DNA of 34,557 bases. It comes from Gammaproteobacteria bacterium (GTDB lineage Bacteria > Pseudomonadota > Gammaproteobacteria > Enterobacterales > Alteromonadaceae). This document shows positions 1 to 34,557 of this stretch, in pieces (the stretch's first letter is position 1; every line of letters starts with the position of its first letter). Below the pieces are notes generated by a model. That model was not told the origin of the DNA. It searched no databases and saw nothing but the letters and a program-made list of their open reading frames with translations. The DNA is taken from positions 1-34,557 of the forward strand of contig JABXID010000038.1 of assembly GCA_013373245.1 (NCBI GenBank), in the 5' to 3' direction. A program made the position numbers and the translations under genes.

Positions 1-54
1 AAATAAGACCGCACTTAAGTTTAGGAATGAAAACACCTAACCAAGTGCATAACG

Positions 55-86
55 AAAAAGGCCAATGATAAAATCACTGGCCTTTA
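55..86 (-). terminator. Hairpin terminator of the minus-strand hslR-hslO-M28 operon
   Basis: The arms AAAGGCCA (57-64) and TGGCCTTT (78-85) pair perfectly, and inner TGAT/ATCA pairing lengthens the stem. Read on the minus strand the hairpin is followed by a T run (the A run at 55-59 on the plus strand). It lies about 45 bases past the stop codon of the M28 peptidase gene, the expected place for a Rho-independent terminator. On the plus strand it is followed by A residues, so it should work mainly leftward. Confidence 0.7.
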
Positions 87-131
87 AAAAAAACCGTCAA
101 CTTATTTTAGGACGGGACATTCTGTTCGTTA

Positions 132-1778
132 TTAGTCTTTTGGCGCGAACGTTTGACCAAAGAAGCTATCTTCTAACCAATAAGGTCTTTCGTCTTGATT
201 CGCCGCAGTTAAGGCTATACGAATATTTACGTCAGCAAACATTTTCGCTGCGTCGTAATTGATTGGCAAGTCTAGAGAATCAGTAGGTTTGTGGTAGTGA
301 TTTGCAAAAAACTCACCCCATACTTTTCCGCCATCTTCACCTTCAGTTTTTGATTTGAAACCAGTCATCAAAAATACAGAAGGAACGCCCTTTTTAACAA
401 AATTGTAGTGATCTGAGCGAGTGAATATTGCTTGTTCTGGCATTGGATCTGGACTTAAACCAATTCCTAATTGACCTGCTGCCGTTTCTACAATGTTACC
501 CATTGAGCTATGGTTTGCGCCGAACGCAATAACATCAGCAAAGTCGTATAACAACACAGGCATGTCTAAGTTCACATTTGCTACCATAGCGTTTAACGGC
601 ACTGTTGGGTTGTTAACAAAATAGTTGGCACCTAATAGGCCTTTTTCTTCACCAGTAACAACGGTGAATAACACTGAACGACGAGGCGCTTCTGAGCTAG
701 CAAGTACACGAGCAGTTTCTAACAATACAGACACACCAGAAGCATTATCCATGGCACCGTTATTAATACGATCTTTCGTAGTAACGTCTTTTGCTAAACC
801 AATATGGTCTAAGTGTGCTGTTAGCACTACGTACTCATCTTTTAGTTTTGGATCTGAACCAGGCAGTATTGCTACTACATTAGGCGAAGAAATTTCTTCG
901 TGACGAGACTTAGCCGCTAATTCAATGCTGGTGTTCAAATTAAAGCTAGGGATTGGTTTGTTATCAGTATCCAATGCGAAGATTTCTTCAAGTGGCGTAT
1001 CTGCATTAGCAAATAGCTTTTTACCAGCTTCTAAATTTAAATAAGCGCCAACTTTTAATTCCGGACGAACACCATGTGGATTTCCGTTTTCGTCTAGCCA
1101 TCTTAGTGATGGAGTACCTAAGTAATTTAACGAGGTTGTGTACGAACGCACTTTTTCACGTTTAGGCGTATGCAGGGTAATTAGGCCTACAGCACCGCGG
1201 TCAGCAGCGTGTTTTGCTTTTTCAGTGCCAGACGCTAAATGTGCCCCTTCTTCAGAAGGCCAGCTTTCAGGTCTGCCTCTTAAAGTAACAACGATTTTGC
1301 CTTTTACATCGATATCTTTGTAGTCGTTGTAATCGTACTTATCAGCAATTAAACCGTAACCAACAAAAACCGCTTCTGCCTTTACACTAGCTTCCGTAGT
1401 GTTGGTTAATGTGCTCATCATGTAATCTTGAGGGTATTTAAGTTCAATCTCACCAGAATCTGTGTGGATCACAGCTTCAGTGCTTTGTTGGTTTAAATAT
1501 GCACGGCGGAAAGGTACACGCTGCATGTAACCTTCAGTTCCAGCCGGCGTTAAGCCCAGTTTTTGGAATTCAGACGCAACATACTGAGCAGCTATTTCAT
1601 AGCCTTGGCTACCGGTGTCTCGCCCTTCTAAGTAATCGCTAGCAAGAAATTCTAAATGCGATTTAATGCGGTGTTTTTCAACACTAACGCTTTGCTCAGC
1701 CTTTGAGTCGGTCTGCGAACATGCGGCAGTAAATGCCAGAACCGCAGATAATCCTATGGTTTTTAATGTGTTATTCAT
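132..1778 (-). CDS. M28-family zinc metallopeptidase, predicted lipoprotein
   Basis: A 548-residue exported peptidase of the M28 (aminopeptidase) family with an inserted PA domain. Residues 1-19 form a signal peptide ending in FTAAC, so Cys20 is a probable lipidation site (lipobox imperfect at -3). Residues about 130-260 look like the PA domain. The M28 zinc ligands and catalytic acid are all visible: TAHLDH (His322), AMDNASG (Asp344), TGEEKG (Glu377/378), NLDMP (Asp405) and HYHKPTD (His496). The reaction is expected to be removal of N-terminal residues from peptides in the periplasm or at the outer membrane; the specificity cannot be read. It is the last gene behind hslR and hslO on the same strand, 20 bases after hslO. 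An AGGA element precedes the ATG. Family call is firm; substrate unknown. Confidence 0.9.
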   Translation of the reverse strand: MNNTLKTIGLSAVLAFTAACSQTDSKAEQSVSVEKHRIKSHLEFLASDYLEGRDTGSQGYEIAAQYVASEFQKLGLTPAGTEGYMQRVPFRRAYLNQQSTEAVIHTDSGEIELKYPQDYMMSTLTNTTEASVKAEAVFVGYGLIADKYDYNDYKDIDVKGKIVVTLRGRPESWPSEEGAHLASGTEKAKHAADRGAVGLITLHTPKREKVRSYTTSLNYLGTPSLRWLDENGNPHGVRPELKVGAYLNLEAGKKLFANADTPLEEIFALDTDNKPIPSFNLNTSIELAAKSRHEEISSPNVVAILPGSDPKLKDEYVVLTAHLDHIGLAKDVTTKDRINNGAMDNASGVSVLLETARVLASSEAPRRSVLFTVVTGEEKGLLGANYFVNNPTVPLNAMVANVNLDMPVLLYDFADVIAFGANHSSMGNIVETAAGQLGIGLSPDPMPEQAIFTRSDHYNFVKKGVPSVFLMTGFKSKTEGEDGGKVWGEFFANHYHKPTDSLDLPINYDAAKMFADVNIRIALTAANQDERPYWLEDSFFGQTFAPKD

Positions 1779-1798
1779 TTAATTAATGTTCCTAAACT

Positions 1799-2692
1799 TT
1801 AGTTTATGGAGGTAGGGTTTTGATTTTCTAAGCCATTCGTTCCTTGGAATAGCGTTTTAACATCAATCTCATCAAACAAATATTGAGTCAAACAAAATTG
1901 ACAGATAATTTCGATATTTCCACGTTCAGCGACTAAATCTAATGCGTCGTCATAGGTTAATTTTAATATCGCTTCACCGGTTTTTTCTCGCGAGCAGCCA
2001 CATTTGTAGGTGACTGGTTGAGGTTCAAACAGTACTGGATTGTCTTCGTGATAAAGACGGGTTAATACTTGTTTTGCTGGTAAGTTTAATAATTCATCAT
2101 CAGTAATGGTATTTGTTAATGCTTCAAGGTGGGTGAAGTCGTCAACTGCGCTTTCTTCCACTGGTAGTATTTGCAATAACATACCTGCCGCTTTGCGACT
2201 TTGTTCCGTAACTTCGGTTGCTAACCAAACTCGAGTTTTTAACTGCTCAGATGTTTCAAAGTAATTTTCTATGCACTCTGCCAGTGAATCTTTTGAAAGT
2301 TCTGCAACCCCTTGATAACGTTCACCATCGTCTGGAGAAATCGTGATCACCATAAAACCAGAGCCTATCAACTCTGGAATAGTGCCATCTTTGATATCGT
2401 CACTGAACTTGGCGGCGGCACGCATTTCCTGTTTGTGATTGCCATTAACTACTGCGTAATTTAACGCGCCATCCCCTTGAATTTGTACGCTGATATCACC
2501 TTCGAATTTTAGCGTGGCTGTTAACAAACTGGTCGCGGCTAATAGCTCTCCTAAAACGCGTTCAACTACGTCAGGGTAATTGTGGTTTTTCAGCATTTCG
2601 TTAAAGCTGTCAGTCACTTGAACTAATTCACCACGCACGTGGCGTTGTTCGAATATATAACGGTGTAGTAAGTCTTGATTTGCTGTGGTCAT
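1799..2692 (-). CDS. hslO: Redox-regulated holdase chaperone Hsp33
   Basis: A 297-residue Hsp33 chaperone. It is a cytoplasmic holdase that binds unfolding proteins when oxidative stress and heat oxidise its cysteine switch. The C-terminal zinc/redox centre is complete: CGC (Cys231, Cys233) and CQFC (Cys264, Cys267), in the family spacing. The N-terminal substrate-binding domain covers about residues 1-180. Length matches the family (about 290). It lies 16 bases downstream of hslR on the same strand, the classic hslR-hslO pairing, and the M28 gene follows. No truncation or odd residue was seen. Confidence 0.97.
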   Translation of the reverse strand: MTTANQDLLHRYIFEQRHVRGELVQVTDSFNEMLKNHNYPDVVERVLGELLAATSLLTATLKFEGDISVQIQGDGALNYAVVNGNHKQEMRAAAKFSDDIKDGTIPELIGSGFMVITISPDDGERYQGVAELSKDSLAECIENYFETSEQLKTRVWLATEVTEQSRKAAGMLLQILPVEESAVDDFTHLEALTNTITDDELLNLPAKQVLTRLYHEDNPVLFEPQPVTYKCGCSREKTGEAILKLTYDDALDLVAERGNIEIICQFCLTQYLFDEIDVKTLFQGTNGLENQNPTSIN

Positions 2693-2708
2693 TGGGTGCT
2701 CTAATTAA

Positions 2709-3116
2709 TTATTCAAAAGAATCTGAATTTTTAAAGTTAATGAGTTTACGTCTTTGTTTTTTATCTGGCTTAGAATCCGGTCTCGGAGAAAACGCTGCAC
2801 TTTGCTGGCGCGCTAAACTTTCAGACTCTCGATGTGCAATGCTTTGCTCTGTTTCTTTATAAAGTGTTTGAGCAATGGTGAAATTCTGTCGTTTATCGGA
2901 AAGTTGCATTACTTCAACGGTTTTTTCATCATAACCTTGTCGCAGTTTTACCATTGCGCCAACTTCAACTGGCCTTGATGCTTTGCAGCGTTGGCCATTA
3001 TAGTGAACTTTTCCGCCATTGATCATGTCAGTAGCTATTGAGCGCGTTTTGTAAAATCGCGCAGCCCAGAGCCATTTATCAAGGCGTATTTTTTTATCGG
3101 CTTTTTGATCAGTCAT
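2709..3116 (-). CDS. hslR: Ribosome-associated heat shock protein Hsp15 (S4 domain)
   Basis: A 135-residue Hsp15. In E. coli this protein binds 50S subunits that carry a stalled nascent chain with tRNA and helps recycle them. An S4 RNA-binding domain occupies about residues 9-60, beginning IRLDKWLWAARFYKTRS, with the KVHYNGQ turn typical of the family. The C-terminal third is basic and low-complexity (KPDKKQRRK), as usual. It is the first gene of the minus-strand unit hslR-hslO-M28 and is divergent from gspC, with 185 bases between the two starts. That gap must hold both promoters. Confidence 0.95.
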   Translation of the reverse strand: MTDQKADKKIRLDKWLWAARFYKTRSIATDMINGGKVHYNGQRCKASRPVEVGAMVKLRQGYDEKTVEVMQLSDKRQNFTIAQTLYKETEQSIAHRESESLARQQSAAFSPRPDSKPDKKQRRKLINFKNSDSFE

Positions 3117-3187
3117 CGATAATGTTACTGTAAAAAAATGAGTGAAAAATAATAACAGAAAAAACGCGTCGAATTTAGCATAAGTAG

Positions 3188-3216
3188 TGATTTTTAGCCA
3201 TTTGTAAGGTTATACT
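3188..3216 (+). promoter_or_regulatory. Weak candidate sigma-70 promoter for the gsp operon
   Basis: A TATACT hexamer at 3211-3216 is a good -10 match. The hexamer 17 bases upstream, TGATTT at 3188-3193, is a poor -35. The predicted start near 3223 would give a leader of about 80 bases before gspC. This is the only reasonable -10 I saw in the hslR/gspC divergent gap, but the weak -35 makes the call tentative. Confidence 0.3.
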
Positions 3217-3301
3217 CGGTGGCTTGCAATTTCAGATTGTATTTTTAACGTTACATAAATAATTAAAGTGATTAATTAAGTCACACTGGAGTTTAGATTT
3301 A

Positions 3302-4288
3302 ATGGAGTCCACTCGCTTTTTTGAGCAACTCGATATAACAATACGTAAGTTGCCTCACCAAAAGCTTAGCAATCTATTAGCCGTGATCATGGTGGTTTAT
3401 CTTGCCTATGTTTCTTCAACCATCGTTTGGCAACTTGTTCCTGTAGAATCTACTAATGGCAGTGTTACTGTGCCATCGTACGCGCCTGCCTCAAACTCAA
3501 GTTCCTCTGCAGAAACCGATGTTACCTCATTGCTGTCTTTAAACTTGTTTGGAAAAGTAAATCAGCAAAAGCCAGTGGTTAAACCGAAAGTTGATAACGC
3601 TAAATCGGCGCCTAAAACCCGCTTGAATGTCACTTTGACCGGTTTAGTGGCCGATGCAAACGATCCACTTTCTAAAAGCAGTGTGGCGATCATCGACAGT
3701 TCCAAAGGGCAAAATACTTATGGTGTAGATGAAAAAATCGATGGCACGAATGCTTCTGTTTATCAGATATTCATTGACCGCGTAATACTTTATGTATCGG
3801 GTCGTTATGAAACGCTTATGTTGGATGGCATCGAGTTTTCAACCACTATTCCAGGTACAGATAATAAAGTAGATCGTGCAAGCCTTATTCAAGAACGACC
3901 TGCACCGGCGGCGCCAAGGGTTGAAGCTAAAGAGCCGGTTGATAAAAAGCGTCTCGATCAACGAGAAAATATTGAGCTATCACAAGAATTAAGAGAACAA
4001 CGCCAACGCTTATTTGAAGATCCGAAAAAGCTGTTAGACGTTATTCGAATTAGACCGTTTCGTCGAGACGGTCAGTTGCAAGGTTACCGTTTGTCGCCGG
4101 GCAAAGATGCAAAACTATTTAATGAAGTAGGGTTGAAACGTAACGACTTAGCAACAACTATCAACGGTTATGATCTAACCGATATGCAACAGGCATTGTC
4201 TGTTATGGCGGAATTAAAAACGATGACGGAAGCGACAATCACAGTGGTTCGTGACGATGCATCGATAGATATTATTTTGGCGCTTTAG
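3302..4288 (+). CDS. gspC: Type II secretion inner-membrane protein GspC
   Basis: A 328-residue GspC, the bitopic protein that links the inner-membrane assembly platform to the GspD secretin. There is a short cytoplasmic N-terminus, one membrane span at about residues 24-46, a linker rich in Ser/Ala/Pro, a periplasmic homology region at about 70-185 (TSLLSLNLFGK then LTGLVAD), and a C-terminal PDZ-like domain at about 245-328 (IRIRPFRRDGQLQGYRLSPG). GGAG at 3288-3291 precedes the ATG by 10 bases. It opens a 12-gene collinear operon; gspD begins 18 bases after its stop. Together with the downstream gene order the assignment is firm. Confidence 0.95.
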   Translation: MESTRFFEQLDITIRKLPHQKLSNLLAVIMVVYLAYVSSTIVWQLVPVESTNGSVTVPSYAPASNSSSSAETDVTSLLSLNLFGKVNQQKPVVKPKVDNAKSAPKTRLNVTLTGLVADANDPLSKSSVAIIDSSKGQNTYGVDEKIDGTNASVYQIFIDRVILYVSGRYETLMLDGIEFSTTIPGTDNKVDRASLIQERPAPAAPRVEAKEPVDKKRLDQRENIELSQELREQRQRLFEDPKKLLDVIRIRPFRRDGQLQGYRLSPGKDAKLFNEVGLKRNDLATTINGYDLTDMQQALSVMAELKTMTEATITVVRDDASIDIILAL

Positions 4289-4306
4289 CCACTGGAGTTT
4301 GGTTTG

Positions 4307-6466
4307 ATGGGATTATTCAACAATATGAATAATGTAGTGAACATTTTTACAAGACAAGTACGTGTAATTAGTTTATCAGGTGCTTTGGCTGCTGGTTTGA
4401 TGTCAGTGGCATGGTTGCCGGTTCAAGGTTATGCCGCAACACAATATTCGCCAAACTTTAAAGGCACTGATATTGATGAGTTCATTAATATCGTTGGTAA
4501 GATTTTACAAAAAACCATCATTATCGATCCGACGGTGCGCGGTAAAGTTAATGTGCGTTCGTACGACTTGTTAACGGAAGAACAGTACTATCAATTTTTC
4601 TTAAACGTGCTGCAAGTGTACGGCTTTTCTGTTGTTGATATGGGTAACGGCATTATTAAAGTGGTGAAAGCCAAGGACGCCAAAAGCTCATCGATTCCCG
4701 TTGTAGGTGACGAAAACCCAGGCATTGGCGATGAAATGGTGACCCGCGTCGTAGAAGTGAAAAACGTGTCGGTACGAGAACTTTCGCCATTATTGCGCCA
4801 ATTCAGTGATCAGTCTGGTTCTGGGCATGTAGTTCATTACGATCCGTCGAATGTCATTATGATGACCGGCTCAGCGGCGAGTGTGAATCGTTTGGTAGAA
4901 ATCATAAATCGTGTTGACCGCGCCGGCGACCAAAAGGTTGAAATCATTCGTTTAGAGTTTGCCTCAGCCAGTGAAATTGTGCGTATTGTCGAAAGTATTT
5001 ATAAAGCCAGTGGCAAAGGCGACCAGCCTGAATTTTTGATCCCTAAAATTGTATCGGATGACAGAACTAACAGCGTGATCGTCAGTGGAGAGCCACAAGC
5101 CCGTAGTCGAGTAATTGAACTAATTAAACGTTTAGACGCCGAACTCGAAACCACCGGTAACACGCGAGTTTATTATTTGAAATACGCCAAAGCCGATGAA
5201 GTAGTCAAAGTATTAACTGGCGTGTCTGATTCATTAGCGCAAGAAACCAAAGGCTCGACTTCGAAAAGTGCGCGAACCAGCAAACGCGATTATTCCATTC
5301 AAGCACACCCAGATTCCAATTCCCTAGTTATTAATGCTGAGCCTGACATGATGCGTTCGTTAGAACAAATCATTCGCCAGTTAGACATTCGTCGCCAGCA
5401 AGTATTAGTTGAAGCTATCATTGTTGAAGTATTTGAAAGTGAAGGTATTAACTTAGGTATTCAATGGGGTAGCGCTGAAGCTGGGTTTACGCAATTCAAT
5501 AATGGTGTTACGCCACTTACTAACGTAGCAGCAGGCGCAAGAGCGGCTCAAGATAGAACAGTGACGGAAACTCGAACTACCATCGCTGAATCGACTGGAC
5601 AGCCTGTAGATTCAGATATTAAACGTGTTATAGAAGGCGACAACGGAGCGGCACTTGCGCAAGTTATTTCTGGCATGACAGGCTTTGCAACTGGTTTCGT
5701 GAAAGATGGTTGGGGCGCAGTCATTCAAGCAGTACGAAGTGATACCAACTCAAACATTCTAGCAACGCCTTCTATCACTACATTAGATAACGAAGAAGCG
5801 TCTATTTTAGTGGGTTCTGAAATTCCTATTTTGACTGGCTCAACAGCAGGCGGTAACAATAGCAACCCATTCCAAACGGTTGACCGTAAAGAAGTTGGTA
5901 TCAAGTTAAATGTAACACCACAAATTAATGAAGGCACCGCAGTACAGCTACTAATTGAACAAGAAGTTTCAAGTTTAAGTGGTGCGACGGGTGTTGATGT
6001 CGGCATCAATAAACGTTCAATTAAAACCACAGTGTTGGCGGAAGATGGCGGCACCATTGTTATCGGTGGTTTAATTGATGAAGACGTGCAAGAAAGTGTG
6101 CAAAAAGTACCTTTGTTGGGTGATATTCCATGGTTGGGGCACTTGTTCCGTTCAACCGGCACGACTAAACGTAAACGTAATTTGATGGTATTTATTCGTC
6201 CTAAGATCATCAGTGAAAACAATGATATTAATGATGAAAGCATGCGTAAATATAACTACATTCGTGCTGAGCAAATCAAACGCGATGAAGAAGGTATTTC
6301 GCTAATGCCATTTACCGATCATCCGGTACTGCAAGAGTGGGATGAGAGTTTGGCGTTACCGCCGTCGTTTGAAGAGTATTTAGACGATAGTCAACCTAAG
6401 CAAAACAAGGACATTGAACAAACAGCGCCCGCAACAAAACAAAAAGATGTGGAAGGAGACAGCTAA
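4307..6466 (+). CDS. gspD: Type II secretion outer-membrane secretin GspD
   Basis: The secretin that forms the outer-membrane exit channel for folded exoproteins. From the ATG at 4307 it has 719 residues; an in-frame TTG at 4304 is an alternative start and both share GGAG at 4294-4297. A long signal sequence ends near GYAA at about residue 44. The N0 domain follows ([14 protein letters not shown]), then repeated N1-N3 domains at about 120-390, and the C-terminal secretin core with [13 protein letters not shown] at about residue 581 and [14 protein letters not shown] shortly after. A hydrophilic tail of about 50 residues could be a pilotin-binding region, but no pilotin gene is present. Its stop shares one base with the gspE start. 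Confidence 0.96.
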
Positions 6467-8088
6467 TGTCTTCTTCGCAAGATGTGCAATTAGAACGCAC
6501 GGAAGAAAATACATTGGTTGAAGCGGCTGTTAACAAGGTTGAGAGTGAAGGTGTTGTTGAAGTTGAGCCGACAGAAAACGCAGCGCTTGAAATCGAAAAC
6601 CTTGATAATGAAACCATTGCCAATAAACGCTTACCATTTGGTTTTGCCAAACGTTTTGGCGTGTTGATTTCCAGTCAAGAAGACGAAGTGACCTTGCTGA
6701 TAAAATCAAGCACCGGTATGGACGCTTTGGTGGAAGTGCGTCGTTTTCTTGGTTATGCCCCTAAATTCACTGTCATATCAGAACAAGAATTTGATACCGC
6801 GTTAGAAATCGCTTATCAGCGAAATGCCTCTGAAACCCAGCAGTTGATGGAAGATATCGGCAACGAAGTGGATTTGTTTTCAATCGCCGAAGAACTGCCG
6901 GGCACCGAAGATTTATTAGAAAGTGAAGATGACGCGCCAATTATCAAGTTGATCAACGCGACGTTATCGGAAGCAATCAAAGAAGGCGCGTCCGATATTC
7001 ACATAGAAACGTTTGAAACCCGATTGGTTATTCGTTTCCGAGTGGATGGTGTATTGCGCGAAGTTCTATCGCCAAATCGCAAATTAGCTTCCCTGTTAGT
7101 ATCGCGTATTAAAGTTATGGCGGAGCTCGATATTGCTGAAAAACGCATTCCGCAAGATGGTCGTATTTCGCTGCGTATTGCTGGCCGTGCCATCGATGTG
7201 CGTGTCTCAACAATGCCCTCTTCCTACGGTGAACGTGTGGTAATGCGTTTATTGGACAAAAACAACGCGCGTTTAGACTTGGTTGATCTCGGCATGACAG
7301 AGAAAAACACCGAAGTGTTTGCCCAATTACTTAGAAAACCACACGGCATTATTTTGGTCACAGGTCCAACAGGTTCGGGTAAATCCACAACTTTGTATGC
7401 TGGTTTATCCGACATCAACAGTAAAGACCGAAATATTTTAACGGTAGAAGATCCGGTGGAATATGAATTACCGGGCATTGGTCAAACGCAAGTGAACCCT
7501 AAAGTCGATATGACCTTTGCGAGAGGGTTACGAGCGATTTTACGTCAAGATCCGGACGTGGTGATGATAGGTGAAATCCGTGATTTGGAAACCGCTGAAA
7601 TTGCCGTGCAAGCGTCATTAACCGGTCACTTGGTGATTTCGACTCTACATACAAACACCGCTTCGGGGGCGATTACTCGTATGGAAGATATGGGTATCGA
7701 GCCGTTTTTATTATCGTCCAGTTTACTTGCCGTTTTATCACAGCGTTTAGTTCGTACTTTGTGTAATGAATGTAAAGTTGAACATCAACCGGATGAAAAA
7801 GAGCGCCAATATCTTGGAATTTCCGCGACAGAACCTTGTTCTATTTATGAGCCGAAAGGCTGTGAAAAATGTAATTATTCCGGTTATCGTGGCCGTGTTG
7901 GTATTCACGAATTGTTAGTCGTTGATGAAGAAATTCGCGATTTGATCCACAACGGACACGGCGAGCAGGCAATTGAAAAGTACGCCAGACGCACCAGTCC
8001 AAGTATCCGCGAAGATGGTATGTTAAAAGTATTGGCTGGTAAAACGACGCTTGGTGAAGTACTGCGTGTTACCCGTGAGGACAGCTAA
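6466..8088 (+). CDS. gspE: Type II secretion ATPase GspE
   Basis: The cytoplasmic hexameric ATPase that powers pseudopilus assembly. Visible motifs are Walker [10 protein letters not shown] (300-308), the Asp-box/Walker B stretch [12 protein letters not shown] (362-373), the His box around [13 protein letters not shown] (389-401), and the GspE zinc tetracysteine, CNEC (433-436) and CEKC (466-469). At 540 residues it is longer than many GspE proteins because an acidic stretch of about 55 residues precedes the conserved [12 protein letters not shown]. That extension lies next to the domain that docks on GspL. TAATG overlaps join it to gspD upstream and gspF downstream, which implies translational coupling. 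Confidence 0.97.
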
Positions 8089-9308
8089 TGGCAGCGTTTG
8101 AGTACAAAGCGCTTGATGCCAAAGGTAAAAACAAAAAAGGCATTATTGAAGCCGACACCGCCAAGCAAGTACGACAGCAGTTACGCGACAAAGGCTTAGT
8201 GCCAATCGAAGTTAATCAGGCCAGTCAAAAAGACAAACAAAACGCGGCGGGTTTCAGTTTATTTCAAGCCAAAGTGTCAGCATCAGATTTGGCGCTTATC
8301 ACCCGTCAGTTGGCGACTCTTGTTGGTTCAGCACTCACCATTGAAGCGGCGTTATTAGCGGTCGCTGAACAATGCGACAAGCCGAAATTAAAACGTACTA
8401 TCATGTCGATTCGTTCAAAAGTGGTGGAAGGTTACAGCTTGGCCGAGGGCATGCAGGAATTCCCTCATATATTCGATCACCTATTTTATTCTATGGTGGC
8501 GGCTGGAGAAAAATCCGGTCATTTAGACGAAGTGTTGAATAGATTGGCGGATTACACCGAAGCGCGACAAGCCACTAAATCTCAGTTACGACAAGCCATG
8601 ATATACCCGATTATGTTAATAACTGTCGGCGTGTTGATTGTCGGATTTTTGTTGACGACGGTTTTACCAGACATAGTCAAACAGATCGCCAAAGCTGACC
8701 AAGCATTACCGGCAAGTACCGAGTTTTTGCTATCCGTTAGCGCTTATATTACCAATTACGGTTTTATTACCGCGATCATCATTTTATTGTCGTTAATTGT
8801 TACACAAAGGGCTTTGAAAAAACCGGCACTTCGGATTAGATTTGATCGCGCTCTATTGAACTTACCTGTGATTGGTAAAGTCATATTAGGCGTTAATACC
8901 GCACGATTTGCTCGTACGTTAAGTATTTTAACGTCGAGCGCTGTGCCTATTTTGGATGGTATGAAAATATCGGGTGATGTATTAACAAATCTGTACATCA
9001 AACATGGTGTAAAAGAAGCGGCGGATAATGTGCGTGAAGGGGCGTCATTAAAAGGTTCCTTGGAGCAAACTAAGATCTTTCCAGCGATGATGTTGCACAT
9101 GATTGGCAGCGGTGAAAAGTCCGGTGAGTTGGAACAAATGTTAAAACGTTCAGCGGATAACCAAGACAACGAGCTGGACGCGCAATTAAAAATGACAATG
9201 AGCTTGTTATCACCCTTAATAGTCGCTTTAATGGCGGGCATGGTGGTGTTCATCGTAATGGCTATTTTGCAGCCTATTATGCAAATGAACAGCTTAGTAG
9301 GTATTTAG
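8088..9308 (+). CDS. gspF: Type II secretion platform protein GspF
   Basis: A 406-residue polytopic inner-membrane protein at the centre of the assembly platform, contacting GspE, GspL and the pseudopilus base. It has two repeated T2SSF cytoplasmic domains (about 70-195 and 270-395), each with the family's LARTLS/TRQLATLVGSA-like opening and GEKSG turn (AAGEKSGHLDEVL and GSGEKSGELEQML). Membrane spans occur near 172-195, 220-240 and 370-395. Length is normal. The start overlaps the gspE stop by one base. Confidence 0.96.
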   Translation: MAAFEYKALDAKGKNKKGIIEADTAKQVRQQLRDKGLVPIEVNQASQKDKQNAAGFSLFQAKVSASDLALITRQLATLVGSALTIEAALLAVAEQCDKPKLKRTIMSIRSKVVEGYSLAEGMQEFPHIFDHLFYSMVAAGEKSGHLDEVLNRLADYTEARQATKSQLRQAMIYPIMLITVGVLIVGFLLTTVLPDIVKQIAKADQALPASTEFLLSVSAYITNYGFITAIIILLSLIVTQRALKKPALRIRFDRALLNLPVIGKVILGVNTARFARTLSILTSSAVPILDGMKISGDVLTNLYIKHGVKEAADNVREGASLKGSLEQTKIFPAMMLHMIGSGEKSGELEQMLKRSADNQDNELDAQLKMTMSLLSPLIVALMAGMVVFIVMAILQPIMQMNSLVGI

Positions 9309-9325
9309 ATATTCGGAGTATTACA

Positions 9326-9763
9326 GTGAATAGAATGAAGAAAAACAATAAAGGTTTCACTTTATTAGAAGTAATGATCGTATTGGCGATTTTAGGCATG
9401 ATCATAGGAATGGTATCGACAAACCTTATCGGCTCTTCGGACGATGCAAAAATCCAAAGCACGGCGATAGAGATTCGTAATTTAGAATCTGTGCTGGACA
9501 TGTACAAGTTAAAAGCCGGTAACTACCCAACAACTGAACAAGGTTTAGAAGCATTGGTGTCGGCACCAGAGATTGAGCCAATTCCACGTAACTACCCAGC
9601 TGAAGGCTTTTTAGACCGTTTGCCTGAAGATAAATGGGGCAACCCTTATATTTTAGTAAGCCCAGGTGAAACTGGTAAGTACGATTTATATTCAATGGGA
9701 CCTGACGGCCAAGAAGGTACCGAAGATGATATTGGTAACTGGAACGCTCAAGACTTCCTGTAA
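9326..9763 (+). CDS. gspG: Type II secretion major pseudopilin GspG
   Basis: The major pseudopilin, the main subunit of the periplasmic pseudopilus. It has a class III prepilin leader cut at KNNKG^FTLLEV with Glu at +5, a hydrophobic helix of about 20 residues, and the C-terminal GspG calcium-site region (YSMGPDGQEGTEDDIGNWN). I chose the GTG start at 9326 because GGAG (9315-9318) is 7 bases away, whereas the ATG at 9335 is 16 bases away. The mature length of about 130 residues is typical. Cleavage and N-methylation need a prepilin peptidase that is not encoded in this window. A strong hairpin follows the gene. Confidence 0.96.
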   Translation: MNRMKKNNKGFTLLEVMIVLAILGMIIGMVSTNLIGSSDDAKIQSTAIEIRNLESVLDMYKLKAGNYPTTEQGLEALVSAPEIEPIPRNYPAEGFLDRLPEDKWGNPYILVSPGETGKYDLYSMGPDGQEGTEDDIGNWNAQDFL

Positions 9764-9780
9764 TCCATATCTTGAACCTT

Positions 9781-9819
9781 AAAAGAAGTGTTTGTTTTGC
9801 AAGCACTTCTTTTGTTTTA
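9781..9819 (+). terminator. Intrinsic terminator-like hairpin between gspG and gspH
   Basis: AAAAGAAGTG (9781-9790) pairs perfectly with CACTTCTTTT (9804-9813). Partial inner pairing extends the stem, and TTTTGTTTTAT follows. This has the form of a Rho-independent terminator but lies inside the gsp operon, 17 bases after the gspG stop. It would reduce transcription into gspH-N or stabilise the upstream gspG message. Confidence 0.75.
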
Positions 9820-9834
9820 TAAAGCCACGTATAT

Positions 9835-10452
9835 ATGCCAACGCACACGTCAAAACCAAAAAAACGTCTTAATAAAGGATTTACTTTATTGGAGTTATTG
9901 CTGGTGTTAACTCTAATGGCGTTTTTGTTTAGCATGGTCAAAATTCCTGATCTTACTAAAGAGCCATTTGATGTGGTGGAAAACGAAGCGAAAAAAGTGG
10001 CCCACTTAATTGATTTAGCTTCAGATTATGCGGTGTTAAACAACGCGTTGTTAGGTTTTGCGGTAAAAGAGCAGAGTTATGCATTTTTAGCGTTTGATGG
10101 CGAACGATGGCTAGAAATACCGGAAGCGCCATTCATAAAAAACCAATTAGAAGAAAACTTGTTGTTATCGATTCAGCTTGATGGGTTAGAGTGGCAAGAA
10201 CAAAGTTTGATCAGTGCCGTTGAATGGATCAACGAAGAAGAACAAGAAGAAATTCAGCAAAGCTTGGACCAAGCGCCTGAAGATGTTTTTTTATTCCCGC
10301 AAGTATTCATTTTACCGTCTGGAGAAATATCACCATTTGATTTAGACATCCTCTATTCAGATGGTTTTGACATAGAAATCGCGTTTAAAGTCCGTGGCGA
10401 ATTTACGGCGCCAGTAAAAGTATACGACCCTCAGCAAATTGAGGAGTTATAG
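9835..10452 (+). CDS. gspH: Type II secretion minor pseudopilin GspH
   Basis: A 205-residue minor pseudopilin with a prepilin leader ending RLNKG^FTLLELLL (Glu at +5) and a hydrophobic segment to about residue 40. The rest is an acidic globular periplasmic domain with a VKIPD/DVVENEAKKVAHL region similar to GspH helices. It should sit near the pseudopilus tip region with GspI, J and K. No clear Shine-Dalgarno is visible before the ATG. This is the only gsp gene in the operon with a sizeable upstream gap (71 bases, holding the hairpin), so lower translation than gspG is plausible. The stop shares one base with the gspI start. Confidence 0.93.
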   Translation: MPTHTSKPKKRLNKGFTLLELLLVLTLMAFLFSMVKIPDLTKEPFDVVENEAKKVAHLIDLASDYAVLNNALLGFAVKEQSYAFLAFDGERWLEIPEAPFIKNQLEENLLLSIQLDGLEWQEQSLISAVEWINEEEQEEIQQSLDQAPEDVFLFPQVFILPSGEISPFDLDILYSDGFDIEIAFKVRGEFTAPVKVYDPQQIEEL

Positions 10453-10844
10453 TGGCTATTAAGAATCGCGGTTTTACTCTTATAGAAATGTTACTCGCAT
10501 TAGCGGTATTTGCTTATGCGGCGAGCTCAATTTTAGGTGTGTTGGGTCAGTCTGCTCGCAATTTATCTGATATTGAGCAAATGACGTTTGCATCTTGGGT
10601 GGCCAACGACAGATTAGTTGAGTTGCAGTATGACAAACAATGGCCGCCAAAAGACAAAGCCAAAGGCGAGCGGGAAATGGCCGGCCAACTCTGGTATTGG
10701 CAGCAAAAAATCGAAAAGACTCAAGACAACAACTTACGCTCCGTGACGGTCGACATCTCAACGGATAAAGAAGGGTCTCAGTCCATTTATTCGTTAACCA
10801 CGTTTGTATCAAAACCAAACAGTGCAAAGCCGAGTCGAGGGTAG
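10452..10844 (+). CDS. gspI: Type II secretion minor pseudopilin GspI
   Basis: A 130-residue minor pseudopilin. The prepilin site is KNRG^FTLIEMLLALAVFA with Glu at +5, followed by the conserved GspI pattern in which a single helix leads into WVANDRLVELQ. GspI forms the tip complex with GspJ and GspK. The start is GTG at 10452, supported by GAGGAG at 10441-10446, 5 bases upstream. Its first base is the last base of the gspH stop codon. Length is typical. Confidence 0.95.
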   Translation: MAIKNRGFTLIEMLLALAVFAYAASSILGVLGQSARNLSDIEQMTFASWVANDRLVELQYDKQWPPKDKAKGEREMAGQLWYWQQKIEKTQDNNLRSVTVDISTDKEGSQSIYSLTTFVSKPNSAKPSRG

Positions 10845-10851
10845 CAAAGTG

Positions 10852-11478
10852 ATGCAGTCGAAATACACTCAACGTGGTTTTACATTATTAGAAATCCTTC
10901 TGTCTTTGATGGTGTTTGCTATGTTGGGCATGGCGACCTATTCGGTGATCAATAGCACTATTAGGGGCAATGAAGCGGTTACGCAGCAGAATCAAACGCT
11001 TACCTCGTTGCAACGGGCATTCACCATTCTTGAGTCTGATATTGTGCAACTTGCGCAGCGACAAATCAGACTCGATGGTGAGCAACCTGTGAAAGCTTAT
11101 TTTCGATCTGGTGAATACATGTTTGACTCAGACGGTATCGGGTTTGGTTTTGTTCGTGATGGTTGGGTCAACCCAAAAATGATTTTACCGCGCAGTGAGT
11201 TACAGGCAGTCGCTTATCGTTTGAAAGATAACGTGTTACAACGACTGTATTTTAACTATGTCGATAACGAGATGGGCGCGGAACCGAGAATACAGGAGTT
11301 ATTAACTGGGGTTAATGCCATTTCACTAGAGTATTCGGTAAACGATGAGTGGGTAGAAGAGCTCGGCGAAGACAGTGTACCTGTGATGGTAAAAATAGGT
11401 TTCGAAACTCAAACATATGGTCTAGTTGAGCGCATATTGCCAATTATCGCCGTAACAGACAAACCAAAGCAGACATAA
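10852..11478 (+). CDS. gspJ: Type II secretion minor pseudopilin GspJ
   Basis: A 208-residue minor pseudopilin with leader MQSKYTQRG^FTLLEILLSL (Glu at +5). The open frame extends upstream into gspI to 10804, but starts there would give an unusually long leader. The ATG at 10852, or the GTG at 10849, gives a normal one, with GAGG at 10837-10840 as ribosome site. The periplasmic domain shows the GspJ motifs GIGFVRDGW-like (IGFGFVRDGWVNP) and RLKDNVLQRLYF. It forms the pseudopilus tip complex with GspI and GspK. Confidence 0.94.
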   Translation: MQSKYTQRGFTLLEILLSLMVFAMLGMATYSVINSTIRGNEAVTQQNQTLTSLQRAFTILESDIVQLAQRQIRLDGEQPVKAYFRSGEYMFDSDGIGFGFVRDGWVNPKMILPRSELQAVAYRLKDNVLQRLYFNYVDNEMGAEPRIQELLTGVNAISLEYSVNDEWVEELGEDSVPVMVKIGFETQTYGLVERILPIIAVTDKPKQT

Positions 11479-11480
11479 AC

Positions 11481-12536
11481 ATGATGAGTTATCCGTTACG
11501 TCAAACACCTAAATACGCCCGCATTAAATCACAGCGCGGTGTGGCATTGATATCGGTACTTTTAGCGGTTGCTTTGTGTGTGATCTTAGCCTCTGAAATG
11601 TTGATGCAACAGTCGCTTCAGGTAAAGCGAGTTCAGAACCTATTTGAGCGACAACAAGCATTTTGGTACGCCAATGGTTCTGAGCAGTTTGTAAAAACCC
11701 TAATAAAGAAAATCATTGATGATGACGCAGGCGTTATCCACTTAGATCAAAGCTGGGCAATGACGGGCATGAGCTTTCCCGTTCCCGATGGATTGATTGA
11801 AGGACAAATAAGCGATTTACAGAGTTGTTTTAATATTAATAGTTTGTATAACTCACAGTGGGATCAAAAACGCAGAGAAGAGCATAAACAAGCGTTTGTA
11901 CGATTGTTAGATAAATTGGATATTGTCAAAGATAACAGCAGCGAAGACTTGGCCAATAATGTATATGATTGGCTCGACCCGGATGAATATCCTGTAGGTG
12001 CGGTAGGTTACGACGGTGATATGTACACCTCGATGCCGTTTCCGTATATGGCGGCTAACAGCCCTTTTGCCCATGAAAATGAATTGCGACTTGTGTATGG
12101 TTTTGATGCTGCGGTAATGGCACAGCTCGATGATACCTTATGCGCTATTCCTGATTACTCTGACTTTGTCATCAACGTTAATACCATTGATGCTGAAAAT
12201 CCGGTTATATTGGCGGCTGTGTTAGATATCGATAACAGCACGGCAGAAAACATTATATCGCAACGGCCAAAAGATGGGTTTAAAGATATCAAAGAATTTT
12301 GGGATTTAAATGAAGTGAAATCACTGAAAAACTTGGCTCAGATAGACAAGACGCAATTTACGGTGAAGAGTAAGTTCTTTAAACTAGTGACAAATGCGTA
12401 TTACAACGACATGAGATTTGATTTAACGAGCGTAATGCAATTGAATGAACAAAATGAAATTCAAGTAATTGCCCGCCGTTTTGGAGGAAAAGTTGAGCGA
12501 AAAGCTGATCCTGAGACTGAGCAGTCAGACAACTAG
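11481..12536 (+). CDS. gspK: Type II secretion pseudopilin GspK
   Basis: A 351-residue GspK, the large pseudopilin that caps the pseudopilus. The leader ends QRG^VALISVLLAVALC. As usual for GspK, the +5 residue is not Glu, which fits its tip position. The body carries the GspK segments QISDLQSCFNINSL, VYDWLDPDEYP and the C-terminal helix-hairpin-like repeat (VNTIDAENPVILAAVL, ISQRPKDGFKDIKEFW). The two cysteines at SCFN and DTLCAIP match a family disulfide. ATGs at 11481 and 11484 are both possible starts. Its 3' end overlaps gspL by 44 bases. Confidence 0.95.
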   Translation: MMSYPLRQTPKYARIKSQRGVALISVLLAVALCVILASEMLMQQSLQVKRVQNLFERQQAFWYANGSEQFVKTLIKKIIDDDAGVIHLDQSWAMTGMSFPVPDGLIEGQISDLQSCFNINSLYNSQWDQKRREEHKQAFVRLLDKLDIVKDNSSEDLANNVYDWLDPDEYPVGAVGYDGDMYTSMPFPYMAANSPFAHENELRLVYGFDAAVMAQLDDTLCAIPDYSDFVINVNTIDAENPVILAAVLDIDNSTAENIISQRPKDGFKDIKEFWDLNEVKSLKNLAQIDKTQFTVKSKFFKLVTNAYYNDMRFDLTSVMQLNEQNEIQVIARRFGGKVERKADPETEQSDN

Positions 12537-13749
12537 TTCTGTCCCTTGGCTCGTTTGGGAAACTGTAAACAACGACATCATTGCATCCGGTGAACTGTCA
12601 CAGCAATCAGAGCTGAGCAGTCTGTCAGAGTATGCCAAAGGCCGCCAAGTTATTACCTTGGTGGACAGTGCTGATGTGCGTTTATATCGCCATTACATGC
12701 CAACAAAACCGTCGCGTCAAATCCTCAAGGCTCTGCCATTTATGTTGGAAGATGAGTTATCGGAAGATATCGAGCAGCTGCACTTTGCGCTTCACGACAC
12801 AGGTTTTGATGCCGACAGCAACAAACATTGGGTCAACATAGCAATTGTGCGTAAAGCCCTGTTGCAGCACTGGACTAACTTACTGGCTGAACATGATATT
12901 CAAAGCAAAATTATGTTGCCGGATGTTTTATGTTTGCCAGTTGAGCAAGACAATTCTGTGTCAGCCATTGAGTTTGCTGGTGGCTGGTTAGTTAACGATA
13001 ACCATTGGCAAGGCACACATGTGCTTTCTGATTGGACAGAGTTATTTTGGCAGAAAAAATTAGCCGAGCTTGATGAAGAAAACGCGTTAATTATCAATGC
13101 ATACTCGCCATTATCTCAACAAACCATGTCATTGTTCGATAGCATAGAAAGCGTCAGTATAAACGTGCAGGATGCTGAGTTGCCACTGTTGTTACTGGCA
13201 AAGCAGGCACAAACCTTAAAGTGGAATTTGTTGCAAGGGGACTTTGCGCCGAAAAAAGCGGTCAGTAAAAACTGGCAAATTTGGCGACCGGTTGCAGTAC
13301 TTTTTGTTATTACCGTCATAGTGCATTTGATACAACTTGGCTCAAGATGGTCAAAAGCGGAATCTGAGTTACAGGTTGCGAAAGCGTCTTTGTCAGAAAG
13401 TTACAAAAAAGCGTTTCCAAAAGAGCGAGTTCGTTTAAATATTATTCGTACTCAATTGCGACGAAAAGTGGCACAAGTAACCGGCGAACAAACGTCAGAA
13501 GCGGGTTTTTTAACTTTGATGAGCGCGATGACTCCGGTGTTTTCTAAGTTATCCAATATTAAATATGAGTCATTTCGCTTTGATGGCACTCGACAAGAGT
13601 TACGAATCAATGCCAGTGCCCCTAATTTTCAACAGTTTGAGCGACTTATCGCTGAACTTGGCGACTTAGGCCTGGACGTAAAACAAGGCGCGATAAATAA
13701 CGAAGGTAATGAAGTGTCGGGCACGTTAAGTGTTAAGGAGGGCAACTAA
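12493..13749 (+). CDS. gspL: Type II secretion inner-membrane protein GspL
   Basis: A 418-residue bitopic protein. Its actin-like cytoplasmic domain (about 1-240) recruits the GspE ATPase and its periplasmic domain pairs with GspM. I start it at the TTG at 12493, giving MSEKLILRLSSQ, because GGAGG (12483-12487) lies 5 bases upstream and the product matches the usual GspL N-terminus. An upstream TTG at 12469 in the same frame has no such site. A membrane span lies at about residues 266-285 (WRPVAVLFVITVIVHLIQL), followed by a periplasmic ferredoxin-like fold. The 44-base overlap with gspK implies translational coupling. Confidence 0.94.
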   Translation: MSEKLILRLSSQTTSSVPWLVWETVNNDIIASGELSQQSELSSLSEYAKGRQVITLVDSADVRLYRHYMPTKPSRQILKALPFMLEDELSEDIEQLHFALHDTGFDADSNKHWVNIAIVRKALLQHWTNLLAEHDIQSKIMLPDVLCLPVEQDNSVSAIEFAGGWLVNDNHWQGTHVLSDWTELFWQKKLAELDEENALIINAYSPLSQQTMSLFDSIESVSINVQDAELPLLLLAKQAQTLKWNLLQGDFAPKKAVSKNWQIWRPVAVLFVITVIVHLIQLGSRWSKAESELQVAKASLSESYKKAFPKERVRLNIIRTQLRRKVAQVTGEQTSEAGFLTLMSAMTPVFSKLSNIKYESFRFDGTRQELRINASAPNFQQFERLIAELGDLGLDVKQGAINNEGNEVSGTLSVKEGN

Positions 13750-14252
13750 TGTCAGCTTTTGCACAAGTGAAACAAAAGTTCATGACTTGGTTCAAGGGAT
13801 TAAGTGATAGCGAACAAAAATTACTGAAAGTGGCATTCGTTTTCTTCGGTATTTTTATTTTTTATAGCACCATCAGTGGTCTTAACGCGGGTGTTAAAGA
13901 CGCAGAAAACAAACTAGCACAACAAGTTAAACTGAACAGCTGGGCCGAGCAACAAATCGCAATAATCACATCGGCAAATGGCTCTGGTAAAGCTGGTAAT
14001 ACTAGTCAGGGTTCAATGACGCAAATTATTAATACCACAGCACGTCGATTAAGTATTACGATTGATAGAATTCAACCTCAAAAGACCGATTTGGTAAAAG
14101 TTGGTATAGACGAAATCGGATTTAATACCTTGATGACTTGGTTACAAACTCTCCAGGTTTCTCATGGAATTACCGCAAAAAACATCGACTTTACTAAATC
14201 TGAAACAAGTGGGTTAGTGAACATCAGGCGATTAGATTTGGAGCGTTTGTAA
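13749..14252 (+). CDS. gspM: Type II secretion inner-membrane protein GspM
   Basis: A 167-residue bitopic protein that forms a platform subcomplex with GspL and GspC. The pattern is standard: a short cytoplasmic helix (KFMTWFKGLSDSEQKLL), one membrane span at about 25-44, a coiled-coil-like stretch, then a small ferredoxin-like periplasmic domain (TTARRLSITIDRIQPQ ... FNTLMTWLQTLQ). The ATG overlaps the gspL stop by one base. Length matches the family. Confidence 0.94.
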   Translation: MSAFAQVKQKFMTWFKGLSDSEQKLLKVAFVFFGIFIFYSTISGLNAGVKDAENKLAQQVKLNSWAEQQIAIITSANGSGKAGNTSQGSMTQIINTTARRLSITIDRIQPQKTDLVKVGIDEIGFNTLMTWLQTLQVSHGITAKNIDFTKSETSGLVNIRRLDLERL

Positions 14253-14254
14253 CG

Positions 14255-15007
14255 ATGACAACTAAGGGTATGAGTATTAAGAAATTAATCGCATTATTTA
14301 TCACGGTATTTTTATTGATCACCGTGTTTACGGTACCTGTGGGTTTAATTGTAAAGCAGTTTAATTTGCCTAAAAACGTATCTTACGACAGTTTACAAGG
14401 AACGCTTTGGCAAGGCAGCATAAAAGCGGCGCAATACAAAAAAACGGTTTTAACGCAAGTTCAATGGCAATGGTTACCTTGGCAATTGTTCAAAGGTAAA
14501 GTGGCGTTTAAGTTACGATGGGGTAACGCTAGAGTGTCGCAGCAGCTCAGTGGCACAGCAGTCGCGTCGGTTGGATTTTCTGGGTATCAGTTAAATGATA
14601 CAACTGTAAGGTTACCAGCAAGTGCGGTAAAACCTTTATTGCCTTTCCCTATGGGGGACTTGTATGGCCGTGTCATTGCGGATATTAATTCATATTCATT
14701 TGGTGAGCCTCTGTGCTCTGAATTGAACGGCGAGTTAGTGTGGACCAAAGCCGGTGTGGACATCAATGGCGTTATCGACTTTGGTGTGATCTCATCCGCT
14801 CTGAGTTGTGATAATAATCAGGTGTTAGCAACATTTGATGGTCAGAACTCTCTCGGTCTACAAGGTCTGGCAAAATTGGAATCACAAACGTCCTTTTCAT
14901 TTGATGGCTTTTTGAAGCCGGATGCGTCTTTGCCTGCTGTTGTACACCAAGGTATTGGCATGTTTGGCAAGGCTGACAGTCAAGGTCGTTTTAAAATTAG
15001 TCTATAG
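14255..15007 (+). CDS. gspN: Type II secretion protein GspN
   Basis: A 250-residue GspN, the last gene of the operon. It has one N-terminal membrane span (about 9-30) and a periplasmic beta-rich domain with family-typical YDSLQGTLWQGS, VQWQWLPWQLFKGKVAFKL and GRVIADI segments. GspN occurs in only some type II systems and its role is not well defined; it is often dispensable. It begins 2 bases after the gspM stop. An 83-base gap without clear structure separates it from the next gene. Confidence 0.92.
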   Translation: MTTKGMSIKKLIALFITVFLLITVFTVPVGLIVKQFNLPKNVSYDSLQGTLWQGSIKAAQYKKTVLTQVQWQWLPWQLFKGKVAFKLRWGNARVSQQLSGTAVASVGFSGYQLNDTTVRLPASAVKPLLPFPMGDLYGRVIADINSYSFGEPLCSELNGELVWTKAGVDINGVIDFGVISSALSCDNNQVLATFDGQNSLGLQGLAKLESQTSFSFDGFLKPDASLPAVVHQGIGMFGKADSQGRFKISL

Positions 15008-15090
15008 TTAAAAAGGTGTAACCTCGCCAGGTAATGCGATGGATAAACCGGCACAACAAAAAATAAAGTATTGAGAGAAGGTGAAAGGAC

Positions 15091-15690
15091 ATGAAGAAGA
15101 TCAATAAAGTTTCGCAATTGAAACTGTTGGAATTCCTCAATCGAATTTCACTGTTTAAATCTTTGGATGCGCGAGAGCGCGAAATGGTTGCAAAGATCCC
15201 CAACTTAGTTGTACTCATTGCAAAAGATGAAGTTTTCATTCGCAAAGACCACTTTGACTCCGATTTTTATATTGTCTTAAATGGCGAAGCGAATATTTCG
15301 GTTAATGGTCAAAATGTCGCCGTTGCCACTCCAGGTCACTTTATTGGGGAAGTTGGCTTTATTTGTAACGAAGCGCGCAGCGCGACGGTTACCGCGAAAA
15401 CCGACATAATCGCGATGCGAATAACACGGGATTTATTCGATTTGTTGCCAATTCGCGTTCGCGAATCAATAAAACAAAAAATCATCAATGGCCTAGTTGA
15501 ACGCGTCACTACTCAAAATTCCAAAATTATAGATTTAGAAGAGCGCGTAGACGTATTAGAACACGAGCTTTACCCAGAAAAATTTGAACAAAAAGAAGAG
15601 TATGACCCTGACGACTTACAGATTGATGAGTCGGCGACAGAACAGAAAGAACGTGACAGTCACATACTCGACATCAAACCGGTTGAGTAA
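15091..15690 (+). CDS. Cyclic-nucleotide-binding-domain protein without a DNA-binding domain
   Basis: A 199-residue soluble protein with one Crp-like cNMP-binding fold. The phosphate-binding cassette is at about residues 85-102 (IGEVGFICNEARSATVTA), with the Gly-Glu and Arg needed to hold a cyclic nucleotide. A helical stretch with heptad character follows (SKIIDLEERVDVLEHEL, about 132-150), then an acidic tail. There is no helix-turn-helix, so it is not a CRP/FNR transcription factor; a dimeric nucleotide-responsive regulator or adaptor is more likely. AAGGAC lies 5 bases before the ATG. It follows gspN in the same direction, so read-through from the gsp operon is possible, but I have no evidence of a role in secretion. 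Confidence 0.85.
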   Translation: MKKINKVSQLKLLEFLNRISLFKSLDAREREMVAKIPNLVVLIAKDEVFIRKDHFDSDFYIVLNGEANISVNGQNVAVATPGHFIGEVGFICNEARSATVTAKTDIIAMRITRDLFDLLPIRVRESIKQKIINGLVERVTTQNSKIIDLEERVDVLEHELYPEKFEQKEEYDPDDLQIDESATEQKERDSHILDIKPVE

Positions 15691-15723
15691 GCGTTTCTGC
15701 GTTATTGCGTGGTTATTGTTAAA

Positions 15724-15752
15724 GCGTGGTTTCCCGAAATTTGAAAACACGC
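15724..15752. repeat. Imperfect inverted repeat between convergent genes
   Basis: GCGTGGTTTC (15724-15733) and GAAAACACGC (15743-15752) pair with one mismatch around a 9-base loop. The repeat sits between the cNMP-binding gene and the convergent yrfG, abutting the yrfG stop. No strong T tract follows on either side, so the terminator role is only a possibility. Confidence 0.4.
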
Positions 15753-15753
15753 C

Positions 15754-16413
15754 TTATTTGATGTCTTGCAAAAGCTGACGATAGTCGTGTGTATTTACAA
15801 AGCCTGCAATTTCTTGAGCAGGCTTTTTGCTATCTGGATTCGCAACCGCCAATAAATACTCAATACCAAACGTTTGTGCGGCTTTTAAAATACGCTCTGA
15901 GTCGTCGACAAACAGTGTGGTCTTTGGATCAAATTGCAAGTCTTGCTGTAATTGTTGCCACAGGTGCTGACTTTCTTTACTCGTGCCATATTGGTGACAC
16001 GATATTAAAGTATCGATGTGCGCATCAAGTTCGGTCATCTCTACTTTCAAACTTAGCGAGTCGGGGTGAGCGTTAGTAACTAACACCACGCGTTTGCCGG
16101 CACTTTTTAACGCATCTAAAAATGGCAAGGTGTCATCTCGAAGTTGAATTAAGTGACGGATTTCTCGTTTTAATTCAACAATGGGCAAATCTAACTCTCG
16201 TTGCCAATAGTCTAAGCAATACCACTCCAACTGACCGTAAACCGCATCGTTTTGTTGTTGAACTTGGGCTTTTGCATCCGACAAAGAAAGTTGATGTTTT
16301 TGTGCGTATGCCTTTGGTGTGTGCTCCATCCAAAAGTGATTGTCGAAATGTAAGTCGAGCAGCGTGCCGTCCATGTCGAGTAAAACAGTCTCGATATTTG
16401 ACCAATTAAGCAT
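15754..16413 (-). CDS. yrfG: HAD-family nucleotidase (GMP/IMP nucleotidase YrfG type)
   Basis: A 219-residue haloacid dehalogenase-superfamily phosphatase. Motif I is LLDMDGTLLD with nucleophile Asp13 and acid/base Asp15; motif II is LVTNAH; motif IV is LFVDDSERIL. The cap region contains WYCLDYWQRELDLP as in YrfG. E. coli YrfG dephosphorylates GMP and IMP in the cytoplasm; the same substrates are inferred here. In E. coli it sits with nudE, hslR and hslO, and all four occur in this window, which supports orthology. It is divergent from nudE with 74 bases between starts. Confidence 0.88.
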   Translation of the reverse strand: MLNWSNIETVLLDMDGTLLDLHFDNHFWMEHTPKAYAQKHQLSLSDAKAQVQQQNDAVYGQLEWYCLDYWQRELDLPIVELKREIRHLIQLRDDTLPFLDALKSAGKRVVLVTNAHPDSLSLKVEMTELDAHIDTLISCHQYGTSKESQHLWQQLQQDLQFDPKTTLFVDDSERILKAAQTFGIEYLLAVANPDSKKPAQEIAGFVNTHDYRQLLQDIK

Positions 16414-16487
16414 AGCTTTTTGTTCTTTGTTAGTTATAGTAAGAGTATATAGATTGTAACACTTTCCGGTTTAAGCAGAAGTTTTCA

Positions 16488-17078
16488 ATGTCGGACAAAT
16501 CAAACTTAATTTCTCAGCAATTGCCTCAAATTCATCGCACGTCTATCGTCGCACAAAGTCGCCTGTTTAAAATCGAAGAAATGCACCTTGAATTTTCAAA
16601 TGGCGCCACCAGAGTTTATGAACGGCTCGCTGGTTCTGGACGTGGGGCGGTTATGATAGTCCCCATGAAAAATGCCGAGGAGTTTTTTCTTGTCAGTGAA
16701 TACGGTGCTGGAGCTCATAAATATGACTTGGGCTTCCCGAAAGGCTTAATTGATCCAGGCGAAACTCCAGAGCAAGCCGCAAATAGAGAGTTAAAAGAAG
16801 AAATTGGGTTTGGCGCAAAAACACTTGTAGAGTTAAAAACCTTGTCCATAGGGTCGAGTTTTTTAAGTTCGAAAATGCATATATTTTTGGCGTTTGATTT
16901 GTATCCAGAAACCCTGGAAGGCGATGAGCCTGAACCGCTAATTGTTCACACTTGGGCTTGGCAAAATGCCGATGAGCTATTACAACAGAGTGAATTTAGT
17001 GAAGCACGCAGTGTGTCAGCGCTTTACATGGCACAGCAATGGTTAGCTAACAAACAGAATACGCAAAACAAGGAGTAA
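16488..17078 (+). CDS. nudE: ADP-compound Nudix hydrolase NudE
   Basis: A 196-residue Nudix hydrolase. The Nudix box at residues 86-107 is complete: Gly86, Glu92, then REL-KEE-IGF with Arg100, Glu101, Glu104 and Glu105, which bind the catalytic metal. NudE of E. coli hydrolyses ADP-ribose, Ap3A and NADH; these substrates are inferred here. Length matches the family and the neighbouring yrfG and cysQ agree with the enterobacterial and Vibrio arrangement. AAGGAG near its 3' end serves as the ribosome site of cysQ, so the two genes are coupled. Confidence 0.93.
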   Translation: MSDKSNLISQQLPQIHRTSIVAQSRLFKIEEMHLEFSNGATRVYERLAGSGRGAVMIVPMKNAEEFFLVSEYGAGAHKYDLGFPKGLIDPGETPEQAANRELKEEIGFGAKTLVELKTLSIGSSFLSSKMHIFLAFDLYPETLEGDEPEPLIVHTWAWQNADELLQQSEFSEARSVSALYMAQQWLANKQNTQNKE

Positions 17079-17080
17079 TA

Positions 17081-17911
17081 GTGAGTTTATCCTTAGAGCA
17101 GTTATCGAAACATGCTATTCGCATTGCCTCGTTAGCGGGCGACGCGATCATGGAATATTATGAGCAAGGTGACTACGAAAAGTTTAATAAGGAAGACGAG
17201 TCTCCGGTAACCAGCGCCGATTATGCAGCAAATGAAGTTGTGTTGGCTGAGTTGATGCGACTCACACCCGATATTCCGATTGTTTCGGAAGAAGTCGATA
17301 AGTTGGTGCTGGATGACCGTATTGGTTGGTCACGTTATTGGTTGATAGATCCATTAGACGGCACACAAGAGTTTGTTGCAGGGCGTTCCGATTTTGCGGT
17401 AAACATAGCTCTGGTTGAGGATGGTAAACCTGTTATGGGCGTTATTCATGCGCCGGTGACTAAAGTCACCTATTGGGCTGTTAAAGGCATGGGCACACAT
17501 AAAATTGCTAACGGTAAAACAAAGTCCGTAACAGCAAAAAAAGTTAACCGAGAAAACCCATATTTACGTGTCGCAATTAGCCGAGTACAAGCGTTAGAAA
17601 CCATTACAAAGTTTATTAAGCCTGATATCGCAATCGAGTTTGTGTCACTGGGCAGCTGTGCGTTAAAGAGTTGTTTGGTGGCGGAAGGTACTGCTGATAT
17701 CTATATTCGAGTTGGGCCAACTGGCGAATGGGACACGGGGGCGCCGCAAGTGATCGTTGAAGAAGCAGGTGGCTGTATTATTGACTCAGAGTTTAACCCA
17801 TTAACATATAATAAGCGTGAGTCTTTGCTGAATCCAAACTTTATGGTAACCAGCGACGCTTCGTTTGATTGGTCGGAAATTATAATTCCGCATTCGTCTA
17901 GGAGAGATTAG
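17081..17911 (+). CDS. cysQ: 3'(2'),5'-bisphosphate nucleotidase CysQ
   Basis: A 276-residue enzyme of the inositol-monophosphatase superfamily. It removes the 3'-phosphate of PAP, the by-product of sulfate assimilation. Metal-binding motifs are present: SEE (69-71), WLIDPLDGT (87-95, Asp90/Asp93) and GEWDTGAPQVIVEEAGG near the C-terminus. The start is GTG at 17081, 2 bases after the nudE stop, with AAGGAG upstream. The orphan gene that follows starts directly at its stop codon. Length and motifs are normal. Confidence 0.95.
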   Translation: MSLSLEQLSKHAIRIASLAGDAIMEYYEQGDYEKFNKEDESPVTSADYAANEVVLAELMRLTPDIPIVSEEVDKLVLDDRIGWSRYWLIDPLDGTQEFVAGRSDFAVNIALVEDGKPVMGVIHAPVTKVTYWAVKGMGTHKIANGKTKSVTAKKVNRENPYLRVAISRVQALETITKFIKPDIAIEFVSLGSCALKSCLVAEGTADIYIRVGPTGEWDTGAPQVIVEEAGGCIIDSEFNPLTYNKRESLLNPNFMVTSDASFDWSEIIIPHSSRRD

Positions 17912-18427
17912 ATGCACGATATTAGAAATTTAATTGGTTGCGCAATGTCGTTACTGTCTGGCCAATCGGCATCGTTTTCTGGACAAGATGATGACCACAA
18001 GTTGGATCCGCAAAGTGAACAAGATTTGTTATTGGTCGCACAAGCTATTGATGAGTGTTTACGTAGCAGCGATATTAAATCAGAAGGACAGGTAATCAAA
18101 CTTGAACACTTTAAAAGTACGTTAAAAGCGATTGCCCCTTATGGCAGCCGTTATATTTCCAACAGACATGATAATTATTTCATTATCCAATGTGCGTTTG
18201 ACTTTGACTTATTAGAAGATGCGCTTGAACATGAATCGTTGGATGATATGTATGATTCAATGTCGATTGCGCATGATATTGAGCGCGATAAGTTTGAGTC
18301 CAGCGCTATTATCGTTCGAGAGATAAATAACAACGTTCAGGCCTGTGATTTGAGAGGATGTTGGAGCCCACTAGCTGATAAGTTTGCGGTCCGTGTTGAA
18401 GACTGGGTAGATCACTACACGATATAA
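17912..18427 (+). CDS. Uncharacterised 171-residue protein coupled to cysQ
   Basis: I do not recognise this protein. It is soluble, acidic (pronounced Asp/Glu content), and has no signal peptide, membrane span or known catalytic motif. The N-terminal half looks helical (DLLLVAQAIDECLR). The C-terminal half carries many aromatic and acidic residues (FIIQCAFDFDLLEDALEHESLDDMYDSMS) and ends in a CDLRGCW segment with two cysteines four residues apart. The ATG follows the cysQ stop without a gap, behind AGGAGA in the cysQ end, so it is very probably translated as the last gene of nudE-cysQ. Lack of overlap with other frames and normal codon use support it being real. Confidence 0.75.
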   Translation: MHDIRNLIGCAMSLLSGQSASFSGQDDDHKLDPQSEQDLLLVAQAIDECLRSSDIKSEGQVIKLEHFKSTLKAIAPYGSRYISNRHDNYFIIQCAFDFDLLEDALEHESLDDMYDSMSIAHDIERDKFESSAIIVREINNNVQACDLRGCWSPLADKFAVRVEDWVDHYTI

Positions 18428-18447
18428 TCTTAAACGGTGATTAACTA

Positions 18448-18710
18448 ATACCAATCCGCATAAGTATTTAGTCATTCAGCGCCATGTCAGAGTTTTTAGT
18501 TCGAGGCGCTTGAATGCAGTAATACTGGATGTCTTTCAAATTCGAGCAACAAAGAAATAGAAACTCTGAATGGCGTCTTCGATGGGTCTAAAAAGCATTA
18601 ATACCGCTTCACAAGATTTTGATGTAGAACGACTATACCTTCAATCTTGTTCCTTGTCTGAATACTTTTTATTTCCCACTGAGTGACTAAATACTTATGC
18701 GGATTGGTAT
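18448..18710. mobile_element. MITE-like element with 27-bp terminal inverted repeats
   Basis: The left end 18448-18474 (starting ATACCAATCCGCATAAGTAT) is the exact reverse complement of the right end 18684-18710. Inside are further inverted pairs: AGCGCC (18478-18483) with GGCGCT (18505-18510), a CGCCAT-CAGAGTTT block near 18480-18495 with its near complement near 18558-18573, and ACAAGATT/AATCTTGT around 18611-18650. No open frame is convincing. The structure fits a non-autonomous element or large folded repeat. A target duplication is not certain; at most AT. It fills the gap between two convergent genes and ends 4 bases before the yheU stop codon. Confidence 0.75.
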
Positions 18711-18714
18711 CAAA

Positions 18715-18939
18715 CTACTGGTCACCATTAAACTCTGAAGCCAACATCAAATTGACAGTTTCATAAAGTTCTGAGTATACCACTACCACCTCTTCGTTTT
18801 TTAACTGTCGTAATATATCTTGTTTTTTTCTATCAAACGACAGTTCTTCTGTGCCGTAGTCTGTGCCTTCGCGCATGACAAAGTCTTCAATTATTCCGTT
18901 AAGTGCATCGGCACTGAGCTGCTGCCAAGGAATTATCAT
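18715..18939 (-). CDS. yheU: YheU family protein
   Basis: A 74-residue UPF0270/YheU-type protein starting MIIPWQQLSADALNGIIEDF and containing the family block REGTDYGTEE and VVVYSELYETVNLM. The function is unknown in all species I know of; the fold is small and cytoplasmic. It overlaps yheT by one base, the same order as E. coli yheT-yheU, so the pair is one transcription unit. Its stop codon lies 4 bases from the MITE-like element, whose hairpins could end the transcript. Confidence 0.93.
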   Translation of the reverse strand: MIIPWQQLSADALNGIIEDFVMREGTDYGTEELSFDRKKQDILRQLKNEEVVVVYSELYETVNLMLASEFNGDQ

Positions 18940-19955
18940 TATTTATCGGCCTTTTGATTTGTTATTAACGAATTAAAAAATGTAACGCTGCGGGTTTCCA
19001 ACCAAAACTCTGGTTTAAATGGATTTCGACCTGATAAAAAGCCAACGTGGCCACCCTTTTCACTCAGCTCTACGGTTACAGATGAGGATATTTCTTGCTC
19101 GGTAGGAATAACTTTTTCATTCATAAAAGGGTCGTCCATCGCGTGCAATATCAATGTTGGTGTGCTGATTTTGGCCAAAAACGGCTTGCAACTGGACTGT
19201 TTGTAATAATCATGTGCAGAAGCGAACCCATTAATTGGCGCCGTAAGAAGTTCGTCAAATTCTTTCAATTTAGTGACATTGGATATTGACTCTGGATCAA
19301 CAGAGTACTGAACGTTTTTATCGCGCTGTGCCAACATATCAAATTTTTCTTGTGCGCTCTTTTTCAGTTTGTCGACTAAGTATTTTTGATAAACCTTTGA
19401 AAACCCTTGGTCGACGGTATTGGCGCATTCTTCAAGCTCCATCGGGGCAGATATGACTACTGCACCAGATAACTTTGACTCTGGTCGTTCGCCCAGGTAT
19501 TTCGCTAACACATTTCCGCCGAGGGAAAATCCAATAGCGTAGATATCACGCTTAGGGTAAGTATCTGCTAAGTGGTCGATAAATTCGGTTAAGTCAGAGG
19601 TTTGTCCTGAATGATAACTTTGTAATTTTCGGTTACGTTTATTGCCACAATCACGAAAGTGCATGAGCACAGATGTCCAGCTTTGGTTGTAAATTGTGTT
19701 CATCATGCGCTTGGCATAAAAGCTTTCGAAAGAACCTTCTAGACCATGCAAGACAACAACGATGGGGCTTTTATCATTCGGGTAATTTGCTGGATTTTTG
19801 CTCCAAGTAACTTCAACGAAGTCACCGTCGCTTAACTCAAAGTCATGATGAAACGGATAAAAATCACAAGATACTGGATAAACCCTAGGTAAAATAGTTT
19901 GCAGGTGTCGGTTGGTTAACCACCAAGCTGGTTTAAAGTTGGATTTTGTGATCAT
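18939..19955 (-). CDS. yheT: Alpha/beta-fold hydrolase YheT
   Basis: A 338-residue member of the YheT/ABHD hydrolase family, beginning with the characteristic KPAWWLTNRHLQTILPR. Catalytic triad candidates are Ser144 in GFSLGG, the Asp of HAMDDPFM and the His of EKGGHVGFLSG; the oxyanion region is VLHGLEGS. The natural substrate is not established; esterase activity is inferred from the family. A GAGG element precedes the ATG. It is the first gene of yheT-yheU. A perfect FNR-type palindrome lies about 80 bases upstream. Confidence 0.93.
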   Translation of the reverse strand: MITKSNFKPAWWLTNRHLQTILPRVYPVSCDFYPFHHDFELSDGDFVEVTWSKNPANYPNDKSPIVVVLHGLEGSFESFYAKRMMNTIYNQSWTSVLMHFRDCGNKRNRKLQSYHSGQTSDLTEFIDHLADTYPKRDIYAIGFSLGGNVLAKYLGERPESKLSGAVVISAPMELEECANTVDQGFSKVYQKYLVDKLKKSAQEKFDMLAQRDKNVQYSVDPESISNVTKLKEFDELLTAPINGFASAHDYYKQSSCKPFLAKISTPTLILHAMDDPFMNEKVIPTEQEISSSVTVELSEKGGHVGFLSGRNPFKPEFWLETRSVTFFNSLITNQKADK

Positions 19956-20033
19956 ACAGGCCTCGTTTTATCGGTGGTTGAGATGTGAGGCTTGTAGCAG
20001 CAAAAATCAAGTTGGGAATTGACGAAATGTGAG

Positions 20034-20062
20034 TTGATACGGATCAACAAGCGCTGATCCGT
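20034..20062. promoter_or_regulatory. FNR-type palindrome overlapping a hairpin between nhaA and yheT
   Basis: TTGAT-ACGG-ATCAA at 20034-20047 is a perfect match to the FNR consensus TTGAT-N4-ATCAA. It lies 79 bases upstream of the yheT start. The same bases overlap the left arm of a hairpin, ACGGATCA (20039-20046) with TGATCCGT (20055-20062). No good -10 lies at class II distance toward yheT, and no T tract follows for an nhaA terminator. The role is therefore open: anaerobic control of yheT, a hairpin at the nhaA 3' end, or chance. Confidence 0.4.
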
Positions 20063-20087
20063 TTATTTGTTTGTGGCGTGTTAGATA

Positions 20088-21275
20088 CTAAGACTCCGCA
20101 CTAGGTACTACTTTTTTCTTAGCTTTTGAAATAACAATACTACCAACAATAGCTGATAGAAGTGAGCCCACTAATACACCAATTTTTACACTATTAAGGT
20201 GCTCTGCTCCTTCCGTTTCAAACGCCAATGAACCAATAAATAAACTCATGGTAAAACCAACACCACATAATAAGGTGACACCATATAGCTGTAACCAGTT
20301 AGTGCCCGCTGGCAATTTAGCTATGCCTGCTTTTACCGCAAGCCAGCAAGCGCCAAAGATACCAACTTGTTTACCGATGAATAGGCCGGCGATAATACCG
20401 ACTGCCACCGGGCTAAACATTTGATCCATTGGTGTGCCGAGAAGCTGAACGCCGGCATTTGCAAACGCAAACACTGGTAAAATTAAAAAGGCGACCCAAT
20501 TGTGTAGAGCGTGTTCCATATGTGCCAGCATTGGGTTGCCATCATCATTTTTAACGTTAATTGGAATAAACCAAGCGACCGCAAAACCTGCTAAGGTAGC
20601 GTGAACACCCGATTTTAAAACGGCCGCCCAAACAACAACACCAATTAATATGTAAGCGCCTTGTGCACTGACTTTCATACGGTTAACGACAAATAATGCG
20701 GCTAAGCCTATGGCGGCAACTAACAGAGATGTGGTGGAAAGATCGGCTGAATAAAACAGCGCAATGATAACGATCGCACCTATGTCGTCAAAAATAGCAA
20801 CTGATAACAAAAACAGTTTTAACGTGATGGGTAAACTGCGGCCAAATAGGCTAAAAATACCCAGTGCAAAGGCGATGTCAGTTGCCGATGGAATTGCCCA
20901 GCCTTTCATTGCAACCGGATCTCCTTGGTTGAAAAATACGTATACCAGAGCCGGAGCAGCTATACCTGCAATTGCTGCAATCGCTGGTAAAGTGATTTGT
21001 TCAACCGAATTTAAATGACCTTGCAGTACCTCGCGTTTAACTTCTAAACCGACCATAAAAAAGAATATGGCCATTAACCCATCGTTTATCCACAACAATA
21101 AGGGTTTGGCTATTTCAAACGCGCCGACTTTGATCATGACGGGCATATTTAACATGCCATTATAAAAAGTATCGAGCGGAGAGTTGGCAAAAATCAATGC
21201 CAGCAGTGCTGCAAAAACAAGAATAACGCCACCTGCGGCGTCGTGTTGGATCATTTGTCTAAATTCTGACTTCAT
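20088..21275 (-). CDS. nhaA: Na+/H+ antiporter NhaA
   Basis: A 395-residue NhaA with about 12 membrane spans. It is an inner-membrane antiporter that expels one Na+ for two H+ and keeps cytoplasmic pH and sodium in check, fitting a marine host. Key acids fall at the same numbers as in the E. coli protein: Asp133 (ATDIAFALG) and Asp163/Asp164 (IFDDIGAIVIIALFY). The conserved N-terminal HDAAGGVILVFAALLAL is present. It is divergent from the porin-like gene at 21462, with 186 bases between the starts that include a 10-bp inverted repeat. It is not in the usual yhe neighbourhood of enterobacteria. Confidence 0.97.
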   Translation of the reverse strand: MKSEFRQMIQHDAAGGVILVFAALLALIFANSPLDTFYNGMLNMPVMIKVGAFEIAKPLLLWINDGLMAIFFFMVGLEVKREVLQGHLNSVEQITLPAIAAIAGIAAPALVYVFFNQGDPVAMKGWAIPSATDIAFALGIFSLFGRSLPITLKLFLLSVAIFDDIGAIVIIALFYSADLSTTSLLVAAIGLAALFVVNRMKVSAQGAYILIGVVVWAAVLKSGVHATLAGFAVAWFIPINVKNDDGNPMLAHMEHALHNWVAFLILPVFAFANAGVQLLGTPMDQMFSPVAVGIIAGLFIGKQVGIFGACWLAVKAGIAKLPAGTNWLQLYGVTLLCGVGFTMSLFIGSLAFETEGAEHLNSVKIGVLVGSLLSAIVGSIVISKAKKKVVPSAES

Positions 21276-21343
21276 TTTGATTAGTCCGTAAAGAGTAATT
21301 TAACTGTCGCTAGTGTAGCTTAATGTACGTTACAAATTACTTA

Positions 21344-21378
21344 TTTGATTGAAATAATTAAAAAATAGTTCAATCAAA
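21344..21378. promoter_or_regulatory. 10-bp inverted repeat, possible operator between nhaA and the porin gene
   Basis: TTTGATTGAA (21344-21353) and TTCAATCAAA (21369-21378) are exact reverse complements with a 15-base AT-rich spacer. The site lies in the divergent gap, about 84 bases before the porin ATG and 69 bases before the nhaA ATG. Spacing suits a dimeric regulator or an RNA hairpin. No T tract follows. I cannot name a regulator. Confidence 0.4.
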
Positions 21379-21461
21379 CTTCTCAATTTTTGACATATCC
21401 AACTATACTCCGCCTGTGAACTGATTATTCACGAACTAACAACAGAGTAAGGTAGTGATAA

Positions 21462-22658
21462 ATGAAAAAAACATTAGCAACGGCAATTTTGGTTGCATTG
21501 GGCTGTGTCTCTGCCGCAAGCCAAGCGGAAGTAAGATTTAACGGTTTTGCATCGATAGTCGCCGGCACAACGATGGATGAAGATCAGTCTTTGTTTGGTT
21601 ACAGTGATGGCATCTCGTTTAAACCTGAAAGCTTGTTTGCTTTACAAGCGTCGTCAGATTTATCCGAGGGTTTGACTGCAACAGCGCAACTTATGGCGCG
21701 TGGTGAAAATGATTTTAATGCTGAGTTTGAATGGGCTTATTTAACCTATGAATTATCGCACTCTGCGCAAATTAGCGCGGGTAGAATGCGAATTCCTTTT
21801 TATCGTTATTCAGACTTTTTAGACGTTGGTTACGCATATAACTGGGTTCGTCCACCTCAAAGCGTTTACCGTATGGTATTTTCAACGTATGACGGGATCA
21901 GCGCGTTGTACAATCACTCAATTGGTTATTGGGATTCTAGTATTCAGGTGGTATATGGCGCTTATGAAGGAGATATTAATCTACTGAGTAATAACGACCC
22001 TTCAGAACTTTCGGGAATTACTGGGGTTAACTGGACGGTTGGTAATGATTGGTTGACTGCTAGAGCTGTTTACATGATGGCGGAAACCTCCATTAGTTTC
22101 GAAAATGATCCAGACCCAGCTCAAACACTTAACCAAGGTATTGCATTATTTGGTGCGACTTTCCCGGCGGCAGCATCAGGTCTTGAAGTGAAAGAAGATG
22201 ATGGTACGTTCTTTGGCCTTGGCGTGACTATGGACTTGGGGGATTTCATCATTGATTCAGAAATTACCAGTGTTGAAGTTGACGACAGTATTGTAGCGAC
22301 TCAAGAACAGTTTTATATTTCAGTTGGTTATCGCCTCGATGGCATGGTGATTTATGGCGTGTATGAATCAAGTGAAGATAAAAACGACGATAACTACAGT
22401 GCCGATTTACCAGCTTATGTAAATCATCCGGTGCTTGGTGATGTATTCCCTCAAGCCACTTATCGAGCCCTTTTGATGAGTCAAGATCAGGAAGTTACCG
22501 AGTATTCGTTGGGCGCAAAATTTGATTTCCACCCAGCTGCCAATTTTAAGGTAGAATACTCAATTCGTGAAACCACGAATTTTGATGTAAACACCATGGC
22601 TATGGTAGATCAAGATGATAGAAACGTGCTTTCAGCTGGCATCAACGTAGTATTTTAA
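21462..22658 (+). CDS. Outer-membrane porin-like beta-barrel protein
   Basis: A 398-residue exported protein. A signal peptide ends at ASQA^EVRFNGF (about residue 22-23). The mature part alternates hydrophobic and polar residues, has aromatic girdles (YAYNWVRPPQSVYRMVFSTYDG) and ends in Phe (AGINVVF), the outer-membrane assembly signal. It resembles gammaproteobacterial porins of the FNGFASIVAG type; the substrate is not readable. It is directly followed, 11 bases later, by a small PstS-like periplasmic protein, so the two probably work together, possibly on phosphate or another oxyanion (inference from the partner only). No plasmid or phage signs. Confidence 0.82.
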   Translation: MKKTLATAILVALGCVSAASQAEVRFNGFASIVAGTTMDEDQSLFGYSDGISFKPESLFALQASSDLSEGLTATAQLMARGENDFNAEFEWAYLTYELSHSAQISAGRMRIPFYRYSDFLDVGYAYNWVRPPQSVYRMVFSTYDGISALYNHSIGYWDSSIQVVYGAYEGDINLLSNNDPSELSGITGVNWTVGNDWLTARAVYMMAETSISFENDPDPAQTLNQGIALFGATFPAAASGLEVKEDDGTFFGLGVTMDLGDFIIDSEITSVEVDDSIVATQEQFYISVGYRLDGMVIYGVYESSEDKNDDNYSADLPAYVNHPVLGDVFPQATYRALLMSQDQEVTEYSLGAKFDFHPAANFKVEYSIRETTNFDVNTMAMVDQDDRNVLSAGINVVF

Positions 22659-22669
22659 GGTGAACTTGT

Positions 22670-23089
22670 ATGAAATTATTTAAAACTAAAGCTTGTTTAC
22701 TTGCATTGACCTTAATCGCGCCTTTGGCACAAGCGGATATTGCGGTAATTGTACATCCGTCAAATGCGGATGCATTAGACGAATCGACAATTTCACGAAT
22801 ATTTTTAGGTAAAATGAAATCATTTCCGGGCGGTGGGCAAGCTATTCCACTCAACCAAGATGAAGGTTCAGCGACTACCGGTGAGTTCAATAGCAAAGTA
22901 TTGAATAAATCAGGCAGCCAATTAAAGGCTTATTGGTCTAAGTTGGTATTTACCGGTAAAGGCACTCCGCCAAAGGCCGTCTCGACTGATGCGGAAGTGA
23001 TCAGCTTAGTAAGCTCAAATCCTAATATTATTGGATATGTTGACGCAGGTGCGGTTACTGGTGACGTAAAAGTTATCGCCAATTACTAG
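22670..23089 (+). CDS. Small single-domain PstS-like periplasmic binding protein
   Basis: A 139-residue exported protein with a signal peptide ending PLAQA^DIAVIVHP. The mature part resembles one lobe of phosphate-type substrate-binding proteins: IAVIVHPSNADALDESTISRIFLGK, GGGQAIPLNQDEGS, TGEFNSKVL, SNPNIIGYVDAG. Classical PstS is about 320 residues with two lobes, so this is less than half that size. No permease or ATPase gene is near. AAGGTG spans the end of the porin gene and gives 7-base spacing to this ATG, so translation is coupled to the porin. A bidirectional terminator follows. Binding of phosphate is plausible but unproven; a sensory or scaffolding role is equally open. Confidence 0.82.
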   Translation: MKLFKTKACLLALTLIAPLAQADIAVIVHPSNADALDESTISRIFLGKMKSFPGGGQAIPLNQDEGSATTGEFNSKVLNKSGSQLKAYWSKLVFTGKGTPPKAVSTDAEVISLVSSNPNIIGYVDAGAVTGDVKVIANY

Positions 23090-23120
23090 ACGTATTTGGC
23101 AAGGACCTTGTCATAAAATT

Positions 23121-23153
23121 AAAAAAGCCAGTTATTTAGTAACTGGCTTTTTT
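23121..23153. terminator. Bidirectional terminator between the porin pair and the FKBP gene
   Basis: A perfect 14-bp stem, AAAAAAGCCAGTTA (23121-23134) with TAACTGGCTTTTTT (23140-23153), around a 5-base loop. T runs lie at the downstream end on both strands. It sits between two convergent units, 31 bases after the PstS-like gene and 17 bases past the FKBP stop, so it should end both transcripts. Confidence 0.92.
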
Positions 23154-23170
23154 GATTTTGAAAGTCCTAA

Positions 23171-23893
23171 TTAGTCTTTATTAATGTCGAGTAATTCAAC
23201 TTCGAAGATCAGTGTCGACATAGGAGGAATTGATCCCGCAGCTCGCTCGCCATAACCTAAGTTTTGTGGAATATAAAACTTATATTTTGAACCTACAGAC
23301 ATGTGTTGTAGGCCTTCAGTCCAACCACTGATCACTCGATTTAAAGCAAACGTTGCTGGTTCGCCACGGCTGTATGAAGAATCAAACTCAGTGCCGTCAA
23401 CTAACGTACCTTTGTAATGAACGGTTACTGTGTCGGTTGCAGCAGGCTTTTCACCTTCAGCAGCAGTCAGTACTTCATATTGTAAACCACTCTCCGTGAC
23501 GACTACGCCATCTCTGTCAGAGTTATCGGCTAAGAATTTTTCACCGATAGCAGCGGCTTCTGCAGATTGTTTCTTCTGTTGCTCTGCACGTAAAGTACGA
23601 GTTTTTTCTTCCAACGCCATCATAACAGTGCGGATTTCTTCTTCGTTTAATTGCACTTCGCCGGCTAATGCTTCTTTAATACCACCGATGATCATGTCTT
23701 GGCTTAACGAAATACCAATTTCTTCGTTTTTCTTTAAGTTGTCGTTTAAGTAACGACCCATAGATGCACCAAGTGCGTAGCTTTGTTTGTCAGCTTCTGT
23801 TTTTAACTCAACTGGCTTTTGTTCAGCGTTACCACAAGCACTAATTAAGCTGATCGCCGTTGCAATCGCTGTAAGCTTTACCGCTTTTATCAT
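23171..23893 (-). CDS. fkpA: FKBP-type peptidyl-prolyl isomerase, predicted lipoprotein (FkpA/Mip type)
   Basis: A 240-residue envelope prolyl isomerase that speeds cis-trans isomerisation of X-Pro bonds and acts as a chaperone. An N-terminal dimerisation domain of long helices (about 30-130, KQSYALGASMGRYL, LRAEQQKKQSAEAAA) precedes a C-terminal FKBP domain with VTVHYKGTLVDGTEFDSSY, VISGWTEGLQ, FYIPQNLGYGERA and IPPMSTLIFEVELLDI. I start at the ATG at 23893 because GGAG lies 6 bases upstream; the in-frame ATG at 23905 has no such site. The lipobox LISAC puts a lipidated Cys at residue 20, more like Mip than the soluble E. coli FkpA. The slyX gene nearby matches the E. coli fkpA-slyX neighbourhood. 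Confidence 0.93.
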   Translation of the reverse strand: MIKAVKLTAIATAISLISACGNAEQKPVELKTEADKQSYALGASMGRYLNDNLKKNEEIGISLSQDMIIGGIKEALAGEVQLNEEEIRTVMMALEEKTRTLRAEQQKKQSAEAAAIGEKFLADNSDRDGVVVTESGLQYEVLTAAEGEKPAATDTVTVHYKGTLVDGTEFDSSYSRGEPATFALNRVISGWTEGLQHMSVGSKYKFYIPQNLGYGERAAGSIPPMSTLIFEVELLDINKD

Positions 23894-24067
23894 GGTTGAC
23901 TCCATATTGTTTTATTTGATGATGTAGCTGATGAAAATATAAAGCTACGATTTTATTTCCGAAGTAGCCTATACTAGCGATTAACACGGCAAAGAAAAAC
24001 CAAAAAATCGAAGAGCCGATTGATCTTTCATCAACCAGCGTCATAAAAGGCAATTAACTTGGTAGTT

Positions 24068-25276
24068 ATGAAAAACAAGTTCCCGTATGTGATTAATGCT
24101 GTATTGCTGTCGGTAGTTATGCTGACAGGCTGCCAGCCGAGAAGTTCCATTCCCGCACAACAAAATATCCATAGTCAAGATGGCTCTTTTGCCGCAGACG
24201 TTTCTTACTCAGGTCGATATGCGGCTGTGTCTTCCTTATACCATGGTGTTGCCCTATGGGATTTAGAATCGAATGGGCTGAAATACAACTGGTATCAAAC
24301 ACCTAAGCAACAGACATTTTCCCTGTTTAATGACGGTGATGAAAACGCCACAGCAGATAATAATTTTGTATTGGCGTTAGATATTGCGCACGATGACAGT
24401 TATGCGCTATTAGCTGATAAAAGTAGCTTTTCACTTTGGAATATTAAAACCGGCCAAAATGAAGGTTATTGGCTAGCTAAACAATCCAAAGTTAAATATT
24501 TACCTAAGAATGATGCTCGCATTGCTTCATCATCAATGTACGAGGTTATCGACGCGAACAAGTGTCAATCACCGAATATCGAACAAGGTGAGCGATGTGA
24601 AGTAGTTGCTGATATTCGTGACGTTGCAGTGTCTAACTATGGAAATCACATTTTACTTGGCAAAAGTAACGGTGAGGTAGTGCATATATCAAAGGCTACA
24701 GGGCGACGAATTGAATTTTTAGGCCATCAGCAAGTACTTGTGGATGACGACAGCGGCGAAACATTTCACTTGAATAACGCTATTAATAGTGTCGATATGT
24801 CACCAAATGGCGCTTTTGCACTGTCAGGCTCAAGCGATCAATCGGCTTACTTATGGGACACTAAAACCGGACAAGTCATCTATAAATTTCAACACAACAG
24901 CAGAGTTGTTTTAGTCGCTCTTGACCCCAAAGGACGTTATGCCTTTACTTCCGACACCAAAAAACAGGCTAAAATTTGGGACTTAAAAACAGGTAAGATG
25001 ATTTCCAATTTGCAGTTCACAAGTCGGCAAGAAATTTTTACCACAGCGCGGTTTAGTCAAAATGGTCGATATTTAGTAACAGGCGCGCCAACTCGAAAAT
25101 TAACCTTGTGGGATGTGAAAACGGGTAAAGAACAAAAAGAATGGTTGGTAACTGCACGAAAAAATTCTCGCCCTTCTAGCGCAGTTGTGTATAGTGCCGC
25201 TTTTATTAATAGTGACAGCCAAATTATTAGCGAAAGCTCGGCTGGGTTAAGTGAAGTTTGGAATATTAACAAATGA
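24068..25276 (+). CDS. WD40-repeat lipoprotein
   Basis: A 402-residue predicted lipoprotein. The signal peptide ends in MLTGC, so Cys22 would be lipidated. The mature part has WD40/beta-propeller repeats, with clear blade ends at VALWDLES, FSLWNIKTGQ, AYLWDTKTGQV, AKIWDLKTGKM and LTLWDVKTGKE, and five to seven blades in all. Such propellers bind proteins rather than catalyse. The frame opens at a TTG at 24059, but the ATG at 24068 gives a normal lipoprotein signal; neither has a strong ribosome site. It overlaps slyX by the ATGA arrangement, so the two are co-translated. Function is unknown. Confidence 0.85.
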   Translation: MKNKFPYVINAVLLSVVMLTGCQPRSSIPAQQNIHSQDGSFAADVSYSGRYAAVSSLYHGVALWDLESNGLKYNWYQTPKQQTFSLFNDGDENATADNNFVLALDIAHDDSYALLADKSSFSLWNIKTGQNEGYWLAKQSKVKYLPKNDARIASSSMYEVIDANKCQSPNIEQGERCEVVADIRDVAVSNYGNHILLGKSNGEVVHISKATGRRIEFLGHQQVLVDDDSGETFHLNNAINSVDMSPNGAFALSGSSDQSAYLWDTKTGQVIYKFQHNSRVVLVALDPKGRYAFTSDTKKQAKIWDLKTGKMISNLQFTSRQEIFTTARFSQNGRYLVTGAPTRKLTLWDVKTGKEQKEWLVTARKNSRPSSAVVYSAAFINSDSQIISESSAGLSEVWNINK

Positions 25277-25500
25277 GTCAAGTAGACATTAATAAATTGC
25301 AGTCGCGCATCGAAACGTTGGAAAGTCAGTTGGCGTTTCAAGAAGATGTGATCGAGCAGTTAAATTCTGAAATTACCAACCTGAACTTGAATCAACAAAC
25401 AATGTTACGTCAGATTACGTTGTTAGCGGAAAAAGTGACATCGCAAAAAGGGTCAGTGGTAGCATCGGAGTCTGAAGAAACACCGCCTCCACATTACTGA
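25273..25500 (+). CDS. slyX: SlyX family coiled-coil protein
   Basis: A 75-residue SlyX protein. Almost the whole length is a heptad coiled coil (INKLQSRIETLESQLAFQ, EQLNSEITNLNLNQQ), and it ends in the family's hallmark PPHY. The molecular role is unknown. Its ATG overlaps the TGA of the WD40 lipoprotein gene (ATGA). In E. coli it neighbours fkpA and slyD; here fkpA-like lies about 1.4 kb upstream. Confidence 0.95.
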   Translation: MSQVDINKLQSRIETLESQLAFQEDVIEQLNSEITNLNLNQQTMLRQITLLAEKVTSQKGSVVASESEETPPPHY

Positions 25501-25524
25501 TCGGAAGTTTTTGAATTTCAAGTT

Positions 25525-27933
25525 TTAGTTGCAAGTATCTGAGACTGCACGCGTTGATGTGTATTGTTGTTCAACCATTTTGATATATTCAAACATGGGG
25601 ACAGGTTTTGACAGCAAGTTACCTTGCACGAAGTCACAACCAGCCGCTTTGAGATATGCTAACTGTGTCTCAGTATTTACCCCTTCCGCGGCAATGGTCA
25701 TGTTCATGCCATGGGCTAACAACAAGCTGATATCGGCCACCAAAAATGCGTCTTTTTTATCATCAATTTCCGCAATGTAACGACGATCAACTTTGAGTTT
25801 GTCAAACTTCACATCTTTTAAATGACTAATTGATGAATATCCTGTTCCGAAATCGTCTAGAGCTATCTTGATGCCCATTTCTTTTAATTGACCCGTAACG
25901 GTCGCGGCGGCTTCTAAATCTTCAATTAACGCCGTTTCTGTGATCTCCAATTCAATGGTTTCAGGTTGCACTTGATAACGACGACATATTTCTTCAACTC
26001 GAGACGCAAATTGTGGATTGCGAGTTTCAACAGCAGAAACATTAATCGCTAGGCCTTCCAATTCAAGCCCTTTATGTTCTTTTGCTTGTTGAATTTGGTG
26101 ACAAGTTTGCTCAATCACCCAAACGTCTATTTCTCGAATTAGGCCTACTTTTTCTGCGATGGGAATAAACTCAGATGGATTGACTAATCCTAATTGTTCG
26201 TTGTTCCAACGCAGTAATATTTCGCCACCAGAAATCTGTAGCGTATCTGTGCTGTAAATTGGCTGCACAAATAACTCGAGTTTGTTGTCTACGAAGTCTT
26301 GACGCAGGTGTTGTTCTACTTCTAACTCTCGTGACAATTGAGAAGCGATACGTTTGTTGTAGAAGCAGTAACCGTTTTTGCCGCGACTTTTTGCCTGATA
26401 CATAGCGGCATCGACACATAACATTAGGTTCTTCGGATTATTGGCGTCTGATGGGAACACTGCAATACCAATGCTAGACGTTACCGGCATTGATATACCG
26501 TCGACAAATATTCCAGCATTCATTTGTTTAATAATACGCTCAGCAACTAATGCGGATTCGGTGGGGGATTGGATATCTTTTAATACAATCGCAAACTCAT
26601 CACCACCGAGGCGAGATATATGCTGATTTTCTATGATGTTATAAAGCGTATCTTCGGTGCGAATCTGCTCTTTAAGTAAGGTCGAAAAGTTAGTTAGTAA
26701 CTTATCGCCAACATCATGACCGTATGCGTCATTAACGTACTTAAAGTTGTCGAGATCAATCAATAACAATGCGAATTGGGAGTCTCGTCGATTGCACGAC
26801 GCCACTTCATTTGCCAAGGTTTTGTAAAACAAACGGCGGTTACCCAAGCCGGTAAGTTCGTCTACTAACGAAGCTTGTTCCATCGAAATGCGTAATGATT
26901 CTAATTTTCGGCTAGACCTTACAATACCTCGGTAAAGAGATTTAATTTCAACCGAGCCTAACGATGGGTGTTGCTCTGGTTTGGTAAAAATATCGCCATT
27001 GTTGATATGATTTGATAGCCAAGTGACGGGTGTAACGATCGCGCGATTTAATACCCAAATAACTAAACCAATAGCAGCGATGCAAGCAAATAAGAATCCG
27101 AAAAATGCGAACAAGAAGATCCTAGACCAGTCTTCTGCATAACTCAATTCAACAAGTGTCATTACAACAAAGTTATTCCACTCTTCTTTGTAAACCAGCA
27201 AGTCCTCGGTTGAGCTTAAATTAAGCAGTTGATTGGCGTCATAACGGTCACGCAGCGGGTTATTAATTGGTGAAAATACTTTTAATGTGTCGTCGATATT
27301 TATCGCGGAGTGGACTATGCCCTGATATCGAGCGTCAGACTCGGCAGGTGGCGGTATTTCTCTATATATTGCGACATAGACTCGTTGTTCTATATTGCCG
27401 CCGTATAAGGTTACCAGCGCATTACTGATGTCATGAATTGAAATCGCATAAAGGTCTCGATCAACAATGGTCAGCTTTTCAACGGTATCGTACAAAGGTA
27501 GTTTTGGTAAAAACTCAACTAACTCAGAGCTTTTGAGTTTGAAGTCATTTTCACCGCTGGCGTAGGCTATCTCAACGGCCTCATCAGTTAATACTTGCCA
27601 AATGGTTCCGTCCGAACTATGACTGTCGTGGTATATTTCGCCAATGACTTGGTTTAACTGTGGGGAAGTTGTAGAGCTAGTTTTATTGGTTAATACATCA
27701 TGTAAAAGCTTTGTAACATCATCAATCAAAGTGAAGACAAATATATCGTGGTTGTTTTCGTCGAACACTTCCCCGAAGACTTTTACCAGCTCGATATGAG
27801 CTTGTGCAGCCTGATTAGAAAGCATGTACTCTTTACGTTCTTTAACAAGAATAAGCGCTGTTACGGTAAGCAAAAATAAACCGATGATGATGATCGGGCT
27901 GATGACAGTCAGTACTTGGCTACGTAATTTCAT
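25525..27933 (-). CDS. Membrane-bound GGDEF-EAL cyclic-di-GMP enzyme
   Basis: An 802-residue inner-membrane signalling protein: span 1 at about 8-30, a periplasmic sensor region to about 268, span 2 at about 272-296, a HAMP-like linker, a GGDEF domain (about 350-525) and an EAL domain (about 535-785). The cyclase motif GGDEF (443-447) is intact. An insert of about 9 residues lies just before it, and no RxxD inhibitory site is at the usual position. The phosphodiesterase motif reads EILLRW (571-576, Ile for Ala), with Asn631, Glu663, DDFGTG (693-698), Lys712/714, Glu750 and Gln770 kept. Both activities look possible; which dominates is unknown. It follows yheV by 27 bases on the same strand. 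Confidence 0.93.
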   Translation of the reverse strand: MKLRSQVLTVISPIIIIGLFLLTVTALILVKERKEYMLSNQAAQAHIELVKVFGEVFDENNHDIFVFTLIDDVTKLLHDVLTNKTSSTTSPQLNQVIGEIYHDSHSSDGTIWQVLTDEAVEIAYASGENDFKLKSSELVEFLPKLPLYDTVEKLTIVDRDLYAISIHDISNALVTLYGGNIEQRVYVAIYREIPPPAESDARYQGIVHSAINIDDTLKVFSPINNPLRDRYDANQLLNLSSTEDLLVYKEEWNNFVVMTLVELSYAEDWSRIFLFAFFGFLFACIAAIGLVIWVLNRAIVTPVTWLSNHINNGDIFTKPEQHPSLGSVEIKSLYRGIVRSSRKLESLRISMEQASLVDELTGLGNRRLFYKTLANEVASCNRRDSQFALLLIDLDNFKYVNDAYGHDVGDKLLTNFSTLLKEQIRTEDTLYNIIENQHISRLGGDEFAIVLKDIQSPTESALVAERIIKQMNAGIFVDGISMPVTSSIGIAVFPSDANNPKNLMLCVDAAMYQAKSRGKNGYCFYNKRIASQLSRELEVEQHLRQDFVDNKLELFVQPIYSTDTLQISGGEILLRWNNEQLGLVNPSEFIPIAEKVGLIREIDVWVIEQTCHQIQQAKEHKGLELEGLAINVSAVETRNPQFASRVEEICRRYQVQPETIELEITETALIEDLEAAATVTGQLKEMGIKIALDDFGTGYSSISHLKDVKFDKLKVDRRYIAEIDDKKDAFLVADISLLLAHGMNMTIAAEGVNTETQLAYLKAAGCDFVQGNLLSKPVPMFEYIKMVEQQYTSTRAVSDTCN

Positions 27934-27960
27934 TGGCGGTTCATACTTAATATATGAGCA

Positions 27961-28167
27961 TTAGTCTTCAGGTGTAAAAACACCTATCACTTGCTCAAAT
28001 TGGCGGGTAGCACCTTGCACGCTGCCTTCCGGTTGTACCATTTGATGCCCACATTTAACGCATTCAACTTTTTCAACATTGTGCTCAATAAAAACAACCA
28101 TAGTGTCTGTTAAAGAGCATTCTGGACATTTTGCACCTGCAATAAATCGCCTTTTGGATTGACTCAT
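27961..28167 (-). CDS. yheV: YheV family zinc-ribbon protein
   Basis: A 68-residue protein with two CxxC knuckles, CPEC (about 14-17) and CVKC (about 36-39), in the spacing of a YheV zinc ribbon. It begins SQSKRRFIAGAKCPEC, the family signature. The function is unknown. In E. coli yheV lies near slyX, slyD and kefB; here it is divergent from yheS and upstream of the GGDEF-EAL gene, possibly co-transcribed with it. Confidence 0.92.
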   Translation of the reverse strand: MSQSKRRFIAGAKCPECSLTDTMVVFIEHNVEKVECVKCGHQMVQPEGSVQGATRQFEQVIGVFTPED

Positions 28168-28355
28168 TTGATACTTTTTAGGTAATTGGTTATGTCGTGT
28201 ATTTAAACAAATTATTGTCTCTTTTTATACGCCTAATTGCTTGCCTTTAGCGCTTTTATCGTTAGTATTTGCCCTCTCAAGAGATATCTATGGAATTTAT
28301 TACTAAAGTTCATTGATAATCAACATCCAATACCAACAAAGACTTCTATACTTCT

Positions 28356-30263
28356 ATGCTGCAAGTAACACAATTAAATCTCCAACTCGGAAATAAAGTT
28401 CTATTTGAAAATGCTAATGCAACCATATTCCCGGGACACAAAATTGGTGTTGTTGGTGCCAATGGCTGCGGTAAATCCACCTTGTTTTCGATGATCCGCA
28501 ATGAGTTATCTACCGATAATGGTGAAATCAGCTTTCCTAAAGGTTGGCAATTAGCTTGGGTTAAACAAGAAACGCCAGCATTAGCTACTAGCGCGATTGA
28601 GTATGTCATCGATGGAGATGTTCACTTTCGAACGTTGCAAATGCAATTGCAGGATGCTGAGCAGAACAATGATGGCACTAAGATCGCTGAAATTCATCAT
28701 GAATTGGAAAAAATCAATGCGTACTCGATCCATGCTCGCGCCGGCGAGTTGCTCAATGGTTTAGGGTTTGACAGTGATGCTCAACAGCGCCCAGTTAGCA
28801 GTTTCTCTGGTGGATGGCGCATGCGATTAAACTTGGCGCAAGCGTTAATGATAGACAGCGATTGTTTGTTACTCGATGAACCGACTAACCACTTAGATTT
28901 AGACGCGGTACTGTGGTTAGAAAAGTGGCTAACAAAATACAAAGGCACTATGTTATTGATTTCTCACGATAGAGATTTTATCGATAACATCTGTCAGGGT
29001 ATTTTGCATGTTGAAAACCAACAGCTGAATACGTACACCGGCAACTATTCGAACTTTGAACGTCAGCGCGCGGAAAAACTTGCGCAGCAGCAAGCTACGT
29101 TTGAGAAACAGCAAGACGAAATTAAACATATTCAGTCGTTTATTGACCGATTTAAGGCCAAAGCCAGTAAAGCCAAGCAGGCACAAAGTCGAGTTAAGAT
29201 GTTAGAGCGAATGGAGTTAATCGCGCCTGCTCACGTCGATTCACAATTCCATTTCGAATTTTTACCAGCCAAACAATTACCAAATCCGATAATCAAAATG
29301 GAAAAAGTCAGTGCGGGTTATGAGCAAAATGTCATTTTGTCGGACATCCATTTGAACCTAGTGCCCGGCAGTCGAATTGGTTTGCTTGGCAAAAATGGTG
29401 CGGGTAAGTCAACGTTAATTAAAACATTATCACGTTCACTTGAACCTATCGGTGGTGAGTTTGATCACTCAAAACACTTGAATATTGGCTATTTTGCTCA
29501 GCATCAATTAGACACTTTGCACCTTGGGCAGTCGCCAGTCGACCATATTGTTGGCTTGAAACCGACGATGACGGAACAAGAAGCGAGAAATTTTTTGGGT
29601 GGCTTTGGTTTTAATGGCGATCAGGCGCTAGACAAAATTGATAAATTTTCTGGTGGAGAAAAAGCCAGATTAGTGTTGGCTTTAATAGTGTTCGAACAAC
29701 CTAATTTGTTACTACTAGACGAACCAACTAACCACCTAGACATTGAAATGCGTCAAGCCCTGACGATGGCGTTACAAGATTTTGAAGGCGCGATCATCGT
29801 GATTTCGCACGACAGGCATTTATTAAAGTCTACGTGTGACGATTTGTATTTGGTCGATTCGGGTAAAGTAAAGCGTTTTGATGGGGACTTAGAAGATTAT
29901 CACCAATGGCTGTTAAACCAACAACTTGTTGAAGCAAAAGCAAATATATCGACCGAACAAAAGCAAAACTCCGCGGCCAATAAAAAAGAACAAAAAAGGT
30001 TAGAAGCCGAGTTGCGAAAGCAGCTTGCGCCGATAAAAAAACAAGCAGAAAAGCTGGAAGCTCAACAGCAAAAACTTGGTGAACGTTTGGCTGAAATAGA
30101 GACACTAATGTCAGATACTGATTTGTATTTGGATGAAAACAAAAACAAGTTAACTGAATTGTTAGCAGAGCAAGCGGATATCAAATCGACGTTAGAAGGT
30201 ATTGAAATGCAATGGTTCGAGTGTGAAGAACAAATGGAACAGATTCGTTCGACCGCTGTTTAA
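28356..30263 (+). CDS. yheS: ABC-F family ATPase YheS
   Basis: A 635-residue soluble ABC-F protein with two nucleotide-binding domains and no membrane span. Domain 1 has Walker A GANGCGKS (34-41), signature SFSGG (149-153) and Walker B/LDEPTNHLD (173-181). Domain 2 has GKNGAGKS (345-352), FSGGE (431-435) and LDEPTNHLD. A charged linker at about 230-300 and a C-terminal coiled coil at about 530-635 match YheS. ABC-F proteins bind the ribosomal E site and help with stalled translation; that role is inferred. The ATG has no strong ribosome site and the gap to divergent yheV is 188 bases, with no structure that I would call. Confidence 0.94.
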   Translation: MLQVTQLNLQLGNKVLFENANATIFPGHKIGVVGANGCGKSTLFSMIRNELSTDNGEISFPKGWQLAWVKQETPALATSAIEYVIDGDVHFRTLQMQLQDAEQNNDGTKIAEIHHELEKINAYSIHARAGELLNGLGFDSDAQQRPVSSFSGGWRMRLNLAQALMIDSDCLLLDEPTNHLDLDAVLWLEKWLTKYKGTMLLISHDRDFIDNICQGILHVENQQLNTYTGNYSNFERQRAEKLAQQQATFEKQQDEIKHIQSFIDRFKAKASKAKQAQSRVKMLERMELIAPAHVDSQFHFEFLPAKQLPNPIIKMEKVSAGYEQNVILSDIHLNLVPGSRIGLLGKNGAGKSTLIKTLSRSLEPIGGEFDHSKHLNIGYFAQHQLDTLHLGQSPVDHIVGLKPTMTEQEARNFLGGFGFNGDQALDKIDKFSGGEKARLVLALIVFEQPNLLLLDEPTNHLDIEMRQALTMALQDFEGAIIVISHDRHLLKSTCDDLYLVDSGKVKRFDGDLEDYHQWLLNQQLVEAKANISTEQKQNSAANKKEQKRLEAELRKQLAPIKKQAEKLEAQQQKLGERLAEIETLMSDTDLYLDENKNKLTELLAEQADIKSTLEGIEMQWFECEEQMEQIRSTAV

Positions 30264-30333
30264 TGGTCGGAGCGGTCAATCGTTGTACTATTTGAAAGAA
30301 GTGATTCGACGGTACATTTCGGTAACTATCTAC

Positions 30334-31071
30334 TTAGATGTTTTGTTTTATTATTTCTGCCAGTTCTAGAGGTTTCTCTAGTGGTAACATATGCCCGCTG
30401 CCAGCTGTGGTGAAAACTGAGGACACTTTGTTTTGTACCTTGGAGAACCATTCAGGTTGCACGAGTGGATCTTGTTCGCTGTGGTAAAAATGAAAAGCGA
30501 CGTCTGATGCAATGATTGCGGAGGCTAAATCTTCGCGCTCAGATGTATTTTGATATTGGCTGATAAAGGTTGTTTGCCCAAGGTAACTATCCATTTCGTT
30601 TATTATTTGGGGTATTTCTGATGACTGATTGCTAGCATCAAGTAAGTTCAAGATACGTTGATGACTCATTCCTTTATAACCGTGTTTTTTAACAAACTTT
30701 AGCGTGTCGGCTCTTTGTTTTAGCTCTTGTTCTGGCAGTTGCGTTGGGCTATTAGCAATTATCACCGCGTTGTTAACGTGTTCTGGAAACAATGTTGCGA
30801 AATGTGCAGCGATGTAACCGCCCAACGAAAAACCAATGAGGTTAACCTTTTCATTGCCTTTTAAGTACTTTTCAGTCAGCGTGAGTGCATAATAATTAGC
30901 AAGTTGTTCAAAATTGAGATCGTTGGGGATGTCTAGGTAAATTAAGTCGTATTCGTCTCGCAAATACGGTACAAGTTTGCGCCATAACATTTCGGTACAC
31001 ATAGTACCGGGGATGAAAAATAGAGTTTCTCGTTTTTGAGGCGCGATATTCGAGATGTTATGTTGGTTCAA
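30334..31071 (-). CDS. Alpha/beta hydrolase
   Basis: A 245-residue cytoplasmic alpha/beta hydrolase. It shows FIPGTMCTEMLW (oxyanion loop), the nucleophile elbow GFSLGG (Ser82), an Asp in HSEQDPLV (about 199) and a His in GSGHMLPLEKP (about 226), so the catalytic triad is complete. The fold is shared by esterases, lipases, and MhpC-type hydrolases; the substrate cannot be told. It follows the GST gene by 3 bases on the same strand, so the two are likely co-transcribed. Confidence 0.88.
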   Translation of the reverse strand: MNQHNISNIAPQKRETLFFIPGTMCTEMLWRKLVPYLRDEYDLIYLDIPNDLNFEQLANYYALTLTEKYLKGNEKVNLIGFSLGGYIAAHFATLFPEHVNNAVIIANSPTQLPEQELKQRADTLKFVKKHGYKGMSHQRILNLLDASNQSSEIPQIINEMDSYLGQTTFISQYQNTSEREDLASAIIASDVAFHFYHSEQDPLVQPEWFSKVQNKVSSVFTTAGSGHMLPLEKPLELAEIIKQNI

Positions 31072-31074
31072 GGT

Positions 31075-31674
31075 CTATCCCATCGCTACATAATTGGCGC
31101 TGTTTTCAATACGTTTAAACCACTGTTGAATATTAGGATAATTTGTTAAATCAAAACCACCTTCGTGCGCAACGTGTGTATAAGCGTACAAAGCAATATC
31201 GGCCGTCGTTAACGTTTTACCTGCAATATAATCGGCGTTTGTCAGTTGTTGTTCCATGACATCCAGCGCTTTATATCCACCTACCTGTTTAGATAAGTAT
31301 TCCTCGCGGCGATCGTCTGGCAAGCCTTGGTATTTTTCGATGAATCGAGCAACGGCAATGTAAGGCTCGTGACTGTACTGTTCGAAACACTGCCATTGTT
31401 GCACCAAAGCTAAATCATATGGCTCCGCAGGCAACAAATTTGAACCATGGGCAATATAGTTGATTATGGCATTTGACTCTGCCAAACAACGACCATCAGC
31501 AAGCTCTAAAACAGGTACTTTGCCGTTTGGGTTTTTTGATAAAAATGACGCTGTTTGAGTGTCACCTGCGAGTAAATCCATTTCCACCCATTCATAAGGT
31601 ATTTGTAACAATTCACATACTAATTTTATTTTGTAACAGTTACCGGACTTTGCATCGCCGTATATTTTCATCAT
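31075..31674 (-). CDS. Glutathione S-transferase family protein
   Basis: A 199-residue GST. The N-terminal thioredoxin-like domain shows KIYGDAKSGNCYKIKLV, the glutathione-holding cis-Pro (NPNGKVPVLEL) and the ESNAIINYI motif. A helical C-terminal domain ends in TTADIALYAYTHVAHEGGFDL. The SGNCYK segment puts a Ser and a Cys at the active-site position, as in bacterial Ser/Cys-type GSTs. The electrophile used is unknown. Two ATGs in tandem (31674 and 31671) are both possible. The alpha/beta hydrolase gene follows directly. Confidence 0.93.
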   Translation of the reverse strand: MMKIYGDAKSGNCYKIKLVCELLQIPYEWVEMDLLAGDTQTASFLSKNPNGKVPVLELADGRCLAESNAIINYIAHGSNLLPAEPYDLALVQQWQCFEQYSHEPYIAVARFIEKYQGLPDDRREEYLSKQVGGYKALDVMEQQLTNADYIAGKTLTTADIALYAYTHVAHEGGFDLTNYPNIQQWFKRIENSANYVAMG

Positions 31675-31729
31675 ACTTTCACTACATCCATTTTAGAGCG
31701 CATTAATTTTTTGCTATTGAGGGTTAATT

Positions 31730-32248
31730 TTGTCCAGTACATTAAGTTTAGAACTAGATGCACAAGACTTTTGGCAATTCAGTTTGAATATCTACAGTCA
31801 TACTAATGTCGCAAATATATTACTGCAAGCTCAGTCACAGTGGCGCGTGAACGTAAATTTGGCGTTGTTATGTTTGTACCTTGATCAAAAAAGCTGCTAT
31901 TTGGAAAAGGCACAAATGTCAGATTTACATGCAGCAGTGATGCAGTTTAGTCAAACGTACACTAAGCCATTGAGAGATATTCGACAAAAATTTAAAACTC
32001 AACAGCAGGCATTAATGCAATACGAATCTATTCGAAGACACATACTCGACGCTGAGTTGTTGTTAGAGCGGCAGGAGCAGTCAGTGTTGGTTGAGTTAAT
32101 AAATAGTATGCAAGTGTCTGCTGCTGGACATCATGATAATACTGATATTTATATGAATATTTTGGCAGAGCACATCGATATTTCTGCAGATGAACGAGGG
32201 AATTGGGTTGATTTACGTGATCTAAATCAATACTTGAGTACGTCGTAA
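31730..32248 (+). CDS. TIGR02444 family protein
   Basis: A 172-residue soluble helical protein with the pattern of the TIGR02444 family: DFWQFSLNIYSHTNVANILL near the start, then NVNLALLCLYLD and WRV. The function is unknown. The start is TTG at 31730, supported by GAGGG at 31719-31723 with 6-base spacing; no closer ATG exists. It is divergent from the GST gene with 55 bases between them. In related genomes this family often lies near yheS, as here. Confidence 0.85.
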   Translation: MSSTLSLELDAQDFWQFSLNIYSHTNVANILLQAQSQWRVNVNLALLCLYLDQKSCYLEKAQMSDLHAAVMQFSQTYTKPLRDIRQKFKTQQQALMQYESIRRHILDAELLLERQEQSVLVELINSMQVSAAGHHDNTDIYMNILAEHIDISADERGNWVDLRDLNQYLSTS

Positions 32249-32266
32249 ATTCGCGCGCGTAAAGCA

Positions 32267-32307
32267 TTGATCTGGATCACTTCTCTTTGCAGTGAACGTC
32301 TTATATT
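32267..32307 (+). promoter_or_regulatory. Candidate class II FNR promoter of the small membrane protein gene
   Basis: TTGAT-CTGG-ATCAC at 32267-32280 matches the FNR/EtrA box at 9 of 10 positions. A TATATT hexamer at 32302-32307 lies where a -10 would be if FNR sits at -41.5 (start near 32315). There is no -35 hexamer at normal spacing, as expected for an activator-dependent promoter. The gene begins about 23 bases after the predicted start. Confidence 0.5.
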
Positions 32308-32337
32308 TAAGACATGACATTCATTGAGGAGAATCCC

Positions 32338-32472
32338 ATGTTTAGAGATTTTTTTAACGATCCAGTACTTTACTTGAGCTTTGGTATTTTAGGTTTAACA
32401 GTTATATTGATGGCATTTTACACTTGGTACTTCATTTCTAATGTAATGAACAGTAAACAAGAAGAAAAGTAA
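32338..32472 (+). CDS. 44-residue DUF3149-like inner-membrane protein
   Basis: A short protein, MFRDFFNDPVLYLSFGILGL at its start, with one membrane span at about 12-35 and a charged tail (NSKQEEK). It has the look of DUF3149 small membrane proteins, whose function is unknown. TGAGGAGA (about 32324-32331) is a strong ribosome site about 7 bases before the ATG. The TAA is at 32470-32472. The FNR-type promoter upstream suggests expression under low oxygen. Too small for most gene callers, but the ribosome site, promoter and membrane span together support it. Confidence 0.82.
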   Translation: MFRDFFNDPVLYLSFGILGLTVILMAFYTWYFISNVMNSKQEEK

Positions 32473-32620
32473 CCCTATTGATGTCACTGTAAAGCAAAAT
32501 TGTGCAGGTCATCATACTGAGCGGGTAGGTCAGCAGATTCTGTACAATTAAATATTTACACATTAAAAGATACAATATATCATCTCGACTCAATAATACT
32601 GAGCCAGTTGATATATTTTG

Positions 32621-32905
32621 ATGACGTTCCGCAAACTGATATTACATTGTTTTTTGTTGTGTGCTTTTTTTAGCGCACAGCATGCGTTTGCACAGCATCA
32701 AGTTTTCCATAACTCAGATCACCCAGCCGTCGAACAATGTGAGTTGTGTTCTCACGCTTCAAGCATTAAAAACATTACGTTTACGTCTTCGTTTGAATGG
32801 CCTACTGCGCCGACAAATTCGCTTCAATATGGCAAGTCGGATGCATTAAGCATTGAATCTAGGTTGTCGTCATCAAACAGCCGAGCCCCACCTGTACACC
32901 GTTAA
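32621..32905 (+). CDS. Small exported His/Cys protein upstream of the zinc receptor
   Basis: A 94-residue protein with a signal peptide ending AQHAFA^QHQ (about residue 24). The short mature part has His26, His30, His34, His45 and a CELC pair (Cys40, Cys43), a typical metal-binding set, and then a low-complexity Ser-rich tail. Similar small proteins beside ZnuD-like receptors are annotated as zinc-uptake chaperones; I recall this from genome annotation and it is not established here. I start at ATG 32621; an in-frame TTG at 32618 adds one residue. It precedes the TonB receptor by 57 bases on the same strand, so they are likely one operon. Confidence 0.7.
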   Translation: MTFRKLILHCFLLCAFFSAQHAFAQHQVFHNSDHPAVEQCELCSHASSIKNITFTSSFEWPTAPTNSLQYGKSDALSIESRLSSSNSRAPPVHR

Positions 32906-32962
32906 TCTTCGACTTTTATTCATTTTATTAAATTAGATTATTTACGTAGTACAGGATCAATC

Positions 32963-34557
32963 ATGTTAAAAACCATCACCACAGTGTTGGCGTTGTCATC
33001 GTCGTATGCAATGGCCGCAGAACTTACAGGCACAGTAACAGACCAAAATCAGCAACCGATTGCTAACGCAAAAATTGAATTGCATGGACAAGTCGGGGTT
33101 ATATATACAAATCAAAATGGTCAATTCACTATGACCACAGAGCAAGGTGACGTTGAGTTACACATCAGTGCGCCTGGTTATACACACGAAAACATAAACA
33201 TTGATGGCAACCAATCACAGGTTGAGATTGTACTGTCGAAAAATGCGATGGAATACATAGATGTTTATGCCACACCATTACATGGCTCTGCGCTGGAATC
33301 GGCAACGCCAATCACAGTGTTATCTGGTGAAGAGTTACAGCGTAATAATGCAGATACGTTAGGTGAAACGTTAAAGTCACAAGTAGGTATTCATTCAACG
33401 TTCTTTGGCCCAACAAGTGCTAGTCCAATTATTCGAGGCTTAGATGGTCCAAGAGTACTGATCACTCAAAACAGTTTAGATGCCGCCGATGCGTCTCGAG
33501 TTGGCCCAGACCATGTTGTTGCGACCGATACATCGACAGTAAAACAAGTTGAGATTTTACGCGGTCCTTCGACCTTGTTATTTGGTAACGGCGCCATTGG
33601 TGGCGTAATAAACATTGTTGATAATCGTGTGCCAACAAGCTCAGATTTTGAATTAGATTGGTCGTTAAAACATGAGACCGCAGCACAGGAAAATGAAGCT
33701 ACCATTAATTTCACTTCGGGTACGCAAAACTGGGCTTATCACTTTGATGCGTTCGCCCGTTCAAGTGACGATGTAGAAATTCCAGGCAATCCAGAGCACC
33801 ATGAAGATGAAAGTGAGGAAGAGCACGAAGCACATGATGACGAGTTTGATGGCACATTAGAAAATTCAGCTTCTGAATCAACGGGCTTCAATGTCGGTAC
33901 CAGTTATTTGCTGGACAATGGCTTTGTCGGCGTATCATTTGGCAAGTTAGACAAGCTTTACGGCATTCCAGGTCACTCACATGGTCATCACGAAGACGAG
34001 CATCATGATGAAGGCCACGACGCAGTTGAAGAGCATGAAGGCGAACATGAAGAGCACGGTGTTGAAGGAGACATGTCGCAACAGCGTATTCAGTTATTAA
34101 GCGATGTTAACATTAATCAATTCGGTATTGAGGCGATCAAAACCAAACTGGGTCTAACAGAATACCGTCATGCGGAACTTGAAGATGATATTGAAGGTAC
34201 TGTTTTCACCAATGATACCACTCAAGCAAAAGTAGATGTTTTACTAGCTGAAAAATTCGGTTGGCACAGTGCGGTTACATTTGACTACAAAACCACTGAC
34301 TTTAAAGCTGTAGGAGATGAAGCCTTCACTCCAGCATCAGAAACCAGCAGTAGTGCGTTGGCTTTGCTGACAGAAAAACACTTTGGTGACGTATTAGTTC
34401 AGTTGGGAGCTCGTATCGAACAAGTTGATATGGATACCGCAGAATTCGATATCACTGGCGAAATTGTTGAGCACCATGAAGAGCATGAGGAAGAAGCGCA
34501 TCATGATGAACATGAAATGCATGAAGAAGAGCATGAAGCACATGAGCAGCACATTGA
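32963..34557 (+). CDS. TonB-dependent receptor, ZnuD-like, partial (3' end outside the window)
   Basis: An outer-membrane receptor with 531 codons visible and no stop before the edge. AGGA lies 6 bases before the ATG. A signal peptide ends at AMA^AEL (about residue 18). A carboxypeptidase-regulatory-like domain follows (about 20-92), then the TonB box region (YIDVYATP), the plug (about 110-225; SPIIRGLDGPRVLI, VEILRGPSTLLFGNGAIGGVINI), then barrel strands. Three His/Asp/Glu-rich segments occur at about 278-294, 338-366 and 503-531. This mirrors ZnuD, which imports zinc across the outer membrane with TonB energy. Copper or nickel are possible alternatives. Total length of the family is about 700-800 residues, so roughly a third is missing. 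Confidence 0.92.
   Translation, partial: MLKTITTVLALSSSYAMAAELTGTVTDQNQQPIANAKIELHGQVGVIYTNQNGQFTMTTEQGDVELHISAPGYTHENINIDGNQSQVEIVLSKNAMEYIDVYATPLHGSALESATPITVLSGEELQRNNADTLGETLKSQVGIHSTFFGPTSASPIIRGLDGPRVLITQNSLDAADASRVGPDHVVATDTSTVKQVEILRGPSTLLFGNGAIGGVINIVDNRVPTSSDFELDWSLKHETAAQENEATINFTSGTQNWAYHFDAFARSSDDVEIPGNPEHHEDESEEEHEAHDDEFDGTLENSASESTGFNVGTSYLLDNGFVGVSFGKLDKLYGIPGHSHGHHEDEHHDEGHDAVEEHEGEHEEHGVEGDMSQQRIQLLSDVNINQFGIEAIKTKLGLTEYRHAELEDDIEGTVFTNDTTQAKVDVLLAEKFGWHSAVTFDYKTTDFKAVGDEAFTPASETSSSALALLTEKHFGDVLVQLGARIEQVDMDTAEFDITGEIVEHHEEHEEEAHHDEHEMHEEEHEAHEQHI

Follow-up and report, generated by a model that had tools for sequence, protein, structure and literature searches.

The window analysed here, one whole contig of 34,557 nt from a Psychrosphaera host (Gammaproteobacteria), carries two adjacent genes near its right end (Table 1). 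The upstream one is an ORF of 94 amino acids (ATG at 32621, stop codon at 32903–32905), which we call the leader. It is followed by the 5′ part of a gene for a ZnuD-like TonB-dependent receptor, whose reading frame starts at the ATG at 32963, is open up to the window end and gives 531 amino acids. By gene order alone, the leader directly precedes a metal-homeostasis gene. Neither Rfam nor tRNA scanning of the window gave a match.

Table 1. Features of the leader–receptor locus (positions in the window)
Feature	Position	Strand	Basis
Zur-like palindrome GATACAATATATCAT, 37 bp before leader ATG	32569..32583	.	block conservation, consensus match
Leader ORF, 94-aa CxxC–RAPP arrest-type peptide	32621..32905	+	sequence
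Putative leader signal peptide, about residues 1–24	32621..32692	+	read by eye from a basic start, a hydrophobic core and AFA/QHQ
CELC (CxxC) codons, leader residues 40–43	32738..32749	+	His26, His30, His34 before, His45 after
RAPP codons, leader residues 88–91, putative arrest site	32882..32893	+	arrest position from CruR toeprinting, PMC12992588
5′ arm of predicted hairpin, CCTGTAC, from Pro91 codon onward	32891..32897	+	pairing/folding computation
3′ arm, GTACAGG, containing receptor Shine-Dalgarno AGG	32949..32955	+	pairing/folding computation
ZnuD-like TonB-dependent receptor, 5′ part (531 codons)	32963..34557	+	3′ part on contig C285
Carboxypeptidase-regulatory-like domain, receptor N-terminus, residues 21–91	33023..33235	+	Pfam PF13620, E 3.1e-12
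Plug domain, receptor residues 111–215	33293..33607	+	Pfam PF07715, E 4.6e-18
His/acid-rich loop, strands 3–4, residues 274–300	33782..33862	+	alignment to orthologue and its model
His/acid-rich loop, strands 5–6, residues 335–371	33965..34075	+	alignment to orthologue and its model
His/acid-rich loop, strands 11–12, residues 496 to contig end	34448..34557	+	placed by eye from flanks

The preliminary description had called the receptor ZnuD-like, and this assignment stands. ZnuD was the best NCBIfam family for both the window part (E = 3.9e-69, 234 bits) and the full orthologue (341 bits), although both scores lie below the curated cut-off of 950. The fold comparison was made on a model of the orthologue at locus L065, the window receptor being incomplete; the closest solved fold was that of Neisseria meningitidis ZnuD (PDB 4RDT/4RDR/4RVW; E 1e-46 to 6e-43), and the next family followed at E 3e-30. 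The 3′ end of the gene was sought and found on contig C285 (locus L014, minus strand). Because its 233-bp overlap with the window contains 17 mismatches, the C285 copy probably represents the same receptor gene in a variant strain.

The three receptor segments noticed earlier (residues 278–294, 338–366 and 503–531) are indeed dense in His, Asp and Glu (88%, 76% and 83%, versus 16% in the rest of the receptor). Counting in 15-residue windows gave three rich segments in the receptor; at least one was obtained in 145 of 2000 residue shuffles and at least two in 1 of 2000. The joined reading of 831 amino acids (window plus C285) adds a fourth His-rich segment at residues 652–678 and a weaker acidic one at residues 594–608. 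In each of the ZnuD-like receptors scanned (best 80 of 290 loci) there are between one and five His-rich segments, most of them at four places that recur from receptor to receptor, and we therefore read them as a trait of this receptor group. As had been proposed, those of the window receptor fall in barrel loops and not in periplasmic turns: the strand order of the orthologue model places them on the extracellular side. The loop between strands 11 and 12 was placed by eye because the modelled orthologue lacks that insert. The receptor would import zinc via these His-rich surface loops. ZnuA, looked for as the inner-membrane partner, was absent from all three Psychrosphaera genomes.

The small protein has the CxxC and the spaced histidines that had been attributed to it (Table 1). 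What had been overlooked is its C-terminus, RAPPVHR followed directly by the stop codon and lying 44 residues past the CxxC. Its identity to 12 relatives is low (19–29%). The window peptide has no match to Pfam DUF2946 (PF11162), and a plain DUF2946 assignment was dropped on that ground; 8 of the 13 leaders of alignment A2 match this family weakly (best E 1.9e-4). A profile–profile comparison with CruR-type leaders over the CxxC–RAPP stretch gave a probability of 94.3 and an E of 1.1e-7, a similarity that arises partly by construction because the rows of both groups were chosen with the motif. Given the missing Pfam match but this profile similarity, we file the leader as a probable remote relative, not a member, of the DUF2946/CruR leader family. 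DUF2607 was also considered and dropped: 2 of the 13 leaders matched it weakly, and the class search gave a single weak match in 143 genomes. The leader in that sole class match has RAPP but one Cys only in the stretch shown.

Receptor loci were picked by the receptor alone, and the best 80 of 290 were taken. Among these 80, the CxxC–RAPP motif was present in 28, in 27 of them at most 700 bp upstream and with a spacing of 43–45. The pattern CxxC-X(25-60)-R[AGS]PP-X(0-14)-stop likewise occurred within 700 bp upstream in 27 of the 80 loci, and the same upstream scan found no CxxC-X(25-60)-R[AGS]PP-stop on the reverse strand; with the spacing left free from 25 to 60, CxxC and R[AG]PP were 43–45 apart in all 27 leader loci. 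A six-frame scan of the same 80 loci (892,491 bp, 3473 ORFs) gave the motif with spacing 43–46 in 28 cases, each on the strand of the receptor and never more than one per locus. When RAPP was not required, 27 of the 28 upstream small ORFs having CxxC and a hydrophobic stretch still terminated in the RAPP motif. No counterpart of the leader was present in 52 of these 80 loci, further Colwellia and Thalassotalea loci among them, and it is therefore dispensable in many.

The window and the 27 loci with the motif at most 700 bp upstream form set A. L067, whose motif lies farther upstream, stayed outside the pairing test, and L095 is cut at the contig end; L061 and L065 come from the genomes also labelled G036 and G077. 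Set B was found by the leader profile. It had 38 loci at the start (L018–L026, L032–L060), of which 34 were used; the script omitted L036 for want of a long downstream ORF and L046, L050 and L055, in which it found no leader. For motif and Zur-box counts, 31 loci remained after subtracting three relatives without a clean CxxC (L047 and L052 have C-X5-C, L053 has none); in these 31 the spacing is 43–46, with 40–48 allowed. Invariant columns in alignments A6 and A7 are there by construction, since the rows were chosen with the motif.

When the family was searched for the window peptide, 5 of 147 genomes matched, namely its own, two with same-genus leaders and two with weak non-leaders that contain stops. 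The order search matched 14 of 394: its own genome, nine RAPP-ending leaders (L018–L026), one RSPP-ending (L029) and three motif-less relatives (L027, L028, L030). Across the class, the leader profile matched 57 of 369 genomes at E ≤ 0.01, the window's own and some weak matches counted. Downstream of the leaders we observed receptors, outer-membrane proteins and zinc-uptake genes (those outside the Pfam scan were named by eye, and genus g57 was called Shewanella-like by eye). Some relatives head other zinc operons: at the four loci scanned (L141, L142, L143, L144), ZnuA, an ABC-3 permease, ZrgA and a Zur-type regulator stand beside them.

The reading of the locus as a zinc-type module is supported by Zur operators in the relatives, which suggest zinc control of the receptor. 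Operators were scored with a Zur consensus that we take as given. Among the 28 set-A loci, 23 have a canonical Zur box ahead of the leader (0.27 expected), none of the 23 being Psychrosphaera; the box is also present in 44 of the 53 receptor loci that have no leader in the 700 bp upstream (best 80 of 290; 0.60 expected; L067 and L095 counted among the 53). It was not found in 30 of the 31 set-B loci, where a low-GC consensus was searched and a box could therefore be missed in other genomes. The site of the window is degenerate, with 12 of 16 consensus matches (p = 0.105 by shuffles), and sites like it with at most two mismatches are no commoner genome-wide than the reversed pattern (19 versus 20). 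The block AAAAGATACAATRTAWCAT is kept in all four aligned Psychrosphaera upstream regions; L064, a Psychrosphaera locus of set A, was outside this alignment. The operators of C. crescentus share the consensus dyad TGTTAT...ATAACA (PMC4176598). In P. aeruginosa, the pair PA0433–PA0434, a DUF2946 gene and the adjoining receptor gene, rises on N-acetylcysteine; the authors ascribe this to zinc chelation, and in the parts of their paper considered the pair is not marked as belonging to the Zur regulon (PMC9431628). From the neighbouring genes we infer that the metal of the leader is zinc rather than copper.

The pairing test set the 33 nt that start at the R codon against positions −24 to −1 of the downstream gene, own versus permuted partners, with start codons chosen by script. 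In set A (28 loci, window included) own partners paired at −9.45 versus −6.30 kcal/mol for permuted ones (z −7.3; 0 of 20,000 permutations), and the 18 dereplicated loci gave z −6.3. Set B gave z −9.1 for 34 loci and −8.1 for the 28 dereplicated ones. The displaced controls, full and dereplicated, ranged from z −1.9 to +1.7 in set A (nine each) and from −2.4 to +1.2 in set B (six each); we attribute the mildly low ones (set B, z −2.4 and −2.2, p 0.010 and 0.014; set A at offset −120, z −1.8, p 0.039) to a base composition that is similar throughout each locus. The 5′ arm has its maximum near nt 17–24 from the R codon, and the 3′ arm near −14 to −8. Of the loci with E ≤ −8, all 18 in set A and 26 of 29 in set B have half or more of the 5′ arm in the first 23 nt; pairing was weak (E above −8) in 10 of 28 and 5 of 34 loci, respectively. 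The window's own pairing was equalled in 165 of 3000 Markov and 11 of 3000 plain shuffles and is only suggestive when taken alone; the fold of 32870–32990 had z −2.56, with 2 of 200 shuffles equally good. Family-wide, the bases after RAPP match the downstream Shine-Dalgarno region, and these statistics support a predicted sequestration of the ribosome-binding site.

The fixed spacing, the RAPP ending and the pairing of the bases behind it are the signature of a nascent-chain regulator and not of a mature metal-binding protein. It is probable, as judged from sequence, that the 94-residue ORF is a cis-acting leader, remotely related to DUF2946/CruR, that controls translation of the receptor by zinc-relieved stalling at RAPP; we infer both the stalling and the zinc sensing. 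When zinc is short, Zur would let the operon be transcribed, and the ribosome on the leader would stall with the RAPP prolines in the P and A sites. With the 5′ arm of the hairpin under the stalled ribosome, the Shine-Dalgarno sequence would be open and the receptor would be made. When zinc is present, it would bind the His/CxxC segment just out of the exit tunnel, and zinc-driven folding or pulling would release the arrest; after the departure of the ribosome the hairpin would close and the receptor would be switched off. In vitro, translation of CruR arrests when the third and fourth RAPP codons occupy the P and A sites (PMC12992588); expression of the downstream gene depends on the RAPP of CruR, and the metal response depends on its CXXC (PMC9426467). 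RAPP by itself is often not enough for a stall: according to the passages of PMC10987492 considered, most RAPP-like sequences tested from E. coli and B. subtilis did not stall.

The leader could instead be a CruR-like copper sensor, whose stall at RAPP guards against Rho termination until copper releases it, the pairing being irrelevant. The anatomy and spacing are those of CruR and the profile–profile score given above points the same way, in part because of how the rows were chosen; over the stretch that begins 60 nt ahead of RAPP and ends at the receptor start, C outnumbers G in 25 of the 27 set-A loci besides the window, a weak and unspecific sign of Rho. However, Zur boxes lie upstream and ZnuD, ZnuA or ZrgA downstream, and the surroundings of the CxxC differ: CPxC occurs in 0 of 28 set-A and 0 of 31 set-B leaders versus 26 of 27 CruR-type leaders, and at least two His in the 20 residues before the CxxC in 28 of 28 and 31 of 31 versus 16 of 27 (27 of 30 CruR-type loci entered these counts). 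The pairing signal is also not clear in CruR-type loci (z −1.8 for 20 loci, −1.1 for 16 dereplicated), a negative that is softer because 10 of the 30 loci were unusable (eight without a start, two without the motif) and several chosen starts are doubtful in high-GC DNA. We consider a copper sensor of this kind unlikely. A monitor of Sec export or thiol redox state, SecM-like and with no metal involved, would share the plan of Sec/YidC-related arrest peptides, a localization signal with a C-terminal RAPP-like motif (PMC10987492), and the CxxC could serve it as a redox pair. The downstream genes observed are not Sec or thioredoxin genes, though, all 59 leaders counted have at least two His in the 20 residues before the CxxC, and the spacing is constant in 27 of 27 loci, which makes such a monitor quite unlikely.

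The preliminary description had seen in the small protein a possible periplasmic metal acceptor, and a secreted zinc acceptor or chaperone partnering the receptor would account for the signal-peptide-like start, the CxxC, the His residues and the linkage to the receptor gene. Against this, the CxxC–RAPP length and the C-terminus are kept despite the low identity among relatives, the pairing is a property of nucleotides, and the exported relative CutF is rapidly degraded on translocation (PMC9973294). An acceptor is very unlikely and the protein was probably misread, but the finished leader peptide may have a role of its own. That RAPP and the pairing arose by chance in an untranslated ORF is hardly credible: the window hairpin alone is unremarkable, but the motif recurs with its spacing kept and two permutation results stand behind the pairing.

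The cis-acting zinc leader may belong to something wider. We lean slightly towards a zinc branch of nascent-chain metal sensors, spread through the Gammaproteobacteria, in which a His/CxxC–RAPP leader opens the ribosome-binding site of zinc-uptake genes; in some lineages it would act beneath Zur as an additional, translational level of control, and it may replace Zur where no box was found. What is understood of zinc control in bacteria concerns chiefly transcription factors such as Zur. No zinc-responsive arrest leader of this kind was found among the titles and abstract openings listed from openly licensed literature. If the proposal is right, a ribosome-borne zinc sensor would add a second, faster layer where exported proteins emerge, the principle of the copper leaders CruR and CutF would extend to another metal with a different read-out, and small exported ORFs ahead of zinc genes would gain a function. 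The pairing test between post-RAPP bases and the ribosome-binding site works at the sequence level on any genome, and may separate two modes of RAPP leaders, Rho protection and opening of the ribosome-binding site.

Among known systems, the receptor resembles meningococcal ZnuD in fold, as seen on the orthologue model, at 22–23% identity; it differs in the extra N-terminal carboxypeptidase-like domain (Pfam) and in its several His/acid-rich loops. The leader is closest in plan to CruR of Bordetella pertussis (BP2923, DUF2946), a copper-responsive uORF that likewise encodes a small exported product and precedes the gene of a TonB-dependent transporter (PMC9426467). CruR has 45 residues between CxxC and RAPP, compared with 44 in the window, and RAPP stands three residues from the end in both. 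CruR, however, has 145 residues against 94, responds to copper and acts via Rho termination, whereas the leader here has His before the CxxC, no CPxC, a zinc-type receptor, Zur boxes in its relatives and the post-RAPP pairing. CutF of Rhodobacter capsulatus is also a nascent exported metal sensor, with a stem-loop shielding the downstream Shine-Dalgarno sequence (PMC9973294); its metal motif is CxxxC, unlike the CxxC here, its proline motif is another one, and copper switches its downstream gene on, whereas here the metal should switch it off. With SecM, ApdA and ApdP (RAPP/RGPP arrest peptides, PMC10987492) the leader shares the C-terminal arrest motif, the localization signal and the control of a downstream gene, but those peptides monitor protein localization, and here a His/CxxC segment precedes zinc-uptake genes. 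The RAPP/RGPP uORFs of PMC12992588 form the same general class and are over-represented before TonB-dependent receptors; zinc is absent from the main text of that paper and pairing with the ribosome-binding site goes unmentioned in the passages considered, and it is in these two respects that the leader described here would stand apart.

Judged from sequence, the unusual element at the right end of the window most likely belongs to a zinc-linked branch of RAPP leaders with predicted ribosome-binding-site control. The receptor behind it is marked by its sequence and an orthologue model as ZnuD-like and ordinary for a zinc receptor, with a strong His-rich loop set.

Leader and receptor features of the locus
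Feature	Position	Strand	Location
94-aa ORF (leader)	32621-32905	+	right end of window
TonB-dependent receptor, first 531 codons	32963 to contig end	+	right end of window

We observed that the ZnuD model of NCBIfam was the best named family for both the window part of the receptor (E 3.9e-69) and a full orthologue (1.3e-101), each scoring under the curated cut-off; a copper-receptor model gave 4e-4 with the window part. The AlphaFold2 model of an 813-aa orthologue, L065 (pLDDT 82.8, pTM 0.83), was nearest to the solved ZnuD structures 4RDT, 4RDR and 4RVW (E 1e-46 to 6e-43; next 3e-30). The ZnuD-like identity proposed in the preliminary description is thus upheld. We counted 22 barrel strands in this model, with 513-533 scored as a single strand and the short strands at 557-587 assigned to a loop, and its long His-rich connections come after strands 3, 5 and 15, with confidence below 50 in part (302-320, 366-379 and 642-661). 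The third His-rich segment of the window was placed after strand 11 from its flanking sequence. In this receptor class, connections after odd strands are extracellular, and strand order places the His-rich segments there, in line with their predicted surface position. The three His/Asp/Glu-rich segments are real beyond composition, two segments arising in just 1 of 2000 shuffles. As each of 80 scanned receptors carried 1-5 His-rich segments, mostly at four recurring places, these loops are a group trait. A ZnuA-type binding protein was absent from all three Psychrosphaera genomes searched (G000, G036 and G077).

The window is one 34,557-bp contig (C110) of a draft genome, and the missing 3′ part of the receptor gene was located on another contig of that genome, C285 (L014). 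The two share a 233-bp overlap with 17 mismatches (window 34325-34557), whose final 77 bases, inside a His-rich repeat, are identical; this pattern suggests that strain variation broke the contig here. Read across both contigs, the receptor is 831 aa long and gains a fourth His/Asp/Glu-rich segment. The next gene on C285, Rsd-like by eye, points toward the receptor, which therefore has no co-directional partner transporter gene behind it.

The small protein has the CxxC and spaced His residues ascribed to it: after a signal-peptide-like start come His26, His30 and His34, CELC at 40-43, His45 and a C-terminus of SRAPPVHR. Its suggested role as a periplasmic metal acceptor gives way to another reading, as the CxxC-RAPP anatomy, with the established arrest motif RAPP near the C-terminus, marks it on sequence grounds as a probable leader peptide. 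Farther upstream, at 32338-32472, 44 codons encode a small membrane protein (MFRDFFNDPVLYLS...), and a similar sequence was found upstream in L062.

When loci were picked by receptor alone (the best 80 of 290), an ORF combining CxxC with a C-terminal R[AG]PP lay within 700 bp upstream in 27 of 80, and on the reverse strand in none. The motif was RAPP in 25 and RGPP in two, and the CxxC-RAPP spacing, allowed to range over 25-60, was 43 (20 loci), 44 (5) or 45 (2). Among the 3473 ORFs of at least 60 codons in these loci (892,491 bp), 31 ended in R[AGS]PP and 28 had the full motif, all 28 on the receptor strand and one per locus. With RAPP not required, a small ORF containing CxxC and a hydrophobic stretch was present upstream in 28 loci; 27 of these ORFs ended in the motif, and the single exception (L125) looks spurious. 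Leaders occurred in Psychrosphaera, Colwellia, Thalassotalea, Algicola, Thalassomonas, Pseudocolwellia and one Colwelliaceae bin. Among the 80, none was seen at the Rheinheimera, Pseudoalteromonas, Microbulbifer and Cellvibrio loci. Various Colwellia and Thalassotalea loci also had none, including some (L112, L137) that are second copies in genomes with a leader elsewhere.

In the window, the final proline codon of RAPP opens the segment CCTGTAC, whose pairing partner GTACAGG contains the receptor Shine-Dalgarno AGG. Folding of this stretch gave z -2.56 (as good in 2/200 shuffles), but the hairpin alone is modest (165/3000 Markov shuffles equally good), and its support rests on the family. Like arrangements of different sequence were CGCCTAA/TTAGGCG (L062), CGCTTGA/TCAGGCG (L065) and CAATAGATA with TATCTATTG (L085, L086, L108). 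We compared the duplex energy between the 33 leader nucleotides from the R codon and the locus's own -24 to -1 region with that for the regions of other loci. For the window and the 27 receptor-chosen loci (set A), the value was -9.45 against -6.30 permuted (z -7.3, 0/20,000; 18 dereplicated loci, -6.3), and nine displaced controls for each of these two groupings gave -1.9 to +1.7. For 34 loci found by leader profile (set B), z was -9.1 (28 dereplicated, -8.1), six displaced controls per grouping giving -2.4 to +1.2. Loci with CruR-type leaders (20 of 30 usable) gave -1.8 (p 0.040; 16 dereplicated, -1.1), with four controls per grouping at -1.7 to +1.0. The mildly negative controls probably reflect base composition shared within a locus; the main values are beyond its reach. 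The 5′ arm peaks about nt 17-24 from the R codon and the 3′ arm about -14 to -8. The leading edge of a ribosome lies about 16 nt ahead of the P-site, and the 5′ arm peak would coincide with its front if it stalled on the RAPP prolines.

In set A, 23 of 28 leaders had a canonical Zur operator (at least 13/16 matches to a low-GC consensus) ahead of them (expected 0.27); of the 53 loci with no leader within 700 bp, 44 had one ahead of the receptor (expected 0.60). The five set-A loci lacking one are the window and four other Psychrosphaera. A diverged palindrome, GATACAATRTAWCAT, is common to four aligned Psychrosphaera regions including the window, whose copy matches the consensus at 12/16 (p 0.105); loose matches to it across the genome were at chance level. 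A canonical box was found in 1/31 set-B and 0/27 CruR-type loci. Elsewhere in the genome (G000:C47:4173-4187; L001, L162), a Zur-box-like GATATAATATAACAT adjoins two genes, one for a siderophore-type receptor and one for a small membrane protein that by eye resembles MerC.

The leader profile (E ≤ 0.01) matched 14/394 genomes of the order and 57/369 of the class, counts that include the own genome and weak matches. By eye, the downstream genes among those listed are mostly of two kinds: an outer-membrane protein gene with solute-binding protein and permease genes behind it, or a gene for a ZnuD-like receptor. At scanned loci, Pfam identified ZnuA and ABC-3 (L141), ABC-3 (L144) and ZrgA (L142), and at L143 a FUR-family regulator nearest Zur (NCBIfam E 9.7e-38; 129.5 bits, below the cut-off of 167) is divergent from the leader. 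In L142 (G249), a relative with RSPP replacing RAPP heads a row of ZrgA, ABC ATPase and FtsX permease. An outer-membrane protein of ∼400 aa, in several cases containing His-rich stretches, lies between RAPP leader and znuA-like genes (L141:2142-3320; also L018, L020, L144); one was scanned and matched nothing in Pfam or NCBIfam, and it is possibly an unannotated zinc porin.

We infer the arrest, its release and the identity of the metal. Zur would act first, on transcription. A ribosome stalled at RAPP would mask the anti-Shine-Dalgarno arm so that the receptor is translated; metal would release the arrest, as expected for an uptake receptor, the hairpin would close and receptor translation would end. 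Because 44 residues separate CxxC and RAPP, the CxxC would lie just outside the exit tunnel at arrest. In four leaders (L047, L052, L053, L189) RAPP and the His ahead of the CxxC position are kept and CxxC itself is stretched or lost (e.g. CQIFFLC), possibly a change of metal or ligand set. In openly licensed papers we found no zinc-linked RAPP leader with ribosome-binding-site control.

Among the closest known systems is Bordetella CruR (DUF2946). According to the available text of PMC9426467, its CXXC lies 45 residues ahead of RAPP, against 44 in the window leader, with three residues after RAPP in both; downstream TonB-dependent transporter expression requires RAPP, the copper response requires CXXC, and the mechanism is Rho-dependent termination. 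The available part of PMC12992588 reports translation arrest by CruR in vitro and over-representation of RAPP/RGPP uORFs ahead of TonB-dependent receptors. In P. aeruginosa, N-acetylcysteine raises PA0433 (DUF2946) and PA0434, the receptor gene next to it, an effect that the authors attribute to zinc chelation; in the available portion of PMC9431628, Table 2 leaves both unmarked as Zur regulon. Pfam DUF2946 did not match the window leader and weakly matched 8 of 13 leaders of a first alignment. Alignments of 41 leaders and 21 CruR-type leaders were alike over the CxxC-RAPP stretch (probability 94.3, E 1.1e-7), with selection by motif accounting for part of this score and for the invariant Cys, R and P. 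CruR-type leaders have CPxC in 26/27, whereas set A (0/28) and set B (0/31) have none. The leader and pairing arrangement reads, from its sequence, as SecM- or CutF-type control; the predicted metal effect here would resemble that of copper on CruR, unlike CutF.
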